A stretch of 64,000 nucleotides of DNA from Methanocella arvoryzae MRE50 (GCF_000063445.1 NC_009464.1:2914001-2978000), one strand, 5' to 3'; shown: positions 1 to 64,000, numbered from the stretch's first letter. Notes: generated from the letters alone by a model not told the origin. A program made the numbers and translations.

Positions 1-52
1 AAAACCCACTTTTCAAAAGCGAGTCCTTACTGAATCGTTTTGTACAAGTGCC

Positions 53-201
53 CGTACCATTTACACGAAGTACGCAAAGTACTCAAAGTACTCAAAGTAG
101 GCAATATACTCAAGCTCGATAATAACGGCATGCTGTAATATGATCTTATCGTAAAACTTCGCGTACTTCGTGTACCTTGCGTACTTCATGTAAACGGTGC
201 C
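53..201. repeat. Inverted array of 9-bp words (family I, 'CAAAGTACT')
   Basis: The left arm (about 53-115) reads as 9-bp words of the type CAAAGTACT/CGAAGTACG. The right arm (about 157-201) carries the reverse complement, CGTACTTCG/CGTACTTCA. The outer parts 53-83 and 173-201 pair with only a few mismatches, so the element could form a long imperfect hairpin. It lies upstream of the DUF4013 gene. It has the same design as the arrays near 2.1, 30.1, 45.1, 53.3 and 56.1 kb but different words. Bases 1-52 hold nothing I can name. Confidence 0.6.
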
Positions 202-236
202 TGACTGTCTATTGCATCTGCACAGTATATGCAAAA

Positions 237-246
237 GCTTTATATG
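237..246 (+). promoter_or_regulatory. TATA-like promoter of the DUF4013 gene
   Basis: GCTTTATATG fits the archaeal TATA pattern. It would place the transcript start near 265-270, upstream of the ATG at 309. This supports the shorter reading frame rather than the 177 start, which would precede the promoter. Confidence 0.5.
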
Positions 247-308
247 TATGTAATTACACTATGTACCTATGTAGAATAGGTATATCAATAGCAAAAGGTG
301 CAACTACA

Positions 309-992
309 ATGGAAAATGAAGGTTTCATCGACACGATGATCAATTCGATAAAATACAGTATTTCTGACATAGGCGCGCTCTTAGTGGGCGGTATCATGGG
401 CTTTCTATGCCTGTTCCTGGTCGGCATCCCGTTCATGCTCGGCTATACGATCCGGTGCTTCCGGAACCTGGTGATAGGGGACAATACGCTTCCGGGGTGG
501 GACGACTGGGGCACGATGCTTAAGGACGGCATCATGGCAATCGCAATTTCGCTTGTCTACGGGCTGATCAGCGGCATTCTGTACGTTCTTATCATGCCCT
601 TCTTCCTCGTTGGGGGCATGCTTGAGAGCAACCTCCTCCTTATCCTGGGGGTAGTCATGGCAGTGCCGGTCATCCTCATCGAAATAGTCATAGGCTTGCT
701 GATTTACCTCTCCTGGATGGAGTACGCAGTCTCCGGGGACCTGGCCAGGGCTATCAATCCGGTAAACGGGCTGAAGATTATCGCCGCAAACCCGATCGGC
801 TACGTCCTCGCACTGGTGGCGGTGTTCATCACTGGAGTTGTTATCTCCATTCCTTCGGCGCTGATCATCACCATCCCCTGGGTCATGTTTGCTACCTATG
901 TGGCAAGCGCGTACATCTATGCCAGGTTCTACCAGGGCAGGATATATTCCCCGGCAGGCAGCCAGCCGGCAACTCCGGCGGCTACCGCCTGA
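309..992 (+). CDS. DUF4013 family integral membrane protein
   Basis: A 227-residue polytopic membrane protein of unknown function. The start is set at ATG 309 (MENEGFIDTM) because GGTG at 297-300 gives a ribosome site and a TATA-like box lies at 237-246; the frame upstream to 177 is unlike a protein N-terminus. The DUF4013 hallmark is visible near residues 40-75: GY-x-x-R-C-x-R followed by LPGWDDWG and a new membrane segment. Five or six hydrophobic segments follow and the C-terminus is a short Pro/Ala-rich tail. No neighbour shares its strand closely enough to suggest an operon. The family is common in methanogens and its role is not known. Confidence 0.8.
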   Translation: MENEGFIDTMINSIKYSISDIGALLVGGIMGFLCLFLVGIPFMLGYTIRCFRNLVIGDNTLPGWDDWGTMLKDGIMAIAISLVYGLISGILYVLIMPFFLVGGMLESNLLLILGVVMAVPVILIEIVIGLLIYLSWMEYAVSGDLARAINPVNGLKIIAANPIGYVLALVAVFITGVVISIPSALIITIPWVMFATYVASAYIYARFYQGRIYSPAGSQPATPAATA

Positions 993-1114
993 GCTTTTCT
1001 AAGCGCCAGACTATCAACCATGTGCGGCAGGCGGATCGATGACCTCCCTATCCGTCTGTCCATCTCCCATTCAGCCATGCCATTTTTGTTGAGCGATCGT
1101 CAGAAAAGGTTTAT

Positions 1115-1150
1115 CCGCATGTACAGATGAACATCTGCATGTACGGATGA
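1115..1150 (+). repeat. Two 16-bp direct repeats before the 1157 gene
   Basis: CCGCATGTACAGATGA (1115-1130) is followed by CTGCATGTACGGATGA (1135-1150), 14 of 16 positions the same, 20 bp apart (two helical turns). They end 6 bp before the start codon. This could be a tandem regulator site or a small leader duplication. Nothing in the sequence names the regulator. Confidence 0.45.
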
Positions 1151-1156
1151 CCTTTC

Positions 1157-2029
1157 ATGAAAATACCAGTACGTCTCCTCACGCTTATACTGATTACGCT
1201 GCTGGCGGCAGGATCAGCTAACTGTGTCCAGAAGCTGCAGCCTGCAAGCCCGACTGCGACCGCTACGCCGTCAGCCGTACTTACGCCTCAGCCTACGACT
1301 ACATCCTCGCCTGCGCCTACGCCTGCCTACGTATCTCCTCACCAGTTCTCGATCGAGGAAGCATACGCCCTTGGAAACATCGCCATCGGCAATCCTTATG
1401 TCCAAAAGCGGTGCATCAGCGTAGGCTGGAGGGATATCTCAGACGTACCGGTCAAAGTGGCAGACGTTCTGATGATGCCAGTTCATGAAAAGGCTCCGGG
1501 ATACGACGTAGTCCGTTCTCTCCCCGCCGTAATCATCGCGGTAGGCAACGAAAGCCAGGCAGGCATTAACGTTGTCACCTACTTAGACGGCAACAGGGTT
1601 GCCTACGTCGGCTTCATACCTCGAGCCGGCGTTAACACTACAGGGGCCACTTACTATTCCACTGAGCGGGGCGTGGGCGAGCGTATCCCCGGCCACAGCG
1701 TCGACCGGTTCTACGAAAACGTCACCATTCTCGACACTGGCTATGTACATGGCCAGAACCTGAGCGAAACAGAGGAAATGGTCATAAGATCCATTGCCGC
1801 AGGTAACGATTCAGTGAAAAAGCTCATCAGGGATCGTCCCTATGTTATCCGGAGTGTGACCGTCACCTGCATTGAAAGAGGCTACCCTGACCGGTACATT
1901 GAAGCTTACCCCACAGTCACCTTCGACGTCAAAGAAGACGGCAGCCTGATCGACAGCTTCGACGTCCTTATAGATGGGCGCAACGGCAGAGTTCTCGGGA
2001 TCTCTCACAAGTCCCCATACGAGTATTAA
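1157..2029 (+). CDS. Exported protein of unknown function with Pro/Thr linker
   Basis: A 290-residue protein. Residues 1-24 form a signal peptide (MKIPVRLLTLILITLLAAGSANC); Cys24 sits where a lipobox cysteine would be, but the preceding SAN is not canonical. Residues 30-58 are a Pro/Thr/Ser/Ala linker of the kind that spaces archaeal surface proteins from the membrane. The globular part (about 60-290) ends in a segment resembling PepSY-like folds (VKEDGSLIDSFDVLIDG), but I cannot assign a family. It is monocistronic, between a membrane protein and a repeat element. It is probably surface anchored; the function is unknown. Confidence 0.7.
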   Translation: MKIPVRLLTLILITLLAAGSANCVQKLQPASPTATATPSAVLTPQPTTTSSPAPTPAYVSPHQFSIEEAYALGNIAIGNPYVQKRCISVGWRDISDVPVKVADVLMMPVHEKAPGYDVVRSLPAVIIAVGNESQAGINVVTYLDGNRVAYVGFIPRAGVNTTGATYYSTERGVGERIPGHSVDRFYENVTILDTGYVHGQNLSETEEMVIRSIAAGNDSVKKLIRDRPYVIRSVTVTCIERGYPDRYIEAYPTVTFDVKEDGSLIDSFDVLIDGRNGRVLGISHKSPYEY

Positions 2030-2094
2030 GGGTAATCGAACCACGATGACGTGGAGAACTCAGCGACCTGTATTACCGCATAGGAATGGCTGTT

Positions 2095-2240
2095 TTACCA
2101 CAGAGGCACAGAGATCCACAGAGGTTCACAGAGACTGATATCATAAGTTGTGTTGTAGTTATCCGGCTGTCTAAATATCAATCTCTGTGCGTCTCTGTGC
2201 CTCTGTGGTGAACCCGTCGCTCTATGTGCCTCTGTGGTGA
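2095..2240. repeat. Inverted array of 'CACAGAGG' words (family II)
   Basis: The left arm (2095-2136) is a run of words of the type CCACAGAGG/CACAGAGAT. The right arm (2180-2240) is the reverse complement (CTCTGTGCC, CTCTGTGGTGAA), with the last CCTCTGTGGTGAA unit present twice. About 45 bp of unrelated sequence separates them. It lies between convergent genes, immediately after the 3' end of the minus-strand dehydrogenase-like gene. Confidence 0.65.
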
Positions 2241-2245
2241 ATCTT

Positions 2246-3409
2246 CTACTTCTCATACGTGATGCGGTAGATTGCTCCGGCCGCATCGTCGGATACGAGC
2301 ATCGACCCGTCCGGCATGACGAGTACGTCTACTGGTCTGCCCCATGCTTTATCGCCCTGGAGCCAGCCTTCTGCGAAGACGGTCCAGTCGGCGGCTTTTC
2401 CATCCTCGAAGCTCACCAGAGTGATCCTGTAGCCGACAGGCGTGTCCCGGTTCCAGGAGCCATGTTCGGCGATGAAGATATTGCCCTTATACTCTGCCGG
2501 GAACATGTCTCCTCTGTAGAACTTCATGCCAAGGGCTGCAGTATGGGCATCCAGTTCCAGCACCGGGAGAGTGTATTCTGAGGCGTTGTGCCCTTTACCA
2601 TATTCCGGGTCCATAATGCTCGTGCCGTGGACGTAGGGGTACCCGAAATGCATGCCCTTTCGGGGAGCTGAGTTCAGCTCGTCAGGGGGAACTGTGTTGC
2701 CCATCCAGTCCCGGCCGTTATCAGTGAACCACAGCGTGCCGTTATCATCCCAGTCGAAGCCCACTGTGTTCCGGATGCCTCTGGCATATATCTCGAAGCC
2801 AGTGCCGTCGGGGTTCATCCGGGTCATCGCCGCATAGGGTTCGGCAGGGTCGCAGATATTGCATGGAGCACCTACTGGTACGTAAAGCTTACTGTCCGGC
2901 CCGAAGGCAATGTATTTCCACCCGTGCCATTCGTCGCCCGGGTAAGCGTCGTAAACGACGACTGGCTCCGGCGGGCTGTCCAGCTTCGAGTCTATGTCAT
3001 CAAACCGGAGAATCCGGCTTACCTCCGCCAGGTACAGCGAGCCATTTCTGTATGCGACACCATTGGGCATGTGCAGGCCTTCTGCGATCGTATAGACTTT
3101 ATCTGCATGTCCATCCCTGTCGGTATCCTGGATTGCATACACTTTTCCTTCGGTGCGGGTGCCGACATATACCGTTCCGTTGGCCCCGAGAGCCATCTGT
3201 CTGGCATTGGGGACATCGTCTGCGTAGACTTCGATGGCGAAGCCAGGAGGTAGCTGGATCTGACTGAGCCGGGAACCTATATCTACCGTTGCCTGCCCAT
3301 TGTTCAGACAGCCCGCAACCAGCAGAAAGCCTGCCAGCAGCAACGCCAGTACTACTATCAGCACAATAGCCGATATGCTGACAATTTTCCCGCTGCCCGG
3401 TTTTCCCAA
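2246..3409 (-). CDS. PQQ-dependent sugar dehydrogenase-like lipoprotein (GSDH/sorbosone dehydrogenase family)
   Basis: A 387-residue exported protein. The N-terminus is a membrane segment with a lipobox (LLVAGC, Cys34), so it is probably lipid-anchored outside the cell. The rest is a six-bladed beta-propeller of the soluble glucose/sorbosone dehydrogenase type: QIQLPPGFAIEVYADDV, then NGTVYVGTRTEGKVYAI, MNPDGTGFEIYARGIRNT, MHFGYPYVHG and IAEHGSWNRDTPVGYRI. Relatives oxidise sugars with PQQ, but many homologues have unproven cofactors; no PQQ biosynthesis gene is seen here. It begins 2 bp after the stop of an upstream paralogue (3412-4665), so the two are a tandem duplication in one operon. 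Signature strings match closely between them. Confidence 0.8.
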   Translation of the reverse strand: MGKPGSGKIVSISAIVLIVVLALLLAGFLLVAGCLNNGQATVDIGSRLSQIQLPPGFAIEVYADDVPNARQMALGANGTVYVGTRTEGKVYAIQDTDRDGHADKVYTIAEGLHMPNGVAYRNGSLYLAEVSRILRFDDIDSKLDSPPEPVVVYDAYPGDEWHGWKYIAFGPDSKLYVPVGAPCNICDPAEPYAAMTRMNPDGTGFEIYARGIRNTVGFDWDDNGTLWFTDNGRDWMGNTVPPDELNSAPRKGMHFGYPYVHGTSIMDPEYGKGHNASEYTLPVLELDAHTAALGMKFYRGDMFPAEYKGNIFIAEHGSWNRDTPVGYRITLVSFEDGKAADWTVFAEGWLQGDKAWGRPVDVLVMPDGSMLVSDDAAGAIYRITYEK

Positions 3410-3411
3410 GG

Positions 3412-4665
3412 TTATGCGCCTCCATGTTGATTATATGTTATCCGGTAAATGACTCCCGCCCTGTCGTCCGATACCAGCAGCGAACCGTCGGGCATGACCA
3501 GCAGGTCTACCGGCCTTCCCCAGGCTTTATCGCCCTGGAGCCAGCCTTCCGCAAAGACAGTGCGGCCGATGGCCTTCCTTCTTTCGTTCAGTGTGACCAG
3601 TTCTATGCGGTAGCCGGCAGGCTTGAACTGGTCGAGAGAGCCGTGTTCTGCGATAAGGATCTGGTTTTGGTACTCTGCGGGGAACATGGTGCCGGTGTAG
3701 AACCTGAGCCCCAGCGGAGCTACGTGTGGCGGCAGATCTAACTCCGGCGGAGTCACCAGCGATAAGTTATACTCCCCTCCATAGACGGGATCGACGAAAC
3801 CCGGGCCGTGGACGTACGGGTACCCGAAGTGCATACCGGCTGCCGGGGCACAGTTTACTTCGTCCATCGGGCCGGTGTCATTCAGGCTGTTATGGCCATT
3901 CTCGGTAAACCAGAGGTAGCCGGTTACAGGGTCCCAGTCCAGCCCCAGGGTATTGCGGACTCCGCTGGCGAAGACCTCGAGGCCTGTGCCGTCGGGATTC
4001 ATTCTCATGATCGACGAGTACATGGGATTTTCAGGAGTGTCGATAACGTCGACAGGCGCACCGACTGGTATGTAGAGCAGGCCGTCCGGCCCGAACCTGA
4101 TGTGTTTCCAGGCGTGCTCCGGTGTCTCGGGGAACCCTGAAATTACTACTACAGGCGCCGGGACGTTATCCAGCCTGCCGTCGATCTCGTCGTACCGTAG
4201 AACCCGCTCTACTTCGGCCACGTAGAGCGAGCTATTTCTGAACTCTACGCCAGCCGGCTGTTTCAGCCCGGATATAATGGTGATCACATCATCAGCAATG
4301 CCATCCCTGTTCGCATCAGGTATAGCATACACTTTACCTGCCTGCCTGGTGCCGACATATAGCGTGCCGTTCGGGCTGAGGGCCATCTGCCGGGCGCCAG
4401 TTACATTTTCGGCGTAAATTTCGATAGAGAAGCCTGGAGGCAGCCGGATCTGGTCGATGGGCGGGCTCTTGTCAGCAATTGCTATCGACTTTTTGGAAAC
4501 GCTGGCATCCGCGTACATGTATATAATGGCAACCAGAGCGGCTACTAAGAAGAGCGGAAGAATGATCCTGACGAACTTATCACAGCTATTTCGTCTCACC
4601 CGAAGCCACACTCCGGAAGGCGTAACTTGTAATACCTTTATCTCAGAGTTTGTGTATGCCGGCAT
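3412..4665 (-). CDS. PQQ-dependent sugar dehydrogenase-like membrane-anchored protein
   Basis: The first gene of the tandem pair. The beta-propeller carries the same marks as its neighbour: QIRLPPGFSIEIYAENV, NGTLYVGTRQAGKVYAI, MNPDGTGLEVFASGVRNT, MHFGYPYVHG, IAEHGSLDQFKPAGYRI. Instead of a lipobox it has an uncleaved-looking N-terminal membrane helix (ILPLFLVAALVAIIYMY) after an Arg-rich stretch. The start is uncertain: a TTG at 4689 opens the longest frame, and ATG 4665 (used here) or a GTG closer to the helix are also possible, none with a good ribosome site. A TATA-like element lies at 4728-4740. Sugar substrate and cofactor are inferred from family only. Confidence 0.78.
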   Translation of the reverse strand: MPAYTNSEIKVLQVTPSGVWLRVRRNSCDKFVRIILPLFLVAALVAIIYMYADASVSKKSIAIADKSPPIDQIRLPPGFSIEIYAENVTGARQMALSPNGTLYVGTRQAGKVYAIPDANRDGIADDVITIISGLKQPAGVEFRNSSLYVAEVERVLRYDEIDGRLDNVPAPVVVISGFPETPEHAWKHIRFGPDGLLYIPVGAPVDVIDTPENPMYSSIMRMNPDGTGLEVFASGVRNTLGLDWDPVTGYLWFTENGHNSLNDTGPMDEVNCAPAAGMHFGYPYVHGPGFVDPVYGGEYNLSLVTPPELDLPPHVAPLGLRFYTGTMFPAEYQNQILIAEHGSLDQFKPAGYRIELVTLNERRKAIGRTVFAEGWLQGDKAWGRPVDLLVMPDGSLLVSDDRAGVIYRITYNQHGGA

Positions 4666-4740
4666 ATCGCTTTGCGCTGTTATACGCAAAATAGCGGCGA
4701 GTTACATGCTTAAGCTAGTTACGTAAGCCAATATAATTCT

Positions 4741-4774
4741 AAAAACAAGTAGGATGGGGTTAAATGTTAACCCC
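4741..4774 (-). terminator. Probable terminator downstream of rpsJ
   Basis: A perfect 8-bp stem with a 3-nt loop (GGGGTTAA-ATG-TTAACCCC, 4756-4774) is followed on the minus strand by a T-run at 4741-4745. Two further weak hairpins lie between it and rpsJ (around 4802-4819 and 4840-4860). Together they would end the long RNAP/str transcript. The region overlaps the promoter of the 4665 gene. Confidence 0.5.
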
Positions 4775-4875
4775 TGTGAGATTGACCCTTTTATAGGGAA
4801 GCCCCTTCGAAAAGGGGTCATAATGGAGGTGATGAAATATCCTTTCTTTGTGAAGGATACTTCTCTCAGTCTGTT

Positions 4876-5190
4876 TCAGTCCTTGAGGACGATTTCGATG
4901 TTAATGTCCTTGGGCACCTGAATGCGCATGAGCTGCCTGAGGGCGCGCTCGTCTGCGTCGATGTCGATGAGCCTCTTGTGGACGCGCATCTCCCAGTGTT
5001 CCCAGGTTGCGCTGCCTTCGCCGCTGGGGCTCTTCCTCGACGGAACTACGAGCCTGCGAGTCGGCAGTGGTACCGGGCCGGAAATGCTGACGCCAGTCTT
5101 CTCGGCGATCTTCTTGACCTGGCCGCAGACGTCATCCAGCTTGGTGGGGCTGGTGCCGGACAGTCTAATCCTTGCTTTTTGGTTAGCCAT
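4876..5190 (-). CDS. rpsJ: 30S ribosomal protein S10 (uS10)
   Basis: A 104-residue small-subunit protein, last gene of the RNAP/str cluster, directly after EF-1A as in most archaea. The sequence is typical: [18 protein letters not shown], then [27 protein letters not shown] and [30 protein letters not shown]. The start is taken at ATG 5190 ([10 protein letters not shown]), because AGGTGA lies just upstream; a GTG at 5199 in the same frame overlaps that ribosome site and is unlikely to be used. Confidence 0.95.
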
Positions 5191-5217
5191 GATTGTCACC
5201 TGTGTTTAAGATGGAGT

Positions 5218-5271
5218 CGGGCAATGATTGCCCGGGGCAATAAGACGCCCCAGGCAATAAAGTTTGCCCTC
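5218..5271 (-). promoter_or_regulatory. Three consecutive small hairpins between tuf and rpsJ
   Basis: The 93-bp spacer contains three GGGCAAT-type units, each able to fold: CGGGCAA-TGA-TTGCCCG (5218-5234), GGGGC/GCCCC (5234-5251) and a weaker GGCAA/TTGCC (about 5253-5269). They could adjust the relative levels of abundant EF-1A and S10 by RNA processing or attenuation. No T-run follows, so a simple terminator is less likely. Confidence 0.4.
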
Positions 5272-5283
5272 CCCTGCAGTCAC

Positions 5284-6564
5284 TTATTTCGGGGTAATGT
5301 CCATGACTACGCCAGCAGCTACGGTCTGGCCCATGTCACGGATAGCGAACCTGCCCAGCTGCGGGATTTCCTTGACCTTCTCGATGACGAGAGGCCTGGT
5401 CGGCCTGATCAGGACGATTGCCGCGTCACCAGTCTTGATGAAGGGCGGGTTCTGCTCCTTGACACCACCGGTCTTGGGGTCCAGGGTGGCGAGGATCTGG
5501 GTCAGAGTGCAGGCGACCTGGGCGGTGTGGCAGTGGAACACCGGGGTGTAGCCTGCGGTGATGGCCGAGGGGTGCTGGAGCACGACGACCTGTGCCTTGA
5601 ATTCGACGGCAACGGTCGGCTGCTTGTCGACGTGGCCGCAAACGTCGCCACGGCGAATCAGGTTCTTCTCAATGCCCCTGACGTTGAAGCCGATGTTGTC
5701 ACCGGGGAGCGCCTGGGGGATTTCCTCGTGGTGCATCTCGATGGACTTAACTTCACCAGCGTGGCCGACACCGTCGATGCCGGGCCTGAAGATGACCTTG
5801 TCACCCTTCTTCATGATGCCGGTCTCGACACGGCCGACGGGCACTAAGCCGATACCGGAGATGGTGTAGACGTCCTGGATGGGCACACGCAGCGGGAGCT
5901 GGGTGGGCTTCTCGGGCTCCTTGAGGGCGTTGAGCGCCTCGAGGATGGTGACTCCGGTGTACCACGGGGTCTCTTCAGCGTGCTTGGCAATGTTGGTGCC
6001 CTTGAACGCCGAGGTCGGGATGAAGGGGATTTGGTCGGGCTTGAAGCCGATCATCCTGAGGATCTTGCTGACTTCTTCCTTGACCTCGTTGTACCTCTTC
6101 TGGTCGTAGTTGATCGCGTCCATCTTGTTGACTGCGATGATGAGCTGGTTGATGCCGAGGGTCTTGGACAGGAAGATGTGCTCCTTGGTCTGCTGCATGA
6201 CACCATCCGGTGCTGCGCAGACGAGGATTGCGGCGTCTGCCTGGGATGCGCCAGTGATCATGTTCTTAACGAAGTCCCTGTGGCCCGGGCAGTCCACGAC
6301 GGTGAAGTAGTACTTCTCGGTGTCGAACCTGCGGTGTGCGATATCGATGGTGATACCTCTCTCCCTCTCTTCCTTGAGAGAGTCCATGACCCATGCGAAC
6401 TCGAAGGTTCCCTTACCCTTGGACTCAGCTTCCTTCTTGTACTGCTCAATAATGTGTGCCGGTACGGCACCGGTCTCGAACAATAACCTGCCGACAAGGG
6501 TGGACTTGCCGTGGTCAATGTGTCCGATGACTGCTAAGTTTATGTGTGGCTTGGTTGCTGCCAT
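5284..6564 (-). CDS. tuf: Translation elongation factor 1-alpha (EF-Tu homologue)
   Basis: A 426-residue GTPase that brings aminoacyl-tRNA to the ribosome. G1 GHIDHGKST (residues 14-22), the switch segment [12 protein letters not shown]3 DCPGH, G4 NKMD and the two C-terminal beta-barrels are all present. The length is normal for archaeal EF-1A. A strong ribosome site, GGAGG, stands 7 nt before the ATG. It lies between EF-2 and rps10 as in the standard archaeal order, and probably has its own promoter in the 115-bp gap after EF-2. Confidence 0.97.
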
Positions 6565-6621
6565 ATTATATCCTCCAAATACTGAACGTCAAGTTTACTT
6601 GCAATCGTAAAGGCATTTGTT

Positions 6622-6634
6622 GTTTTTATACCTT
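6622..6634 (-). promoter_or_regulatory. Internal TATA box in front of tuf
   Basis: On the minus strand the gap between EF-2 and EF-1A reads GAAAGGTATAAAAAC, a purine-rich BRE-like stretch followed by a TATA-like core. It lies about 60 nt upstream of the tuf ATG. An extra promoter would let EF-1A be made in excess over the upstream genes. Confidence 0.45.
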
Positions 6635-6679
6635 TCGTCTCTTTCCGTTATCTCCTCACTCGAGAAAGTGCTGATTTCC

Positions 6680-8878
6680 TCATTCGAGGAAGTCAGACGG
6701 CTTTGGTAACTCTGCCTTGAGGCCCTTTCTCTTGCGGATGTCGATCACGATCTGGTTCTGCAGGTTCTGCGGGAGCGGGAAGAATCCGAGGAATTCGGTG
6801 TTCCACATTGCCCTGCCTTCGGTAGCGCCGCGGATGTCTCCCGCGAAACCGAACAGCTCTGCAACCGGAGCGCTGCCCTCGATAATCGAGAGGTCGCCTT
6901 CCGACTTCATGTCCAGGATCGTGCCACGCCTGCCCTGGATCTCACGGACTGCGGAGCCCATGTGGACCTGTGGGACGCTGACGAAGACCTTCTGGACCGG
7001 CTCGAGCAGAGTCGGCTGTGCGGACAGTACTGCGCCCTGGACAGCAGATCTCATCGCGGGGATAACCTGAGCGGGGCCTCTGTGGACCGCGTCTTCATGG
7101 AGCTTGACATCCATGAGCTTGATCAGGATGCCCTGAGCCGGCTCTCTGGCGAGCGGACCGTTCTTCAGCGCCTCTTCCATACCCTCGATGATCAGTTCCA
7201 TGGTTTCCTTCAGGTACTGGATACCCTTGGTCATGTCGATGAGCATGTTGGTACCGTAGACGTGGGTGACGCCCTTGGCGACGTCCTTGTCCATACCGAG
7301 GCTTTCGAGAACCTTACGCCTGTCCATTTCCTGCATATTCATGGAGAAGTCGCCGTTCTTGATGGCGTCGAAGATGGGCTGGGGCATGGGCTCTACAGTA
7401 ATATAGAACCTGTTGTGCTTGTTCGGGGACTTACCTTCGATAGGCCCTGCGAACTGGCCGATGGTCTCACGGTATACCACAATGGGTGGCGAGGTGATGA
7501 CTTCGATGCCTCTGTCCCTGGTGATCCTCGACTTGGTGACGACTTCGAGGTGAAGCTCGCCCATGCCGGAGATCAGGTGTTCGCCAGTCTCTTCGTTGAT
7601 GTCTACCTTGACGGTCGGGTCTTCCTTGGCTACCTGCCTGAGGGCTTCGACCAGCTTCGGCAGGTCCTTCATGTTCTTGGCCTCGACGGCCACGGTCATG
7701 ACCGGCTCGGATACGTGCTTGATAGCCTCGAACGGGGTCATGTCGCGAACGGTGGAGCCAGTGGAGCCTACGATGGCGTTCCTGAGACCCGTGACGGCTG
7801 CGATGTTGCCGGCGGGGATCCTCTCGACTTCCATCCTCTCTGCGCCCATGGTGATGGCTACAGACTGGACCCTGTCGGTGGCTGCGGTGCCGGAGATGTA
7901 CAGTTCCTGGCCTCTCTGGAGCGTGCCTGCGAACAGTCTGCCGACTGCAACTTCGCCTGCGTGGGGGTCAGTCAGGATCTTCGTTACCATGAAGACGATC
8001 TCTTCATTCGGGTTGCAGGACATGAGGTTCTTGCCGACCTTGGAGTCCTTGTCGCCCTTCCATATGACCGGGATACGGTGCTTCTGGGCTTCGAGCGGAG
8101 TCGGCAGGTAGTGCACGACAGCGTCGAGCAGAACCGCGTGGAGCGGGGACTTCTGGGACAGTTCTTTCATGTTGCCCGCCTGGCAGTAGTCGTAGACCTC
8201 GTTGAAGCCGATGCCAGTGTTCTTCATAGACGGCACGGAGACTGCCCACTTGTACAGCGCGGAGCCGAAGCAGACGTTGCCCTTGGCTGCGTCAAGCTTC
8301 AGGTTCTGCTTCTCGTAGTTTTCGGGGGACATGTTCCTGATCAGCTTGTTGACGTGGTCGATGACCTTGCCGAGCCTGACGGGCATCTCTTTCTTCTCGA
8401 TCTTGAGCTCGTTGATCAGCCTGTCTACCTTGTTGATGAACAGGATGGGCCTGACATTCTCACGGAGCGCCTGACGCAGGACAGTTTCCGTCTGGGGCAT
8501 GGTGCCTTCGACCGCGTCTACTACGACGACTGCGCCGTCGACTGCTCTCATGGCTCTCGTGACGTCGCCGCCGAAGTCGACGTGGCCCGGAGTGTCGATG
8601 AGGTTGATGAGATACTCTTCCCCGTTGACCTCGTGTACCATCGAGACGTTGGCTGCGTTGATCGTGATGCCTCTGGCCTGCTCTTCCTCGTCGAAGTCCA
8701 TGAATAGCTGCTTACCAGCGAGGTCCATGGAAATCATGCCGGATCCTCCGAGCAGGTTGTCAGATAATGTTGTCTTGCCGTGGTCGATGTGGGCGCAGAT
8801 GCCGATGTTCCGGATTCTCTCCGGCTTGTCCATCAGGTCCTTGACCCTCTCGACCATCTTCTTTCCTCTAGTCGCCAT
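6680..8878 (-). CDS. fusA: Translation elongation factor 2
   Basis: A 732-residue translocase GTPase of the archaeal/eukaryal EF-2 type. Visible motifs are [10 protein letters not shown] (G1), [10 protein letters not shown] (switch 1), DTPGHVDF (G3) and NKVD (G4). The domain IV loop [12 protein letters not shown] contains the histidine that is modified to diphthamide in this family. The length is full. The gene sits between rps7 and EF-1A. GAGGA precedes the ATG by about 6 nt. Confidence 0.97.
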
Positions 8879-8913
8879 TGTGTATCCTCAATAATAAAAA
8901 TGAAGGCGAAGCC

Positions 8914-9534
8914 TTACCTGGCTGCCTTCGCAACTCTCTCCTTCTCGTCCTTCTTGCCGACCGAGTAGCTCTTCACGTCGCCCTTGGATGCGGCGATCAG
9001 CTCGTCTGCGAGCGCGCTCTCGATGGATTTCTTAGACTTGAACGATGCCTTTTCCGCACCTGCGCATATGAACATAAGCGCCTGGTCAACTCTCCTCATC
9101 GGGGCAGTGTCTACAGACTTGGGTACGTTGATACCGCCGTACTTGAGCCTGACCGTCTCTTCCCGGGGGCCTGCGTTCTCGATAGCGTCTACGAGCACCT
9201 GTACAGGGTTCTGCTTGGTCCTGGTGGCGATGATCTCAAACGAGTCGCGGACGATGCCGTAACACTTGGTCTTTTCGCCGGTGTTGAACTCGTTGCGCAT
9301 CAGCTTGTTGATGAGGCGCTCGACGATGGGCATATCTGCCTTCTTGAACTGGCGGAAAGCGGACTTGCCACCGGTGTGGGGTACTACGATGGGCTTGAGG
9401 TTGATGTACCTCTTGATGCTCGGGTCCTTGATCTGGACCTCGCTCATGTCGTACTTCCCGAAGAGCAGCAGGTTGTTGTGGTAGCTGTTCTCTACGCTGT
9501 TAGTCGTAGTTGTCTCAATAGTTTCTTCTGCCAT
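8914..9534 (-). CDS. rps7: 30S ribosomal protein S7 (uS7)
   Basis: A 206-residue protein with the archaeal S7 core: [33 protein letters not shown] at the start and [30 protein letters not shown] toward the end. It primes assembly of the 30S head and controls the cluster in some organisms. The first 20 or so residues are Thr/Glu-rich and variable. GGTGAGAG lies just before the ATG. It is separated from rps12 by 4 bp, so the two are translationally coupled. Confidence 0.95.
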
Positions 9535-9538
9535 GCTC

Positions 9539-9967
9539 TCACCTCAGGGGCTTGTCTCTCTTGCCGGCCACCATTTCCTCAAGCGATACGTCGTTTACCT
9601 TGAATACCCTGAAACGGACGCCCGGAATGTCACCGTACGATCCACCCATTCTGCCGCCGATGCCTTCGATGGTCACTTCGTCGTGCTCGTCGATGAAGTT
9701 GATGGCACCGTCGCCAGGACAGAATGCGGTGATCTGTCTGCCATTCTTGATGAGCTGAATTCTGATGCACTTACGGATGGCGGAGTTCGGCTGCTTGGCT
9801 TCTACGCCCACCTTCTCGAGGACGATGCCCTTTGCCTGAGGCGCGCCCTCCAGGGGGTCAGCCTTCTCGTCTAACCGCAGTACACGGCGGGCGTAATCCC
9901 TGTCACTCCACCTGTATAGTTTTCTGTCATGCACGAGTTTGCGGCATGCAAATTTCCCTATTCCCAT
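9539..9967 (-). CDS. rps12: 30S ribosomal protein S12 (uS12)
   Basis: A 142-residue decoding-centre protein of archaeal length. The conserved loop [10 protein letters not shown] and the segment [15 protein letters not shown] are intact. It is in the standard position after the NusA-like gene and before rps7. Confidence 0.96.
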
Positions 9968-9987
9968 GAATATGTCTCCTGATCTGC

Positions 9988-10428
9988 TTACTTCTGGTTG
10001 TTGATGACTACATCGTCCAGCTTATGATGCCTCTGCGCCAGCAGTTTCACCTTGTTGATGTTTCTGCCGTTCTTGCCGATCGCCAGCCCCTTATCCTTGG
10101 TGGCTATGTCTACGATGGCAATGCTGCGGTCCCCTCTGGTAGATATCGTTACGTTCTTTACCGCCGCCGGCTGGAACAGGTTGCGGATGAACTCTTTGGG
10201 GTCTTCAGAGTACTCTATGACTTCGATGAGCCTACCAATCTGTTTCTTGACCCTGTTGATGTTGTTACCATTTTTACCGATAGCAAGGCCCATGTCTCCC
10301 GTCTTAACGACGAACACAATCTTGCTGTCGTCTTCTACGAGTAGACAGTCCTTGGCGTGCGCTCCAGTCGTAGACTCGAAAAGCGCGATGTATTGCATCG
10401 TCTCGGTGTTGAAGGTAACATCAGGCAC
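9988..10428 (-). CDS. nusA: NusA-like KH-domain transcription factor
   Basis: A 146-residue archaeal NusA homologue made of two KH domains only; each has the GxxG-type loop [15 protein letters not shown] (around residues 54 and 115). It binds RNA and is presumed to act with RNA polymerase; bacterial NusA's polymerase-binding N-terminal domain is absent, as is normal in archaea. It starts at GTG, overlapping the rpl30e stop by 8 bp, with GAGGTGT upstream as ribosome site. Confidence 0.93.
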
Positions 10429-10726
10429 TCTTTACACCTCTGGCTAACGCCATGATATCAGAGTCGCCCGGCTCGAGAACCGTGACAGCAGAGACTACAT
10501 AGGGCTTACCACAGATGGGTCCCAGGTCTACGCTCATGCCCGGAAACTCGTACATCGGGATGTTCGCTTCCTTGATCTGTTTCTTCACGTCGCCGGGACA
10601 GTTGGTGGCCACAATGACAAGTTTCGCTACTCCGCGCTGGCTTGCTTTGACGGCCTGCTTGGTCCCTATGAGGACCTTGCCAGTCCTTACGACGCTTCTC
10701 AGTGACTTGTCGAGATCTATTTCCAT
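10421..10726 (-). CDS. rpl30e: Ribosomal protein L30e (eL30)
   Basis: A 101-residue large-subunit protein found in archaea and eukaryotes. The L30e/L7Ae fold signature GTKQAVKASQRGVAKLVIVATNCP is at residues 21-44. It lies between rpoA'' and nusA, the usual archaeal order, with an 8-bp overlap into nusA. Confidence 0.93.
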   Translation of the reverse strand: MEIDLDKSLRSVVRTGKVLIGTKQAVKASQRGVAKLVIVATNCPGDVKKQIKEANIPMYEFPGMSVDLGPICGKPYVVSAVTVLEPGDSDIMALARGVKSA

Positions 10727-10730
10727 ATTC

Positions 10731-11885
10731 TCACTTCTTTCTCGTCGTACTTACAGCTAATAGTTCTACATCACCGGTGCCTAGCTGTATTGGCTGTCCT
10801 ACAATGACGTTTTCCGTGACACCGGTAAGTTCATCGACTTCTCCCGCTACGGCTGCGTCGAGGAGGTGGTTGACCGTTACCTCGAAAGCGGCCCTGGAAA
10901 GCACGCTGGCCTTCTCGCCGGATATGCCGTGTCTGCCGATCTGCTTGACTTCTCCGTCGATCGTCATCATGTCTGCTACGAGCATGATATGTCTGATGTC
11001 GACGGTAAGGCCCTGCTCGGACAGCGTATCAAGCGTTTCCTTGATAATCGCGTTCCTGGCGGCCTCGATGCCCAGCACTTCGGCAATCTCGTTGATGTTA
11101 TTCGTCCCTGTCCGGGCGGGGTCGACCCCGTCGAACTGGATTACTTTCTTTAATACAGAACCCTGAGTATATATTACATACTCTTGTTCTTCCTTTCGAA
11201 TAACGACACGACTGATGCCTTTGATACCTTTTAAAGGTATCGACTTGATTTTCTCGACCAGCTGAAGTAAGTCGCGGTATGAGGGCTCATCGGGATTGAT
11301 CACGAGCGTGTTATCCTGAATCCTGGGCTCGTAGTCGATCTCTTCCTTGATCCTGTCTGCGACTTCCTGCATAGTCATGCCACGCTGGAAGAGCTGCTTT
11401 TCGTTGATGTCGATGATTATGCTCATGTCGGACAGGTTGGTCGAGACCACGCCCATATCGGATACGTTGGTCTCTTCCAGCTCCCAGCCGAGTTTCTTGA
11501 CTGCATCCCTGTTGCCCGCGATGTCCGGGGTCATGTGGATCGTCATCATGGGGGTGGACGGCTCCCTGCGGGCGTCCACGATTTCGATGATTCTGGGCAG
11601 GCCCAGCGTGACGTTGATTTCAGCCACACCTGCGTAGTGGAAAGTACGCATCGTCATCTGGGTGCCGGGCTCGCCTATGCTCTGGGCGGCGATCATGCCG
11701 ACCGCTTCGCAGTTCTGAACTCTGGCATTCTTGTACGCCAGTTCGACTTTCTCTATGATCTTGTCAAGCTGCTTGCGGGTGACCTTGACTCCCTTCAGGC
11801 GTGCCTTGAGGTCCTCGGCCATCTTGTAGGGCAGTTCGAGCTTGTCGATCTCTGCGTGAATCGTGTTTTCGGATAAGTTGCTCAC
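10731..11885 (-). CDS. rpoA2: DNA-directed RNA polymerase subunit A''
   Basis: A 384-residue C-terminal part of the split largest subunit. It carries the trigger-loop/bridge-helix region ([19 protein letters not shown]) and the C-terminal jaw and cleft elements ([29 protein letters not shown]). It starts at GTG in a GTGA overlap with the stop of rpoA', which forces coupled synthesis with its partner. No intein is present. Confidence 0.96.
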
Positions 11886-14515
11886 TTCGAATCACCGCCG
11901 TTCAGGACGCTGTCGACGATGCTCGGGATGTTGACTCCCTCGCCGTAGTCGCTCTTCATCGGGTCCACGCCGTCCTCTCCATACAGGAACTGGACCACGA
12001 CACCTCTGGTTTCCCTGACCGTGCCATCGTGTTTCACTTCGAGGTCCTGGAGTGCGTTGACGAGCCTCCTCTGCAGGTAACCGGACTGAGAAGTACGGAC
12101 TGCAGTGTCGACGAGACCTTCACGGCCACCCATCGCGTGGAAGAAGAACTCGGTCGGGTTCAGGCCTTTCTTGTACGAGGACTCTACGAAGCCTCTCGCA
12201 TCTGCGCCTCTGTCCCCGGCCTTGAAGTGGGGCAGCGTACGGTCGGTGTAGCCTCTCATGATACGCTCACCACGAACCGACTGCTGGCCTACGCAACCCG
12301 CCATCTGGGTCAGGTTCAGGAAGTTGCCTCTCGCGCCCGATCTTGCCATGATGACGGCAGAGTTGTCCTCCTGGCTGCCCAGGAACTTGCCTGCTATGCC
12401 ACCTGCGCCGTCTCTCGCCTTGGCCAGCTCCTGCATGATACGCATTTCCAGCGTTTCTTCCAGTGTGCGGCCCGGCAGCGGCTCGAGCTCGCCGTGGTCG
12501 TGAGCCTCGATAAGCTTCCTGACCTGTTTTCCGGAGTTGAGCAGGATTTCGGTGATCTGCGCTGTGGACTCCGCCGGTATGTCCGTATCGCTGATGCCGT
12601 ACGAGAAGCCTCTAGCCGTGATAGCCCTGATGGCCAGCCTGGTCACGTTGTCCAGGAAATTAGATGCAGTGTGCTCGTCGTAGGTCTTGATAATTCTGTC
12701 AAGGATCTTACCGCTGAATGCGCCGATTGCCTTTTCATCGATAGTGCCTGTCTTCAGCTCGCCGTCGGAGATCCGGACGAATGCGTCCTTCTCGCAAAGC
12801 TCTCCCTTGCATTCCTCGCAGTTCTCGCAAATCTTGGCCTTGTATGTCATGTCCAGGCCTTTGGGCAGGATCTGGCTGAAGATCTGCTTGCCGGAGTAGT
12901 ACCTGATACCGTTCTCCACTTTGTAAGGCTCGGGCAGCTCGTGCACGTTCACCTTGCTCAGGATCTCCAGAGCGTCGGTCTCCGTGTATAGCCTGTAGCC
13001 CTTGGTCAGGAGGTAGATGCCCGACACGTGGTCGTGCAGGCCGCCGATGATGGGGCCGCCGAACCTCGGGGACAGAATGTTCTCCTGGACCAGCATAAGG
13101 ATCCGGGCTTCCGCAAGCGCCTCCATGGTCTGCGGGACGTGCAGGTTCATTTCGTCACCGTCGAAGTCCGCGTTATACGGTGCGCAGACCGCCGGGTTCA
13201 GCCTGAACGTCTTGTGGGGCATGACCCGCACGAAGTGAGACATGATACTCATCCGGTGCAGCGAAGGCTGACGGTTGAACAGCACGATGTCGCCGTCTTT
13301 CAGCTGCCGGTCGACCTTCCAGCCGACCTCGATCTGGTCGGCCAGCTCCTCGCAGTTCTTGTCAGTGATCTTGAGCCTGCGGCCGTCGGCACGCTTGACG
13401 TAGTTGGCGCCCGGGTGGTTCTCGGAGCCACGCCTGACGTATTCCCTGACTACTTCGATGTTGAACGGGGTAACCGTTACGGGCACGGTCATCTCCTTAG
13501 CGATGCGCAGCGGGACGCCGACCTCGTTAATGCTGAGGTTCGGGTCCGGGGAGATGACGGTACGGGCGCTGAAGTTGACACGCTTACCGGATAAGCTTCC
13601 TCTGAAACGGCCTTCCTTGCCCTTGAGACGCTGGGACAGCGTCTTGAGCGGCCTGCCGGACCTGTGCCTTGCAGGAGGTACGCCGGAGACTGCGTTGTCC
13701 ATGTAAGTGGTCACATGGTACTGGAGCAGTTCCCACAGGTCTTCGATGATCAGCTGGGGAGCGCCCGCGTCGCGGTTCTCCTGGAACCGCTGGTTGATCC
13801 TGATGATGTCTACGAGCTTGTGGGTCAGGTCATCTTCGGACCTCTGGCCGGACTCGAGAGTGATGGACGGACGAACGGTGACGGGCGGAACGGGCAGTAC
13901 TGTCAGTACCATCCACTCTGGCCTCGCGTTCCTGGGGTCCATGCCGAAGACTTCTATATCCTCGTCGGGGATCATCTCGAGCCTGTCCCGGACGTCGGTC
14001 GGCATCAGCTTGTGGCCGTCCTCGATATAGCCGGTCGGCTTCTCGAACTTGATCTCCTTCTGCTCTTCGCCGCAGTACGGGCAGGTGGTGCCCTTGGCAT
14101 CCTTGAAGACGTTCTTGACGATCTCGTCGATGGGCTGGCCCAGCCGCTGGGCAGTCTGGATCTGCCGGAGGTACTCGGCCTTGGTCTTCTCGTCCATGAG
14201 GAGCCTGCCGCACTTCCTGCAGGTCGTCCTGAGGACTTTCCTGAGGAGCCGGGCGAAGCCGACGTGAATGACGGGGGCTGCCAGCTCGATGTGGCCGAAG
14301 TGGCCCGGGCACTCGCCAGGGCGGCCGCCGCAGGTTCTGCAGCGTAAGCCCGGATCAATGACGCCAAGCCTGGGGTCCATGAGGCCCATGTCGATTGGGT
14401 AGCCGTCATCATCGTATGTGTCGGCAGTTATGATCTTGGTAACGCTCATCTTCCTGATCTCTGCCGGGGAGAGCAGGCCGAAGCGTATCTTCTTGATTCT
14501 CTTGGGGCTGGTCAT
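11882..14515 (-). CDS. rpoA1: DNA-directed RNA polymerase subunit A'
   Basis: An 877-residue N-terminal part of the largest subunit. The catalytic magnesium site NADFDGDEM is intact. The zinc-binding [17 protein letters not shown] is near residues 58-74, and a second CxxC pair is at CRKC/CPYC. The start is ATG with AAGGAGG upstream. It is normal in length and has no intein. It follows rpoB' after 12 bp. Confidence 0.97.
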
Positions 14516-14527
14516 CTTTTTTCCTCC

Positions 14528-16345
14528 TTACACTGCATCCTCGAGCTCCAGTCTCGGGGCGATACCGAGCGCCTTCATCTCGTCTAAGAGCAGCTTAAAC
14601 GCGTAGCTCATCTCGATCTTGTAAATGTTGGTGTCCGCACCGCAGTTCGGGCAGTAGATAACTTTCCGCTTCTTGTCCTCTGTGGCGACCATGCCGCAGT
14701 TGTTGCAGACGTACTCGAACACCTTGTCGGACTCATCCAGGAGACGCTCTTTGAGGGCCATGGCTGCGCCGTGGCCGATCATGACATCACGTTCCATTTC
14801 ACCGAACCTCAGACCGCCTTCTCTGGCACGGCCTTCGGTCGGCTGCCTCGTCAGCACCTGTACGGGGCCTCTGGACCTGGCGTGCATCTTCGAGCTGACC
14901 ATGTGGTACAGCTTCTGGTACAGGATGACGCCCACGAACACGTCAGCGACGATCCTCTCGCCCGTGGTGCCGCTGTAGAAGACTTCCTTGCCCGAGTGGG
15001 AAAAGCCGAACTTCTTCAAGGTCGCCCTCATGTTCAGTTCGTCCTCGTTGTTGAAGGGGGTGCCGTCTACGAACCTGCCTTCGAGGCTGCCCATCTTGCC
15101 GCCGATCATTTCCAGCACGTGGCCGATGGTCATACGGGACGGGATTGCGTGGGGGTTGATGATAAGGTCGGGTACAAGGCCGTTCTCTGCGAAAGGCATG
15201 TCTTCCTGCTGAGCAATCAGGCCGATGACGCCTTTTTGCCCGTGCCTGGAAGCGAACTTGTCGCCCAGTTCGGGTATCCTCTGGTCCCTGGTGCGCACTT
15301 TGGCCAGCCTGCTGCCGTTCTGGGTCGCCGTGAGAATGACTGTGTCCACGATACCCTTTTCGTTGCTGCGCATGGTGACCGAGGTCTCGCGCCTCTTGAG
15401 CGGGGTGATGCCGCCCAGGTCGGTAGGCTCTTCCAGGAATCTCGGGGGGCTGGTCTTGCCTATCAATACGTCGTTCGGGCCGACTACCGTCTCCGGGTTC
15501 ACTAGCCCGTCCTCGTCGAGCTGCGAGTAGAACTCCGCTTCTCTGGCGCCCCTTACCTCGGCGTCGGGCACCTCGAAGGTGTCTTCCTGGCCGCCGGGGT
15601 ACCTGCGCTCCTCACCCTCAGTGGTCCTGAAGAAGTGAGAACGGCCGAGGCCCCTCTCGATGGAGCCGCGGTTGAAGACCAGCGCATCTTCAATGTTGTA
15701 GCCTTCGAAGGACAGGACTGCTACGACGAAGTTCTGGCCTGCGGGCCTCTCGTTGAAGTTGACAGCCTCTGCTGTCTGGGTGTTGACAATGGCCCTCTGC
15801 GGGTAGTGCAGGAAGTGGCCTCTGGTGTCCGGCCTGAGCTTCTGGTTAGCGGTGCTCATGCCCAGGCACTGCTTGATCATGCCTGCGCCCATCGTTACTC
15901 TCGGAGACGCGTTGTGCTCCGGGTACGGGATCATGCCTGCGGCGATGCCCAGGATCAGCGACGGGTTCAGCTCCAGGTGAGTGTGCTCAGGGGTGAGCTG
16001 GGACTCGTCGATGGCGATGAAGGTATTTTCTTCTTCCTCCGCATCGATGTACTCGATCAGGCCCCTCTTGACGAGATCGTCGAACGTGATCTCCCCTCGC
16101 CTGAGCTGATCGGTTTCTTCTGCCGTGATCATGGGCTTACCATCTTTGACGATGATCAGAGGCCTGCGAGCCCTGCCCATGTCGGTGTTGATGATGACTT
16201 CGTTGGTGAGCTTGTGGTGGGCGATATTGATCTGATTGGAGACGAGGCCCTGCCTTCTCTTCTCCCTGATGCTCTCGACGAGCTCTGTCGGGTTGTCGTG
16301 CATGCCGACGAGCGCGCCGTTGACGAATACTCTCGCCTTATTCAA
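14528..16345 (-). CDS. rpoB1: DNA-directed RNA polymerase subunit B'
   Basis: A 605-residue C-terminal half of the split second subunit. Typical motifs are [31 protein letters not shown] and the C-terminal zinc ribbon [22 protein letters not shown]. Start codon TTG (16343-16345), preceded by GGAGGGG; the TTG overlaps the stop of rpoB'' (8 bp overlap). The rpoB split is a feature of methanogens and some other Euryarchaeota. Confidence 0.96.
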
Positions 16346-17888
16346 CTGTACCCCTCCTTAAGGGCTGAACGCCAGCTTCAAGCATGATTTTCTTGATCGA
16401 TTCCTCGTCCTCTACGCCCGTCGAGAGTTCCACCGACATGGCAAAGTTCTTCACCAGACCGCAGTTCGGTCCTTCAGGGGTCTCCGAGGGGCAGATTCTG
16501 CCCCACTGGGTAGCGTGAAGGTCACGAGCCTCGAAGTGCGGCTGAGCCCTGGACAGCGGGGATATGACGCGGCGTAAGTGGGACAGCATGGCCATGTAGT
16601 CGATCCTGTCCAGAAGCTGGGACACGCCGGTCCTGCCGCCGACCCAGTTGCCCGTGGCCAGCGGGTGGATGAGCCTCTCGGTCAGGACGTCTGCCCTGAC
16701 TGCCGTGATCATGTACAGCTCTCTGTTACGCATGTTGGCCCTCTCGAGCTGGTACTTGATGTCTCTGGTAAGCCTGTTGAAAGAGACCCTGAACAGGTCT
16801 TCCATCAGGTCGCCGGCGAGCTTGAGCCTCTTGTTAGAGTAGTGGTCCTTGTCATCCGGAGCCCTTCTCCTCAGAGCCAGCTCACAGCAGGCTTCGGCCA
16901 TCCTGCCCAGGAAGTAAGCCTTGGTGATCCGGGACTCTGCCAGCTTCGGGTCATCCGGTCCGAGACGCTCGAAGTTCTCGGGGTTCAGGTGGGGTAGAAG
17001 GTACCTGTCGATGACGTAGAACGCCCTCTTCCTCTGGTAGTCCTTCGCCTGGCCGGCTGCGACGCGCTTGCCGATCTTCTCCATTGCCGATTCCGAAGTG
17101 TCGGCCTCTGCCTCATCCAGGTTCTCCAGCATGAACTTCTGGATCTCCGGGTCGTCCGAGACCGCGTTGACGATCTCCTGGTCAGTCTCCAGGCCCAGCG
17201 CCCTCATCAGCATGACGAGGTTCAGGCGGCCCGAGATAGACGGGAAGGAGACCTCCAGGATCGACTTGCGGCCCCTCTCCACGATCACGAGAGCCCTGTA
17301 GCCCCTGCGCTGGGAGAACACCTTGGCCACCTCGATCTGGTCGCCGTAGCGGTCGTCGTACTCGACCATGATCTTGTTGGGGGCGAGGTCTTCAAGGGTC
17401 ATGATGACACGCTCGGTACCGTTGACGATGAAGTATCCGCCGGGGTCGACCGGGTCTTCGCCGTGCTTCACCCACTCGTCCGGCGTAACCCGGGCGAGGT
17501 TGCACTTGTTGCTGCCGATCATGATCGGCATCTGGCCGATGTTGACCTCTATAAAGTCACCCTCGATCTCGCCGCGGACGATAGCCATCTCGAGGAAGAT
17601 CTCGGCTGCGTAGGTGATGTTTCTCAGCCTGGCCTCGGTCGGGTAGAGCGGCTCTACGGAACCGTCAGCTTCCCTGACCACCGGGTTGCCCACGCGGATC
17701 TTACCCAGCTTGACCTTTACCGGCTCGATGTTGTGCTCGATGTCCTCGATGTCCGTCTCGATGTATCCCTGCTCGTCAATGACTTTCTGCAGGCCCTGTT
17801 CCAGAAAAACGTTAAAAGAGTCAATATGATGCTGCGCAATTTTTTTACGGGTAAAATACGCTTTACTTAGTACAGTTCGGTCTAACAC
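16338..17888 (-). CDS. rpoB2: DNA-directed RNA polymerase subunit B''
   Basis: A 516-residue N-terminal half of the second subunit. It ends in the conserved fork region [36 protein letters not shown]. The start is GTG (17886-17888) with GAGGG upstream. It lies 13 bp after rpoH. Full length for a split B''. Confidence 0.96.
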
Positions 17889-17901
17889 GGTGGATTCCCT
17901 C

Positions 17902-18141
17902 TTACTCGATAACGAGCCTGTATGCCACTGCCTTGCCTGCAGTCAGGCTCTTTCTGATGATCTTGATGACGTCGCCCGGCTGCGCACCGATCTGCTTGAC
18001 GACTACGTCGGAGGTCTTAATCTTCGGCAACTGACCTTTAGAAATGTTGTACTTTTTCAATACTTCGGCCGCTTCCTCTTCACTCAAAAGGATGTGTTCG
18101 GGCACAAGCTCGTGCTCCAGTACGTTAAATTTTTTAGTCAA
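17902..18141 (-). CDS. rpoH: DNA-directed RNA polymerase subunit H (Rpb5 C-terminal type)
   Basis: A 79-residue subunit corresponding to the C-terminal domain of eukaryotic Rpb5. The sequence from TKKFNVLEHELVPEHILLSEEEAAEVLKKYNI to the Arg/Tyr-rich end matches the family. The start is TTG at 18139-18141: GGAGG at 18150-18154 is 8 nt upstream and the family begins here. A longer frame reaching 18270 runs through the leader hairpin and promoter, so I reject it. First protein gene of the operon. Confidence 0.92.
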   Translation of the reverse strand: MTKKFNVLEHELVPEHILLSEEEAAEVLKKYNISKGQLPKIKTSDVVVKQIGAQPGDVIKIIRKSLTAGKAVAYRLVIE

Positions 18142-18182
18142 CCTGCCTTCCTCCTTAAAACTGTATGGCGATTTGGCATCCC

Positions 18183-18204
18183 GGGGGATGCAGCCGCATC
18201 CCCC
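18183..18204 (-). promoter_or_regulatory. GC-rich hairpin in the leader of the RNA polymerase operon
   Basis: A perfect 9-bp stem with a 4-nt loop: GGGGGATGC-AGCC-GCATCCCCC. It lies in the transcribed leader, between the TATA box (about 18244-18256) and the rpoH ribosome site (18150-18154). No T-run follows on the minus strand. It could be an autoregulatory or stability element for the RNAP messenger, or a processing signal. Confidence 0.5.
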
Positions 18205-18243
18205 GAGGGTGTGCTGTATCCATCTGGGAACGCGCAAAATAGT

Positions 18244-18256
18244 TCTATAATATAGG
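18244..18256 (-). promoter_or_regulatory. TATA box of the RNA polymerase operon
   Basis: On the minus strand the 6 to 18 bp after the tRNA 3' end read CCTATATTATAGAAC. It would start transcription near 18220, giving a leader of about 80 nt containing the hairpin. The tRNA is on the same strand just upstream, so a tRNA-mRNA cotranscript is also possible. Confidence 0.5.
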
Positions 18257-18261
18257 GTGAG

Positions 18262-18335
18262 CGGGCTCATGGGGATTTGAACCCCAGGCCGCCTGGTTAA
18301 AAGCCAGGCGCTCTACCTAACTGAGCTATGAGCCC
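18262..18335 (-). tRNA. tRNA-Lys (anticodon TTT)
   Basis: The minus strand folds as a complete 74-nt tRNA. The acceptor stem is GGGCTCA/TGAGCCC, the D stem GCTC/GAGC, and the anticodon stem CCTGG/CCAGG with loop CTTTTAA (anticodon TTT). The T stem is TGGGG/CCCCA with loop TTCAAAT. The discriminator base is G, as expected for archaeal tRNA-Lys. CCA is not encoded and there is no intron. Confidence 0.95.
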
Positions 18336-18551
18336 TCTCCGGATGATGCAACGTTGGCTGTTTTTTGTTTTTGTCAAATTTGCGACACAGATGGGATGTA
18401 TCGCGGCACTCACCATACAGTTATAGAACTTATTATTTGACGGCACTATGAATAGCGCATCTAGGATTTATAGTTTTCCATGTCTAAAAATGATATGCGA
18501 ACTATGGATTTAGCTATTTTCACAGCTATCACCGTATCGTAATTATCTCGT

Positions 18552-18560
18552 ATTTATATT
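18552..18560 (+). promoter_or_regulatory. TATA box of the aCPSF2 gene
   Basis: ATTTATATT at 18552-18560 is a good TATA match and would place the transcript start near 18583. That is downstream of the GTG at 18566, so the longest frame is probably not translated from its first codon. The rest of the 18336-18551 stretch is AT-rich and holds no gene I can support. Confidence 0.5.
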
Positions 18561-18664
18561 ATGAGGTGACAGAAATAGTTAAATATCTACGCGGAAAAGA
18601 GTTTGTGCTTTGGACTATCGCCTGGCACCCAGGCTTCTTTTCCTTTTACACGGAGGTAATTAGC

Positions 18665-19903
18665 ATACAGATCAGTATTCACGGAGCGGGCCGGGAAGTC
18701 GGCAGGTCCGCATTTCTCATCGACGATAAAATCTTGCTGGACTATGGCATCAAGCCCAGCGACCCGCCCGAATACCCTCAGGGCGACGTCCGTCCCGAGG
18801 TTGTCGTCGTGTCTCACGGTCACCTCGATCACTGCGGCGTAGTCCCAAACCTGATGGACCTGGAGCCTAAGGTCATCGCGACGCCTCCCACCAAGCAGCT
18901 GACAAGGCTTCTCGCCGAGGATACAATGGAGATAGCGGAGTCATCCCACGCCCTCGTGCCTTTCGATCCTGCGGACATGCGCCAGCTTTTGCGCCTGACC
19001 CGGGAAATGGAGTACCTTGACGCGTATGAACATGACAATCATACTATCACCCTGTTTGACGCCGGCCACATTCCCGGCAGCTCTCTCGTCTACGTGGAAA
19101 ACGGGAAGCAGTCGCTGCTCTACACCGGGGACATCAAGAACACCGATACCCGGCTGCTCCGCGGCTCTAAGATCCACTACCCCGAGGCAGACGCACTAAT
19201 GATCGAGAGCACCTACTTCGGCAAGGACCACCCGGACCGGCAGAAGCTGGAGGAAAAGTTCATCGAGTCCATCCGGTACACCCTTGATATTGGCGGCAAC
19301 GTCGTCATCCCGAGCTTCGCCATCGGCAGGACCCAGGAGATCCTCCTCATCCTCAAGGAGCACCGCATCCCGTCATACGTCGACGGCATGGGCAGAGAAG
19401 TCACCGACATCTTCCTCAAGGAGCCCGAGTACCTCCGGGACCCCGGCAGGCTCAGGTCTGCCTACGGCTACTCTACCACTGTGAAGGGAAGCATGCGAAA
19501 ATCCCTCATGGACGAGCCATGCGTCGTGGTCACCACCGCAGGCATGCTCAACGGCGGCCCCGTGCTGACTTACCTCAAGAAGATCTACGACAACCCTAAG
19601 AACAAGGTCATCCTCACCGGCTACCAGGTGGAGAACACCAACGGCCGCACCGCCCTGAACACTGGCACCATGGATCTCGACGGCGAGATCGTGAAGCTCC
19701 GCTGCCAGCTCGAGCAGTACAGCTTCAGCGCCCACAGCGGTGAATCAGAGCTCAAGGCCATCGTCAAGCACATGGTCGACAGAGGCACCACAGACGTCTT
19801 CTGCGTCCACGGCGACCGGACCGAAGAGTTCGCCGCCTGGATCAGACAGGAGTACGACGTCAACGCCTATGCCCCGAAGATCGGGGACGAGTACCTAATA
19901 TAA
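18665..19903 (+). CDS. aCPSF2-type beta-CASP ribonuclease (metallo-beta-lactamase fold)
   Basis: About 412 residues. Metal and beta-CASP motifs are complete: SHGHLDHCG, YTGDIKN, the STYFG loop, PSFAIGRTQEIL (motif A region), TTAGMLNGGP, FSAHSGESEL and the C-terminal CVHGD. The archaeal KH domains of aCPSF1 are absent, so this is the shorter aCPSF2/RNase J-like class, which cuts or trims RNA. The start is unusual. Family members begin at the equivalent of QISIHGAGREVGRSAF, and GGAGGT (18652-18657) stands 7 nt before an ATA codon at 18665. In-frame GTG codons at 18566 and 18605 are alternatives that would add an unrelated N-terminal extension. Confidence 0.85.
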   Translation: MQISIHGAGREVGRSAFLIDDKILLDYGIKPSDPPEYPQGDVRPEVVVVSHGHLDHCGVVPNLMDLEPKVIATPPTKQLTRLLAEDTMEIAESSHALVPFDPADMRQLLRLTREMEYLDAYEHDNHTITLFDAGHIPGSSLVYVENGKQSLLYTGDIKNTDTRLLRGSKIHYPEADALMIESTYFGKDHPDRQKLEEKFIESIRYTLDIGGNVVIPSFAIGRTQEILLILKEHRIPSYVDGMGREVTDIFLKEPEYLRDPGRLRSAYGYSTTVKGSMRKSLMDEPCVVVTTAGMLNGGPVLTYLKKIYDNPKNKVILTGYQVENTNGRTALNTGTMDLDGEIVKLRCQLEQYSFSAHSGESELKAIVKHMVDRGTTDVFCVHGDRTEEFAAWIRQEYDVNAYAPKIGDEYLI

Positions 19904-19921
19904 GTACCTCTGACTAACGGT

Positions 19922-20503
19922 TTAAGCTCTGGCCCCGGATGGTGGGCCGCTCTTTTTTTGCTCTGCCTTCCTGCGTTCGAGCTCTTCGACGATGCGCTTG
20001 TGCTCGTCGTGGTACAGCCTGGTGTCGAAGGCTGAGAACTCGCGGAGCATCTGATCCTTCTCTTCTTTCGAGAAGTACTCCATGCTCGGGTAGAAAAAGT
20101 GGTGATCTTCCTTGTCTATGTGCTGCGGATAAAAGATCGTGATGATGTTCAGGGCTGCGATGATCTGGGCTACCGCTTCCTTGTCTCCCTTCACAAAACT
20201 GTTTTTGGCTGCCTCTATCTCGTCCACTGTCCGGCGGGCGAAGGCGTGCTCTTCGATCAGGTCTTCCAGAGTCTTCCGAAGCTCCGGGGTAATCGGCTTT
20301 TTCTCCAGGGCGGAGAAGTATATGTCCTCTTCTTTGCCGTGGTGGCAGATGTCCGTATACTGCCTCATGAAGTACACTGCAGTCTCGAGAAACACGGGGT
20401 CCACCGCGTGGGTTTCCCCTATCCAGTCCATCTCGTCTTTCATGAGGCTGATCATCCTTTCGATCAGCCTGTGCTCAATCATCAACTGCCCGATGGGTAA
20501 CAT
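19922..20503 (-). CDS. Hemerythrin-like (HHE) cation-binding protein
   Basis: A 193-residue soluble four-helix protein. Histidine and glutamate ligands of an HHE di-iron site are spread along it: IEHRLIERM, ICHHGKEEDIYFSAL, IEEHAFARR, PQHIDKEDHHFFYP and YHDEHKRIVEELE. Such proteins bind oxygen, iron or nitric oxide, often in stress response of anaerobes. The C-terminal tail is Lys/Gly/Pro-rich. It converges with aCPSF2 with an 18-bp gap. A TATA-like element near 20631-20640 on the minus strand fits as its promoter. Confidence 0.85.
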   Translation of the reverse strand: MLPIGQLMIEHRLIERMISLMKDEMDWIGETHAVDPVFLETAVYFMRQYTDICHHGKEEDIYFSALEKKPITPELRKTLEDLIEEHAFARRTVDEIEAAKNSFVKGDKEAVAQIIAALNIITIFYPQHIDKEDHHFFYPSMEYFSKEEKDQMLREFSAFDTRLYHDEHKRIVEELERRKAEQKKSGPPSGARA

Positions 20504-20806
20504 GGAACCGACCTGTAATCTTTCGTCCGCTCATCCGATCGCTCGCGGGATGCACCGCAATAGCTGCCGCGCGTGCCTTTCATAATCGGCGCCCGGGATG
20601 ATAACCTTTATCAAAAGATGTAAGAATCGAATCGTATAAAACGGGCAGATTATTGTCAGTTTCGCGGACGCGAAACTGGCACTATGGATATCCCGGCCTT
20701 GACGGCCGCCGGGTACTCGTACCCGCCTGATACTTGTACGCCCGCATCGGCCATTACCAGCAATACTGGTATAAACGGATCATTGACGGGCGAGTCGATA
20801 ATCTGG
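20504..20806. other. Intergenic region with several short palindromes
   Basis: No gene seen. The hemerythrin promoter side is 20504-20640. Then come CAGTTTCGCG-GA-CGCGAAACTG (20657-20678, perfect 10-bp arms), a CCCGGC/GCCGGG pair (20692-20713), CGGGTAC-TC-GTACCCG (20710-20725, perfect 7-bp arms) and ACCAG/CTGGT (about 20756-20770). The 2-bp centres of the first and third suit dimeric protein sites better than RNA loops. They lie downstream of aIF1A and upstream of the hemerythrin gene. Confidence 0.5.
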
Positions 20807-21145
20807 CTAACCGTTATTAAAGTAGCCTTTCCTGGTGAGCCAGTCTGTCTGCGGACCTGTGTATCTCCAGACCACGTCGCCCTTGTCGTCCTGGATTTCC
20901 CAGGGCACGACTATGACTGTGTCTCCTTCCCTGACCCACGTCCGCTTTTTCATCTTTCCCCTGATGCGGCACATGCGGGTAATGCTGTCCATACAGGCTA
21001 CCGTCACTCTGCTGCCGCCCAGCATTCCGGTAACTGTTCCTAAAATCTCTCCCAGGTCTTTCCTCGGGGTCCTGACGCGTACAACTTCTCCACCCATGCC
21101 TGCGGCCTGTGTTTTCTTAACTCGCTTCTGACTGTTTCTGTTCAA
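20807..21145 (-). CDS. eif1A: Translation initiation factor 1A (aIF1A)
   Basis: A 112-residue OB-fold (S1/IF1) initiation factor. Conserved parts are GEVVRVRTPRKDLGEILGTVTGMLGGSRVTVACMDSITRMCRIRGKMKKRTWVREGDTVIVVPWEIQDDKGDVVWRY, read in segments along the chain. The start is TTG at 21145, since upstream ATG triplets are out of frame; GGAGATG lies about 12 nt before. A strong TATA-like element stands at about 21287-21300 on the minus strand. Confidence 0.92.
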   Translation of the reverse strand: MNRNSQKRVKKTQAAGMGGEVVRVRTPRKDLGEILGTVTGMLGGSRVTVACMDSITRMCRIRGKMKKRTWVREGDTVIVVPWEIQDDKGDVVWRYTGPQTDWLTRKGYFNNG

Positions 21146-21492
21146 AACATCACATCTCCTATTTTATGTTCTCTGGCTGTTCCATGCACCACACCCGCCT
21201 GAATACGGCCGATAGTACACGCTATTTATGATGAGTGAAACCTGTATTCCGGTCTGACCGGATGACCAAAACAGACGGCGACCGGCTCCTTTTATATTTC
21301 TCGAGGATTACCTGCCGTGCATCTCACTCGGCCCGAAATGTCTCCGGCCGTTAAATTCTCATCAGCTCAATATAATGCAACAAATAATTTATGTTACAAT
21401 ATATTTAAATACTGTTCTACTATTTAAATGTGTGCAATGCCGGAAAAGCAGGGTCATCTGCGGCTTTACCCGTTACGGGCTCGCCTGGATTT
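21146..21492. other. Intergenic region: aIF1A promoter and an AT-rich island
   Basis: The minus strand carries GAAATATAAAAGG (about 21287-21300), a good TATA for aIF1A with a leader of roughly 120 nt. 21370-21425 is strongly AT-rich with repeated ATTTAAAT-type words (ATATATTTAAATAC, CTATTTAAATG). A 22-codon frame at 21428 on the plus strand is too short to support. No RNA gene recognised. Confidence 0.4.
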
Positions 21493-21972
21493 CTAGCTGA
21501 TGTTTTTTAGCCCTACAATCTCTTCGACGTCGACCAGCTTCCACACGGCAGTCCCGCTGTCTGACAGGATTGAGTCAAAAGGCTCGTCCGGGTGGTGTCC
21601 GAGAGCCGCAAGCGCATTGCGGGATATCTTCCGATTGCTTAACATGTCCAGGAATCTCCTGCGGGCGGCCCGGGCTTCGTCTGCCTTTTTTACCTCCTCC
21701 AGCCGGCCGGTGAGGGTGACAAACCTGTAGCGGGACATGTCCGGGGCGTACTCTTCGACTTCCACGGAAACAGCGGGACTTTTCTTGAAGTACTCGACCT
21801 TCTTGCCATATCTGGTAGATAAAAAGTACATGTGCCTCCCGTCGAACACGTACATGAACGGGGCGATGTATGTGTTGCCATCGCCCTTAAAGGCAATGCG
21901 GGCGATGAACTGCTCTTTGATCAGCTGATCGTATTCCTCCCTGGGCATCGGTGGTATTTTCAGGATGTTCAC
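21493..21972 (-). CDS. Pyridoxamine 5'-phosphate oxidase-like FMN-binding split-barrel protein
   Basis: A 159-residue protein of the PPOX-like split-barrel family. Typical segments are FIARIAFKGDGNTYIAPFMYVFDGRHMYFLSTRYGKKVEYFKKSPAVSVEVEEY, given here in running order, and the strand RYRFVTLTGRLEEV. Relatives bind FMN or F420 or haem and reduce small molecules; the substrate cannot be told. It starts at ATG 21972 with GGAGGAGATG-like sequence upstream, and diverges from the tiny zinc protein at 22165. TATA-like ATATATAATCG lies near 22087-22099. Confidence 0.75.
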   Translation of the reverse strand: MNILKIPPMPREEYDQLIKEQFIARIAFKGDGNTYIAPFMYVFDGRHMYFLSTRYGKKVEYFKKSPAVSVEVEEYAPDMSRYRFVTLTGRLEEVKKADEARAARRRFLDMLSNRKISRNALAALGHHPDEPFDSILSDSGTAVWKLVDVEEIVGLKNIS

Positions 21973-22164
21973 GACATCTCCTCCGGTAGCTCTGAATTTT
22001 TATAAGTGGCCTGAAATGAAAAACTCCGCCGACGGAAAAAGTGATCTCTCCCTTGTACGGGTATATGGCTTACATGATCTAAGCGATAAATATATAATCG
22101 TATAGCTACAGACCAATAAGTATATCTATTTAAATATACTAAATTTAGTTTCCGGTGAAAAAAG

Positions 22165-22296
22165 ATGGAAAAATGTTCAAAATGCAACAGGAACGCGAGC
22201 CTTCCTTTCTATGCCATGATCGAAGGCGAGCTGGTCGTGCTCTGCTTCACCTGCGCCTGCAAAAGCTCGGGCTTGCCCGCAGAGCTGAAGGCCTGA
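22165..22296 (+). CDS. 43-residue zinc-binding mini-protein
   Basis: A short frame starting ATG 22165 with GGTGA at 22154-22158, a good 6-nt spacing. The product starts MEKCSKCNRNASLPFYAMIE and contains C4-x2-C7 and C27-x2-C30-x-C32, so it should bind one zinc ion as a treble-clef or ribbon knuckle. An AT-rich TATA-like stretch (22113-22137) lies upstream. Function unknown; similar mini zinc proteins are widespread in haloarchaea and methanogens. Codon use and the cysteine spacing argue that it is real. Confidence 0.65.
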   Translation: MEKCSKCNRNASLPFYAMIEGELVVLCFTCACKSSGLPAELKA

Positions 22297-22472
22297 GTCT
22301 TTTTAACAGCCTTTGTCAGGGCTGCTAATCTCTCTTTGCCCGGCTGCTCTCCCCGATAGCGGCCCGTGGCCGGCTTATCGTCGAAATGATAAGCTACGCC
22401 GAGAATTGCCCGGCATAAAAGCTTATCATGCCATATGATTTGATTCTTCTATACGCTCTGGATGTGAAGTTG

Positions 22473-22919
22473 ATGACTCAGTTTAAGAAGCCCTCTAAAG
22501 AAGAGCTGAAGAAGAAACTGACGCCGCTGCAATACGAAGTCACTCAGGAGAGCGGCACAGAGCCGCCGTTCCGCAACGAGTTCTGGGATGACCACCGGGA
22601 AGGCATCTACGTCGATATCGTCTCTGGAGAGCCCCTGTTCAGCTCTAAGGACAAGTTCGACTCAAGCTGCGGGTGGCCCAGCTTCTCCCGGACCATCGAT
22701 GAAGGCAAAGTCGAAGAAAAGCAGGACACCAGCCACGGCATGATTCGGACGGAGGTCCGCAGCAAAGAAGCTGACTCCCATCTCGGCCATCTCTTCAACG
22801 ACGGCCCGGCGCCGACAGGCATGCGCTACTGCATCAACTCGGCGGCCCTGCGGTTCATCCCCAAAGAGGATCTGGAAAAAGAGGGGTACGGCAAGTACAG
22901 GAAACTTTTCGAAAAATAG
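22473..22919 (+). CDS. msrB: Peptide methionine (R)-S-oxide reductase
   Basis: A 148-residue enzyme that repairs methionine-R-sulfoxide in proteins. The MsrB core is clear: SSCGWPSF (residues 64-71), [24 protein letters not shown] with the catalytic Cys120, and Cys66 as a possible resolving residue. The two CxxC zinc knuckles of many MsrBs are missing. The start is ATG 22473 ([12 protein letters not shown]), where homologues begin; a TATA-like GGCATAAAAGC at 22412-22422 would put the mRNA start downstream of the earlier ATG 22428. Confidence 0.92.
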
Positions 22920-22990
22920 GCATGCTGTATCTGCCCCGGGGCGGGCAGGTACGTCTCTCCCGATACGGCGCCCGGCGATTCGGCAATAAC

Positions 22991-23125
22991 TTACGCCTGG
23001 TAGATATCCTCGCCCATCGGCCCTTTCACCGGCTCCTCCGCCGGCTCGACGTTGCGGTGTTCCTTTTTCCGCTGGCGCTTCTTCTTCTTTTCCTCTTCTT
23101 TTTTCTCCGGCTTCTTTTCTGGCAT
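22991..23125 (-). CDS. Possible small Lys/Glu-rich protein
   Basis: A 44-residue frame (MPEKKPEKKEEEKKKKRQRK at the start) on the minus strand, 91 bp after the stop of the DEAD-box helicase gene. The first half is a charged, probably disordered stretch and the second half ends VKGPMGEDIYQA. No clear ribosome site. It resembles the small basic accessory ORFs often found near ribosome or RNA genes, but could be chance. I would not assign a function. Confidence 0.35.
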   Translation of the reverse strand: MPEKKPEKKEEEKKKKRQRKKEHRNVEPAEEPVKGPMGEDIYQA

Positions 23126-23216
23126 AGTGTCAAGCTCACTAGAATATCGGGTGCCGGGACGAAATACGTTAGTAAATCGAGACACGTACAGCAGCCGGCG
23201 TTAGGCCACAGCCGGG

Positions 23217-24710
23217 CTACTTTTTCCCGCCCTTCTTCGCGAACTGTTTAAATGCGCTGCCTTTAGGCTTCTGAGCGCCGGCCTTCTTACGGTCGCCTTC
23301 GTCTTTATGGCCATAGCCTTTACTATAGCTCCCCTTCTTTGGGTGTCCTGTTCCCTTGCCATGGCCTTTCTCTGCCTTTCTGTCAGGGGCGACCGGCTCG
23401 GGGATCTCCGTCAGCCTTATCTGGGGCTTTTCTTCCGCCTTGCTCAGAATTCTCAGGGCTGCGGCCAGTATCGTTGCCGGGTCACCTGAATTGAGCAGGC
23501 TCTCAGCGTAGTCCCGGTAAAACGACAGGTCCCTGATCTCTATCTCCCCCCGGATCTTCTCAATCACCGCCTCTATGTTCTTCTCAGTAGACTCAGCGCC
23601 GCCGGGGGCGGGCTTACTTGTGATCTGGTGATCGATCGCCTGTTCGATGGCCTCTAAGGCCGTCTTATCCTTCGGCGTGACAAAAGTAGTAGCGGTGCCC
23701 GCGTTCCCGGCCCTGCCCGTGCGGCCGATCCTGTGCACGTAGCTATCCGGATCCCGGGGTATGTCGAAGTTATAGACGTGGGTGACGCCCTGGATATCCA
23801 GCCCTCTTGCAGCGACGTCGGTCGCGACCAGAATGCTGACTTCGCCGGCCTTGAACTTGTCCAGTGTGTTCTCCCGCTGGTACTGGAGCAAATCCCCGTG
23901 GAGGCCCAGCGCGTGATAACCCCGCTCCACGAGGGCTTTAGCCAGTTCCCCTACCCTGATCCGGGTCGCGACGAACACGATGGCCAGCTCCGGCTTTTCC
24001 TGGTCGAGCAGGCGCGTGAGCGCCTCAAACTTTTGCTTCTCTGGCATCTCGATGTAGTACTGCACTGTGGTGGGCACAGTGATGCCCTCTTCCTCAAATT
24101 CGATCAGTTCAGGGTCTTTCAGGTACTTCCGGGCAAGCATCTGCACCGGGGGCGACAGCGTGGCTGAAAACAGCAGCGTCTGGCGCCTTTCGGGCAGCTT
24201 TTTGAGAATTTTTTCGGCCTCGTCGATGAACCCCATGTCGAGCATCTTATCGGCTTCGTCGAGGACAGCGATCCGGATATCGCTGGTCCTGACATACTCC
24301 CGCCTCATGTGCTCCAGCAGGCGGCCCGGGGTACCCACGACGATGTGTGGCAGTTCCTCCAGGGCTTTAACCTGCGACCTGAAGTCCTGGCCGCCATAGA
24401 TGGCGACAGAGCGAATGCCTCTGACCTTGCCTATCCGGGTCAGCTCTTCTGCCACCTGTACTGCCAGTTCTCTCGTCGGCACCACTACCAGGCCCTGTAC
24501 GCCTTTCGAGGTCGGCCTGATGGCCTCCACCATCGGAATGCCGAACGCAGCCGTCTTACCCGTGCCTGTGCGGGCCTGACCTATCAGGTCTTTTCCTTCC
24601 ATGGCCAGGGGTATCGCCTGCTCCTGAATGGGGGTGGCTTCTTCGAAGCCCATTTCATGGACTGCTCTAACGATGCTGGGGGTGAGGTTTAACTCCGTAA
24701 ACTTGACCAT
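23217..24710 (-). CDS. DEAD-box RNA helicase with basic tail
   Basis: A 497-residue ATP-dependent RNA helicase. Motifs in order: Q motif near residue 26, ARTGTGKTA (I), PTRELAVQ (Ia), TPGRLLEH (Ib), DEAD (II), SAT (III), ARGLDIQGV (V) and HRIGRTGR (VI). After the helicase core comes a roughly 70-residue helical part and then a Lys/Gly/His-rich tail (from about residue 430), typical of DeaD/CshA-like cold-shock helicases that bind structured RNA. ATG start; RBS weak. Probably monocistronic. Confidence 0.92.
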   Translation of the reverse strand: MVKFTELNLTPSIVRAVHEMGFEEATPIQEQAIPLAMEGKDLIGQARTGTGKTAAFGIPMVEAIRPTSKGVQGLVVVPTRELAVQVAEELTRIGKVRGIRSVAIYGGQDFRSQVKALEELPHIVVGTPGRLLEHMRREYVRTSDIRIAVLDEADKMLDMGFIDEAEKILKKLPERRQTLLFSATLSPPVQMLARKYLKDPELIEFEEEGITVPTTVQYYIEMPEKQKFEALTRLLDQEKPELAIVFVATRIRVGELAKALVERGYHALGLHGDLLQYQRENTLDKFKAGEVSILVATDVAARGLDIQGVTHVYNFDIPRDPDSYVHRIGRTGRAGNAGTATTFVTPKDKTALEAIEQAIDHQITSKPAPGGAESTEKNIEAVIEKIRGEIEIRDLSFYRDYAESLLNSGDPATILAAALRILSKAEEKPQIRLTEIPEPVAPDRKAEKGHGKGTGHPKKGSYSKGYGHKDEGDRKKAGAQKPKGSAFKQFAKKGGKK

Positions 24711-25036
24711 CTGGTAAAACTCCCTTCTCCGGCTGCGGCCGATCGCAGTACGGCAACTGATCTTAAGCGGCGTGATACATTCTGCACTCGTCGCAGTTCC
24801 GGTGTCTCCTGCACTTTGCTTTTAGACGGGGGCAGTTTTACCGGATCATTCATGATAAGTGGCCCGGGTGAAACGTATAAATAGTTATCCTGTGCCGGCT
24901 CCCTGGCGGTCTCTGCCCTCCCGGCTCTCGCCAGTCTCCAGCACACAGGATCTCGCTTATAATCAGCCTTAATATTATCAAGTGCAGGGTTTCAGCAATA
25001 TTGGAACTTGCAGCCGACTAACAGGGGGACTGACAT
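24711..25036. other. Divergent promoter region between helicase and 25037 gene
   Basis: No gene seen. TATA-like CTATTTATACG (24874-24884, read on the minus strand) could serve the helicase with a leader of about 140 nt, consistent with leader-controlled cold-shock helicases. On the plus strand GCTTATAATC (24954-24963) suits the downstream gene. Confidence 0.35.
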
Positions 25037-26104
25037 TTGCTGCGCTTTAAGACTGTGAGCTGCCTCGACAAAGCGTGTACGGGGCTGGAAGCCTTCAGCC
25101 TGCTCGCACCGGCCGGGTGGGATTTCGAGGGAGGCATCAGGTGGTCGGTCGACGATACTATGATGCCTTCGACCAGCGGCTTCAAGATAGCCGGTGACGG
25201 GGTAGAGATGCAGTTTCTTCCAGGCCAGGCGTTCGTCTGGACCAGCCTGCCTCAAATCCTGCTTACTCATCCTGCAGGCACCAGGTATCTGGGCGCAACT
25301 CTCTGCCCCTTGCTCGACTCCTCCGAGTTTCTCCACCAGATCATGCTGCCGGCTCTCAGGCCTGGGCTTGACGATCTCGCCATAATCCGGGATATCCAGC
25401 CTGTCCGTATGGAGAGCACGCTAGGGTTCGAAACTACTTTGAGGTCCAGCGGCGGCTCAGCTTCCTCGTCGGGGGCGGGAATCAGGGTCAGATACCGGAG
25501 CCAGGGTAAACGGTATGAGGAGGCTCTCTATTGTACTGTGACTACGTTCATATTCAAAATCCCTGTCGGCAGCGCTTTTATCGAGTGTATCTTCTGGATG
25601 GCAGATAACCTCGTCTCAATCAGGGCCGAGCCCGGCAGGCTTGACGGACTGAAAGGCCTTTTGCAGACCATCCTGTACTCGTTCCGGTTTAACCCCCTGT
25701 GGGTGGAGAAAGCTAACCGGATCGGCATTTTCCTGAAAGACCACCAGATGAACAAGCCGTACAGCTTGCGACAACTCGGCAGGGAGATCGATGAAGCGGC
25801 GATTCCGGGTGCAGGCGGTTTACAGGCCGGCAGGCTTAAAGAATCCGGCTACCGGTGGATAGCGGACAGCCTCTGTGGTACCAGCGCCTCGGGGGAATAC
25901 TATGATCCCATCCAGCAGATCTGCGTACGGTTGCCTTCCGGCTTCGAACAGGCCTGGGCGAGCGATCTTGGGGAATACCTGCTATCTAACAGTGAGGACC
26001 GGATCGAAGACTCAGGCCTCGCAGGTGCCTGGAAGATCATGGAGTCCATCAGCCTGGAATCTGCCGCAGGCAGGCCGTCAGCTACTTCGGCAACCTGTGC
26101 ATGA
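25037..26104 (+). CDS. Hypothetical protein of unknown family
   Basis: A 355-residue soluble protein that I do not recognise. The start is TTG 25037 after an AGGGGGA ribosome-like site. It has no signal peptide or membrane segment. An N-terminal domain (about 1-220) is beta-rich with LLAPAGWDFEGGIRW and FVWTSLPQILLTHPAGTRYLG; a mid region has a Ser/Gly loop; and a C-terminal part (about 280-355) has ADSLCGTSASGEYYDPIQQ followed by ICVRLPSGFEQAWASD. The gene stands alone between the helicase and the cation exchanger. Confidence 0.6.
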   Translation: MLRFKTVSCLDKACTGLEAFSLLAPAGWDFEGGIRWSVDDTMMPSTSGFKIAGDGVEMQFLPGQAFVWTSLPQILLTHPAGTRYLGATLCPLLDSSEFLHQIMLPALRPGLDDLAIIRDIQPVRMESTLGFETTLRSSGGSASSSGAGIRVRYRSQGKRYEEALYCTVTTFIFKIPVGSAFIECIFWMADNLVSIRAEPGRLDGLKGLLQTILYSFRFNPLWVEKANRIGIFLKDHQMNKPYSLRQLGREIDEAAIPGAGGLQAGRLKESGYRWIADSLCGTSASGEYYDPIQQICVRLPSGFEQAWASDLGEYLLSNSEDRIEDSGLAGAWKIMESISLESAAGRPSATSATCA

Positions 26105-26226
26105 AACCGGCATGCGCGCTACTATCGTCATCGCAATACCCGGAATCCGTGGCAGACCAGCGGATCAGGGCCTAACCACCTCAAAAACTATTTATCGCTC
26201 CGGAGATTGTTAAGGATAGATATCCT

Positions 26227-27327
26227 ATGGATCTAATCATATTCTTCCTGAGCTTCGTAGTCATCCTGATCGGATGCGAGCTCTTTACTAACGGCGTCGA
26301 GTGGACAGGGCGGCGCTTCAAGTTATCAGAAGGTGCTGTGGGCAGCGTCCTCGCTGCCGTCGGCACCGCGCTGCCCGAGACTATAGTGCCGCTGATCGCC
26401 ATCCTGACCATCGGGGGCCATGCCGGAGAAGAGATTGGTGTAGGCGCTATCCTCGGCGCACCCTTCATGCTGGCGACCCTTGCCCTGTTCGTCTGCGGCC
26501 TCTCCGTCCTGATGTTCCAGCGCAGGCGGGGCACTAAGACGCTGCATGTAAACGGAACGCTAATCCGCCGCGACCTGAAATTTTTCCTGCTCGCATACGG
26601 ACTGGCCGCAATCGCTGCGCTCGTCCCGCCACAGTTTGATCTTTTCAAGTGGATTCTGGGCCTGGGTCTAGTACCCCTGTACCTCGTCTACGTTTTATAC
26701 ACTATGAAGACCGGGGAAACTGTGGGCGAAAGCGATGAGGACATGAAAGCACTCTACCTGGACAACGTCATCCGGAGGTGCACCGGCAAGTCGGGCAAGC
26801 CCGTGGAGTGTCCCACGGACGTGAACGTCGCCGACCTGAAAAAGACACTGACAGAGGCAGAGCCGTCCACCCTGCTCATCATTTTGCAGGTGCTGGCCTC
26901 GCTGGGCCTCATCATCGTAGGTGCCAACATGTTCGTAGGCCAGATCAAGGATATCGCTGCCTTCCTGGGCATCAATCCCCTCATCCTGGCGCTGATCATC
27001 GCCCCCATCGCCACGGAGCTGCCGGAAAAGTTCAACAGCCTGCTCTGGATCAGGGAAAAGAAAGATACCTTTGCCATAGGCAACATTACCGGGGCCATGG
27101 TCTTCCAGAGCTGCATCCCGGTCACGATAGGCATACTGCTGACCGGCTGGCACCTTAACACCGCAGACAAGGTCGGCCTGTTGCAGGGTGCGGCGATCGC
27201 CATCGCGCTGCTGTCCGCGATCATCCTCTATATAGAGTCGAGTCATAAGGAGATCAAAATGTCCGGCCTGATGATCGGCGGCCTGCTATATCTGGTGTTC
27301 ATCGGGCTGGTCCTGCTGCTAATCTGA
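26227..27327 (+). CDS. Sodium/calcium exchanger-family (CaCA) membrane protein
   Basis: A 366-residue polytopic transporter. Both alpha repeats of the CaCA superfamily are present: SVLAAVGTALPETIVPLIAI near residues 39-58 and LIIAPIATELPEKFNSLLWI in the second half, each with the acidic-Thr/Pro signature that binds the cation. About 10 membrane helices; the loop between halves carries two cysteines (CTGKSGKPVEC). It probably exports calcium or another cation in exchange for sodium or protons. A perfect AGGATA-GA-TATCCT inverted repeat ends one base before the ATG, covering the ribosome-binding zone. UspA lies 38 bp downstream, possibly cotranscribed. Confidence 0.85.
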   Translation: MDLIIFFLSFVVILIGCELFTNGVEWTGRRFKLSEGAVGSVLAAVGTALPETIVPLIAILTIGGHAGEEIGVGAILGAPFMLATLALFVCGLSVLMFQRRRGTKTLHVNGTLIRRDLKFFLLAYGLAAIAALVPPQFDLFKWILGLGLVPLYLVYVLYTMKTGETVGESDEDMKALYLDNVIRRCTGKSGKPVECPTDVNVADLKKTLTEAEPSTLLIILQVLASLGLIIVGANMFVGQIKDIAAFLGINPLILALIIAPIATELPEKFNSLLWIREKKDTFAIGNITGAMVFQSCIPVTIGILLTGWHLNTADKVGLLQGAAIAIALLSAIILYIESSHKEIKMSGLMIGGLLYLVFIGLVLLLI

Positions 27328-27365
27328 GCAGAGGCCGATAATGCTGTAAACGTGGAGCTATCATC

Positions 27366-27803
27366 ATGGAAGAGCTGAAATACACAAAACTGCTGGTGCC
27401 GACCGACGGCTCGGACTATTCCTGTAAAGCGGCGGAACATGCAGCCTACCTTGCCCGATCGCTTGGAGCAAAGATCTACATCCTCAACGTGGTCAACGTC
27501 GACCTCGCCTTCAGATCCGGGATCCATTATGCGGAGGGTATGACCGAACTCCGGCAGGCAGGAAATGAAGCCACTGGCCGGATTCGCCAGATCTGCGAGA
27601 AATATGGTGTCGAATGCGAAGAGTTCATCCTCAAAGGCCAGCCCGCTGATACGATCGTGCGTGTCTCCAGAGAGATATGCGCGAGCTGCATCGTCATCGG
27701 CTCGATCGGCACTTCTGCCATCGAGCGGGTGCTCATAGGCAGCACCTCTGAAAAAGTGATGAGGCACGCCCCCTGTCCCGTCCTGCTGGTCAGGCATCGA
27801 TAG
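27366..27803 (+). CDS. Universal stress protein (UspA family)
   Basis: A 145-residue cytoplasmic protein with the UspA fold. KLLVPTDGSDYSCKAAEHA begins it, and the ATP-binding signature IVIGSIGTSAIERVLIGSTSEKVMRHAPCPVLLVR is near the end (G-2x-G-9x-G-S pattern). The nucleotide-binding motif is intact, so it probably binds ATP. It lies 38 bp after the cation exchanger on the same strand. Confidence 0.9.
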   Translation: MEELKYTKLLVPTDGSDYSCKAAEHAAYLARSLGAKIYILNVVNVDLAFRSGIHYAEGMTELRQAGNEATGRIRQICEKYGVECEEFILKGQPADTIVRVSREICASCIVIGSIGTSAIERVLIGSTSEKVMRHAPCPVLLVRHR

Positions 27804-27971
27804 CCGGTTCCGGCAGTTCGCAGGTAACAGATTTCTATCCGCACAATGGCGCTCATGCTGACGGGGCAGAAGGGGCGCCAGCACTATTTTTCACGCGCGA
27901 ATACTTACAATCACTGTAGAGAGAGTTGATAAACCATCAACTGTATAGCTAGTTATATACGGTGGAAATAA

Positions 27972-28336
27972 ATGTCAAAAAACAGCATACAGGACTTGCG
28001 AAAATTCGTTGCTCCCGAGTTCATCTTCAGCGCCGGGGCAATGAGGCTGGCAGGCCGCTATGCTAAAAACTTCGGCGGCAGCAAGGTCCTGCTCGCGACC
28101 TATAAAAACTGCATTAGATACAGTCTCACCGGCCGGGTAATCGAAAGTCTTGAGGAGGCCGGCCTGCAGGCATTACTGCGGTCCGTCGGTCTCGATCGAA
28201 GCCCCGGCAGCGTCGGCGTAAGCGAAGGGACCTCCGGCTCCTGTCGGCTAAAGCCATTGTCGATCCGTGCATGGTCACGAACCCTCGCCGCCTCAGCCTC
28301 GATGATCTCCGGGTGATTTATAGAAATGCCCTCTGA
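27972..28336 (+). pseudogene. Remnant of an iron-containing alcohol dehydrogenase (internal deletion and frameshift)
   Basis: The frame from ATG 27972 begins like Fe-ADH (RKFVAPEFIFSAGAMRLAGR, then NFGGSKVLLAT and GRVIESLEEAGL). Straight afterwards it jumps to a C-terminal-type segment (LRSVGLDRS...VGVSEG). Near 28230 a 1-base shift is needed: the next frame continues DLRLLSAKAIVDPCMVTNPR, then RLSLDDLRVIYRNAL, and stops at 28334-28336. That is the normal end of the family. About 250 residues, including the metal-ligand histidines, are gone. A TATA-like box and ribosome site (GGTGG) remain in front. The tail overlaps the start of the sensor kinase. Confidence 0.8.
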
Positions 28337-29798
28337 ACCCTATACAGACGAAGGCTACCACTCTCTTCGCGATAAGATCATTGGACTGGGGGAGCGCTCT
28401 TTCCGAAAGAGCTACTATCCGGAGCTACAGCGCCGGCTGGCAGACCTGGAGCAGTTCCGTGCACTGCTGGACGAGAGCAACGACGCGATCTTCCTCATCA
28501 ACATGGAAAGCGGGCGGTTTGCCGACGTGAGCGGCTCTGCCTGCCGACAGCTCGGCTATAGCCGGAACGAGTTCATCACTATGGAACCGGCTAACCTGAT
28601 CGATCCCGATACCAGGGCGCTCATCCTGCCGCTCTTCACAGGCCAGACCGAACGAATGAACATCGTGACATCGATGCTATGCAAGGACGGCACCCGGATA
28701 CCCTGCGAGATAGCCATCAGGACCGTCGACTTCAACGGCAAGGCCTTCGCCGTGGCCGTGGCCAGAGACATCACCGATCGCCAGCAGATCGAAGACCAGC
28801 TGCGCCAATCTGAAGAGAAGTACCGGGAAATCTTCGACGGGGCCAGCGACGGCATCCTCATCCTGGAGCTCGATACAGGGAACACCATCGACGTCAACAG
28901 CACTGCCTGCAGCCTTTTCGGGCTAACCCGGGAAGAGGCAATGCACACAGACTTCCTGCGCCTTTACGCGGGCGACAAATACACCCGGGAGGATATCCTC
29001 CGACATTTCAGCGAAATCAGACTTTCCGGCCCAAAGCTGTCCGTCCAGAAGACCCGGACCAGAGACGGCCGGATCTTCTGGGCCGAGTTCAACCTGAAAT
29101 GCGTGAGAATCCTCGACGGCGACTACATCATGGCCATCGTCCGGGACGTGACCGAGAGGAGGGAAGCAGAGGAAAAGATCAAGGCCTCCCTCCTGGAAAA
29201 AGAAGTCATGCTCAAAGAGATCCACCATCGGGTGAAGAACAACCTGCAGGTAGTCTCGAGCCTGCTGAACATCCAGTCCAGGTACGTCACCGACCCAGAT
29301 GACGCCGAACTGTTCAAAGAAGGCCAGAACCGGGTCCAGGCTATGGCGCTGGTGCATGAAAAGCTTTACCAGTCCAGCGATCTGGCCAGGATCGACTTTT
29401 CGTCTTACATTGACAGCCTCATGAAAAACCTGTTCTACTCGTATGCTCTTGGCCGGGATAACATTGTCCTTAACACGGATATCCAGCCCATACTGATGAG
29501 CGTCGACGTAGCGGTACCCTGCGGCCTGATCGTCAACGAGCTCATCTCCAACAGCCTGAAGCACGCCTTCCCGGAGGGCCGGGCAGGCGAGATCCAGATC
29601 CGTATTTCCGAAGCGGATAGCAAAGTCGTGCTGGAGATCGCCGATAACGGGGTCGGGCTGCCGGCAAACTACGATTTCCACACCTCGGAGTCCCTCGGGT
29701 TGCAGCTTGTGAACCTGCTGGTCGAACAGCTCGACGGCAGCATATCTCTCGAACGGCACAAGGGCACAAAGTTCACGATCGCTTTTAGCAGAACATAA
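28326..29798 (+). CDS. PAS-PAS sensor histidine kinase (HisKA_2 type)
   Basis: A 490-residue soluble kinase without membrane segments. The N-terminus is helical, followed by two PAS domains (about residues 38-155 and 160-285). A HisKA_2 dimerisation domain follows (LKEIHHRVKNNLQVVSSLLNIQSRY; the second His of the HH pair is the likely phospho-acceptor), and then a HATPase domain (IVNELISNSLKHAF, EIADNGVGLP, LGLQLVNLLVEQL). No response regulator is adjacent. The start lies inside the tail of the dehydrogenase remnant, and the kinase may use the remnant's promoter. Confidence 0.9.
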   Translation: MPSEPYTDEGYHSLRDKIIGLGERSFRKSYYPELQRRLADLEQFRALLDESNDAIFLINMESGRFADVSGSACRQLGYSRNEFITMEPANLIDPDTRALILPLFTGQTERMNIVTSMLCKDGTRIPCEIAIRTVDFNGKAFAVAVARDITDRQQIEDQLRQSEEKYREIFDGASDGILILELDTGNTIDVNSTACSLFGLTREEAMHTDFLRLYAGDKYTREDILRHFSEIRLSGPKLSVQKTRTRDGRIFWAEFNLKCVRILDGDYIMAIVRDVTERREAEEKIKASLLEKEVMLKEIHHRVKNNLQVVSSLLNIQSRYVTDPDDAELFKEGQNRVQAMALVHEKLYQSSDLARIDFSSYIDSLMKNLFYSYALGRDNIVLNTDIQPILMSVDVAVPCGLIVNELISNSLKHAFPEGRAGEIQIRISEADSKVVLEIADNGVGLPANYDFHTSESLGLQLVNLLVEQLDGSISLERHKGTKFTIAFSRT

Positions 29799-29859
29799 GA
29801 GGGAATGGCCGGGAAAATAGGGTGGGATGGGCAGGTCCCGGCCACAACTGAAGTATAGG

Positions 29860-30003
29860 TTGGGGACTGTACTACAACCTGGCCCAGAACCGAGTAGGGC
29901 GTGTGTAGTACGAGGGTTTCTGTTACTGATACCTACTTGTCATCAAGGGCTTATATAAGATAACCAAGAGCATGGTGAAAGTATTCCGTTCTCTGGTTGC
30001 TCC
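29860..30003 (+). ncRNA. Possible structured RNA or transcript leader (low confidence)
   Basis: Between the kinase and the repeat element lies GTACTACA ... TGTAGTAC (about 29866-29910), perfect 8-bp arms enclosing a 27-nt loop that has an inner GCCC/GGGC pair. Further on, a palindromic TATA-like CTTATATAAG (29951-29960) is followed by AACCAAGAG ... CTCTGGTT (about 29962-29998), a near-perfect stem-loop. This could be a small RNA gene or just chance structure. No known RNA family recognised. Confidence 0.25.
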
Positions 30004-30009
30004 TGTGTG

Positions 30010-30303
30010 GTGAGACTGCAAGTCGAACGCTGCGCTGTGCTATTCCTCACAGATTTCACGGATTACGACAGATTCCACAGATTTCTATCGGATTGCACAG
30101 ATTACGACGGATTTCACAGATAAATAAAAAATATTCTGATCGACTGTCTTATGATTGCTATAGGTGATCGAATAGTATTAGCGTATTCCATCTGTGATAT
30201 CGAGTAGTAATCTGTGGATTCAGCAGAGAAATCTGTGGAATCAATCGTAATCTGTGGCATCTGTGAGGACTGGCACAGCGCAGCGTTGGTTTTGATGTCT
30301 CAC
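30010..30303. mobile_element. MITE-like element, family III copy 1 ('CACAGATT' word arrays)
   Basis: Inverted ends: CGAACGCTGCGCTGTGC at 30024-30040 against GCACAGCGCAGCGTTGG at 30273-30289 (one mismatch), with outer GTGAGAC/GTCTCAC at 30010-30016 and 30297-30303. Inside, the left half is a run of CACAGATT-type words and the right half is the reverse complement (AATCTGTGG). A middle AT-rich block includes CAGATAAATAAAAAAT. It shares a 30-bp identical stretch (30191-30220) with the copy at 44.9-45.2 kb (45124-45153). It encodes no protein. A further partial end, TACAGCGCAGCGTTCG, lies at 30328-30343. Confidence 0.75.
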
Positions 30304-30439
30304 GTTATCTGAGCAATCTGGTGGGGTACAGCGCAGCGTTCGTCAGCGTTCATATGAGAACCTGCAAGGGCTATATGCCAAACTATTTGATCGGGACAAA
30401 TGCCCGAAAGTTCCAGTAATAACTTAAAAAGAGAAGAGA

Positions 30440-31234
30440 TCAGAGCCTCACCAGCACTTTCTCCGGTAAGGGCCGATCGTTGATCCAGTTCCGTACGAGA
30501 TCTGCGTACAGCTCTGGCTTCTCGAAGCTGAACGTATGTCCGACGCCCTTTACCACATACGCGGTCGCAATCGGCATGGTGGCAGCGATGTCCCTGGCCG
30601 ACGCCTTCATCATGCCGTACTCCTTTTCGCCGGCCAGGGCCAGCACGGGCACATGAATGTCTTTCAAAGCTGCCGGCAGCTTGTAGGTCATGTTCGCCCT
30701 CAGTATCCGGGCCAGCACTTCGCCTCTGGTCTGCCTCGTATCTTCGAAGTATGTCTCGAACATGTCCTCTGGAAGATGGTATGACTTCGCCTGGGCCCGG
30801 GCAAACGACCTGTTCCTGGCCAGAGGAACGGTCAGCTTTATCGTGGGATCGAACAGCAGAGGGTGCAGCATCAGGCCAGATCCGGGCACAGGCCTGAGCT
30901 CCGGGCTGTTCACTACCGCGTGATCGACAACTTCGGGGGACCTGGCCAGCAGCTCCAGCAATACCTGGGCTCCCAGAGAGATGCCGACGACGTGGGCTTT
31001 TCCTCCGTGTGCCCGGGCCTTGATGACCTCCGAGATCAGAGCGGCCGCCCTCTCGTGGTAAAACGGGCCTTCGCTTCTACTCCTGCCATGGTCCGGCAAG
31101 TCGGGAACAATGCAGTGATAATCCTGCATCAGCCTCAGTATCTTATCCCACATCCAGCCGCTCATCCCGCCGCCGTGTAAAAAGACGATAGAGGGGGCAT
31201 TTGCAGTGCCAGATTCATGTATGTATAAGGCCAT
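30440..31234 (-). CDS. Alpha/beta-fold hydrolase
   Basis: A 264-residue soluble hydrolase. Oxyanion-hole HGGGMSGWMW is at residues 20-29, the nucleophile elbow is GISLGAQ (Ser near residue 95), the acid sits near LALAGEKEYG, and the catalytic His is in VKGVGHTF. The catalytic triad therefore looks complete. The ester, lactone or other substrate cannot be deduced. No operon partner; it converges with the family III repeat. Confidence 0.85.
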   Translation of the reverse strand: MALYIHESGTANAPSIVFLHGGGMSGWMWDKILRLMQDYHCIVPDLPDHGRSRSEGPFYHERAAALISEVIKARAHGGKAHVVGISLGAQVLLELLARSPEVVDHAVVNSPELRPVPGSGLMLHPLLFDPTIKLTVPLARNRSFARAQAKSYHLPEDMFETYFEDTRQTRGEVLARILRANMTYKLPAALKDIHVPVLALAGEKEYGMMKASARDIAATMPIATAYVVKGVGHTFSFEKPELYADLVRNWINDRPLPEKVLVRL

Positions 31235-31389
31235 TATTACTTCACCATAACTCCTGACTCCATATATGCGGTATTCTTTAAATTTCTTTCATGTCATCTC
31301 TTCAGGGCCGGCTCGCAGATAGAAATTATTAAAGTGAAGCAGGGGCTATCTGATATGCTAACACAGCAGGATTGAGTGGGGCTCAAGCT

Positions 31390-32025
31390 ATGATCGCAGG
31401 CGAATTTGACAGCATTGCTAAAGCATGGGAATGGGCAATCGGCAAGATCTACCGGGAAGGACAGCTCGTTAACACTGAATACGGGGTTAAGGCCAGGATG
31501 GTCAACGGTATGCTGCTGGAGATCGCTAATCCCGTGCAGAAGTGGCACCCGAAAGACCCTTTCTGCAGCCCGATGCGCGTCAAGTATTACGTTGAGCAGT
31601 TCAAGCGCGAGTCCGCAGGCAAGCATGGCTTTGAGTATACCTACATCGACCGCATGGTTAACTACGAAGGCTTCGATCAGCTGAAATGGATGGCCGAACA
31701 GCTCAAGAACAAGCGCTACGACTCAAAGCGGGTGCAGGCGATCACCTGGATACCCCGCGTCGACTGTGCGAAAAAGGAGGATCAGCCATGTTTCCAGCGC
31801 ATCTGGGTATACCCTTACCAGAACGATACGCTGGATGTCCATATCCACTACCGGTCCTGGGACATGTTCAAAGCCTTTGAAGCCAATCTGATGGCCTTCC
31901 AGGAACTGGTAAAGGACGAGCTGACCGGGCCCTCGGGCTTCACTTTAGGCAAGCTCCGGTGCTTCGGGGACAACGTCCACATCTACGAGGACGACTTCCA
32001 GGCTGTAGAGGCAGTGCTGAAATAA
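31390..32025 (+). CDS. thyA: Archaeal-type thymidylate synthase
   Basis: About 211 residues, the short ThyA class of methanogens, which would methylate dUMP to dTMP using a pterin cofactor. The nucleophile Cys is in DQPCFQRIWVYPY and the dUMP-binding region is HIHYRSWDMFKAFEANLMAF. N-terminal parts are shorter than in bacterial ThyA. The start is uncertain: TTG 31372 opens the longest frame, and ATG 31390 (MIAGEFDSIAKAW) fits the family better. It converges with the TatD-like gene with a gap of 15 bp. Confidence 0.82.
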   Translation: MIAGEFDSIAKAWEWAIGKIYREGQLVNTEYGVKARMVNGMLLEIANPVQKWHPKDPFCSPMRVKYYVEQFKRESAGKHGFEYTYIDRMVNYEGFDQLKWMAEQLKNKRYDSKRVQAITWIPRVDCAKKEDQPCFQRIWVYPYQNDTLDVHIHYRSWDMFKAFEANLMAFQELVKDELTGPSGFTLGKLRCFGDNVHIYEDDFQAVEAVLK

Positions 32026-32040
32026 AAGCGACTCAGCCCC

Positions 32041-32799
32041 TTATCCAATTCCGAACACTCGCCTGGCATTCTTCTCGCAGACCGCATCTATCGCCACGGA
32101 ATCTACTCCAGCCAGCCGCATGACGTGGGCTGTTCTGGGCACGCCAAGCACGTCGGTGGGGCTGGATGACATATCTGTATTTATGATCAGCCTGCTGACG
32201 TCGTGCTTTTTTACAATCTCTGCGGCAGCGGCAGGGGAGAGCTTGCCCGGCTGTACGGTGAGCCCTGCATTATAGCCTCGATCCACGATCAGCCTGACCG
32301 TGTCCGCATCTGCGTGATCGATCACAATTTTGTCCGTATCGAGGGAGAATGTAGACAGGACATTGATGATCTCTCTGGTGATCTGGGCTTTACTGCTTCT
32401 TGGGCTGTGAGCGATGATCGGGAGGCTATGCTTCATCGCCAGCTCGATCTGCATCTGGAAGAGGCGGACTTCAAAGGGGTCTCTGGTTTCGAGACCAGTT
32501 TCTCCTATGGCTATGGCGCAGCCTTTTTTCAAGTACTCTTCCAGCAGGTTTTCGCATGCCTCCAGGTCGGCAGGCCTGGTCCGGGGGTGAAAGCCCAGGG
32601 CTGTATGGACCCGTATGCCCTGTTTGCCCGCTCTCTTCTTTTCCTCCTCCAGGCGATCGAAGTGGTCTCTGAATACGATGCTGGAGCTCATCCTCATCGG
32701 GTCATGGGCAAGCGTGATCACATCCGTGATACCGGCGATGGCCATGAGCTCGAAGTCCTCGTAAGGTCTGGTATCTAAGTGTACGTGGGTGTCAATCAT
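32041..32799 (-). CDS. TatD-family metal-dependent hydrolase
   Basis: A 252-residue TIM-barrel amidohydrolase. Metal-site motifs are in place: HVHLD (residues 4-8), AIGETGLE, IIAHSPRSS, VIDHADAD and INTDMSS. TatD relatives act as DNases or on D-amino-acyl substrates; the archaeal subgroup is not characterised. GGTGAGAGGAC precedes the ATG, and TATA-like sequences lie around 32838-32856. Confidence 0.85.
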   Translation of the reverse strand: MIDTHVHLDTRPYEDFELMAIAGITDVITLAHDPMRMSSSIVFRDHFDRLEEEKKRAGKQGIRVHTALGFHPRTRPADLEACENLLEEYLKKGCAIAIGETGLETRDPFEVRLFQMQIELAMKHSLPIIAHSPRSSKAQITREIINVLSTFSLDTDKIVIDHADADTVRLIVDRGYNAGLTVQPGKLSPAAAAEIVKKHDVSRLIINTDMSSSPTDVLGVPRTAHVMRLAGVDSVAIDAVCEKNARRVFGIG

Positions 32800-32963
32800 G
32801 TCCTCTCACCCAGAATTACATGCACTGACTGTTAGTTTATACTCATATAACACTATGTAAGCATCTGGTGCTTGCTCCTATCCTGATTACTTCCTGGATA
32901 GTTAATTATATATACACTTAATATATTATAAAGTAGTTAATAGCTAAGCAAGCGGTTATACCT

Positions 32964-33695
32964 ATGACCCAGCAATACCCGAGTCTCCCCGGTACGGTAA
33001 AACAGCCATCAGGCGAAGTTTTTTCTACGCTCTCTGCCGAGTTCTCGAATACCATGGACTTCTCAGATTTCTTTGATAGTATCTCAGAGCCGCAACCCTT
33101 TCTGACAGTGGTTGTCGATAATCGGGGGACCGTGCGCCTGTTTAACAGAAACGCCGCCGATGTCACTGGCTTTACGCCCGGCTCGATCATCGGGAGGGAT
33201 GCGGTATCCACGCTGTTCAGCACAGCGCTGCGAGATCAGGCGGAATCTTTACTGCTAAAAGATATAGGCTTGTATGGCGATCTGACCAACATCTACCTCC
33301 CATTGCTTACCAGCGCTGGCCATACAGTGCCGGTGACCTGGGATATCAGTGCCATACGGGATGATCAAGGAGCCCTGCTCGGTGCCGTCTGTATCGGGCA
33401 CTGCAGGCAGAAATCGAAATCCCCGGAGTCATGTACTGCCTACCGTAATCGTGGATGCACATGCTCAAACGGAACCATGCACGCAATTCTGAACCATAAT
33501 CAGGTCGCAATGGGCTACCTGGAACTGGCGATGGAGCAGGTCCGGCCGGAGAATGAGCTTCGAGGAATGCTGGATCATGCGTATAAAGCGCTTCAGCGCA
33601 GCAGCGATCTTACTCTTGGCGCTTACAGGATAAGCCGTGACGCTCCAGCTTTTTGTGAGTCTGGCCGGCAGGCAGACACGGGTAATTCTCAATAA
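32964..33695 (+). CDS. PAS-domain protein with orphan DHp segment (kinase lacking ATPase domain)
   Basis: A 243-residue soluble protein. It has a PAS domain at residues 38-155 (QPFLTVVVDNRGTVRLFN ... VTGFTPGSIIGRD). After a Cys-containing linker comes MHAILNHNQVAMGYLELAME, which aligns with the phosphoacceptor helix of the kinase at 48084 (MSHDIRNFNQVSMGYLEM): the His is kept but the following acidic residue is Ala. The protein ends right after this helix pair, with no HATPase domain. It may be a dominant-negative partner, a phosphotransfer relay or a truncation product. AT-rich promoter (32905-32925). Confidence 0.78.
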   Translation: MTQQYPSLPGTVKQPSGEVFSTLSAEFSNTMDFSDFFDSISEPQPFLTVVVDNRGTVRLFNRNAADVTGFTPGSIIGRDAVSTLFSTALRDQAESLLLKDIGLYGDLTNIYLPLLTSAGHTVPVTWDISAIRDDQGALLGAVCIGHCRQKSKSPESCTAYRNRGCTCSNGTMHAILNHNQVAMGYLELAMEQVRPENELRGMLDHAYKALQRSSDLTLGAYRISRDAPAFCESGRQADTGNSQ

Positions 33696-33721
33696 AAAAG
33701 GGAAGCGGCATTGCCGCTTCA
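33691..33721 (-). terminator. Intrinsic-type terminator after the tupA-like gene
   Basis: GAAGCGGCA-T-TGCCGCTTC (33702-33720) is a 9-bp inverted repeat. On the minus strand it is followed by CCCTTTTTTATT (33690-33701). It overlaps the stop codon of the minus-strand gene and the plus-strand gene ends just before it, so it may serve both. Confidence 0.65.
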
Positions 33722-34621
33722 GGGAGTCTGGTTCAGCAGGTCTGCGTAGAACAGCCGCTGGCCATACTGATCTACACCATAGTTGTCGATCATCAGCTGG
33801 GTTTCCTGGCTCTGGAAGTAGTCGATGAGCTTGCTTACCATGGCATAGTTCACGTGGGGGTGCTCCGTCTGGTTGACCGCGATGATGCTGTACTTGTTGA
33901 TCATGTCGGGGTCGTCCTCCATCAGGATTACCAGCGACAGATTCTTCTGGTTCTTCAGGTAAGTGCCCTTGTCGCTGAGCGTGTAGCCCTGCAGCTGATC
34001 GGCCATGCGCAGCGTGTCCGCCATGCCCATGCCGGTCGACTTGTACCAGGTCATGCTGGCGTCGGACGGCTTTTCCAGGCCGGTCTTGTTCCAGAGTTCG
34101 CTCTCTTTGTTTGCGGTGCCGGAGTTGTCGCCTCTCGAGACGAATGTGGACTGGCTTTCATAGATCTTCTTGAAGGCCTCAGTGGCACTGGCGCCCTTGA
34201 TGCCTGCCGGATCGTTCTCCGGGCCCACGATCACGAAGAAGTTGTGGGCAAACTGAGTCCTGTTCCAGCCATGGCCGGCATCCATGAACTTCTGCTCTGC
34301 GGCCGGGCTGTGGACGATCAGGAAGTCGACGTCGCCGGTCTCACCGAGCTTTAAGGCTTCACCGGAACCCCTGGACAGGATCTGAATCTCGACGTTGTTC
34401 TCCTGCTCGAAGGGAGCGAGGACATAGTCGAGGAGGCCCGTGTCGTACACGCTCGTCGTGGTTGCGAGCTTGATAGTCTGCGGGACAGCTGTCGGCGATG
34501 CAATCGGCGTTGCAGTGGCTCCCGGAGTTGGGGTGGGAGTAGTGCAGCCGGATATGGTTACTATCATTGCGATAGCTACTACGGCAATAAATAATACTGC
34601 CATGCGCTTGTTAGAAAACAT
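33719..34621 (-). CDS. tupA: Tungstate/molybdate-binding lipoprotein (TupA/WtpA-like)
   Basis: A 300-residue exported solute-binding protein. Lipobox TISGC (Cys26), followed by a Pro/Thr linker, then the tungstate-family signature ATTTSVYDTGLLDYVLAPFE and the anion-binding Ser/Thr loops (SRGSGEALKLG, SRGDNSGTANKESELW). In this family it feeds tungstate to a TupBC permease/ATPase for tungsten enzymes such as formylmethanofuran dehydrogenase. No tupB or tupC is near, so it is an orphan or its partners are elsewhere. A TATA-like CATTTATATACAT lies at 34635-34647 on the minus strand. Confidence 0.85.
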   Translation of the reverse strand: MFSNKRMAVLFIAVVAIAMIVTISGCTTPTPTPGATATPIASPTAVPQTIKLATTTSVYDTGLLDYVLAPFEQENNVEIQILSRGSGEALKLGETGDVDFLIVHSPAAEQKFMDAGHGWNRTQFAHNFFVIVGPENDPAGIKGASATEAFKKIYESQSTFVSRGDNSGTANKESELWNKTGLEKPSDASMTWYKSTGMGMADTLRMADQLQGYTLSDKGTYLKNQKNLSLVILMEDDPDMINKYSIIAVNQTEHPHVNYAMVSKLIDYFQSQETQLMIDNYGVDQYGQRLFYADLLNQTP

Positions 34622-34748
34622 AACAACCTCTCGTCCATGTATATAAATGATTGACCAATAAACCTTTCGTAAGCGTAAATAGTTAACATCACCATAGCAT
34701 CGACCTGATAGTAAACTTTTAATAGAATCTGAACCAAAATACTAATTT

Positions 34749-36203
34749 ATGTCGACGAACTCAGGGAGAAAGCTGGCCCTTTTTATTTCTGTAATGCTGC
34801 TGGCTGTCGCCGCCCTGACTCTTGTTCCCGATACGTGGCTCACAGGAGGCAGCCCGGCCTGCCATTCCTGCCATGAGGCGCAAGCGCCGGCCGATCACAT
34901 GCTATTCAGGCAAAACTATCTCGGATATAACTCGCTTTGCTCGTTCGCGCCGTTCAGCACGCTCATACTGGCGACAGCAGGCCTGATTATCTTTCTCACC
35001 ACTTTCCGGTTCAGGTTCGAGCGCTGGGGAAAAGAATACCGCGTCATCGCCTCCTCGGCCTCTTTCGGTATGGCGATCCTGACTCTCGTGCCGTATACCG
35101 GACAGTATACCAACCTGATCGGAGGCCACACGCTCTGCCCGGCAGTTCCGATCAGTACCGGCCTGCTGGCCGGCGCGGGCCTCGTATCGCTTGCGGGCTT
35201 TATGGTCTGCCCGTTCCTGGTGGCCTGGCGGTGCCGGTGCCCGTCGCTGGAGGCTACGCTGGACGTCTGGCAGTCTCCGCACCGCTCGATCAACAGGCTG
35301 ATCAGGCTGCTGGTGACCGGAAAGCTGGACAAGGAAGCCATACGCCGGACATATCGATGTACGCTGTGCAACAAGTGCGGGCTCGCCTGGTTTAACCGGC
35401 AGGCCCGGAAGATCGCCGTTGGCAAGGGTATTGTTCCATCTCACCTGAGCAATATTCGTAGCGCTGTCCAGGCGACCGGTAACCCTTATGGTGTCATCGC
35501 CGACGGAGGGACGATGATCGGCACGAAGTGCGACACTCAAAAGTGTGACACACTCCTGTTCATGGGATGTACAGCCAGGTTCCGGACTCCTGAAATACTG
35601 GAAGCGGCAAGGACTCTCCTTGACCAGAGAGGGATTCAGTACCACAGCCTGCCCGACGAGACCTGCTGTGGCTACACGCTCTATAATCTGGGTGACCTGA
35701 AGGCTGCATACGAGGCGGTCGATAAAAACATAGCCCGCTTCAGGCAGGAAGGCATTCGCCGGATCATCACCGTATGCCCGGGCTGCTACGAGTCGTTCAG
35801 GACTCTCTACCGGGGCAGGGACGGATTTAATCCCGAAATCTTACTGGCAGTCGACCTGCTGAAGGATAAGAAAGTCACAGTTGAGAACGTCATACTGCAC
35901 GAGCCCTGTCACGCGAAAGGCAGGGGAGAAGTAGTCCGCGGCATCCTGATGGGCGCTGGCGACGAGAGCACCGGCGGCTGCTGTGGGGCAGGCGGCGGGC
36001 TCATCTCGTGGGACCGGATGCTCTCCACCTCCCGGGCTATGAAGCTGCAGGAAAACAGTGGCAAGACTGTCATCACCTACTGTCCGCTATGCTATCTGAA
36101 CTTTAAGCGCGCAAACCCGGACCGCGTTCAGGACCTATATATGCTGATGGCAGCGCATGCGGTGCATGCGGCGGATGAGGCACAGACTGCGAAGGAGGAG
36201 TGA
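34749..36203 (+). CDS. Membrane-bound CCG-domain Fe-S oxidoreductase with CxxCH motif (HdrD/DsrK-like)
   Basis: A 484-residue fusion. Residues 1-30 are a membrane anchor, then an exposed haem-type motif C38-HS-C41-H42 (ACHSCHEAQ). About four more membrane segments run to residue 170. From about 195 a cytoplasmic ferredoxin-like CTLCNKC appears, followed by two CCG domains of heterodisulfide reductase type (CCGYTLYNLGD with CPGCYESF; CCGAGGGLISWD with CPLCYLNF). In HdrD/DsrK such domains bind a noncubane [4Fe-4S] cluster that reduces disulfides. It lacks an N-terminal Met-start ribosome site and may be leaderless. The kinase-like gene follows after 4 bp. Confidence 0.72.
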   Translation: MSTNSGRKLALFISVMLLAVAALTLVPDTWLTGGSPACHSCHEAQAPADHMLFRQNYLGYNSLCSFAPFSTLILATAGLIIFLTTFRFRFERWGKEYRVIASSASFGMAILTLVPYTGQYTNLIGGHTLCPAVPISTGLLAGAGLVSLAGFMVCPFLVAWRCRCPSLEATLDVWQSPHRSINRLIRLLVTGKLDKEAIRRTYRCTLCNKCGLAWFNRQARKIAVGKGIVPSHLSNIRSAVQATGNPYGVIADGGTMIGTKCDTQKCDTLLFMGCTARFRTPEILEAARTLLDQRGIQYHSLPDETCCGYTLYNLGDLKAAYEAVDKNIARFRQEGIRRIITVCPGCYESFRTLYRGRDGFNPEILLAVDLLKDKKVTVENVILHEPCHAKGRGEVVRGILMGAGDESTGGCCGAGGGLISWDRMLSTSRAMKLQENSGKTVITYCPLCYLNFKRANPDRVQDLYMLMAAHAVHAADEAQTAKEE

Positions 36204-36207
36204 CCCG

Positions 36208-36894
36208 ATGGATGAAATGCCCTGGCACCCGTTCGGCGATCTCTCCGTCATCCGGAAGTTCCCTAGCAAAAAGAACCACGTATACCTCGTCGATATCGAG
36301 GGGAAGCGGATGATCCTGAAACTGTTCACCAGCGATCGCTGTGCCAACGAGTTCCGCGTCCTCAGCCAGGCCTATGATGTAGGCATCCCTGTGCCAAAGC
36401 CGTATGAGATGCGGGACCGGGCGATCCTGATGGAGTACGTGGTGGGCAGGACTGTCAACGACCTGGTCGAATCAGGATGCCGCAATGATCTTGTGCTGGG
36501 CGTAGCCTCCTGGCTGGCCCGGTTCCACCGGATTTTCATCGACGACGACGGCAAGGTACTGCTCAAGTCGGACGCCATCTTCAAGAACTTCATCGTGGCC
36601 GACCGCATCTACGGCATCGACTTTGAGCTGTCCCGGCCGGGCAATCCTGAAGAAGACGTAGGCGAGGCAATCTCCTTTTTATTAGATACCAATCCCATGT
36701 TCACCGACGAAAAGATCAGGCTGGCCCGCTCCTTCATCGAAAGGTACGAGGACGAGTCGGGCATCAAGCTGAACGACATCGAGGACAGCATAGCCAAGTC
36801 TCTCATCGAGGCCGCCGGCTTCCGCCAGGGCCAGAGGGAACTCCTGCTGAAAAAAGCGAAGGACCTGATCGTGCTCAGGCCCTTCTCAAGATGA
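36208..36894 (+). CDS. Aminoglycoside-phosphotransferase/RIO-like protein kinase
   Basis: About 228 residues with a minimal kinase-like fold. ATP-binding Lys lies in GKRMILKLFTSD, a C-helix Glu in CANEFRVLSQ, the hinge is MEYVVG, the catalytic loop KSDAIFKNFIV, and the metal site GIDFELS stands where DFG is expected. The glycine-rich loop is not evident. The start at ATG 36208 is supported by AAGGAGGAGTGA 8 nt upstream; the longer frame runs through the previous gene's end. It lies 4 bp after the Fe-S oxidoreductase, so the pair is one operon. Substrate unknown. Confidence 0.75.
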   Translation: MDEMPWHPFGDLSVIRKFPSKKNHVYLVDIEGKRMILKLFTSDRCANEFRVLSQAYDVGIPVPKPYEMRDRAILMEYVVGRTVNDLVESGCRNDLVLGVASWLARFHRIFIDDDGKVLLKSDAIFKNFIVADRIYGIDFELSRPGNPEEDVGEAISFLLDTNPMFTDEKIRLARSFIERYEDESGIKLNDIEDSIAKSLIEAAGFRQGQRELLLKKAKDLIVLRPFSR

Positions 36895-36908
36895 CGATAC
36901 CCTGTAGA

Positions 36909-38024
36909 CTATACTCTATAGACTACTATCGGCACTATCATGTCCTCCGGGAGCAATGTGCCATGATTTCCGCCTGATCTGATGTCGTGCACGCCGTGGT
37001 CGGCGTAGACAACTACCACTGTCCCGGGGCAGAGCACAGAGTTGATGCAGCCGATGGCGCTATCCGCGTCTATCAAAGCGGCCACTGCCTGTTCGGACTC
37101 CGGGCCGAAAGCGTGGGCTTTCTTGTCCGTGTCCTTGAAGTGGACGAATATCATGTTGGTGCCGGACAGGTACTGGCGGATTGCCTCTGCCGTAATCTCG
37201 TCGGTTTCACGGGAGTTATGGTTGGTGTCGGGCCGGTAAACAATGTCGTCCCCCAGGAAAACCGGAGAGCTGACTCCGTCTATCCAGACAGCAGACTTAC
37301 CCTGTGCCTGGAGGCGATCGAGGATCGTGTCTGCGTCAGGTATGCCGATTCTAAAGTCCCCTTTCGTGAGGTTGGACGGCTTACCGGTGACCAGGGCTCT
37401 GCTGTTCACCCGTGAGATCGACGGGTATACGCAGGTCGCCTCAATCGGATCTCCCAGCGCCGTAATGTTGTTTATCGTGCCGTTTGCTTTCGCTTTCTGG
37501 TATCTCTCGTAGCCCAACGCATCGACATAGTATAGTATGATCTGGCTGGCACTGCCGTTGATCAGCCCTTCGCTGCCTTCTCCTGTCAGCGAATACATGA
37601 TCGAGGCCGGTATCTCCAGCGACGAGTGTGCAGGCTTATGTGAAGTAGTCACATTGATTCTGCTTGCCGCATACGTTTCCCTGCCATCGTAGATCCTGCC
37701 GTCAGGCAGCACCAGGAAGGGCATGTCGTAATCGTACGCATAGGCTTCCTGTCTCCAGTCATACTGGCGTTCGTCGATCGTTACGGCAGTCACCGGGTAC
37801 AGCCCGTAATAGTACAGGAAGATTTCCAGAGGTATGCCGTTTACCTCGTCGATCGTCTCGTTACAATTCTTCAGGCTGGCGTATACCGACTGGTTGATCG
37901 CCATCGAGGGGTCACCCTGCAGGGTCATGGACCAGTCTTTGGCGCTGGCTGTACAGCCTGAAACTGCAGCTACGATAAAAATTGACATGACGGCAAACGC
38001 CGTCACTGCCATTCCATTTTTCAT
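36909..38024 (-). CDS. Lipoprotein with alkaline-phosphatase-superfamily domain
   Basis: A 371-residue exported protein. The lipobox AAVSGC (Cys24) is followed by an N-terminal beta-rich domain (35-150) like that of the neighbouring exported proteins. A C-terminal domain shows alkaline-phosphatase/phosphodiesterase features: ILYYVDALGYERY, IFVHFKDTDKKAHAFGPES and VVYADHGVHDIRSGGNHGT, with Asp/His pairs for two metals. The likely nucleophile is in the segment YPSISRVNSRALVTGK but is not certain. It starts 1 bp from the stop of the CxxCH protein gene, so it is cotranscribed with it. Substrate unknown. Confidence 0.68.
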   Translation of the reverse strand: MKNGMAVTAFAVMSIFIVAAVSGCTASAKDWSMTLQGDPSMAINQSVYASLKNCNETIDEVNGIPLEIFLYYYGLYPVTAVTIDERQYDWRQEAYAYDYDMPFLVLPDGRIYDGRETYAASRINVTTSHKPAHSSLEIPASIMYSLTGEGSEGLINGSASQIILYYVDALGYERYQKAKANGTINNITALGDPIEATCVYPSISRVNSRALVTGKPSNLTKGDFRIGIPDADTILDRLQAQGKSAVWIDGVSSPVFLGDDIVYRPDTNHNSRETDEITAEAIRQYLSGTNMIFVHFKDTDKKAHAFGPESEQAVAALIDADSAIGCINSVLCPGTVVVVYADHGVHDIRSGGNHGTLLPEDMIVPIVVYRV

Positions 38025-38888
38025 CTATGCCACCACGATGGTCTCCACATCAGGCCAGTTCTGTCTGTTCTTGATCTGCGAAGCGAGCTTAATCTTGCCA
38101 CCGTCCCTTGTCAGGAAGTGGGTGCCCTTGAGAACCTGGTCTCTGCTTATCTCTTCGCCATCTATAGTGACCGTAGTGAAGTCCGTGTACCCTTCTTTCA
38201 GCAGGAGGCTCTTCAGGCTGATACCGGTGACTACATATCCAGTCTCGTACTGATAGTTAGTATCCTGATACGTGTAGCCGATTGTTTTCTTGCTCACCGG
38301 CATGGTCTCTACGCCATTGTCGAGCATCTGCCCGAACGTGATCTTCTTATCGTTCAGCTTCACGGAGTCTCCCCCGTCGCCAACTACGACTATTGTTTTA
38401 ATATTTTTAAGCCACGCTGCAATGGGCATGTTACTGCTCAGGACGCGGACAGAGTACTCCATCGGCACAAATACTGTGTCTTCGGTGATCTCCGACCTGT
38501 TTAGTATCAGCACGAAATCGTCTGCATACATCACCAGGTAGTCGAATTCCGTCACGCTGTGGGCCTTGAGGAAATCCATGACCGGCGTGCCCGTGGATGG
38601 TATTCCTTCTCCGTCCTGGGCTACCAGCGTCTTGACTTCTCTCTGCTTCAGTTTGAAGATGTCGGCCACTGGCACGAACTCATCAGCATGTGTATCGCCG
38701 GTGAGCATAATCGTGCCATTGACGTTGACATCCGGAGCCACGACGCTGCCATGTCCTTCATGGCAGTCGCCGCAGTCCGACTCAGGCTGTTGCATAGCCG
38801 TGGTGACCGCGTAAGTCCCGATGGCCGCAACCAGCAGGCCTACTACCAGGCCTGCTATGAGAAATTTATAAACCTTCTCCATCGGCAT
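38025..38888 (-). CDS. Membrane-anchored CxxCH protein with SUOX-like domain(s)
   Basis: A 287-residue exported protein. Residues 6-32 are a single membrane anchor, then C39-GD-C42-H43 (SDCGDCHEGHG), the motif of covalently bound haem c. The remainder seems to consist of two repeats of a beta-rich fold (FDYLVMYADDFVLILNRSEI and TDFTTVTIDGEEISRDQVL mark equivalent places). This resembles the molybdopterin-binding (SUOX) domain of the upstream neighbour without the cofactor cysteine. It lies 4 bp after 38893-39789 and 0 bp before the phosphatase-like gene. Start ATG 38888 or 38882. Confidence 0.65.
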   Translation of the reverse strand: MPMEKVYKFLIAGLVVGLLVAAIGTYAVTTAMQQPESDCGDCHEGHGSVVAPDVNVNGTIMLTGDTHADEFVPVADIFKLKQREVKTLVAQDGEGIPSTGTPVMDFLKAHSVTEFDYLVMYADDFVLILNRSEITEDTVFVPMEYSVRVLSSNMPIAAWLKNIKTIVVVGDGGDSVKLNDKKITFGQMLDNGVETMPVSKKTIGYTYQDTNYQYETGYVVTGISLKSLLLKEGYTDFTTVTIDGEEISRDQVLKGTHFLTRDGGKIKLASQIKNRQNWPDVETIVVA

Positions 38889-38892
38889 TCAC

Positions 38893-39789
38893 TCACACGA
38901 TCTTAATCGTAACAAGGTCGCTGACTCTGGTGCCGGAAGGCTGGTCCGCCACGTAGTTCTTCAGGCTGCCATCTTCACCGATCGTGATCAGCGCGTTCGG
39001 GTCTGCCCGGATGTCTGCTAAGCTGATGCTCTTGTTGTAGCCGTCCTTTCCGGTGAAGACTGCCTCGAGGGCGCCGCTCTGGATGGCTGCGCTGTCCAGC
39101 AGGGCATTCAGCGACGGGCCGGAAATGGCTACAGTTTCATTGCTCTTCTTGTCCACGTAGGACGAGCTGACCTGCGGCAGGGCCCTGAGGTCGTCCAGCG
39201 AGAGGTACAGCTTGTTGTCCGTCAGGCCGGTAACTGAGAGTGCCGGCTCTGCTGCCGAACCCTTGATGATCTCGATCTTGGCGGGCATCTTCATCCACAT
39301 GTTGTTGGTCTCGTTGGGGACGACGATGATGATGGAGTTCTTGTCATTGATGTTGGGCTTCATGACCGTACCGTTCTTCTTGAACGCTACGATCGACTTC
39401 TCCAGCTGCTCGGAGGTGTAGACCAGGTTATACCCGTCTGACGCGGCGATCTTGTAGGAAATCTCGCCTTCAGGCAGGCCTGCCTTAGCTACGATGGACG
39501 GCAGCGGCACGCCGATGTAGTCGCCGATCGATTCGGTGCCTACCGAGTTAACCGTGTATATGCCGAGAAGCTCTTTGAATTCCATCGCTTTCATGTCTTC
39601 ATAGGTTACGGTGACCGGAGAGGTCGTGCCTCCGGTGATCTCAATGCTGAAGTCCATCGTGTCGGGCAGCCCGGATTTCAGGCCGCCTGCATTGTCCGCG
39701 GTGCCGGACGAGGTGCAGCCAGACAGGGCTGCGGCTGCAACTAGTACTAATACAACCGTTACAATCGTCGATACTCTATAACTTATCAT
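38893..39789 (-). CDS. Lipoprotein with SUOX-like (oxidoreductase molybdopterin-binding-type) domains
   Basis: A 298-residue exported lipoprotein. Lipobox AALSGC (Cys25), then two domains. The first resembles the sulfite-oxidase-type pterin-binding fold: VTYEDMKAMEFKEL, YIGVPLPSIVAKAG, AASDGYNLVYTSEQL. The second repeats the pattern (LSLDDLRALPQVSS, ISGPSLNALLDSA, TGKDGYNKSISLADI). The molybdenum-ligating Cys of true enzymes is not seen, so it is more likely a binding protein than a catalyst. First gene of a three-gene operon encoding exported proteins, downstream of the ECF transporter genes on the same strand. Confidence 0.68.
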   Translation of the reverse strand: MISYRVSTIVTVVLVLVAAAALSGCTSSGTADNAGGLKSGLPDTMDFSIEITGGTTSPVTVTYEDMKAMEFKELLGIYTVNSVGTESIGDYIGVPLPSIVAKAGLPEGEISYKIAASDGYNLVYTSEQLEKSIVAFKKNGTVMKPNINDKNSIIIVVPNETNNMWMKMPAKIEIIKGSAAEPALSVTGLTDNKLYLSLDDLRALPQVSSSYVDKKSNETVAISGPSLNALLDSAAIQSGALEAVFTGKDGYNKSISLADIRADPNALITIGEDGSLKNYVADQPSGTRVSDLVTIKIV

Positions 39790-39909
39790 AAGTAAACACC
39801 CTCAAACCGTTCTGATTTAAGTGCCTAATCAGTATTACAATAAGTGATAATTAAAGGTATTGTAACTATTATACGTAACATGTAAATTACAAGTGGTTGA
39901 CTAACCTGA

Positions 39910-40722
39910 CTAATTGTTGTATATATCGATATCGGGTAACGGCAAGAAACCAGTAAACCGGTTGATCAACAGAAGTAGAAAAACGCCGACGCTGAGCAGT
40001 ATGATCGCTAAATCTACAGCTCTGAAGTGGCTTGTCCGGATAAACGTGCGATGAGGCCTGCACCCGAAGGCCCGGCCTTCCATGGAGATCGCAAGCACAT
40101 CCACTTTCCCCAGCGCCGAAACGATGAGCGGCTGCAGCGTATACTTTGCCGATCTGAAGACGGCTCCCAGCCCTCCGCCTTCTATGTCCAGCCCTCTGGT
40201 CAGCTGAGCCTGGCGTACAGTGCCTGCCTCCGACTCGAACACCGGGATAAACCTGAGAGCCGTCACCAGCATGAACCCGAACCGGTAGGGCACTCCCGCC
40301 CGGATCAGCGAATAGGCCAGCTCTCCCGGGTCCGTGGTCAGGACAAAGATGGCGCTGGCAAAGATAATGCTGGCGAACCGCAGGGCCACCACCAGCCCGA
40401 TGGTAATGCCCATCTCTGTCACATCTATGTTGATTAGACAGAGCGGCACCGAAAAGTAAACTGTTCCACCGGGGTTGAACAGCACCTGGATGATGAATAA
40501 CAATGCTATGAATGACAGCATGAACTTCGAGATCAGCACGGAGAATGGGGCAGCCGAGCGGGTCATGGCGGCAATTATCATTAGCAGTAGAAGGCTCGCA
40601 AACTGCATGGCTATGCTGTCGAACATAAATGTGGCAAAGCTGAACACAGCCAGCACCGCCAGCTTGGTCAGGGGGTTAAGCCTGTGGATGATCGACTTGC
40701 CAGCAACGTACCTGATCTTCAC
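39910..40722 (-). CDS. ecfT: Energy-coupling factor transporter transmembrane protein EcfT
   Basis: A 270-residue membrane protein of the CbiQ/EcfT family. Five or so membrane segments precede a cytoplasmic helical part carrying the coupling motifs (QLTRGLDIEG and ISMEGRAFGCRP, the second matching the usual EARGFG form). It contacts the ATPases and the S component. GTG start overlapping the stop of the ATPase gene (GTGA). The ATPase and S genes are immediately upstream. Confidence 0.85.
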   Translation of the reverse strand: MKIRYVAGKSIIHRLNPLTKLAVLAVFSFATFMFDSIAMQFASLLLLMIIAAMTRSAAPFSVLISKFMLSFIALLFIIQVLFNPGGTVYFSVPLCLINIDVTEMGITIGLVVALRFASIIFASAIFVLTTDPGELAYSLIRAGVPYRFGFMLVTALRFIPVFESEAGTVRQAQLTRGLDIEGGGLGAVFRSAKYTLQPLIVSALGKVDVLAISMEGRAFGCRPHRTFIRTSHFRAVDLAIILLSVGVFLLLLINRFTGFLPLPDIDIYNN

Positions 40723-42239
40723 GCGAAGCCTCCCGGGAGGTAGTCTGTGAAACCCAGTTTCGAAAGCGCCCTGAAAGCCTCACCAGGGCGGTCATTCACG
40801 ATGATCTGCCCCTCGTTGAAAAACACTATCCGATCGCAGCACTGGTATGCAACGTCTGCGTCATGGGTGACGAAGATGACTGTCTTACCCTCGGCGCTGA
40901 GCTCGCGCAGGTCCTTCGTCATCCGGGCTGCGTTAACCAGATCCTGGCCAACCAGCGGCTCGTCCAGGATCAGCACCTGCGGATCATAGGGCAGCACCGA
41001 AGACAGGTTCAGCCGTCGCTTCTCGCCAAAACTCAGCTTCAGCGGATGTCTGTCCGAGTAGCGGGAGAGATCGTATCTGTCGAGAACTGCATTTACCGCG
41101 ATGCGCTCTTTTTCTGCCGGGTAGCCGAAATTCCTGCAGGCAAAGCCTGCTTCAGCCCTCACCGTGCGCTCGAAGATCTGGTGATTCGGGTTCTGGAACA
41201 CGAAGCCTGCATAACGGGAAATCTCGGTCACCTTCAGCCGTCTCGTATCCCTGCCCATCACCTTGACAGTGCCCTTTCCCGGCTTGTTGATGCCGGTGAT
41301 ATGCCCGAGAAAAGTCGTCTTGCCAGAGCCGTTTCGGCCCATGATGCCTACGATCTCCCCGCGGCGGGCGGCGAAATCGACGCCCCGGAGCACTTCACGG
41401 CCATCGTACCCGAAATGTAAGCCTTCGACCCGGATTGTCTCCTCCTGCCTGTCAGTGGCGTCGACACGTTTACCAGAAGCCTGCGCCGGCGTACCAGCCC
41501 TGATGCGATCGATGTACCTGCGGGCAGTGGCCTCCGGTTCGCCGTCAAAGATCACCTTCCCCCGCTCCATGACGATCATTCGATCAGCGAGGCCTGCCAC
41601 CCGGTCCAGCTTATGCTCGATCACAAGGATGGTCATGTTCTCCCGCTCTTTCAGCCTCCGTATAGCGTGAAAAATGTCTGTGGTCGCCTCCGGATCGAGG
41701 CTGGAAGTAGGCTCGTCGAGGATGAGGACGCCCGGGCTCATGGCCAGCATTGAAGCAATGGCTACCCTTTGCTTTTCCCCTCCGGATAGCTCGAATATGC
41801 AATTGTTCCTCAGGTGAGACGCTTCTGCCATGGCCAGCGATGTCTCCGTCCTGCGCCTGACCTCCTCCGGAGGCAGTCCGAGGTTCTCCGGGCCAAACGC
41901 CACTTCGTCTTCAACTGTCAGGGTGCATAGCTGGGCTTCCGGATCCTGCTGCACGAGGCCGACCATAGTCGCCATCTCTGCCAGGGGCACATCTCTGGTA
42001 TTTTTCCCGCATACCTCTGCCAGGCCTTCCATTCGGCCATCTATCACGTGGGGTATAAAACCGCCGATGGCCAGGGCGAGAGTTGACTTACCGCAGCCGG
42101 AGGGGCCGGTAATGACGACGACTTCACCATGTCTTATGTCGAGGCTGACATCGTCGATCACCGGGCTGTCCGATTCGGGGAACCAGAACTTCAGATTTTT
42201 AAGCCTGATCACTGAAGCCTGCTGAGGTAAGTCTGCCAT
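40719..42239 (-). CDS. Energy-coupling factor ABC ATPase, two domains fused (EcfA-EcfA')
   Basis: A 506-residue protein holding both ATPases of an ECF transporter. Domain 1: Walker A GPSGCGKST, signature LSGGEKQRV, Walker B VLILDEPTSSLDP. Domain 2: GRNGSGKTT, a modified signature LSFGEKRRL, and VLILDEPLVGQD. The second signature has Phe in place of the second conserved residue, common in EcfA'. The start is taken at ATG 42239, 5 bp after the S-component stop; the frame extends to 42281 into the previous gene. Powers uptake through EcfT and the S subunit. Confidence 0.88.
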   Translation of the reverse strand: MADLPQQASVIRLKNLKFWFPESDSPVIDDVSLDIRHGEVVVITGPSGCGKSTLALAIGGFIPHVIDGRMEGLAEVCGKNTRDVPLAEMATMVGLVQQDPEAQLCTLTVEDEVAFGPENLGLPPEEVRRRTETSLAMAEASHLRNNCIFELSGGEKQRVAIASMLAMSPGVLILDEPTSSLDPEATTDIFHAIRRLKERENMTILVIEHKLDRVAGLADRMIVMERGKVIFDGEPEATARRYIDRIRAGTPAQASGKRVDATDRQEETIRVEGLHFGYDGREVLRGVDFAARRGEIVGIMGRNGSGKTTFLGHITGINKPGKGTVKVMGRDTRRLKVTEISRYAGFVFQNPNHQIFERTVRAEAGFACRNFGYPAEKERIAVNAVLDRYDLSRYSDRHPLKLSFGEKRRLNLSSVLPYDPQVLILDEPLVGQDLVNAARMTKDLRELSAEGKTVIFVTHDADVAYQCCDRIVFFNEGQIIVNDRPGEAFRALSKLGFTDYLPGGFA

Positions 42240-42244
42240 AAGGC

Positions 42245-43285
42245 TCAGTACACCCTGATCGCTTTGACCTTGTCTACCCACATGCCACCGGCATAGCCTT
42301 TCGCCACCAGCCAGATCCTCTCGGGGTCCGACTGCACGGTCAGGATCAGGCTATCATTATTGGCGACGTCCGACAGGTTGAAGGTCTGGTAGTAGCCGTC
42401 AGAGCCCACTATATCTATTTTAGTCGCAGTATCCTTGACCCGGGCATCCTCAAGCAGGTAGCTGACTGGCAGGCCTGTGTAGTCCTGTGCCGGGAAATGC
42501 TTGTACTGGCCGTCGAGCTTGGCATTGATGGTGATGTAGTGGCTTACCAGCGAGGGCACGTGGTAGTCTTTGTCATAGGCTATGCTGCCAGTCACCATCA
42601 CCGTCATCGGGTCATCCCTCATCTGCACCAGCGCGAAGTAGTAGATTGCCGAGAAGGCGATGAGCAGCAGGCAGATCAGGGCAAAAGCCTTGGGCAGGCT
42701 GAACGTCCAGGCTTTTTTCTCCTTCTTTTCCTCCGCTCGCCTGATAATGCCGGCATCCCTGAGGTTATCCATGATACCCCCGGTGAAGAACCCGGCGAAG
42801 ACCACGCCCGAGATGATCGAAAGCAGGCTGACTGCCCCGAACAGGAAGATATTGTCATACGCCTGGTAAGCGATCTGGAACGTGAGCACGTTAGCGAACG
42901 ATCCCAGGCCGCCAGCAATCATGTACGCCAGCCCTTTGTACTTGCGGAAAGGCCAGTAGCCCAGCTCGGTGAAGATGCCTTCCACGAGTGACAGGATTAT
43001 GACAAATACACCCAGCCTGCTGCCGCTGATGAACTCCACGAAGCCCTTGATGAGCCCTCCCATCGCTCCGGCGCCCTTTTTACCCGTTATGGCGATGATC
43101 AGCACCATCCACAGGATGTGCAGGCCTCCGACAATCTGGCCTGCGCCATAAGGTACTCCCATGATGTGGTTGACCAGGTTGCCCAGGTAGCCGACATAGG
43201 TAGACATGACTCCGCCGAGGGCCGCCAGCACGGCGATCACCAGCAGATCACGGGTAGAATAATAATACCTGTTCTTCTTTTCCAT
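42245..43285 (-). CDS. ECF S component (YkoE-like) with C-terminal SUOX-like exported domain
   Basis: About 346 residues. Residues 1-195 are a six-helix substrate-specific membrane subunit resembling the YkoE class (STRDLLVIAVLAALGGVMSTYVG, GGLIKGFVEFISGSRLGV, FFTGGIMDNLRDAGI). A Lys/Glu-rich link and one more membrane helix follow. Then comes an exported tail (about 235-346) with a GSDGYYQTFNLSDV segment like those of the downstream lipoproteins. This tail is unusual for an S subunit. The start is set at ATG 43285; upstream frame to 43378 contains the promoter (TATA-like CCTTTATATTAAG, about 43349-43362). Confidence 0.75.
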   Translation of the reverse strand: MEKKNRYYYSTRDLLVIAVLAALGGVMSTYVGYLGNLVNHIMGVPYGAGQIVGGLHILWMVLIIAITGKKGAGAMGGLIKGFVEFISGSRLGVFVIILSLVEGIFTELGYWPFRKYKGLAYMIAGGLGSFANVLTFQIAYQAYDNIFLFGAVSLLSIISGVVFAGFFTGGIMDNLRDAGIIRRAEEKKEKKAWTFSLPKAFALICLLLIAFSAIYYFALVQMRDDPMTVMVTGSIAYDKDYHVPSLVSHYITINAKLDGQYKHFPAQDYTGLPVSYLLEDARVKDTATKIDIVGSDGYYQTFNLSDVANNDSLILTVQSDPERIWLVAKGYAGGMWVDKVKAIRVY

Positions 43286-43376
43286 CGGTATCACGCAATC
43301 GATTATAGTTAACAATATCTTTTTATGCAAATACCTATACCAATAACGCTTAATATAAAGGTTTTGAGGGGCTGAC

Positions 43377-44150
43377 ATGATTGCAGAGCAGTGGGTGCTG
43401 GCCGCAGGGGCGGCAATATTCGTAGCAACAATAATCGCTATCCGATTTCACCTCGATCGGCTCGTTCCCTGGATCGCTTCATCCGGCTGCGCTGCAATCC
43501 TCCTCGCCCTTCTCTTCCGACTTATTGCTACGGGACGAGTTCCCTGGGCATCGCTATCCGAGTCGGCTGCACTGCTGGCGCTAATTGTCAGCGTGGCGGC
43601 TGTAATATCCATACTAAAGGATATGCCCCGGCCAATGAGCTATTTCCTCGTTATTGTGGCCGCTACGCTCGCCGCATTCTCCGCGGCGTCGTGGGAAGCT
43701 CCCGGTACTCTGCCGGTCTCATTGCAAAGCGAGTGGCTGCTTGTCCACGTTCCTATCGCCATTGTTTCCTACGGATTGTTCGCATGCTCAGCTGCAGCAT
43801 CAGCCGCATACCTTTACTACATGGTGAAACGCCCCTCCGAGTCTGCCAAAACCGCCCGGCTTGACAGGCTTTCGATAACCTGTATTACCGTCGGACTGCT
43901 CTTGCTGGTAATAGCCATAATCATGGGCTCGTTATGGGCAAAAGCCGCGTGGGGATCGTACTGGTCATGGGATCCCAAAGAAACCTGGTCGCTGATCACG
44001 GCCATTGTCTACGGGGCCTACCTCGTGCTAAGACGGGCCGGCATGAAGGGCGAAGAGGCCGCATACGTTTCCCTCATCGGTTTCGGGTGTGTCATCTTCA
44101 CCTACCTCGGCGTCTCGTACATTATCCCCGGACTCCATAGCTATGCATAG
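43377..44150 (+). CDS. ccsA: CcsA/CcmC-type haem-handling protein (cytochrome c assembly)
   Basis: A 257-residue polytopic protein. The haem-binding tryptophan-rich WWD motif WGSYWSWDPKETWSL is at residues 192-206, with axial-type histidines at H124 (VHVPIAIVSYG) and H254 (LHSYA), as in CcsA. Eight or so membrane helices. Such proteins export haem and present it for covalent attachment to CxxCH proteins. No CcsB, CcmE or CcmF is next to it. It is transcribed away from the ECF operon from a shared 90-bp promoter region. Two CxxCH proteins are encoded within 9 kb. Confidence 0.9.
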   Translation: MIAEQWVLAAGAAIFVATIIAIRFHLDRLVPWIASSGCAAILLALLFRLIATGRVPWASLSESAALLALIVSVAAVISILKDMPRPMSYFLVIVAATLAAFSAASWEAPGTLPVSLQSEWLLVHVPIAIVSYGLFACSAAASAAYLYYMVKRPSESAKTARLDRLSITCITVGLLLLVIAIIMGSLWAKAAWGSYWSWDPKETWSLITAIVYGAYLVLRRAGMKGEEAAYVSLIGFGCVIFTYLGVSYIIPGLHSYA

Positions 44151-44191
44151 GGAATAAAAAATATATATGATGGGCGATGCAGTGATTAACG

Positions 44192-44890
44192 ATGCGTCTC
44201 CTCTGTTTTTCAGACATCCACGGCAACGTAGCCGCAGTAAAACGCCTGATCAAAGACGTCAGAGCCCGTCGCGCCCGTTACGACGCCGTAGTCGTCGCAG
44301 GAGACCTGACCAACTTCTCGGTCACCCGCGACCAGCAGGAATCCCAGGAAGCCCTGGATACCATCCTGCAGTTGCTGACTGCCGAGTTCGGCAACGTCAT
44401 GTATGTCCCCGGTAACCGGGACTATCTCGGCCGGGGCAAAAAGCGCCTGTCGTTAACCCACTACAAGGGCATGATGATCGAAGAAGGCAAGAAATACTAC
44501 CTCGGCCCCAGGCTGCCAATCACGACCACGCCGGAGCTGTCGGATAAAAACACGATCCTGATCCAGCACAGCAACGTCGTCTACGAAGGCGGCTTCAAGC
44601 GCAGGTCCGTTGTCTGCAAAGACGCCCTCCTCCACATCGTCGGCCACACCCACACGGGCATCGTCTCCGGCAACTACCTTAACACCGGCTTCCTCTACCG
44701 GGACGACTCCAACGGGGCAGAGCCTATGATGGGCGGGTACTTCGAAGTGGAAATCACCAACAGGGCGGTCACCTACACTTTCTTCCCCCTCGGGCCGATC
44801 AAGCGCAGGGACCTGAAGTGCGCGGGCTTCAAAGGGTCCATGTACTCGCCGCACGGGTATGCGTTCCCGGTTAAACTGGCTGTAAAATAG
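44192..44890 (+). CDS. Calcineurin-like metallophosphoesterase
   Basis: A 232-residue soluble enzyme. Di-metal motifs in order: FSDIHGN (residues 6-12), VVAGDL, VPGNRDY, IQHSN and GHTHTG. A short family of archaeal phosphoesterases shares these. Substrate unknown. The ATG follows a GTGAT weak ribosome site. It is 41 bp after ccsA on the same strand, so cotranscription is likely. Confidence 0.85.
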   Translation: MRLLCFSDIHGNVAAVKRLIKDVRARRARYDAVVVAGDLTNFSVTRDQQESQEALDTILQLLTAEFGNVMYVPGNRDYLGRGKKRLSLTHYKGMMIEEGKKYYLGPRLPITTTPELSDKNTILIQHSNVVYEGGFKRRSVVCKDALLHIVGHTHTGIVSGNYLNTGFLYRDDSNGAEPMMGGYFEVEITNRAVTYTFFPLGPIKRRDLKCAGFKGSMYSPHGYAFPVKLAVK

Positions 44891-45267
44891 ATTGCTCTGG
44901 TGCCTTATGCCATGCTATCTCTGTACTCGTGAACGTACACGAACGCTGCGCTGTGCAAAACCTCACAGATTCCACGGATTGAAACAGAATCCACAGATCA
45001 CGACCGATTGCACAGATGACGCAGAATCTGATGATTCTGATCGATTTCCCAGATAAATAAAAAATTTCCTGATTGACTATCTTGTGATTGCTATCGGTGA
45101 TCTAATATTATAAGAGTATTCCTTCTGTGATATCGAGTAGTAATCTGTGGATTCTGCAGAGGAATCTGTGGAATCAATCATAATCTGTGGCATCTGTGAG
45201 GATTGGCACAGCGCAGCGTTCGTATTGTTGTCTCACTGAAAAAAAGAGGGTGAGGCAGGCTGAAGCC
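44891..45267. other. 377-bp gap filled by a repeat element
   Basis: The region is almost entirely the family III repeat (44939-45236). Outside it, 44891-44938 has no recognisable signal. The ABC permease stop lies 31 bp beyond the repeat. Confidence 0.6.
44939..45223. mobile_element. MITE-like element, family III copy 2
   Basis: Perfect 18-bp terminal inverted repeats ACGAACGCTGCGCTGTGC at 44939-44956 and 45206-45223. Inside, left-half words of the type CACAGATTC and right-half AATCTGTGG make a long imperfect inverted repeat, with the same AT-rich block (CAGATAAATAAAAAAT) and the same 30-bp stretch as the 30.0-kb copy. GTCTCAC (45230-45236) beyond the right end matches the outer right end of copy 1. 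The length is 285 bp and there is no coding capacity. Confidence 0.78.
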
Positions 45268-46458
45268 CTACCTCGTCATCGATCTTCTGAACACTGGTAT
45301 CGCAATCGCCAGCATGATGGCGCCGAAGACGACCAGGATGGCGATTTCGGGCAGGACGTCCATCACGCTCGCGTTCAGGATCATCACTTTGCGCATGGCG
45401 GTGACGGCGTAGGTCAGCGGCAGGAGGTTCGAGAGGGCCTGCATGAACCACGGCATCTGCTGAATGGGGAAGAACACGCCTGTCAGGAACATCATGGGGA
45501 ACTGCAGCACCGTCATGAGGATCATTGCCGTCTCCTCGTTGTTGGCGATAGAGGTCAGCAGGATGCCGAGCCCGATGAAGCTGAAAATGCCGAGCAAGAG
45601 CAGCCCGAACGCGAGGGGGATGCTGGTCAGCTGAATGTGCACGCCGAAGATCAGCATGGCGATGACCAGCACGATGATGCCCTGGATAAACCCTCTCACC
45701 GTCTGGGCGATGGTCTTGCCTACGATGATGGAGATGTCGTTGACCGGGGCGGCGAGGATGCCGTCGAAGGTGCCGATCTCCTTCTCATGGGAGATCGCCC
45801 TCGGGATACCTGTCATGGCGCCCATCATAACAATCATCATCAGCAGGCCGGGGGCGATGAAGTCGAAGTAGGTGAGGCTGCCTCCGACCGTGCCCTGCAC
45901 GTTTGCCTTATACGGGGCGATGACTGCGGCGGCCTCTTCGGCGGTCATGTTGGTCTGGGCGTTCATTGTCTGGACAGACATGGTCGCCTTCATGGAGCCA
46001 AGCATGCTGATGACCTGCGCACCCAGGCCCTGCATGACCATCGAGATCTGGGGAATGCTGTTGTCCGACACGATCAGGATCTCAGCCTGCTTCCCCAATG
46101 TCTGATTCTCGGCAAACCCTTGCGGCACAATAATGGCGCCGTATACCTGGCCCCGGGTGATCATGGTCCTGGCATCTGCTTCAGAGGCGACTTCAGTCAA
46201 TACCATGGAGCCAGATTTATTGTTCATGGCATGTAGCTGAGCCATGAACATCCGGCTGGCCTGGCTGTCGTCCAGATCGACAACCGCCACAGGTATGTTC
46301 GTGTATGAGTCGCCGGTCGGGAATATGAAGCCGGTCATGATCAGCATGAAGAACGGCATCAGGAACAGGAACAAGAGCCCTATCCTGTTGCGGGCGAACT
46401 CCAGGAGGTCTTTGACCGCGATGCGGTAGCTGTCCTGTAACGCTTTGATGATGGCCAT
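45268..46458 (-). CDS. ABC-2 type transporter permease
   Basis: A 396-residue membrane protein of the DrrB/YhhJ-like exporter type. One membrane helix near residues 27-47, a large exported domain (about 50-215) with a coiled Met/Gln-rich portion, then five or six helices to the C-terminus with the conserved PRAISHEKEIGTFDGILAAP loop. It is the membrane partner of the ATPase gene 4 bp upstream. Exported substrate unknown. Confidence 0.88.
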   Translation of the reverse strand: MAIIKALQDSYRIAVKDLLEFARNRIGLLFLFLMPFFMLIMTGFIFPTGDSYTNIPVAVVDLDDSQASRMFMAQLHAMNNKSGSMVLTEVASEADARTMITRGQVYGAIIVPQGFAENQTLGKQAEILIVSDNSIPQISMVMQGLGAQVISMLGSMKATMSVQTMNAQTNMTAEEAAAVIAPYKANVQGTVGGSLTYFDFIAPGLLMMIVMMGAMTGIPRAISHEKEIGTFDGILAAPVNDISIIVGKTIAQTVRGFIQGIIVLVIAMLIFGVHIQLTSIPLAFGLLLLGIFSFIGLGILLTSIANNEETAMILMTVLQFPMMFLTGVFFPIQQMPWFMQALSNLLPLTYAVTAMRKVMILNASVMDVLPEIAILVVFGAIMLAIAIPVFRRSMTR

Positions 46459-46462
46459 GATC

Positions 46463-47479
46463 TCACCTCACCCTCGCCTTAGGTGCACGCGGGCCGTGAC
46501 GGTGCCTGGCGGTCGCTTTTTCGTTCGCCTGGTCCCGCATCTCCTTGCCGGTCACGGACAGGAACACGTCCTCGAGCGTAGGCTCGGTCGTATTAAAGGC
46601 GGCAATGTTACCGCCGTTAGCCCTGATAGTGTCGATGATCCTGTCAAGACCGTCGCTGCCTCTGGCGCTAATCTTGAGATCGTAGGCATCCGGCTGGGCG
46701 ATGGCTGCGACACAGTCCAGAGCCTTGATCTTCTCGATCATGACTGGCGTCAGGTTGGATATCCTCGCGTTGAACATGGTCAGATCGTTGCCCTTCACCA
46801 GCTTCTTCAGCTCGTGCGGGGTATCGAGAGCGATAATCTTCCCGTGATCGATAATGGCTATCCGGTTGCTGAGCGCCTCCGCTTCGACCATGGCGTGAGT
46901 GGTGAGAATTACCGTGGTACCGTTCCTGTTGATGTCCCGGATGAGCTCCCGGATGGATAGCGTGGTCTGGGGGTCGAGGCCGAGGGTGGGCTCGTCCATG
47001 AATATTATCTTCGGCTCCGTGAGCAGCGCCCGAACAACGTTAATGCGCTGGCGCATGCCAGTGGAGTACTTCTTGATCTGGGTGTTCTTCCACTCGGTCA
47101 TGTTGACCAGCTTCAGCAGCTCGTCGATCCTGGCCTCTATCTTCTGCTTCGGCATGGCGTACAGGTTGCCGAAAAAGCGCAAATTCTCGGCGGCGGTGAG
47201 CTGCTCGTACATGATCATCTTCTCCGAGACCAGGCCGATGCTCTCCCTGACCTTGACCGCCTCCTTAACCAGATCGTAGCCGTTCACTAAAGCATCGCCA
47301 GACGTCGGCCTGGCCAGCGTGCATAGCATCCTGATTGTCGTGCTCTTCCCGGCGCCGTTAGGCCCGAGAAAGCCGAAAATTTCTCTCTCATTAACGTTGA
47401 ATGAAATGTTGTCGACCGCGGTGAAATCGCCGAACTTCTTGGTCAGGCCCTTCACTTCGATCGCGTTATTGCCCGTCAT
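46463..47479 (-). CDS. ABC transporter ATP-binding protein (DrrA-like)
   Basis: A 338-residue ATPase. Walker A GPNGAGKST, Q-loop LVSEKM, signature STGMRQRI, Walker B IIFMDEPTLGLDP, H-loop TTHAM. It has a DrrA-type C-terminal domain and a charged tail with Arg/His. It starts inside the end of the PadR gene (14-bp overlap) and is followed 4 bp later by the permease, giving a regulator-ATPase-permease operon. Confidence 0.92.
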   Translation of the reverse strand: MTGNNAIEVKGLTKKFGDFTAVDNISFNVNEREIFGFLGPNGAGKSTTIRMLCTLARPTSGDALVNGYDLVKEAVKVRESIGLVSEKMIMYEQLTAAENLRFFGNLYAMPKQKIEARIDELLKLVNMTEWKNTQIKKYSTGMRQRINVVRALLTEPKIIFMDEPTLGLDPQTTLSIRELIRDINRNGTTVILTTHAMVEAEALSNRIAIIDHGKIIALDTPHELKKLVKGNDLTMFNARISNLTPVMIEKIKALDCVAAIAQPDAYDLKISARGSDGLDRIIDTIRANGGNIAAFNTTEPTLEDVFLSVTGKEMRDQANEKATARHRHGPRAPKARVR

Positions 47480-47813
47480 GATTTTCCTCCAGGACGTCGC
47501 CGAAGAAAGCGTTCAACTCCTGTATCCACTGCTGTCTCCTCGCGTGTATCTGATCCAGGGCGCCCACGCCCTTTTCAGTGATCGAATAGACCTTCTTACG
47601 ATCTACTTCCTCACACTGAATGTAGCCCCTCTTCTCCAGGAAATCCAGGGCCGGATAAACAGATCCCGGGCTGGGAGCCCAGCCACCGTGAGTCTTCTTT
47701 CCTATCTCTTGAATGATCTCATAGCCATGGGATGGCCGCTCTTGAACTATGTGCAGGAGCATAACCTTCAGGAACCCCTTGCGCATTTCATTGTTCAATA
47801 CATCATCGTGCAT
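47466..47813 (-). CDS. PadR-family transcriptional regulator
   Basis: A 115-residue winged-helix protein. Typical features are HGYEIIQEIGKKTHGGWAPSPGSVYPALDFLEKRGYI and a C-terminal dimerisation helix. PadR regulators repress multidrug or detoxification genes and often their own operon. Here it is the first gene of the exporter operon and its promoter holds a symmetrical repeat array (47825-47874), so autorepression relieved by an exported compound is likely. Confidence 0.92.
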   Translation of the reverse strand: MHDDVLNNEMRKGFLKVMLLHIVQERPSHGYEIIQEIGKKTHGGWAPSPGSVYPALDFLEKRGYIQCEEVDRKKVYSITEKGVGALDQIHARRQQWIQELNAFFGDVLEENHDGQ

Positions 47814-47824
47814 GTATCAATCTC

Positions 47825-47886
47825 CGATATATCGAGTTCCGATATACCTTGCGATATATCGAATACCGATATAGAATATAAAGTTA
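47825..47886 (-). promoter_or_regulatory. PadR operator array and promoter of the exporter operon
   Basis: CGATATATCG (perfect 10-bp palindrome) occurs at 47825-47834 and 47852-47861; CGATATAC and CGATATAG half-forms begin at 47841 and 47867. The unit CGATATATCG-A-N3/4-CCGATATA is thus repeated with a 27-bp period. On the minus strand a TATA-like CTTTATATTC lies at 47874-47884, just upstream of the array, so bound protein would cover the transcript start. The four sites together are consistent with PadR dimers. Confidence 0.65.
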
Positions 47887-48083
47887 ATGGTTACTGTCGA
47901 TGGAAAAGGGGTGCCTGGATATCGTGGAGCAGTATTCTGGGGAGGTCGTTGAGGTTGGGGACTCAAGCATAAAATGCTGTATTTAAGAGAAACCTCCGTC
48001 TCGGCCACTGCGCAGTAATCGTGTATCGAGCCTTAACGCTCTCATGCCAGAACGGTGAGATTCGCGCTCACTATCCTTCTGGT
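47887..48083. other. Gap between PadR promoter and sensor kinase end
   Basis: No gene, RNA or repeat seen. Small frames here overlap each other on both strands and look like chance. Confidence 0.4.
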
Positions 48084-49676
48084 TTACGCTCTCTGCAGCT
48101 GCACGACGAATACGCTGCCCTGTGTATAATCTCCCGGCACCCGGTCTTCGACCCATATTCTTCCGCCGAGCTTGTTGACGATCATGTTGACCATGGACAT
48201 GCCGATGCCAGAGCCCTTGGTGGTCTGGCCGATGCGCTCGAATATGGCGCGGCGCCGGTCTTCCGGTATTCCCCTGCCTCGGTCGGTGATGCGTATGGTC
48301 CAGTAAGCCGGGGCTTCCCTGGTGTCGGCGGGCTCTGCGACATCGATGTCGATCACCTTCTGCGGGTGCTGATCGTACTTGACGGCGTTCTCCAGGATGT
48401 GGCGGAATATTTCGTGAATGTACTGGTTGGCCATGACCTTGCCCTCCGCCGGCAGGCGGGCGTTGATCTGGACAGTCTGGCCGGGATGAGCCTTGATCGT
48501 GTGATCGATGTCCTCCTGCAGCACCTTGCGCAGGTCGGTCGGAACGATGTTCTCGTGGCCGCTCTCGATGACTGTGCGGGCCGTCCGCACGTTTTCGATC
48601 AGGCGGTTACTGCCGACGACGCCTGTCAGCGCCTTGGCCAGGTACTGCCGCTCTTCCTCGTTCAGGTTCTCCGACAGCTCCAGCATCTCTAAATAACCCA
48701 TAGAGACCTGGTTGAAGTTCCTGATGTCGTGGCTCATCAGGTTGATGAAAAAGTCGTCGTACTTGCGGGCCTGCTGGACTTCTGCCAACGCCTTTTGCCG
48801 GCCTGTCACGTCTGTAATGGTCACTACGGCGCCGCTGACGTGCCTGTGGGAGGCCAGCGGTGTCACTGTCATATCGTAATACGCCTCTGTCTCCGGCGAC
48901 GCCTGGTAGCCCGCCGCTACGGCCATCCTGCGGCCTGACAGGGACTCGATCACGGCTCTGACCAGCGGATGGTCCTGCCCCAGCACCTCGATGCTCTTCA
49001 GCTCCCGGGGATCGAAGCCGAGCCGGGAGTAGACGAATTCAGCTCCCGAGCGGTTATAGTATACGACGTTGAGGTGCTCGTCCACGCCGATGATGCCCGT
49101 GGGCACCGAGTCGATGACCTCCCGGTCAGACAGGCAGGCGATCGTCCCGGGCTCTTCCTCCCTGTACGTCTCCACTCTGCCGAGCACCTTTCCCGCCTCG
49201 TCGTAGATCGGGTACGCCCTCAGGTGGATGATCATGTGCCTGTCAGCGAGCTCCCATTCAGCCTCTCCCTTATCTGACGGCGACGCAATCATCGCGGTAA
49301 GGTTCTCCTTGAAAAGCCGGGGATCCTTGAAGTGCCTCGCCTGCGCATCCAGGATCGCTATACGGTCCTGACCGACAATGCTCCCGGAGCCGGGCAGGTA
49401 CTGAGCATAAAACGCCTTGCTGGCCCACTGAATACGGCCGTCACTGTCCGTTATCAGCACAGCCTCGCCCAGGCTGTCCAGAGCATTCCTCATCATCGAC
49501 AGCATATCCGGCTGATTTTCTTCCCTGGCGTCCGCCGGCCTTGAAGCTGTGCCCTGCATTCCAGGCGCACCTGCAGCAAGCCTTCCCGGACCCTGATTTC
49601 CACTTCCATCTGGCACTTCGATCACCGGTGATATAGAATGTATGGCATCATTTGTTTTTATATTTTGTTTATGCAT
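48084..49676 (-). CDS. PAS-domain sensor histidine kinase
   Basis: A 530-residue soluble kinase. A disordered N-terminus (1-60) precedes PAS domains (about 65-190 and 195-310). The dimerisation helix has NLMSHDIRNFNQVSMGYLEM (phospho-His in LMSHDIR), and the HATPase domain has HILENAVKYD (N box), ITDRGRGIP (G1) and GSGIGMSMVNMIV (G2). The histidine region is similar to the orphan DHp protein at 32964. No response regulator in the window. ATG start. Confidence 0.9.
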   Translation of the reverse strand: MHKQNIKTNDAIHSISPVIEVPDGSGNQGPGRLAAGAPGMQGTASRPADAREENQPDMLSMMRNALDSLGEAVLITDSDGRIQWASKAFYAQYLPGSGSIVGQDRIAILDAQARHFKDPRLFKENLTAMIASPSDKGEAEWELADRHMIIHLRAYPIYDEAGKVLGRVETYREEEPGTIACLSDREVIDSVPTGIIGVDEHLNVVYYNRSGAEFVYSRLGFDPRELKSIEVLGQDHPLVRAVIESLSGRRMAVAAGYQASPETEAYYDMTVTPLASHRHVSGAVVTITDVTGRQKALAEVQQARKYDDFFINLMSHDIRNFNQVSMGYLEMLELSENLNEEERQYLAKALTGVVGSNRLIENVRTARTVIESGHENIVPTDLRKVLQEDIDHTIKAHPGQTVQINARLPAEGKVMANQYIHEIFRHILENAVKYDQHPQKVIDIDVAEPADTREAPAYWTIRITDRGRGIPEDRRRAIFERIGQTTKGSGIGMSMVNMIVNKLGGRIWVEDRVPGDYTQGSVFVVQLQRA

Positions 49677-49764
49677 AGATAGGAGCTAATAAATTGAATA
49701 TGCTGAATACGCTGAAAGCTCTTACTTTACGGGCTAAAAAAGGAAAAGTTTTTACTCTCGTTCT

Positions 49765-49795
<31 letters not shown>

Positions 49796-49802
49796 GGTGT
49801 GG

Positions 49803-50222
49803 TCAGCACCATCCTCCATACCCGCCGAAGGGCAGTCCTGCAAAAGGTAGTCCTGCGAAGGGCAGTCCGCCCGCATAGGCTGTCCCGACGTTGACGTACG
49901 GGTAGCCGATGGCGTCCGTCTCTTCGCTGTGGTAGAAGCTGGTGCTTTCGGCGTACATGGACCTTTCCGAGACCTGGGAGATCGTCGGGAAAGCCCCGAG
50001 GCCGTAGAGGCCGGCGGCACCGAAGTCGATGTTTATAGCTTCGTTCTCGATCTGGCTCAGGATGTCCCGGTTGAACGAGGTGACTTCAGCGTTGTGGAAG
50101 ATCTGCGGGAAGCCGAACGACGTTGCTGTAAGCTGCGCATGGGCGGCCGGCAGGCCAAGCGCTGATATTGCTAAAAGCGCTGTTGCTAACAAAATACCTA
50201 ATTTGTAGACAGTTTTCACCAT
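49803..50222 (-). CDS. Small secreted protein with Gly-Leu-Pro-Phe tail repeats
   Basis: A 139-residue exported protein. It has a signal peptide with probable cleavage after AHA (MVKTVYKLG ... LPAAHA). The mature part is soluble and ends in three copies of GLPF(A/G)G followed by GYGGWC. No family recognised. It is the second small Gly/Phe-rich secreted protein in the window (see 63317). The 3' end is near the CAGCGGT tandem array. Possibly a surface or wall-associated structural protein. Confidence 0.65.
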   Translation of the reverse strand: MVKTVYKLGILLATALLAISALGLPAAHAQLTATSFGFPQIFHNAEVTSFNRDILSQIENEAINIDFGAAGLYGLGAFPTISQVSERSMYAESTSFYHSEETDAIGYPYVNVGTAYAGGLPFAGLPFAGLPFGGYGGWC

Positions 50223-50416
50223 CCATCCCCCTTTAACTGTCAGATATTGCTGGCGCGGACTAAAAAGTGGTGGAGGAATTGGGCGGATAGTATTAGGGTA
50301 CGGTTGTAACTATGGCAGGTTCGATAGCCGAAGCTGGGGAGGGGTGACGTAGCGAGAAAACTTTCAAACCGGATAACGGGAAGCTTAATGTAGTTAAAAA
50401 GTAATTGACTACACGC

Positions 50417-51355
50417 ATGCAGGTGACTCTTGCGAACCAACAGCTTGCCAGTGCGAAGCCTTTCTTAAAATGGGCTGGCGGCAAGACGCAGTTACTAGAT
50501 GAGCTCGGCAAAAGGCTGCCTGCTAATATTATAGAGAAAGGTGTCATCGATCGCTATATAGAGCCATTTGTCGGCGGAGGCGCGATGTTCTTTTACCTGA
50601 AGGGCAGATTCGAGGTAAAAGAAGCATTTCTTTACGATATTAATCCAGAGCTGGTCCTGGGGTATAAAACCATACAGAAGAGCCCGCAAAAACTGATTTC
50701 CCGACTTAAAGAGCTTGAGGATGAATACCTGTCAAAGGCAGAGCAGCAAAGGCAAGAGATGTTCTACTCGATTCGCAGCTCATATAATTCTCAGGCTGAA
50801 ACTTTCAATTATAAAAAATACTCGGCCGCCTGGGTTGACCGGGTAGCGTATATGATCTTTTTAAACAAGACCTGCTATAACGGCCTTTTCAGGCAAAACA
50901 GCAAAGGCGGGTTTAACGTGCCTTTTGGCCGCTATAAAAATCCGTCTATTTGCGGTGCTGAAAACATTTTAGCGGTCAGCCATGCCCTCAAAAATACCCG
51001 AATAGAGCTGGGTGATTTCATAAAATCTGCAGCTCACATAGAAGCCGGTACACTGGTTTATCTCGATCCCCCCTACAGGCCTATTAGCACTACGTCAAGC
51101 TTTACGAGCTATGCAAAAGATGGGTTCGACGATGATGATCAGCGCCGGCTGGCAAAATATTTCCGCGAAATGGATGAGAAAAAGGCATTCCTCATGCTCA
51201 GCAATTCAGATCCTAAAAACGAGAATCCGTCTGATGACTTCTTTGAGCAGCTGTACGCTGGCTATCGTATTGATCGAGCACTGGCCAGCCGTATGATTAA
51301 TTGTGATGCAAAGAAGAGAGGCCATATTTACGAGTTAATCATCACAAACTACTGA
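50417..51355 (+). CDS. dam: DNA adenine methyltransferase (Dam/DpnM-type, D12 class)
   Basis: About 312 residues. Class alpha N6-adenine methylase motifs: FLKWAGGKTQLL (SAM binding, near residue 16), FVGGGAMFFYL, YDINPEL, and catalytic DPPY in VYLDPPYRPIS. Family members mostly modify GATC or similar sites. The ORF extends to TTG 50405, but ATG 50417 is the first good start. The gene is more AT-rich than the core genes. A restriction endonuclease gene follows after 70 bp. Confidence 0.85.
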   Translation: MQVTLANQQLASAKPFLKWAGGKTQLLDELGKRLPANIIEKGVIDRYIEPFVGGGAMFFYLKGRFEVKEAFLYDINPELVLGYKTIQKSPQKLISRLKELEDEYLSKAEQQRQEMFYSIRSSYNSQAETFNYKKYSAAWVDRVAYMIFLNKTCYNGLFRQNSKGGFNVPFGRYKNPSICGAENILAVSHALKNTRIELGDFIKSAAHIEAGTLVYLDPPYRPISTTSSFTSYAKDGFDDDDQRRLAKYFREMDEKKAFLMLSNSDPKNENPSDDFFEQLYAGYRIDRALASRMINCDAKKRGHIYELIITNY

Positions 51356-51425
51356 GTCCCGATAATAAAAACGATTTTAAATTAGTAGCAAGATTATTAA
51401 TTGCAATCAATTCAGGAGTAGTCGT

Positions 51426-52724
51426 ATGTCTTTAAATGATGAATCCTGGGACAAGATCTTCCAGCGCGGAGGCTATCTTGAAATGATCGAGAAAGACGGA
51501 TATTTCACGATATCTCCCGATGAGCTGAAAAAGCTCAGCGATAACAGAGAACCGAGACTGCTGGCAAAGATCGACAATAGCAGATCAAGGCCAGATATAT
51601 TTGAAAAATACGGTCTATCGATTCTGTCGATCAGGAATGATCTGTACCTTATTTTTAAAGACATAGACTCCCGATCCTTTTTCCAGCTCGATAAGCTCTA
51701 CAATGAGACAGCGACTGAAGAATATTCACCGGCCCGCGATTTAAGTATGTTCCAGAGCCTGAGCCTAAGCGAGATTTCCTCTGAATCTCAGGCAATCGAC
51801 TTCGCATATCTCGTATCGTTGATCAGGCGATTCACAGGCGAAGATGAACTGTATCTTACAATACGTGGGAGACTACGTTCAGAAAATTTCGGCTTTACAA
51901 TCCCTCCCCGGAATCACCCGGTCGAGGTTTCAGGTGTCCAGATCGAAGTTGATGCGGGTTTTGAAAGTCCAGACCGTATTTACATCTTAGAAGCAAAAAT
52001 GGGTAGAGTTGCTGATTTTAATATTCGACAACTATACTATCCTTACCGCGACTGGTCGCTGAAAACTTCAAAGGAAATAGTTCCGATCTTATTCATATAC
52101 ACGAACGGGCTTTTCTACTTTTTCGAGTTTGCATTCAGCGATGATGGCCAGTACGGCAATCTGAAGCTCATAAAAAGCAAATGTTATACTATCAACGAAG
52201 GGAAAAAATTATCAGTGGATTTCAAGATGCTCGTCGAGTCGCCCGTCGGAGACGAGCCGGACGATGTACCTTATCCTCAGGCCAATGATCTCGATAAGGT
52301 GATCGATATCGTAACAAACAACAAGGCTGGACTGACCACTAAACGCGCTATTGCCGAATTTTTCGATTTCGAGGAGCGGCAGGGCGACTATTATGCTAAT
52401 GCAGCGATCTATCTCGGACTATTAAAGAGGAAACCTAACTCTACCGAGTTTGTTACAACCCGGGAGGGTCAGGGTATCTCAAACTCTGAAAACCGAAGAA
52501 ACCGTAATCGGACCTTATTGCAGCAAATGGCAAAGAGGCCTACTTTCCATGAGATCATGCGCCATGCGTATGATAATAAGATCAAGATCGAGGATGTCAG
52601 CCCTGATTTTATTGCCAGTGTGATAAAAAAGTATTACGATATCAATGATAACACTGCAAGAAGGCGATCTTCCACGGTTCTGAGCTGGTTAAGGTGGATA
52701 AGTGAAAATGTAGAATTCATATGA
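51426..52724 (+). CDS. Type II restriction endonuclease-like protein (PD-(D/E)XK)
   Basis: A 432-residue protein. A PD-(D/E)XK-like core lies in GVQIEVDAGFESPDRIYILEAKMG (Asp near residue 175, E-x-K near 188-190). N-terminal domain (1-110) and C-terminal winged-helix-like region (about 285-432: KRAIAEFFDFEERQGDYYANAAIYLGLL, TRREGQ-like region, SSTVLSWLRWI) match a known family of archaeal type II restriction enzymes. It is coupled to the Dam-type methylase 70 bp upstream. The region is AT-rich compared with the flanking genes, which suggests transfer. Recognition site unknown. Confidence 0.75.
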   Translation: MSLNDESWDKIFQRGGYLEMIEKDGYFTISPDELKKLSDNREPRLLAKIDNSRSRPDIFEKYGLSILSIRNDLYLIFKDIDSRSFFQLDKLYNETATEEYSPARDLSMFQSLSLSEISSESQAIDFAYLVSLIRRFTGEDELYLTIRGRLRSENFGFTIPPRNHPVEVSGVQIEVDAGFESPDRIYILEAKMGRVADFNIRQLYYPYRDWSLKTSKEIVPILFIYTNGLFYFFEFAFSDDGQYGNLKLIKSKCYTINEGKKLSVDFKMLVESPVGDEPDDVPYPQANDLDKVIDIVTNNKAGLTTKRAIAEFFDFEERQGDYYANAAIYLGLLKRKPNSTEFVTTREGQGISNSENRRNRNRTLLQQMAKRPTFHEIMRHAYDNKIKIEDVSPDFIASVIKKYYDINDNTARRRSSTVLSWLRWISENVEFI

Positions 52725-53141
52725 ATGATAAATCAGCCCCAGAGTGACATCATGACTGTACTCATGGGCATGAATGAAACGGACACAGCCAAGTCAATGA
52801 TGGTAACCGGCAGTATAGACCGGGTGTTAAGCCGGGGAACTCACACTGTTTTCGCCCCAGGCGAAACGGTTATTCGAGAGATGGACGCTGATCGTGAGCA
52901 GATAAGCGCTCTGACGAACTACATGCATACCGCTAACCAAACTATGCAGGGCTTTATCACTGATAGCATGGTCATGCCCGCCGACATGGCCCGTGGTAAG
53001 ACGATTACCATGCTGAACGGCAAGACGCTTTCCGCCAGCAGCAAAGATGGCACACTGATGCTTGACGGGGCCAGGATCACCCGGGCTATACAGGCTACCA
53101 ACGGCATGATCTACGTGATCGACTCCATACCAGGCCAATGA
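52725..53141 (+). CDS. Fasciclin-domain protein lacking a signal peptide (probable displaced fragment)
   Basis: A 138-residue Fas1 domain: SDIMTVLMGMNETDTAKSMM, TVFAPGETVIREM, ALTNYMHTANQTMQGFITDSMVMPADMARGKTITMLNGKTL and ITRAIQATNGMIYVIDSIPG. It matches the fasciclin proteins at 53718 and 54658 from their domain start to their end, but the signal peptide present in both is missing. Its ATG follows the restriction enzyme stop directly. It would therefore be made inside the cell, or not at all. The R-M genes probably entered the 5' part of this gene and removed its start and promoter. Confidence 0.7.
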   Translation: MINQPQSDIMTVLMGMNETDTAKSMMVTGSIDRVLSRGTHTVFAPGETVIREMDADREQISALTNYMHTANQTMQGFITDSMVMPADMARGKTITMLNGKTLSASSKDGTLMLDGARITRAIQATNGMIYVIDSIPGQ

Positions 53142-53717
53142 TAAGAGAATTGGAAGTTGGCCCTATATATGTCGAGAATACCGCCAAGCTCGCCAAGAGG
53201 CCAAGCTCGCCAAGATACACATTTTCATGGAACTTCAAGGAGCCGGGCACGCCAAGGGCTTTTCGATCAGAAATAACACGAATAAGTGTATATAGCTTGG
53301 CGGGCTTGGCACCTTGGCGTTCCATGAAAAATTAGCTCTTGGCGGGCTTGGCTTCTTGGCGGGCTTGGCGGTGTTTTCGACCTACTCAGGGCCAACTTTC
53401 AATTTTTCATAGCCCCTACCTGAATATCTCATTTTTCATAAGGCGAGTGCTTGGCGGTATTTTCAACCATAGCAGGGCAAACGTTAAATTTTTCATACCC
53501 CTACTAAAAAATACACTTTTCATCCATGAGTCTTAGTGCTACCCACGAGAGCCATAGCAAGGGCAGAGCATTCGGCATATGGGCAACCACAAGCACCACA
53601 TCATAGGGGCTTCAAGTTCCTCCGGATTGTTTTAATCCCGCTACTCTGGGCAAACTCGGCTTTAATCCGTTAAGAATTTTTAACCATAGTAAAGTCAACC
53701 TCTTTTCGGTGATATGG
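53142..53717. other. 575-bp gap between the truncated and the second fasciclin gene
   Basis: It holds the family IV element to about 53510. The rest (53511-53690) is unique and without genes. A likely promoter for the second fasciclin gene, GGCTTTAATCC at about 53659-53669, precedes the ribosome site GGTGAT at 53708-53713. Confidence 0.5.
53153..53510. mobile_element. MITE-like element, family IV copy A ('CTTGGCGGG' word arrays)
   Basis: Left arm 53153-53215: a TTGGCCCTATAT-type end and CGCCAAG/GCTCGCCAAG words. Right arm 53295-53402: CTTGGCGGGCTTGGC words and TTCGACC, then AGGGCCAACTTTCAA, which is the complement of the left end. About 80 bp without genes lie between. A second partial right end (GCTTGGCGGTATTTTC) lies at 53450-53466 and AT-rich spacers run to 53510. 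From 53311 on, the right side is almost identical to that of copy B (56018-56195). Confidence 0.72.
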
Positions 53718-54278
53718 ATGGTTGGAATTCGAAAAATAGTAGTTATACTGGCGCTTGCCGCAATCCTGGCAGCCTTATCGGCACCGGCGGCCGCGCAGGG
53801 AGCCGCTATGCAGACTACGCAGCAGAGCAAGATGCAAATGGAGACATCAGGCAAAAATGTGATAGATACTCTGTCCGGCATGCCCGACGTGAGCATGGCT
53901 GCTTCTATGCTGAAGTCTTCGGAGAAGGAAATGAAGTGGGCAGGCTCACTTCACACGCTGTTCATCCCTACTGACGCTGCCTTGAGTAAAATGGGTATGG
54001 ATCAGGACAGGCTTAATAAGGTGATGTCCGACCGTGTTGTGGCTGGCAGGGCGATGCAGGGCTTCATGTCACTTGGCGAGGTGAAGCCGTCCGATATGAC
54101 TGACGGCAAGACGCTGAGCATGGTGAGCGGCAACAAGGTGACTATCCGGAACGTGGACGGCCAGCTCTCGGTGGACGGCGCGAAGATCACGAAGGCGATT
54201 AAGACCACCAACGGCATGATCTACATAATCGACTCCGTGCCGCCGTCGATGGTGACCATGGGATTCATGAGCCGGTAA
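53718..54278 (+). CDS. Exported fasciclin-domain protein
   Basis: About 186 residues. A signal peptide (VGIRKIVVILALAAILAALSAPAAAQ) is followed by a Gln/Met-rich linker and one Fas1 domain (residues 45-180; TLFIPTDAALSKMGM and TTNGMIYIIDSVPPSM at its conserved ends). Fas1 domains mediate cell adhesion and matrix contacts. The start is ATG 53718 with GGTGAT (53708-53713), by comparison with the paralogue at 54658, which has GGTGATAGG before its ATG. A terminator lies right after the gene. Confidence 0.82.
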   Translation: MVGIRKIVVILALAAILAALSAPAAAQGAAMQTTQQSKMQMETSGKNVIDTLSGMPDVSMAASMLKSSEKEMKWAGSLHTLFIPTDAALSKMGMDQDRLNKVMSDRVVAGRAMQGFMSLGEVKPSDMTDGKTLSMVSGNKVTIRNVDGQLSVDGAKITKAIKTTNGMIYIIDSVPPSMVTMGFMSR

Positions 54279-54657
54279 TCAGGGATTTTTTATCCCCTTC
54301 TTTTTAGGTAACACTTCAAGATATCCGGCATATTCCATAGAAAATTCCCCCACAGAAAACGCAGAAGGGTAAGCGACAATTTCCGGGAGCACCCGAAAGG
54401 CAGAGATCATCACTATTAAATAACCCTCTCAGACCTTTCCACACTCCCGGGCCTCCTCTCAGACCTCCCCACCCTCACTGACCTCCCAGCTCGAAAATCC
54501 TCCCCGGCCTCCGGGTTACTCCCCGACCTCCCGAAGATTTTTCAGGGGCATCACGGAACAATAAACCTGTTAATTTCGCGCTGGCCGCCGACAATCTCGA
54601 CTTTATATCACTGGCAATTTTGAACAGAACTCAGCACGTCCTCTCCTCGGTGATAGG
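54279..54657 (+). other. Intergenic region with pyrimidine-rich tract and promoter
   Basis: After the terminator, 54424-54535 is a strongly pyrimidine-rich plus strand with the motif GACCTCCC repeated about four times in slightly varied form. A TATA box (CTTTATATC, 54601-54609) gives a start near 54630 for the next fasciclin gene. No RNA gene recognised. Confidence 0.5.
54281..54308 (+). terminator. Terminator after the second fasciclin gene
   Basis: AGGGAT-TTTTT-ATCCCCT (54281-54298) is followed by TCTTTTT (to 54308), an intrinsic-type stem plus T-run. It starts 2 bp after the TAA stop codon. Confidence 0.55.
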
Positions 54658-55242
54658 ATGCTTAAAACCAGAAAAATCGTAGCTATCCTGGCTCTTGTAG
54701 CAATTCTGCTGGCCTTCGCTGCCCCGGCAGTAGCGCAGAGGACTGGAATGCAGCAGGGCATGCAGCAGACTGCTCAGCAGAAGAGCATGATACCGATGCA
54801 GTCGTCGAACAAGGACATGATGGCCACGATGTCGGACATGAAGGAAGCCAGCATGGCGGCAACGATGATGAAAGCTGCCGGCATGGATACCATGATGTCG
54901 AGCGGCAGCCACACGCTCTTCGTTCCCGGCGATTCTGCCATGAAGAAAATGGGCTCTGGCTCAGACCTGAGTAAGATCGGCCAGATGACGACTGACAAAT
55001 CCATGGCCACGAATGTCATGAAGGGCTTCATTATGGACAAGTCTGTCATGCCCTCTGAAATGACCGACGGCAAGACGCTGACCATGATGAACGGCAAGAC
55101 TATGACCGTCAAGAACGTGGGCGGCCAGATGACCCTGGACGGCGCGAAGATCACGAAGGCAGTCCAGACCACCAACGGCATGATCTACATGATCGACTCA
55201 GTGCCCTCGTCGATGATGAGCATGCCTATGATGAGCAAATAA
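54658..55242 (+). CDS. Exported fasciclin-domain protein, Met-rich
   Basis: A 194-residue protein. It begins with a signal peptide (MLKTRKIVAILALVAILLAF, then AAPAVAQ) and is followed by a Met/Gln-rich linker. The Fas1 domain (residues 45-185) carries HTLFVPGDSAMKKMG and TNGMIYMIDSVPSSM. Methionine is unusually frequent and could bind copper or scavenge oxidants, but this is inference. It is the third of three paralogues in a row; ribosome site GGTGAT at 54649-54654 and a strong promoter upstream. A clear terminator follows. Confidence 0.85.
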   Translation: MLKTRKIVAILALVAILLAFAAPAVAQRTGMQQGMQQTAQQKSMIPMQSSNKDMMATMSDMKEASMAATMMKAAGMDTMMSSGSHTLFVPGDSAMKKMGSGSDLSKIGQMTTDKSMATNVMKGFIMDKSVMPSEMTDGKTLTMMNGKTMTVKNVGGQMTLDGAKITKAVQTTNGMIYMIDSVPSSMMSMPMMSK

Positions 55243-55459
55243 AAACAATGGGGGTATAGTTATACCCCTTCCTTTTTTGGGCTGCCCGTGATGGCAATCC
55301 GAACGTTGCGCTTTGTTTTAAATAATACTTGGCCTCGTCTCGTGCCCCTACTCGAGTTCAGATGATCCATCTTTTGCAGAAATTATTTCTTATGCAATAC
55401 TGGGTCAGGTAATTATCCCGTCATAGGGTAAGAACCTTGTAGCTTTTTAGGTACGCTTT
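55243..55459. other. Intergenic region before the GxxExxY element
   Basis: After the terminator there is a degenerate family III end (CGAACGTTGCGCTTTG, about 55291-55306). No gene seen from 55307 to 55459. Confidence 0.4.
55250..55277 (+). terminator. Terminator after the third fasciclin gene
   Basis: GGGGTATA-GT-TATACCCC (55251-55268), a perfect 8-bp inverted repeat, is followed by CCTTTTTT (to 55277). It lies 8 bp after the stop codon. Confidence 0.7.
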
Positions 55460-55510
55460 AAAATGCCGCCAAGCTCGCCAAGGGGCCAAGCTCGCCAAGA
55501 GATATTTGAG
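55460..55510. repeat. Left arm of family IV copy B
   Basis: AAAATGCCGCCAAG and GCTCGCCAAG-type words repeated, nearly the same as the left arm of copy A (53190-53215). It ends about 55 bp before the ATG of the GxxExxY gene. Outward of 55460 the terminal sequence of copy A is no longer recognisable, so this end is decayed. Confidence 0.65.
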
Positions 55511-55564
55511 AAGAATACTTATTTACAGAAAATTGTATTATAGTTAATGGCAGGTGTATTTACG

Positions 55565-56002
55565 ATGAGATACGAAGAGCCTCCAAAATATTTGGACGAG
55601 ATGGGCAAAGTCATAGTAAATGCTGCATACAAAGTTCATGAACGGTGGGGACCAGGCCTTCTTGAGCACTTCTACCAGATAGCGCTAATGAGGGAAATAT
55701 CAAAAGCTGGGCTGGAAGTAAAATCTGAGGTATATCTACCTATCATACTGGATGATCTTGTTATTGAAAATGCATATCGACTTGATTTACTTGTTGAGAA
55801 CGAGATAATAATTGAAATAAAAACTGTTGAAAAACTATCGGTTGTACACTATAAACAAATACGAACATATATGAAATTATTTAACAGTCGATTAGGGTAT
55901 CTGATAAACTTTAACACTGAACTCATCAGAAAAGGAATCAATAGGGAAATATTATCAAAACCCAGTGAGCAGACAACATCTCCCGGAAGACAGGAACCCT
56001 GA
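55565..56002 (+). CDS. GxxExxY protein (PDDEXK_3-like nuclease family)
   Basis: About 145 residues. The namesake motif G31-LL-E34-HF-Y37 follows HERWGP. A PD-(D/E)XK-like core is visible: D74 in YRLDLLVE and E84-I-K86 in IIIEIKTVE, then the helix HYKQIRTYMKLF and LGYLINFN. In this family nuclease activity is suspected but not proven. AT-rich, unlike its neighbours. The start is set at ATG 55565 because AGGTGT is 8 nt upstream; ATG 55547 is the alternative. The gene sits inside two inward-facing arms of the family IV repeat. Confidence 0.8.
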   Translation: MRYEEPPKYLDEMGKVIVNAAYKVHERWGPGLLEHFYQIALMREISKAGLEVKSEVYLPIILDDLVIENAYRLDLLVENEIIIEIKTVEKLSVVHYKQIRTYMKLFNSRLGYLINFNTELIRKGINREILSKPSEQTTSPGRQEP

Positions 56003-56017
56003 TACTCTGATCACAAA

Positions 56018-56195
56018 GCCCTTGGCGTTCCATGAAAAATTGGCTCTTGGCGGGCTTGGCTCCTTGGCGCTCTTGGCGGTATTTTCGACCTATACAGGGC
56101 CAACTTTTAATTTTTCATAGCCTTCACCTGAATATTCCATTTTCATAGGGCGAGCGCTTGGCGGTATTTTCGACTCACACAGGGCTAACTTTCGA
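56018..56195. repeat. Right arm of family IV copy B
   Basis: CTTGGCGGGCTTGGC, CTTGGCGC and CTTGGCGGTATTTTCGACC words, then a GGGCCAACTTTTAATTTTTC end, followed by a second partial end (GCTTGGCGGTATTTTCG, 56157-56173). Apart from scattered changes this stretch equals 53311-53500 of copy A. It touches the stop of the helicase-nuclease gene (56198). Confidence 0.75.
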
Positions 56196-56197
56196 TC

Positions 56198-59100
56198 TTA
56201 TCCCCATCTCGGGCAATACATCTTATACGGGCAATTCCCGGTATATCCGACCTGTCCGCACTCCTCAATTACTTCGAACCCGTGTTCGTAGTCGTAAGCA
56301 ATGTTATTCGCCATCTGTACGAACCACTGTCTGACCTTCTCGATCTCGATAGCTTTGCAGTTGCTTCCCACGCTCTTCATGGTGCCGTCGTCGCATAGCT
56401 CGAAGGTCCGGGGCTTTTCTTCCTCCAGCAGCTCTAAAGTCGCCCGCTTTGGTGTCAGCCTTTTTTCCCGCAGCGCCGGGTCTCTCTGGAGCGCCAGCAT
56501 GTACATGGTGATCTGCCGCTCCCGGTCTTCGGTGCCGGGCTCCCGGCCGGTTTTGTAGTCGATGATCTCTGCGTCGCCGTTTTCGCTCAGCTGATCGACT
56601 CTGTCGATCTTTCCGGTGAACTGGAAACCGTCCATGGTGAAGTTGAAGAACTGCTCGACTCCGACGCTGCGCCTGATGGTGTCTTTGTTCCTGGCCCAGA
56701 AGACGTCGAAAATCCTCTTCGCCTTGTCTTTGTCCACGCCGGCAAAGTCGGGCAGCAGCGAGGTTTTTTCAGCGATCGCATCCAGTTCCTCTCTGGTCGA
56801 GATCTGCTGTTTTACCGCAAGCTCGAGGGTTTTGTGGATGTAGTTGCCGAAGCTCAGGGGGCTTTCGCCTTCGCTGTCTTTTGTCCTGGATGGTATGTTC
56901 AGCAGGTACTGTAGCTCGTACTTCTTCGGGCACTCTTCGTAAGTCTTGAGTCCCGAGTAGGACAGCCTGACCTCTTTCGGGTCGAACTGCATGCCCCGGG
57001 GGATGCCTGCGTCGAGTTCTGCACGGATCACTGCCGCCTCTTCTCCGGCCATCGCCGCCTGGGGGCAGTTGATCGCGATGGGGCGGCCGCAGAGGTGCTG
57101 GTATAACAATAAGTTGTACAGTGCCAGGTCGGGCTCGGAGTCGATGGTGGAGAGAATCTGGCGCTTGATCTCGTTCTTCTTCCGGTCGAGATCGCTGTCC
57201 CTGGTGGCTACTGCTGCCTTTTCCTCCGCGTCCTCGACAAGTTCCATGTCCGGGTGCAGTTCGCCGCTATTGTAGCAGGCTTCTGCAATAAACATGGACG
57301 GCGGTCTTTCGCTCTCGCCGTAGCTGGCGGGGTAGCAGAGGTAGAGCCGGTCTTTCGCCCGGGTGAAGGCGACGTAGGCGAGCCTGCGCTCTTCTTTGAG
57401 CTTGAAGTCCTGCTTTCTCTTTTTCAGCGCCTCCTCGATCTCGGCTTCCGGCAGGCTGAACACGTCTGCGTATCGATCGTTTAGCTGATCGGGCACCAGC
57501 GGCTCTCTGCCTCCTCTGGACAGGGGGAACTTATCCTTAGCCAGATCTACGACAAAGACGTGGCTGTATTCGAGGCCTTTGGCGCCGTGGCAGGTCTTGA
57601 GCACCACGCCACCTGCCTTTTCTTGCCGGGGCAGCTCCCCGTCGTCGCCGATCTCGTCGAGTAGCTCCACGTACTCGATGAACCCCTGCAAATCAGTTCC
57701 ATAAAGGTCCTGAAAACCGGTGACTATGTCGTGCAGGGCTTTGAGGTTCAGGAGCGATGTCTTGCTCTCGCTGCTGTTGTCGTGGGTGAACTCTCTTGAA
57801 AGGCCGGACAGCTCGTAGATGTCGAGCAGCAGATCGGGCAGTTCCTTGTTGGTCGAAGCCCGGAGTTCCATTATCCTGTCGACGAGGTGGCGGATCTTCA
57901 CCCGGCCTTCTTCGGACAGCCCTCTCGGCAGGCTGCCGGTGAGCACGCCCTGGATGCTGTCCCGCTTTGCGGCGGCCGAAAGCAGGTGTACGTCTCGGAT
58001 CGATACCCCGTACCGGTACTGGAGCAGCTTATACCAGAGCTGATCCGCCCCGTGCCGGGGCATCTCGAGGCTGGCGAGCACGTATAAATAGGCTAACGCC
58101 GTCCGGATTTCCGGGCGCTTCAGGAAGCCCGTGGTGGTCGAGACCTGGTAGGGTATGGCCCGCTGCTTTAGCGCCGCCTCTATGGGCCGCAGCGAGGAGT
58201 ACGAGCGGAAGAGTACCGCGATCTCCTCGGGGGCCACGCCTTCCGCCAGCAGTCGGTCGATCTCCTCCACGATGCGGCGGGCCTGCTCGTTCTGGTTCAG
58301 GGTTTTAAGGAGCATGACCCGGGTGCCTTCCCTGTGATCGAAGGCCTGCAGGAGCCTGGCGTCATCTGCCTTCTGGTAGTTGTTCCTGATCAGCCTGTAT
58401 GCGGTGCGCAGGATACTGTCCGTCGACCTGTAGTTCTCAGTCAGGTCGAATGTGGCCGGGCGGTACTCCTCTTTGAAGGTGTCGATGTTCTCCGGGTAGG
58501 CGCCTCTGAATCCGTAGATCGACTGGTTCACGTCGCCGACTACGGTGATGCCTTTGCCATCCCCTGCCAGAATTTTAAGCAGCTCGTACTGCTGGCGGTT
58601 CGTGTCCTGAAATTCGTCCACGATGACGTAGTCGAACTTGTCTGCCAGTACTTCGTGGCCTCTGGCTCTGGCGTAGTCGATCGTCAGCCTGATCATGTCC
58701 GCATAGTCCAGCAGCAGCTTTTGTGCCTTGATCTGCTCGTACTTCTTCCACGCTTCGAGGAACTTCAGATATCCTTTGTATTCCTCGAAAAGTTCCAGGA
58801 ACTCGGTGATCTTCTTCTTTTCTTCTCTCGCCTGTTTATCCTTGAACTGCTCCGTCCGCAACCTGACTGTCGCCGCGCCTGCAGCGCTCTCGATGTCCTC
58901 TTCAGGGCAGATCTCTCGCATGCTGGCTTCGAGTTGCCCGAGGTAGCCTTCGTAGTCTGCCCAGGTGAGGCCCATGTCTTTAGCCCGCTGGATGCTGGTA
59001 ATGTAGTGGCTGGCAAGCCTTGGGGGCACACCCGCTTCTTTGCAGAGTATAAAGCCCCCGTCTTTCTCGTCGAGCAGCCTGTACCGCTCGTCTATGCCAG

Positions 59101-59425
59101 TGTCGCTTTCCCCTGCGACGAGGATGTCCAGGCAGAAGGCGTGGAACGTGTTGGCCGTCGCGTCCCTGGCTTCGGGCACCACCTTCTCGATCTCTTCCTT
59201 CATGTGGGCTGCCGCATCTCTGGAAAACGTAAGCATCAGCAGCCTTTCCGGCTTCAGGCTCTTCTCCTTGATGAGATAAGCTGCCTTCGCCGTGATCATC
59301 GTCGTCTTGCCCGTGCCCGCCCCCGCAGAAACGAGCACCGCTCCGGTATCGCACCTGACTGCATCTTTCTGACGATCGTTCAGGGGCTTTCCCGTAGTAG
59401 ATTCGAACCAGCTGAAGAAATCCAT
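56198..59425 (-). CDS. UvrD/Rep-type helicase fused to a RecB-family nuclease (AddA-like)
   Basis: A 1075-residue protein. The helicase part has Walker A SAGAGTGKTT (residues 33-42), TFSRDAAAHM, IVDEFQDTNRQQYELL (II), VGDVNQSIYGFRGA, and FVVDLAKDKFPL with AYVAFTRAKDRLYL (VI). From about 820 comes a RecB-like nuclease: LSYSGLKTYEECPKKYELQYLL, then AEIIDYKTG with Asp and Lys of the active site. Four Cys (one at YEECPKK, and CGQVGYTGNCPYKMYC at the end) suggest a Fe-S cluster as in AddB/Cas4. Probably end-processing or recombination repair. No second AddB-like subunit nearby. Confidence 0.9.
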   Translation of the reverse strand: MDFFSWFESTTGKPLNDRQKDAVRCDTGAVLVSAGAGTGKTTMITAKAAYLIKEKSLKPERLLMLTFSRDAAAHMKEEIEKVVPEARDATANTFHAFCLDILVAGESDTGIDERYRLLDEKDGGFILCKEAGVPPRLASHYITSIQRAKDMGLTWADYEGYLGQLEASMREICPEEDIESAAGAATVRLRTEQFKDKQAREEKKKITEFLELFEEYKGYLKFLEAWKKYEQIKAQKLLLDYADMIRLTIDYARARGHEVLADKFDYVIVDEFQDTNRQQYELLKILAGDGKGITVVGDVNQSIYGFRGAYPENIDTFKEEYRPATFDLTENYRSTDSILRTAYRLIRNNYQKADDARLLQAFDHREGTRVMLLKTLNQNEQARRIVEEIDRLLAEGVAPEEIAVLFRSYSSLRPIEAALKQRAIPYQVSTTTGFLKRPEIRTALAYLYVLASLEMPRHGADQLWYKLLQYRYGVSIRDVHLLSAAAKRDSIQGVLTGSLPRGLSEEGRVKIRHLVDRIMELRASTNKELPDLLLDIYELSGLSREFTHDNSSESKTSLLNLKALHDIVTGFQDLYGTDLQGFIEYVELLDEIGDDGELPRQEKAGGVVLKTCHGAKGLEYSHVFVVDLAKDKFPLSRGGREPLVPDQLNDRYADVFSLPEAEIEEALKKRKQDFKLKEERRLAYVAFTRAKDRLYLCYPASYGESERPPSMFIAEACYNSGELHPDMELVEDAEEKAAVATRDSDLDRKKNEIKRQILSTIDSEPDLALYNLLLYQHLCGRPIAINCPQAAMAGEEAAVIRAELDAGIPRGMQFDPKEVRLSYSGLKTYEECPKKYELQYLLNIPSRTKDSEGESPLSFGNYIHKTLELAVKQQISTREELDAIAEKTSLLPDFAGVDKDKAKRIFDVFWARNKDTIRRSVGVEQFFNFTMDGFQFTGKIDRVDQLSENGDAEIIDYKTGREPGTEDRERQITMYMLALQRDPALREKRLTPKRATLELLEEEKPRTFELCDDGTMKSVGSNCKAIEIEKVRQWFVQMANNIAYDYEHGFEVIEECGQVGYTGNCPYKMYCPRWG

Positions 59426-59694
59426 GTTAAGGCCACGCCGTATTGTCTGTGCTACTGGTTTTGGTATGACCTCTTACTGGATATAATATTGTGTGGTATG
59501 TGCCTGGAAAGTAATGGCCAGAGAGTTATGCCACTATACCTGCTGCCTGCATGCAGGCGCTTATTCCTGATGGCCAATCACAAAACTGGATTTACTAATT
59601 CTAAAGTTGAAATAAAAATCATGATATACTTATATGGGCGATTACTACTCACTCATAATCTCTTGTCTGATTGAATTTATATGGTCAGGATTAT
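59426..59694. other. Intergenic region between helicase-nuclease and TPR gene
   Basis: Promoter signals in both directions. On the minus strand ATATTATATCC (about 59479-59490) fits the helicase-nuclease; on the plus strand ATACTTATATGGG (about 59624-59636) fits the TPR gene. A 14-bp perfect palindrome GCCTGCATGCAGGC lies at 59544-59557. No gene. Confidence 0.4.
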
Positions 59695-60966
59695 ATGCTC
59701 AACCGAAACGCTGTTCTGCAGAGGGGACTCGTCAATGAGGCGAAAAAGTTTCCAGATACTCCGGCCGAGCACTATCAGCGTGCCCTCTCTATCATGAACA
59801 GCGCACGTCTCGATGATCTGCCAGCACTGTATGATGTCATATCCCTGTGCCGGGAGGCGGTTCGCCTGAATCCGGACTATGCGGAAGCGTACTGTCTTCT
59901 CGGAGCGGCGCTGGCTGGCATGGGGCAGTCGGGAGATGCGATTCAGGCCCTGGAAAAGGCGATAACCTTACAGCCCGGGTATGCAGAGGCCCATTACTAT
60001 CTCGGGAAAGCTGTGCTGGCCACAGGGAATCCCGACCAGGCGCTAAACCTGTTCACCGCCTCGAAGCAGCTGGGCATGAACGAGTCGATGGCCTGCTGTG
60101 GTATCGGATCCGCCCTCGCGGAGAAAGGCCTGTACCGGGAGTCCATTGTAGAGCTTAGCCGGGCAATTGCTGTCGATCCGGGGAATGTCGAGGCATACGT
60201 TCGGCTGGGCATGGCCTGCTGTGAGACTGGATCTTATGCGGAAGCTATGGCCTGGCTGAAAAAGGCTGTGGAGCTAAATCCCGGCAACATCGAAGCGCAC
60301 CTCTGCCTTGCACGCGCATATCTCCGCGGGCAGATGTACGATGCAGCCCTCGCTGAATATGATGTGGTGCTTGGCCTGAGGCCCCGCTGCCTTGACGCTA
60401 TAAATGGCAAAGGCACCGTCTACCACTACAAAGGGCTAATTGACCAGGCTATTCAGGAGTACCGGCACGCGATCGACCTTTACCCCGGGGATTACCGCGC
60501 CCATAATAACCTCGCTCTGGCTTATGTGGACAAAGGTATGTACGAGCGGGCAATCCCGGAGTACCGGCTGGCGATCTGTGCCAGTCCGAAGCTGCCTGAA
60601 CTCCACGCTGACTATGGTATGCTATTGCTGCTTACCGGTGATACCTATGGTGCCACACTCGCATTCCGGGAAGCCTTGCGACTCGCGCCGGACAGCTATT
60701 CTGGTCATGTAAATCTTGCCGTTGCTCTATACCAGTCCGGCCAGTGTTCAGACGCGCTGGCCGAGCTTGCCGAGGCGGTCCGGCTCTCTCCCTCGGAGCC
60801 AGAAGCATTCTTCCATCTCGGCACTATTCACGACCGCTGTGGAGATCCTGTAAAAGCTGCTACTGCTTACGAGAGTTTTATACGCTTCTCTGCCAGCGGA
60901 GACAAACGCGTCAAATCTGTCCGGGCAAGATTACTGGAGATCAAGGGTGGTAAAAAGCGAAAGTAG
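59695..60966 (+). CDS. Tetratricopeptide repeat (TPR) protein
   Basis: About 423 residues, made almost entirely of roughly eleven TPR units of 34 residues (for example AVRLNPDYAEAYCLLGAALAGMG, AITLQPGYAEAHYYLGKAVLATGN, AVELNPGNIEAHLCLARAYLRG). No signal peptide or membrane segment. Such scaffolds hold protein complexes together. The start is ATG 59695 with AGGA just upstream; the frame opens earlier at TTG 59671 but covers a TATA-like stretch. The last residues are Lys-rich. It converges with the CpXC gene at 3 bp. Confidence 0.88.
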   Translation: MLNRNAVLQRGLVNEAKKFPDTPAEHYQRALSIMNSARLDDLPALYDVISLCREAVRLNPDYAEAYCLLGAALAGMGQSGDAIQALEKAITLQPGYAEAHYYLGKAVLATGNPDQALNLFTASKQLGMNESMACCGIGSALAEKGLYRESIVELSRAIAVDPGNVEAYVRLGMACCETGSYAEAMAWLKKAVELNPGNIEAHLCLARAYLRGQMYDAALAEYDVVLGLRPRCLDAINGKGTVYHYKGLIDQAIQEYRHAIDLYPGDYRAHNNLALAYVDKGMYERAIPEYRLAICASPKLPELHADYGMLLLLTGDTYGATLAFREALRLAPDSYSGHVNLAVALYQSGQCSDALAELAEAVRLSPSEPEAFFHLGTIHDRCGDPVKAATAYESFIRFSASGDKRVKSVRARLLEIKGGKKRK

Positions 60967-60969
60967 CCT

Positions 60970-61377
60970 CTACGATCTTTTCTCGAAAGCTACTTCCCTG
61001 AACACTATATAGCGAAGCATTTCAGCCATATCAAAGACCTTGTGCGGCTCGCGTCCATACTCCTCGCAACCGCTCAGACCCGTTTTATCTATTAGCTCCC
61101 CTTTCGAGTCGAACAGCGTGTAGAATTCCTCGTTGCCGAGGATGTCCGCGGGGTAATACTGAACGCAGAACCGCCTGCCCGGGTCGTGGTAGAGCAGGGC
61201 CGCAGGCAGTTGGGCTTTCAGGCCGCAGGCGTTGCAGGTGAAGATGTTGATCTGCCAGTTGAATAAGGCCTCCTTCAGCTCGGGGTCGGTCCCTATGTTG
61301 ATCTCCTGCCATACGATCATTTCCTGGGCTGCCTTGCATTCAGGACATTCCATAGTGATCTTATCGCTTTTCGACAT
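60970..61377 (-). CDS. CpXC-domain zinc protein
   Basis: A 135-residue protein of the CpXC family. Two CxxC knuckles: MECPECKAAQ and FTCNACGLKAQLPAALLYHDPGRRFCVQYYP. The segment after them (LGNEEFYTLFDSKGELI and VFDMAEMLRYIVFREVAFEKR) is typical of the family. Role unknown, probably a small metal-binding accessory protein. It may be cotranscribed with gltX, whose stop lies 99 bp upstream of its start. Confidence 0.82.
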   Translation of the reverse strand: MSKSDKITMECPECKAAQEMIVWQEINIGTDPELKEALFNWQINIFTCNACGLKAQLPAALLYHDPGRRFCVQYYPADILGNEEFYTLFDSKGELIDKTGLSGCEEYGREPHKVFDMAEMLRYIVFREVAFEKRS

Positions 61378-61476
61378 CTTATCGTAATCCTGCCGATGGG
61401 CTTGTTCGGGCTAGAGTTGATCGGGCTGCACTATAGATCAGGTCTGGCATGGCCGGTAATGCTAAGTCCTGTCTTT

Positions 61477-63195
61477 TTACGGGTGGGTGTAGTAAGCTAA
61501 TACTACGCCGTTGATCGTATCGATTCTCACGAACGCGAAGCGCTCGAACTGGACGACGTTGTTCAGCTCGTTCCTGATATCGCACTCTGCGATACCGTGG
61601 AATTCGCCGTCGGGGCCGATGACCCTTGTTGGCACCCCGCCCTCTCTCGTCACCCACTGGACGATTTTGGCGCCCTGTTTTAAGACTGAGAGATCGTTGC
61701 CGATATAGTCTCCCGTAAGCGGGTCGCTCCCTGTGATTCTTACGTTATACAGGTCCTTGAGTCTCAGGATGTCTCCCGGCCTGGCGTTATCCGCGTCGGA
61801 TTTGGGGATCAGGATCTCGGGGTTCTCCGCCACGCACATCTCCCTGAAGCCCCGCTTGTGGTCCTGGGGGTGGAGGGGTGCTTTTGCAGTGGTGAACGGG
61901 GCGCCGTTGACCTTGAGCACGACGGGGTCCGGGACGAAGAAGTACCTGTTGGCCTTCGGGTCTACGATCTTCCTGTTCTCTGCGTACAGGGTGTCCATGC
62001 TGAACTCTATATCGGTCTCTGTGACGCCCATGTTGATCATGACGTTGCGGATGGCTTCCGGCTCGATGCCTCTTCTCTTCAGGGCCACTACCGTGGGTAG
62101 CTGCGGATCGTCCCAGCCCCTGTATTCGCCGGCCTCAATGCCCTTTTTCATCACGCTGGTGGAGAACTTGCCGAAGCCGAGGAGCCTGACTCTGCCCCAG
62201 TGGCTGACGTGGGGGTACTCCCAGCCGAGGTACCTGTAGATGTACTTCTGCTTGTCTGCGGTCTTCATCAGGTCTTTGCCCCTGATGATGTGAGTAACGC
62301 CTAAAAAGTGGTCTTCCATCGCAGACTCGAAGTCCAGCATGGGCCAGACCATGTATTTTGTGCCAGTCTTCGGGTGGGGCTCGGTGACGATGCGGAAGGC
62401 GACCCAGTCCCTCATTGCGGGATCCTTGTGGGCGATATCGGTCTTAATACGCAGTACCGCTTCTTTGCCTCCGTAGCCGCCAGCGAGCATCTTCTTCCAC
62501 TTCTCCATGTTCTCGGCCGGAGGAGTTTCCCGGTGCGGACATGGCTTTCCGGCTTCCTTGAGGTCATGGAAAACCTCGTTGTCACAGGTGCAAACGTATG
62601 CTTTGCCGAGGTCGATCAGCTTCTCTGCCTGCTCGTAGTACAGGGGCAGCCTGTCAGAAGCCGCGACTACCTTGTCGGGCGGGCAGCCGAGCCACTTTGC
62701 GTGCTCCACGTACCAGGTGTACGCTTCGATCATCGGCTTCTTGATCGACGGGTCGGTGTCGTCGAACCGCATGATGAAGACGCCGTCGTACATGCGGGCG
62801 TACTCGTGGTTGACGATGATGCCGCGGGCGTTGCCTAAAGACGGGGGGCCGTTAGGATTAGGTGCTATTCTCAGGGTCACTTTCTGGCCCGGCTTAAGCA
62901 TCGATGTGTCGAGCGGCGGCAGGCCTCTCCTGACCTCCTTCTTCACGCTGAGCTCCTCGATGAGCTCGGGGGCGATCTCTGACAATTTCGCCTTGATCTC
63001 GTCCTGCGACATCTGCCCGATGTCGGCGAGGACTTTTTGCACGATTGGCATAAGCTCCTTCGCATGCGGCCGAAGCTCGGGGTGCGTGCCCAGCAGCTTG
63101 CCGGTGACGGCTCCTGCCTGGGGGACAGAGCCGTGCTTGTACGCGTTCTGGAGCGCGAACTTTTGGATGAGAATCTCGATGTCTTTTGTTTCCAT
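61477..63195 (-). CDS. gltX: Glutamyl-tRNA synthetase, archaeal type
   Basis: A 572-residue class I synthetase of the GlnRS-related archaeal kind, which charges tRNA-Glu and, in archaea, also mischarges tRNA-Gln. The catalytic HIGH motif is changed to SLGN in RIAPNPNGPPSLGNARG, and the KMSKS loop reads GKFSTSVMKKG. The extra N-terminal helical region (residues 1-100) is normal for archaea. The C-terminal beta-barrel is complete. Start at ATG 63195 with GGAGC upstream; ATG is preferred over the 63225 frame opening. The similar variants I recall are in Methanosarcinales relatives. Confidence 0.93.
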   Translation of the reverse strand: METKDIEILIQKFALQNAYKHGSVPQAGAVTGKLLGTHPELRPHAKELMPIVQKVLADIGQMSQDEIKAKLSEIAPELIEELSVKKEVRRGLPPLDTSMLKPGQKVTLRIAPNPNGPPSLGNARGIIVNHEYARMYDGVFIMRFDDTDPSIKKPMIEAYTWYVEHAKWLGCPPDKVVAASDRLPLYYEQAEKLIDLGKAYVCTCDNEVFHDLKEAGKPCPHRETPPAENMEKWKKMLAGGYGGKEAVLRIKTDIAHKDPAMRDWVAFRIVTEPHPKTGTKYMVWPMLDFESAMEDHFLGVTHIIRGKDLMKTADKQKYIYRYLGWEYPHVSHWGRVRLLGFGKFSTSVMKKGIEAGEYRGWDDPQLPTVVALKRRGIEPEAIRNVMINMGVTETDIEFSMDTLYAENRKIVDPKANRYFFVPDPVVLKVNGAPFTTAKAPLHPQDHKRGFREMCVAENPEILIPKSDADNARPGDILRLKDLYNVRITGSDPLTGDYIGNDLSVLKQGAKIVQWVTREGGVPTRVIGPDGEFHGIAECDIRNELNNVVQFERFAFVRIDTINGVVLAYYTHP

Positions 63196-63281
63196 GAAAT
63201 AATGCTCCGATGACAGTACTGGCATACACTATAACGAACTTCCTACTTATGATTTGCTCTGAATACCGAAACCGGAGCTAA

Positions 63282-63305
63282 AAGAAAAAACGGGGGTTTC
63301 CCCGT
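63282..63305 (-). terminator. Terminator of the small Gly/Phe-rich protein gene
   Basis: ACGGGG-GTTT-CCCCGT (63290-63305) is followed on the minus strand by TTTTTTCTTTT (63280-63290). It lies 12 bp after the stop codon of the gene. Confidence 0.7.
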
Positions 63306-63316
63306 CGCCTGACCGC

Positions 63317-63553
63317 TTACCACCAGAGTCCGCCGAAGCCGCCGAAGCCGCTGAACATCGAGCTGAATGCCAGCGAGCTGCTGAACGAGCTGCCGAAGAA
63401 CGGGAACCCGAAGCCTCCGAAGAACGGGAATCCGAACCCGAACCCTCTGAAGAACGGGAATCCGAACCCGAATCCTCTTCCGAACCATGCGGTGGCCGGG
63501 AGAGCCAGTGTCAAAAATGCTGTTGCACCTGCAACTACAAGTTTCTTAAACAT
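63317..63553 (-). CDS. Small secreted Gly/Phe-rich protein
   Basis: A 78-residue protein. A signal peptide (MFKKLVVAGATAFLTLALPA, then TA) leads to a mature part dominated by repeats of FGFGFPFF and GFGFPFF, then a Ser-rich stretch and GFGGFGGLWW. The start is ATG 63553 with GGAGGT 8 nt upstream; the frame to 63622 overlaps the promoter (CACTATATTGGG, about 63591-63602 on the minus strand). Strong promoter, ribosome site and terminator suggest high expression. It may form a hydrophobic surface layer or fibre; no family recognised. Confidence 0.72.
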   Translation of the reverse strand: MFKKLVVAGATAFLTLALPATAWFGRGFGFGFPFFRGFGFGFPFFGGFGFPFFGSSFSSSLAFSSMFSGFGGFGGLWW

Positions 63554-63738
63554 GTATGCTATACCTCCTCTGATCACTAAATCTCCCAATATAGTGTTCA
63601 ATATTGCCAGCGATTTAAACAAAATATTGTGTGTACGAGCTCAAAATTGTTAATGCGAGTTATTTTATGGTTAAAATGTAAAAATAAGCTTATCCTGTGC
63701 CTATATTGTGATGAAATGCAGGATTTTCGGCCGCTTCT

Positions 63739-63759
63739 ATAATTCAACCACTGAATTAT
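63739..63759. promoter_or_regulatory. Perfect 8-bp inverted repeat (possible operator)
   Basis: ATAATTCA-ACCAC-TGAATTAT. It lies between the terminator of the MFS-type gene and the promoter of the small secreted protein. No T-run or gene is adjacent, so a dimeric regulator site is more likely than a terminator. Confidence 0.4.
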
Positions 63760-63779
63760 CCTGGCGAACCTTTGAGCCT

Positions 63780-63811
63780 TAAAAAATGGGGCAGCCCTAA
63801 AACTGGCTGCC
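63780..63811 (-). terminator. Terminator of the MFS-type gene
   Basis: GGCAGCC ... GGCTGCC (63790-63796 with 63805-63811) forms a 7-bp stem with an 8-nt loop. On the minus strand it is followed by TTTTTT (63781-63786). It overlaps the first base of the stop codon. Confidence 0.65.
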
Positions 63812-64000
63812 TATGCTGTTTCCGTTTCCTGCATTTCTGTCCTGGCCGAAAAGTAGCCTCTGACCACTACGTACCCGATCAGGATGACGACTCCGACAGA
63901 CACTATGGCCGATAACACGAAGATGTCCTGGAACGCCGGGCCCATTATATCCTGTAGCGCTTGTGCCATCATGGACTCCATATCGGGGCTTCCGGTCCCG
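63811..64000 (-). CDS. C-terminal end of a membrane transporter (MFS, DHA2-like); partial
   Basis: The last 62 codons of a minus-strand gene that continues beyond the window. The readable part, PDMESMMAQALQDIMGPAFQ followed by DIFVLSAIVSVGVVILIGYVVV and RGYFSARTEMQETETA, has one membrane helix with a preceding amphipathic segment of the DIFVLSAI type. This is common at the C-terminus of DHA2/EmrB-like drug exporters. The family call is tentative because only the end is visible. Confidence 0.55.
   Translation of the reverse strand, partial: GTGSPDMESMMAQALQDIMGPAFQDIFVLSAIVSVGVVILIGYVVVRGYFSARTEMQETETA

Follow-up and report, generated by a model that had tools for sequence, protein, structure and literature searches.

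Gene content and organization of the locus

We analyzed a window of 64,000 nt from Methanocella arvoryzae MRE50 (NC_009464.1:2914001-2978000), whose 3.18 Mb genome is a single contig. All open reading frames named in an earlier sequence-only reading were found where it had placed them. Six genes run in one direction on the minus strand, encoding an ECF S subunit (42245..43378; PF09819, E 1.8e-21), fused ECF ATPases A-A' (40719..42281; TIGR04520/TIGR04521 in two matched stretches), a CbiQ-family T subunit (39910..40722; PF02361, E 4.4e-33), a lipoprotein with two SUOX-like domains (38893..39789; PF00174, E 2.7e-11), a membrane-anchored monohaem c-type (CxxCH) protein (38025..38888), and an exported lipoprotein phosphoesterase of the alkaline phosphatase/NPP superfamily (36909..38024; PF01663, type I phosphodiesterase, E 1.7e-9). 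The flanking genes are on the plus strand. On one side, facing away from this block, lie CcsA, a c-type haem maturation protein divergent from S (43377..44150; PF01578, E 4.3e-43; TIGR03144), and a cytosolic calcineurin-like phosphoesterase (44192..44890; PF00149); on the other lie a small cytoplasmic APH/Bud32-like kinase (36157..36894; PF01636; its real start is perhaps at ~36208) and a membrane HdrD-like protein with CCG domains and an N-terminal CxxCH (34749..36203; PF02754, E 4.9e-19).

These profile matches bear out the earlier assignment of an ECF transporter, of the SUOX-like and phosphatase-superfamily lipoproteins, and of the opposite-strand CcsA, phosphoesterase and HdrD-like protein. 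The kinase was missing from that gene set, although it is linked to the block across archaea. All parts of an ECF importer are present by Pfam/NCBIfam matches and structure comparison (a dedicated S, a T, and two ATPase domains), and the order S-A-T was kept in most complete loci of our survey. There was no match to PF07155, another ECF S family. Next to the HdrD-like gene and convergent with it is a gene for a TupA-like tungstate-binding lipoprotein (33719..34621, minus strand), which matched NF041772 at E 4e-59 with 200 of 400 bits, under the model's curated cut-off. TupB and TupC were not seen directly alongside, and the gene is possibly related in function to the block.

Structure of the S subunit and the exported SUOX-like domains

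In an AlphaFold2 model of the S subunit (pLDDT 81), a YkoE-type membrane part (residues ~39-220) is followed by an exported C-terminal SUOX-like domain (residues 254-377). Using VIA-align, the membrane part aligned to YkoE (5EDL) with Z 23.6 and rmsd 2.5 over 180 aligned residues, and the tail aligned to sulfite dehydrogenase with Z 15.3 and to PruR with Z 13.3, confirming the resemblance of this tail to SUOX that had been seen by sequence inspection. S probably has its conserved start near 43285 rather than at 43378, because the initial ~31 residues show no conservation and were modeled with low confidence.

The AlphaFold2 model of the 38893..39789 lipoprotein matched PruR (7rkb) with Z 15.9, and also matched SUOX enzymes. 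The protein at 38025..38888 had been read as a membrane-anchored CxxCH protein. It is one, but it also carries two SUOX-like domains that had been missed; a sequence-profile search of the PDB returned only chance matches for it, whereas profile-profile comparison to the lipoprotein (hhalign) identified both domains at 96.9%. The exported domains therefore share the fold of SUOX and of the pterin-binding PruR, and the non-SUOX fold that would have refuted the initial proposal was not obtained. By eye it seemed plausible that the NPP-type phosphoesterase begins with a SUOX-like domain, an idea we rejected because hhalign gave values of only 2% and 17%.

None of the SUOX-like domains in the window contains a molybdenum-ligand cysteine: the S tail has no cysteine at all, the lipoprotein has only that of its lipobox, and the CxxCH protein has only its haem-binding pair. 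Nor does any SUOX protein that we examined carry an RR (Tat) pair in its signal region. From these two absences we infer that the SUOX-like proteins look like binders exported empty, and not Tat-exported holoenzymes. For the lipoprotein we propose a role as an extracellular pterin- or cofactor-binding protein, for which there are no binding data.

Phosphoesterases, kinase, and redox components

In the exported phosphoesterase (36909..38024), D168, D300, H304, D342, H343, and H354 were invariant across eight homologues and position 204 was always S or T. The protein thus meets the metal-ligand and nucleophile test for the NPP/alkaline phosphatase superfamily, and a PDB profile search matched it to 2gsn (E 2.1e-6). 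Exported phosphoesterases of two unrelated superfamilies accompany S in different lineages, NPP-like in Methanocella and Chloroflexi and calcineurin-like in Asgard archaea and Methanofastidiosum. Counted with a profile built on the catalytic domain alone, which excludes double-SUOX proteins, 17 Asgard loci with a full-length S have, directly upstream of it, an exported phosphoesterase of the calcineurin-like type joined to a SUOX-like domain. A double SUOX-like protein occupies the position directly upstream of a full-length S in another eight. The calcineurin-like protein of the window itself (44192..44890) has no evident signal peptide; its counterpart at L010:8337-9041 is 58.97% identical and also sits beside CcsA.

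The kinase family has invariant K55, D139, and D155 (17 homologues), and its gene was found near S in 21 loci, the window included, though in none of the Chloroflexi loci. We propose that it re-phosphorylates an imported pterin. Since two phosphoesterase superfamilies appear in one role, together with a linked kinase whose catalytic residues are conserved, the combination suggests by inference that nucleotide and phosphate are stripped outside the cell and phosphate is restored inside.

Both the CxxCH motif and a later H-G were invariant in eight homologues of the 38025..38888 protein. CcsA holds the same position in two related loci (L008 and L010). In L010 and L012 the HdrD-like gene borders the block, and in one Chloroflexi locus (L028) it lies inside the S operon. 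We propose that the HdrD-like protein supplies electrons to the surface. The Asgard loci encode haem-type proteins of other kinds, EB_dh-like and b561-like. Together, the c-type haem and HdrD-like proteins of Methanocella and one Chloroflexi locus and the haem-type proteins of Asgard archaea suggest a surface reduction step, again by inference.

Conservation and distribution

Among 294 genomes searched within the phylum, S was found only in Methanocellaceae. The gene set recurs in two other genomes of this family (L008/L012 in one, L010 in the other) at 47-69% protein identity. Both relatives share CcsA, the CxxCH protein, the phosphoesterase, and the HdrD-like protein, and L010 also has the kinase and the cytosolic phosphoesterase. 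Because it is conserved in these two genomes, the block is more than a chance neighborhood. Two Methanocellaceae genomes also have a second S gene with a SUOX-like tail (L011:9221-11453 and L013:2948-5948) without its own A and T, followed by fmdE (PF02663) and a SUOX lipoprotein.

Scanning a single genome per species with a profile yielded 19 loci, two of them in a Methanocella MAG already seen. The others belong to Methanofastidiosa, Hermod-, Hod-, Heimdall- and Thorarchaeota, and Chloroflexi. Every complete S protein among the 19 loci has retained its membrane domain together with its SUOX-like tail. A later Asgard survey additionally recovered S proteins that consist of the membrane domain alone, beside which SUOX-like proteins are encoded separately. 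The Chloroflexi loci are arranged S-A-T-CxxCH-phosphoesterase, with SUOX lipoproteins nearby. The absence of such co-occurrence, named at the outset as grounds for refutation, was therefore not met. The expected association with CcsA and CxxCH proteins is lineage-dependent: both accompany S in Methanocellaceae and CxxCH does so in Chloroflexi, but neither was present in the Asgard or Methanofastidiosa loci. In six Asgard loci (L092-L096 and L099), genes that appear by eye to encode MoxR-type ATPases follow the ECF or moa/moe genes.

Link to molybdenum and tungsten cofactor metabolism

Each of the seven Chloroflexi loci has a Moco/Tuco riboswitch (RF01055) ahead of S, with scores of 55.8-76.7 bits where the gathering score is 36. 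Hairpin P3 is missing from six of the seven, a form that has been linked to the tungsten cofactor (PMC2408646). Near the archaeal window locus we found only sub-threshold riboswitch matches. The same 2008 paper reported P3-lacking RNAs before "sulphite oxidase" genes of Syntrophomonas wolfei as an anomaly (PMC2408646); those genes may encode SUOX-like capture proteins of the kind found here.

Gene order in Asgard archaea points to the same pathway. In L092 and L093, moaC, moaA, moaD, moaE, moeA, a moaB-type gene, and a further moeA come directly after the ECF genes and share their strand; in L094 and L095 moaD and moaB-type genes come next, and in L096 an AOR gene adjoins. The fmdE genes beside the second S genes of two Methanocellaceae add to this line of evidence. 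AOR (tungstopterin-type) was present in all 20 genomes with the system that we inspected, while MoaC, MoaE, and MoeA were each absent from 16 and all three were absent from 15. MoaC was found in none of 43 Asgard genomes with a full-length S, compared to 80 of 152 others (Fisher p 2.9e-12; 195 genomes, uncorrected for relatedness), and in six of 41 with a partial or membrane-only S. Most of the Asgard and Chloroflexi genomes are MAGs. In five Asgard genomes (G315, G347, G349, G400, and G449), all with MoaC, we observed a match to the S tail only, in SUOX-like frames of ~200-360 residues.

The M. arvoryzae genome carries MoaC, MoaE, and MoeA, so import here would be salvage and not a necessity. 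One genome of the same family (G019), listed as 100% complete, has MoaE, MoeA, AOR, and PF00384 enzymes, and MoaC was not found in it; this may be a methanogen dependent on import, or an assembly gap. The link to Moco/Tuco rests on four independent lines (the riboswitch, the moa/moe operon, missing synthesis in genomes with AOR, and the SUOX/PruR folds) and is strong, if indirect. Of the two substrates suggested by the sequence-only reading, "perhaps a pterin or haem", it supports the pterin and not the haem.

Alternative explanations

Haem uptake, in which haem would be captured, reduced, imported by the ECF transporter, and attached to CxxCH proteins through CcsA, draws on the adjoining CcsA and CxxCH genes and on the existence of ECF haem importers (PMC7299338). 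It would also supply an external source to a genome in which we found no ferrochelatase and no AhbD match reaching the cut-off, in agreement with the reported lack of AhbABCD in Methanocellales (PMC8351635). With CcsA and CxxCH proteins present, the source of haem in M. arvoryzae remains puzzling. We nonetheless consider haem a very improbable substrate because the Asgard and Methanofastidiosa versions have neither CxxCH nor CcsA; moreover, the Chloroflexi versions are under a Moco riboswitch, operon partners are moa/moe genes, and the phosphoesterase and kinase would have no obvious role. Haem is more likely the cofactor of the CxxCH protein. Import of thiamine or HMP, as in YkoE, would account for the membrane fold of S, and a phosphatase and kinase acting on thiamine phosphates would fit the logic of the locus, the kinase being weakly similar to ThiK. 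However, when YkoE contact residues were mapped by alignment onto 20 S proteins, Trp49, which stacks on the thiamine pyrimidine, corresponded to an invariant His (20/20) and Asp131 to an invariant Gln, and Glu77 stayed Glu. Mutation of this Trp abolished thiamine-induced quenching in YkoE (PMC5037267). Because of these substitutions a thiamine substrate seems extremely unlikely, and we note further that the riboswitch is of the Moco/Tuco type, that no thiamine (TPP) riboswitch matched upstream of the Chloroflexi S genes, and that S is anticorrelated with MoaC.

A metal oxyanion (tungstate or molybdate) could be imported in place of a pterin, given that molybdate transporters, too, are found under Moco riboswitch control (PMC2408646) and that a TupA-like gene adjoins the block. 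Yet the 15 of 20 genomes without MoaC, MoaE, and MoeA could not use the oxyanion by a known route, and SUOX-type capture domains, a phosphoesterase, and a kinase would be superfluous, leaving little room for this explanation. Finally, the SUOX-like proteins could form a true Mo/W surface oxidoreductase beside an ECF transporter that is merely a nearby vitamin importer. The SUOX fold, the cytochrome and HdrD-like partners, and a fuller SUOX protein with a b561-like membrane protein in Asgard L094 and L095 agree with such an enzyme, but the proteins examined lack the conserved Mo-ligand cysteine and, in their signal regions, the RR pair, and SUOX-like domains are fused to S itself and to phosphoesterases. 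We find this scarcely credible.

Proposed function

We consider it very likely that the block is a salvage importer of a molybdopterin-type cofactor (Tuco/Moco, or a metal-free or dephosphorylated pterin), with transport, binding, and enzyme activity all inferred. In the proposed scheme, the cofactor would be bound outside the cell by the SUOX-like lipoproteins and by the SUOX-like domains that the CxxCH protein and S carry, and the exported phosphoesterase would remove its nucleotide, its phosphate, or both. The HdrD-like membrane protein may feed the c-type haem protein, which would reduce the pterin-dithiolene or keep it reduced. S, with T and the double ATPase, would then import the pterin, and the cytoplasmic kinase would restore the phosphate, so that enzymes of the AOR type and formylmethanofuran dehydrogenase can use it. 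We infer capture, the sequence of events, what the phosphoesterase and kinase do, and the reduction step.

As for the form imported, missing MoaE argues against cyclic pyranopterin monophosphate. Missing MoeA would suggest import of a metal-loaded cofactor or an unrecognized insertase, a question that stays open. Several points weigh against a cofactor importer: genomes without MoeA leave metal insertion unexplained; PruR, the nearest solved Cys-less pterin binder, is thought too small for Moco (PMC13259868); and the Chloroflexi loci lack the kinase, as those of Asgard archaea and Methanofastidiosa lack CxxCH proteins and CcsA. We can only tentatively suggest, as a possibility that may well not hold, that the block represents the first importer to carry a pterin cofactor intact and with its metal bound, and that Asgard archaea, Methanofastidiosa, and some Chloroflexi take the ready-made tungsten/molybdenum cofactor from other microbes and use it in many tungsten enzymes, having lost pterin synthesis and metal insertion.

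Many Asgard genomes carry 5-11 AOR-type genes without detectable cofactor synthesis. If true, import would explain how these relatives of the eukaryotic ancestor run such genes, and would turn the tungsten cofactor into a resource shared within anoxic communities. A defined S-T-A set with capture proteins, a phosphoesterase, and a kinase makes cofactor uptake directly testable.

Comparison with known systems

Moco is considered too unstable for free movement. We found no description of a prokaryotic Moco importer in the literature searched, which left out subscription papers and preprints, so that an earlier description is possible. We found only a suggestion made for T11SS proteins (PMC12282271); according to a 2022 paper, exogenous Moco had been seen to be taken up only in C. 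elegans (PMC9793310), and how pterins cross bacterial membranes is unknown according to a 2026 review (PMC13259868). Most likely, then, the block is an ECF vitamin-type importer, its import mechanism inferred, for a substrate without a known prokaryotic importer in that literature.

Its parts resemble several described systems. The YkoEDC thiamine/HMP importer of B. subtilis (5EDL) has the same S membrane fold, ECF ATPases, and CbiQ-type T, whereas the S described here has an exported SUOX-like domain, His for Trp49, and a Moco/Tuco context. Sulfite oxidase and sulfite dehydrogenase (2blf, 2xts) share the fold of the exported domains, but those of the block lack the conserved Mo-ligand cysteine, are not evident Tat substrates, and are likely binders. 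The periplasmic pterin binder PruR (7rkb, 7kos) is likewise an exported SUOX fold without the Mo-binding cysteine; PruR signals to DcpA (PMC13259868), while in the block two such domains sit on a lipoprotein, and others on S and phosphoesterases, beside a transporter. The haem importer LhaSTA of S. lugdunensis (PMC7299338) offers a precedent for a dedicated ECF S-T-A set for a large cofactor. It is iron/Fur-regulated and belongs to the isd locus, whereas the block described here is associated with a Moco/Tuco riboswitch, SUOX-like parts, and moa/moe partners.

Follow-up and report, generated by a model that had tools for sequence, protein, structure and literature searches.

REPIN-RAYT systems (PMC3116915, PMC8266576) consist of a chromosomal single-gene locus flanked by repeats that are thought to be mobilised by its enzyme, together with large populations of inverted doublets that carry no gene and lie in intergenic space, and the protein and the repeat co-vary. 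In this study, we analyzed a window of 64,000 nucleotides from Methanocella arvoryzae MRE50 (G000:C1:2914001-2978000, where G000 is the 3.18-Mb, single-contig genome), in which a gene for a GxxExxY protein lies between inward-facing arrays of a short word. We suggest, with a probability of roughly 0.6, that GxxExxY loci are REPIN/RAYT-like intragenomic replicators driven by a Cas4-like nuclease, whose gene-less copies are moved in trans. GxxExxY proteins are annotated in many phyla and, to our knowledge, have been assigned no function. A literature search, which left bioRxiv and most subscription papers outside its scope, found no paper with the array sequences or such elements, and GxxExxY was mentioned only in passing in one paper.

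The gene in the window (55565-56002, plus strand) encodes a protein of 145 aa, with an alternative in-frame ATG start upstream at 55547. The protein matched PF13366 (PDDEXK_3; 3.7e-38) and TIGR04256 (2.7e-35), and its membership of the GxxExxY family was supported by a match over the curated cut-off and by residues E34 and Y37 of the GxxExxY motif, which were invariant in the alignment. First, the inward-facing CGCCAAG arrays reported around this gene in the initial annotation were confirmed. The left array (55467-55499, plus strand) contains CGCCAAG at 55467, 55476 and 55493 and GCCAAG at 55485, in the order CGCCAAG-CT-CGCCAAG-GG-GCCAAG-CT-CGCCAAG. The right array (56021-56078, minus strand) contains reverse-complement words at 56021, 56046, 56055, 56063 and 56072, and continues into an outer right arm (56079-56199, minus strand) with an extra CTTGGCG at 56157-56163. 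Second, a gene-less copy with the same arms, the outer right arm included, was indeed present 2 kb away. Its left arm (53148-53256, plus strand; words at 53182, 53191, 53200 and 53208) and right arm (53296-53404, minus strand; words at 53296, 53313, 53338, 53355 and 53364) show 81% complementarity across 109 nt and are separated by 39 nt, and the right arm has an outer extension (53405-53510, minus strand, its end being at about 53510) with a second CTTGGCGGTATTTTC unit. The left arrays of the two copies agreed at 95% over 39 nt (53177-53215 and 55462-55500) and the right arms at 90% over 124 nt (53312-53435 and 56020-56143), with weaker similarity beyond. The description of the right arm as a nearly base-for-base repeat held for these 124 bp and not for all 190. 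The outer left arm of the gene-less copy was missing from the gene-bearing one, as had been noticed, although the decay proposed to account for it is only one possibility, because outer arms vary among copies genome-wide. The gene was AT-rich as described (37.0% GC versus 54.7% in the window). Two more arrays were found in the window, neither assigned a strand: a gene-less CACAGATT... array (30047-30121), which has the word of the genome's second GxxExxY element (G000:C1:1938273) and is linked to it by word match only, and a CACAGAGGTCACAGAGA array (2098-2134), which has another word of the same heptamer pattern and no gene.

The arms were part of a much larger set. In the Methanocella genome, CGCCAAGNNCGCCAAG occurred 75 times, far beyond chance (37 and 38 times on the two strands, versus 0 for a reversed-pattern control), and at least 22 places had it as a plus-then-minus pair, mostly about 100-200 bp apart. 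These gene-less pairs were scattered in intergenic space. Because they have arms and interior in common, the gene-less copy in the window is a member of a genome-wide population, and its earlier interpretation as a private, internal-deletion derivative of the gene-bearing copy was ruled out. When 31 distinct contexts were anchored on words one and two, words three and four were conserved at 0.87-1.0 per position and the 2-nt spacers at 0.35-0.65. Between the two arms of an element, spacers agreed in 5 of 22 cases, with a shuffled expectation of 4.5. Thus, with words conserved and spacers not matched between arms, the words look like recognised sites rather than the product of selection for a perfect stem. 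This result also bears on an RNA-level explanation, in which the arms would pair in the transcript as a terminator or processing stem, similar to the intervening sequences of 23S rRNA, with the gene in the loop and the dispersal incidental. The arms are inverted and able to pair, and the PF05635 family derives its name from an intervening-sequence protein whose gene has this layout between inverted arms. However, complementarity of the spacers was not kept, the gene-less pairs were scattered between genes, and no RNA family in Rfam gave a match; we consider such an explanation very unlikely.

Four PF13366 matches, the window gene included, were found in this genome. One of them (L001) was flanked by a different word, CACAGAT, another (L004) was a gene remnant adjoining CGCCAAG arrays, and no array was found in the flanks of L002. 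In three other genomes of the order, most GxxExxY genes were located between inward arrays with element-specific words: CACGGAG (L038, L041 and L043), CGCGAAG (L045 and L047), CGCCAAG (L040) and a CACTAAG-type word (L036). The four genomes of the order contained 178, 257, 265 and 386 CRCNNAGNNCRCNNAG doublets, versus 17, 43, 27 and 8 in the control.

A search for flanking inverted arrays in other genomes had been set beforehand as the refutation test, and the association held across archaea and bacteria. The layout recurred in eighty further loci from Bacteroidota, Planctomycetota, Proteobacteria, Kiritimatiellota, Acidobacteriota, Marinimicrobia and others, its typical form being CACAGAG-N-CACAGAG-NN-CACAGAG, the gene and then the reverse complement. 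The array consensus was a heptamer, CRCNNA[G/T], with 1-3 nt spacers; the distance between units was 8, 9 or 10 nt in 170, 110 and 32 cases, respectively, and never 7. Among 121 non-identical archaeal and bacterial loci, from which the motif itself had been defined, inward clusters flanked 68 on both sides and 104 on at least one; 17 genes had no detectable array on either side. Because these loci had been selected for protein similarity to members from archaea, or taken from genomes identified in this way, array flanks may be less frequent in the family as a whole. The orientation was fixed: outward clusters occurred on both sides of 5 and on at least one side of 33 of the same 121 loci. Windows 1 kb away gave 0 and 11 of 108, and Markov sequences 0 and 23 of 363, respectively. 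As an independent check, needed because the motif of the cluster test came from the tested loci, a de novo 7-mer analysis with no assumed motif detected inverted words in 57 of 121 loci, compared with direct words in 14 of 121 and with 48 of 601 mismatched loci. In the 100 bp adjoining the gene, the motif reached a density of 21 per kb on the upstream side (forward) and 23.5 per kb on the downstream side (reverse), a roughly tenfold rise over the baseline of about 2.4 per kb, while the wrong orientation reached 3-4 per kb. The resulting unit had a median length of 542 bp, with some 40 bp separating the arrays from the domain, and offered room for GxxExxY only; no DDE, HUH, serine or tyrosine transposase was found in it. 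The initial annotation had regarded the nuclease as cargo. With GxxExxY as the only gene between the arrays, it would therefore be the driver rather than the cargo if the element is autonomous.

An AlphaFold2 model from 72 sequences (pLDDT 92, pTM 0.84) had Cas4 SSO0001 (4ic1) as its best Foldseek match (E 2.9e-3, probability 0.99), and the next nearest solved folds were LHK-Exo, lambda exonuclease, RecE and AdnAB. D74, E84, K86 and Y102 were invariant in the alignment and Q98 was conserved at 90% or more; these D...ExK...QxxxY residues and the fold place the protein in the RecB/Cas4 clade of PD-(D/E)XK nucleases, and sub-threshold matches to Pfam Cas4 families were observed in 33 of 72 members. 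Values of dN/dS were 0.03-0.2 between close pairs, within-genome paralogues included, which indicates purifying selection. On the basis of this model and alignment, GxxExxY is predicted to be an intact nuclease that is kept by selection. A nuclease of this fold might also belong to a defence or toxin-like locus whose arrays serve as a self label or control the expression of the gene, and the open reading frames near the window gene, which encode fasciclins, a type II restriction-modification pair and a large helicase-like protein, include a possible defence neighbour. On the other hand, PADLOC gave no match for the window protein, no association with cas1, cas2 or CRISPR was found among the open reading frames around its gene, and copies elsewhere occupied ordinary housekeeping intergenic sites. 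Furthermore, GxxExxY was rare on plasmids (8 of 72,556) and had no match in 50,697 phage records, so that the element looks chromosomal and intragenomic. The same counts ruled out phage or plasmid cargo, and we regard a defence function as extremely unlikely.

Several lines of evidence pointed to movement of the gene and its arrays as one discrete unit, as had been proposed; the unit was found at different sites and its gene-less forms were numerous. Three near-identical gene-bearing copies in one genome of the order (L038, L041 and L043 in G001) were alike up to sharp ends and had nothing in common beyond them, and a second near-identical set (L045 and L047) was likewise alike up to sharp ends at unrelated sites. 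No consistent target-site duplication was seen in either set. At one intergenic site of Spirosoma, the element was intact in two genomes (G004 and G047), reduced to a pseudogene with retained arrays or to arrays only (L163 and L164) in others, and absent from at least nine relatives. A dispersed 115-bp element of Spirosoma was considered as a gene-less GxxExxY form and ruled out, as its words are of a different class. In Prevotella, one genome (G021) carried the element in a purE-ispG gap of 615 bp, whereas the gap spanned 0-123 bp in the 27 relatives measured, which lacked it. Comparison of occupied and empty sites, which had been suggested as a check, thus yielded occupied, decayed and empty sites but no convincing target duplication or precise excision, the closest empty sites being too diverged. 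Many genomes contained several GxxExxY copies, broken ones too, and the GC content of all 127 GxxExxY genes was lower than that of their own locus. Judged from these genomic comparisons, the same unit at unrelated sites and the pairs of occupied and empty sites would qualify it as a transposable element.

Such sites might also be expected if GxxExxY acted in a homing-type manner, cutting at word sites and being copied in by recombination, in which case the gene-less pairs would be targets and not offspring. A small nuclease as sole gene, and a Spirosoma site that was occupied, array-only or empty in related species, fit this possibility. However, the Prevotella empty sites had no array of this word class, which at this one site suggests insertion without prior words, and the long arms and interior that gene-less copies have in common look like element copying. 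Homing therefore seems quite improbable to us.

The word and the protein were found to co-vary. When the dominant word was placed on a tree of 127 proteins with many forks unresolved, 44 changes were required, compared with 65.5±1.8 for shuffled labels; word position 5 required 14 changes versus 30.6, and position 7 required 3 versus 11.5, and none of 500 shuffles reached the observed counts. Words ending in -AT were nearly all within one protein clade. Five different words (CACAGAG, CGCAAAG, CACTGAT, CACGGAT and CACAGAT) were associated with paralogues of a single genome (G015), and host composition is therefore not the cause of word choice. Linked descent of gene and arrays could partly explain the covariation, which would itself mean that the two travel together. 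In addition, among 110 genomes of the phylum, a genome-wide array excess was present in 9 of 10 genomes with GxxExxY and in 3 of 100 without (Fisher 5e-10), and the difference persisted without the order of the window (p = 5e-5). Among the exceptions, two genomes (G138 and G146) were conspicuous for a clear array excess and no GxxExxY gene found.

Taken as a mechanism, we propose an element of about 0.5 kb with one gene, for a minimal PD-(D/E)XK nuclease of the Cas4/RecB/lambda-exonuclease type, and with ends formed by inward arrays of an element-specific heptamer. The nuclease would recognise its own words and cut within or close to the arrays, its substrate probably being the hairpin or cruciform that inverted arms can adopt; host repair or replication would then finish copying into new sites, and the gene-less inverted pairs would be mobilised in trans. 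Members of this nuclease clade are enzymes that cut or trim DNA but are not known to join strands, so integration would need host repair or an unseen partner, and the chemistry of strand joining is the weak point of the proposal. This point also favors the main rival, in which the arrays are moved by another enzyme or by slippage and repair during host replication, and GxxExxY is a passenger or regulator. The rival is made more plausible by PF05635 genes, which have a similar layout: these four-helix-bundle genes of Spirosoma and Desantisbacteria lie between inward arrays of gene-specific words with a period of 7. The persistence of arrays in the two genomes with no GxxExxY detected points in the same direction. 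Against it, no other gene is present inside the unit, the word tracks the phylogeny of GxxExxY proteins, and purifying selection acts on their gene. Moreover, HUH Y1 transposases (PF01797; RAYT/IS200) were absent from the complete Methanocellales genomes G000 and G001 despite their 178 and 265 array doublets, respectively, which excludes RAYT-type mobilisation in trans for these two genomes only. Overall, movement of the arrays by another enzyme or by host processes appears rather unlikely as the explanation.

Replication driven by the GxxExxY nuclease would, if true, explain abundant intergenic repeats (CACAGAG-, CACGGAG-, CGCAAAG- and CGCCAAG-type arrays) and mean that the REPIN-RAYT problem has been solved a second time, by an unrelated enzyme related to Cas4. 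GxxExxY would gain a single role open to testing, with its target readable in the sequence beside each gene, and the word-protein pairs would form a naturally occurring library of specificities for a small nuclease. More tentatively, and at slightly less than even odds, these elements might form a categorically new class of intragenomic replicators, distributed over archaea and bacteria. In it, a solitary Cas4-like nuclease would recognise arrays of its own diversifying heptamer and spread itself and large populations of gene-less hairpins, the PF05635 word-array elements being a parallel branch.

Similar to S23/IVP (PF05635) loci, GxxExxY elements enclose one small gene in inverted, inward-facing arrays of element-specific words, whereas the PF05635 protein is unrelated and its heptamers are contiguous (period about 7) instead of being separated by 1-3 nt spacers. 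With Cas4, lambda exonuclease and RecB they share the fold and the D...ExK...QxxxY residues, but GxxExxY is a minimal domain of about 130 aa in its own array-bounded element, with no cas genes at the window locus. MITEs and insertion sequences likewise have inverted ends that bound a unit, with gene-bearing and gene-less forms that are AT-rich, multi-copy and accompanied by decaying pseudogenes; in contrast, the GxxExxY unit contained neither a DDE nor an HUH transposase, target-site duplications were not observed, and its ends are word arrays and not one fixed terminal inverted repeat. Finally, as in REPIN-RAYT systems, a single-gene locus flanked by repeats is accompanied by an intergenic population of inverted doublets, the repeats co-occur with the gene (9/10 versus 3/100) and the word follows the protein tree. 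The enzyme differs, being of the Cas4-like PD-(D/E)XK type instead of an HUH tyrosine enzyme, each end consists of a 7-nt word repeated at intervals of 1-3 nt instead of one GTAG-tagged palindrome, and GxxExxY elements occur in archaea and across bacterial phyla.

The left word array formed the in-frame start of the GxxExxY nuclease protein in 11 of 65 loci, as exemplified by a Prevotellaceae locus (L068), in which the protein start (MEHKDTKSHK...) was an in-frame reading of this array. Thus, the repeat may be encoded in annotated GxxExxY N-termini. In two genomes (G138 and G146), no GxxExxY gene was detected despite an array excess (106 vs 4 and 129 vs 44, respectively), for which gene loss, MAG gaps and another driver are the alternatives. 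A contig labelled Kuenenia stuttgartiensis (L107) showed 93% identity across 4 kb to a Flavobacteriales contig (L098). The contig is therefore very likely to be a binning contaminant rather than a case of transfer.

Within the window, a Dam-type methyltransferase and, after it, a match to a model of type II restriction enzymes (REase_II, 2.2e-56) constituted a restriction-modification pair (50405-52724) immediately left of gene-less copy A. Three tandem fasciclin-domain genes occupied 52725-55242; the first was followed by copy A and the third by the GxxExxY-bearing copy B. A further repeated word, CCTCTCAGACCT / GGAGGTCAGAGAGG, was arrayed in the window (54425-54486) and around the GxxExxY remnant of the same genome (L004, 1950-2130), and at 68-113 AAGTACGCA formed a tandem array whose units were similar in length.

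Heptamer words were also observed elsewhere. A palindromic element of ~115 bp, built of contiguous NNNAATG heptamers (AATGGATAATGTACAATGG...CCATTGTACATTATCCATT), was dispersed in Spirosoma (G004, G047, G026, G033, G035 and G046; L223-L242), with several copies in each genome. Different inverted heptamer arrays (GTTTGTNGTTTG..., GTTTACNGTTTACGG...) at sites without the GxxExxY element (L169-L171 and L289) suggested additional word classes. Finally, inward inverted arrays also flanked PF05635 (23S rRNA IVP / four-helix bundle) genes in three genomes (G024, G033 and G047; L244, L245, L247, L256, L259 and L260), their words being specific to each gene with a period of ~7 (TGATGAA x4/x10, GTTGTAG, AGTCATG and GTATGAT). 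It is possible that these PF05635 genes represent a system parallel to the GxxExxY elements.
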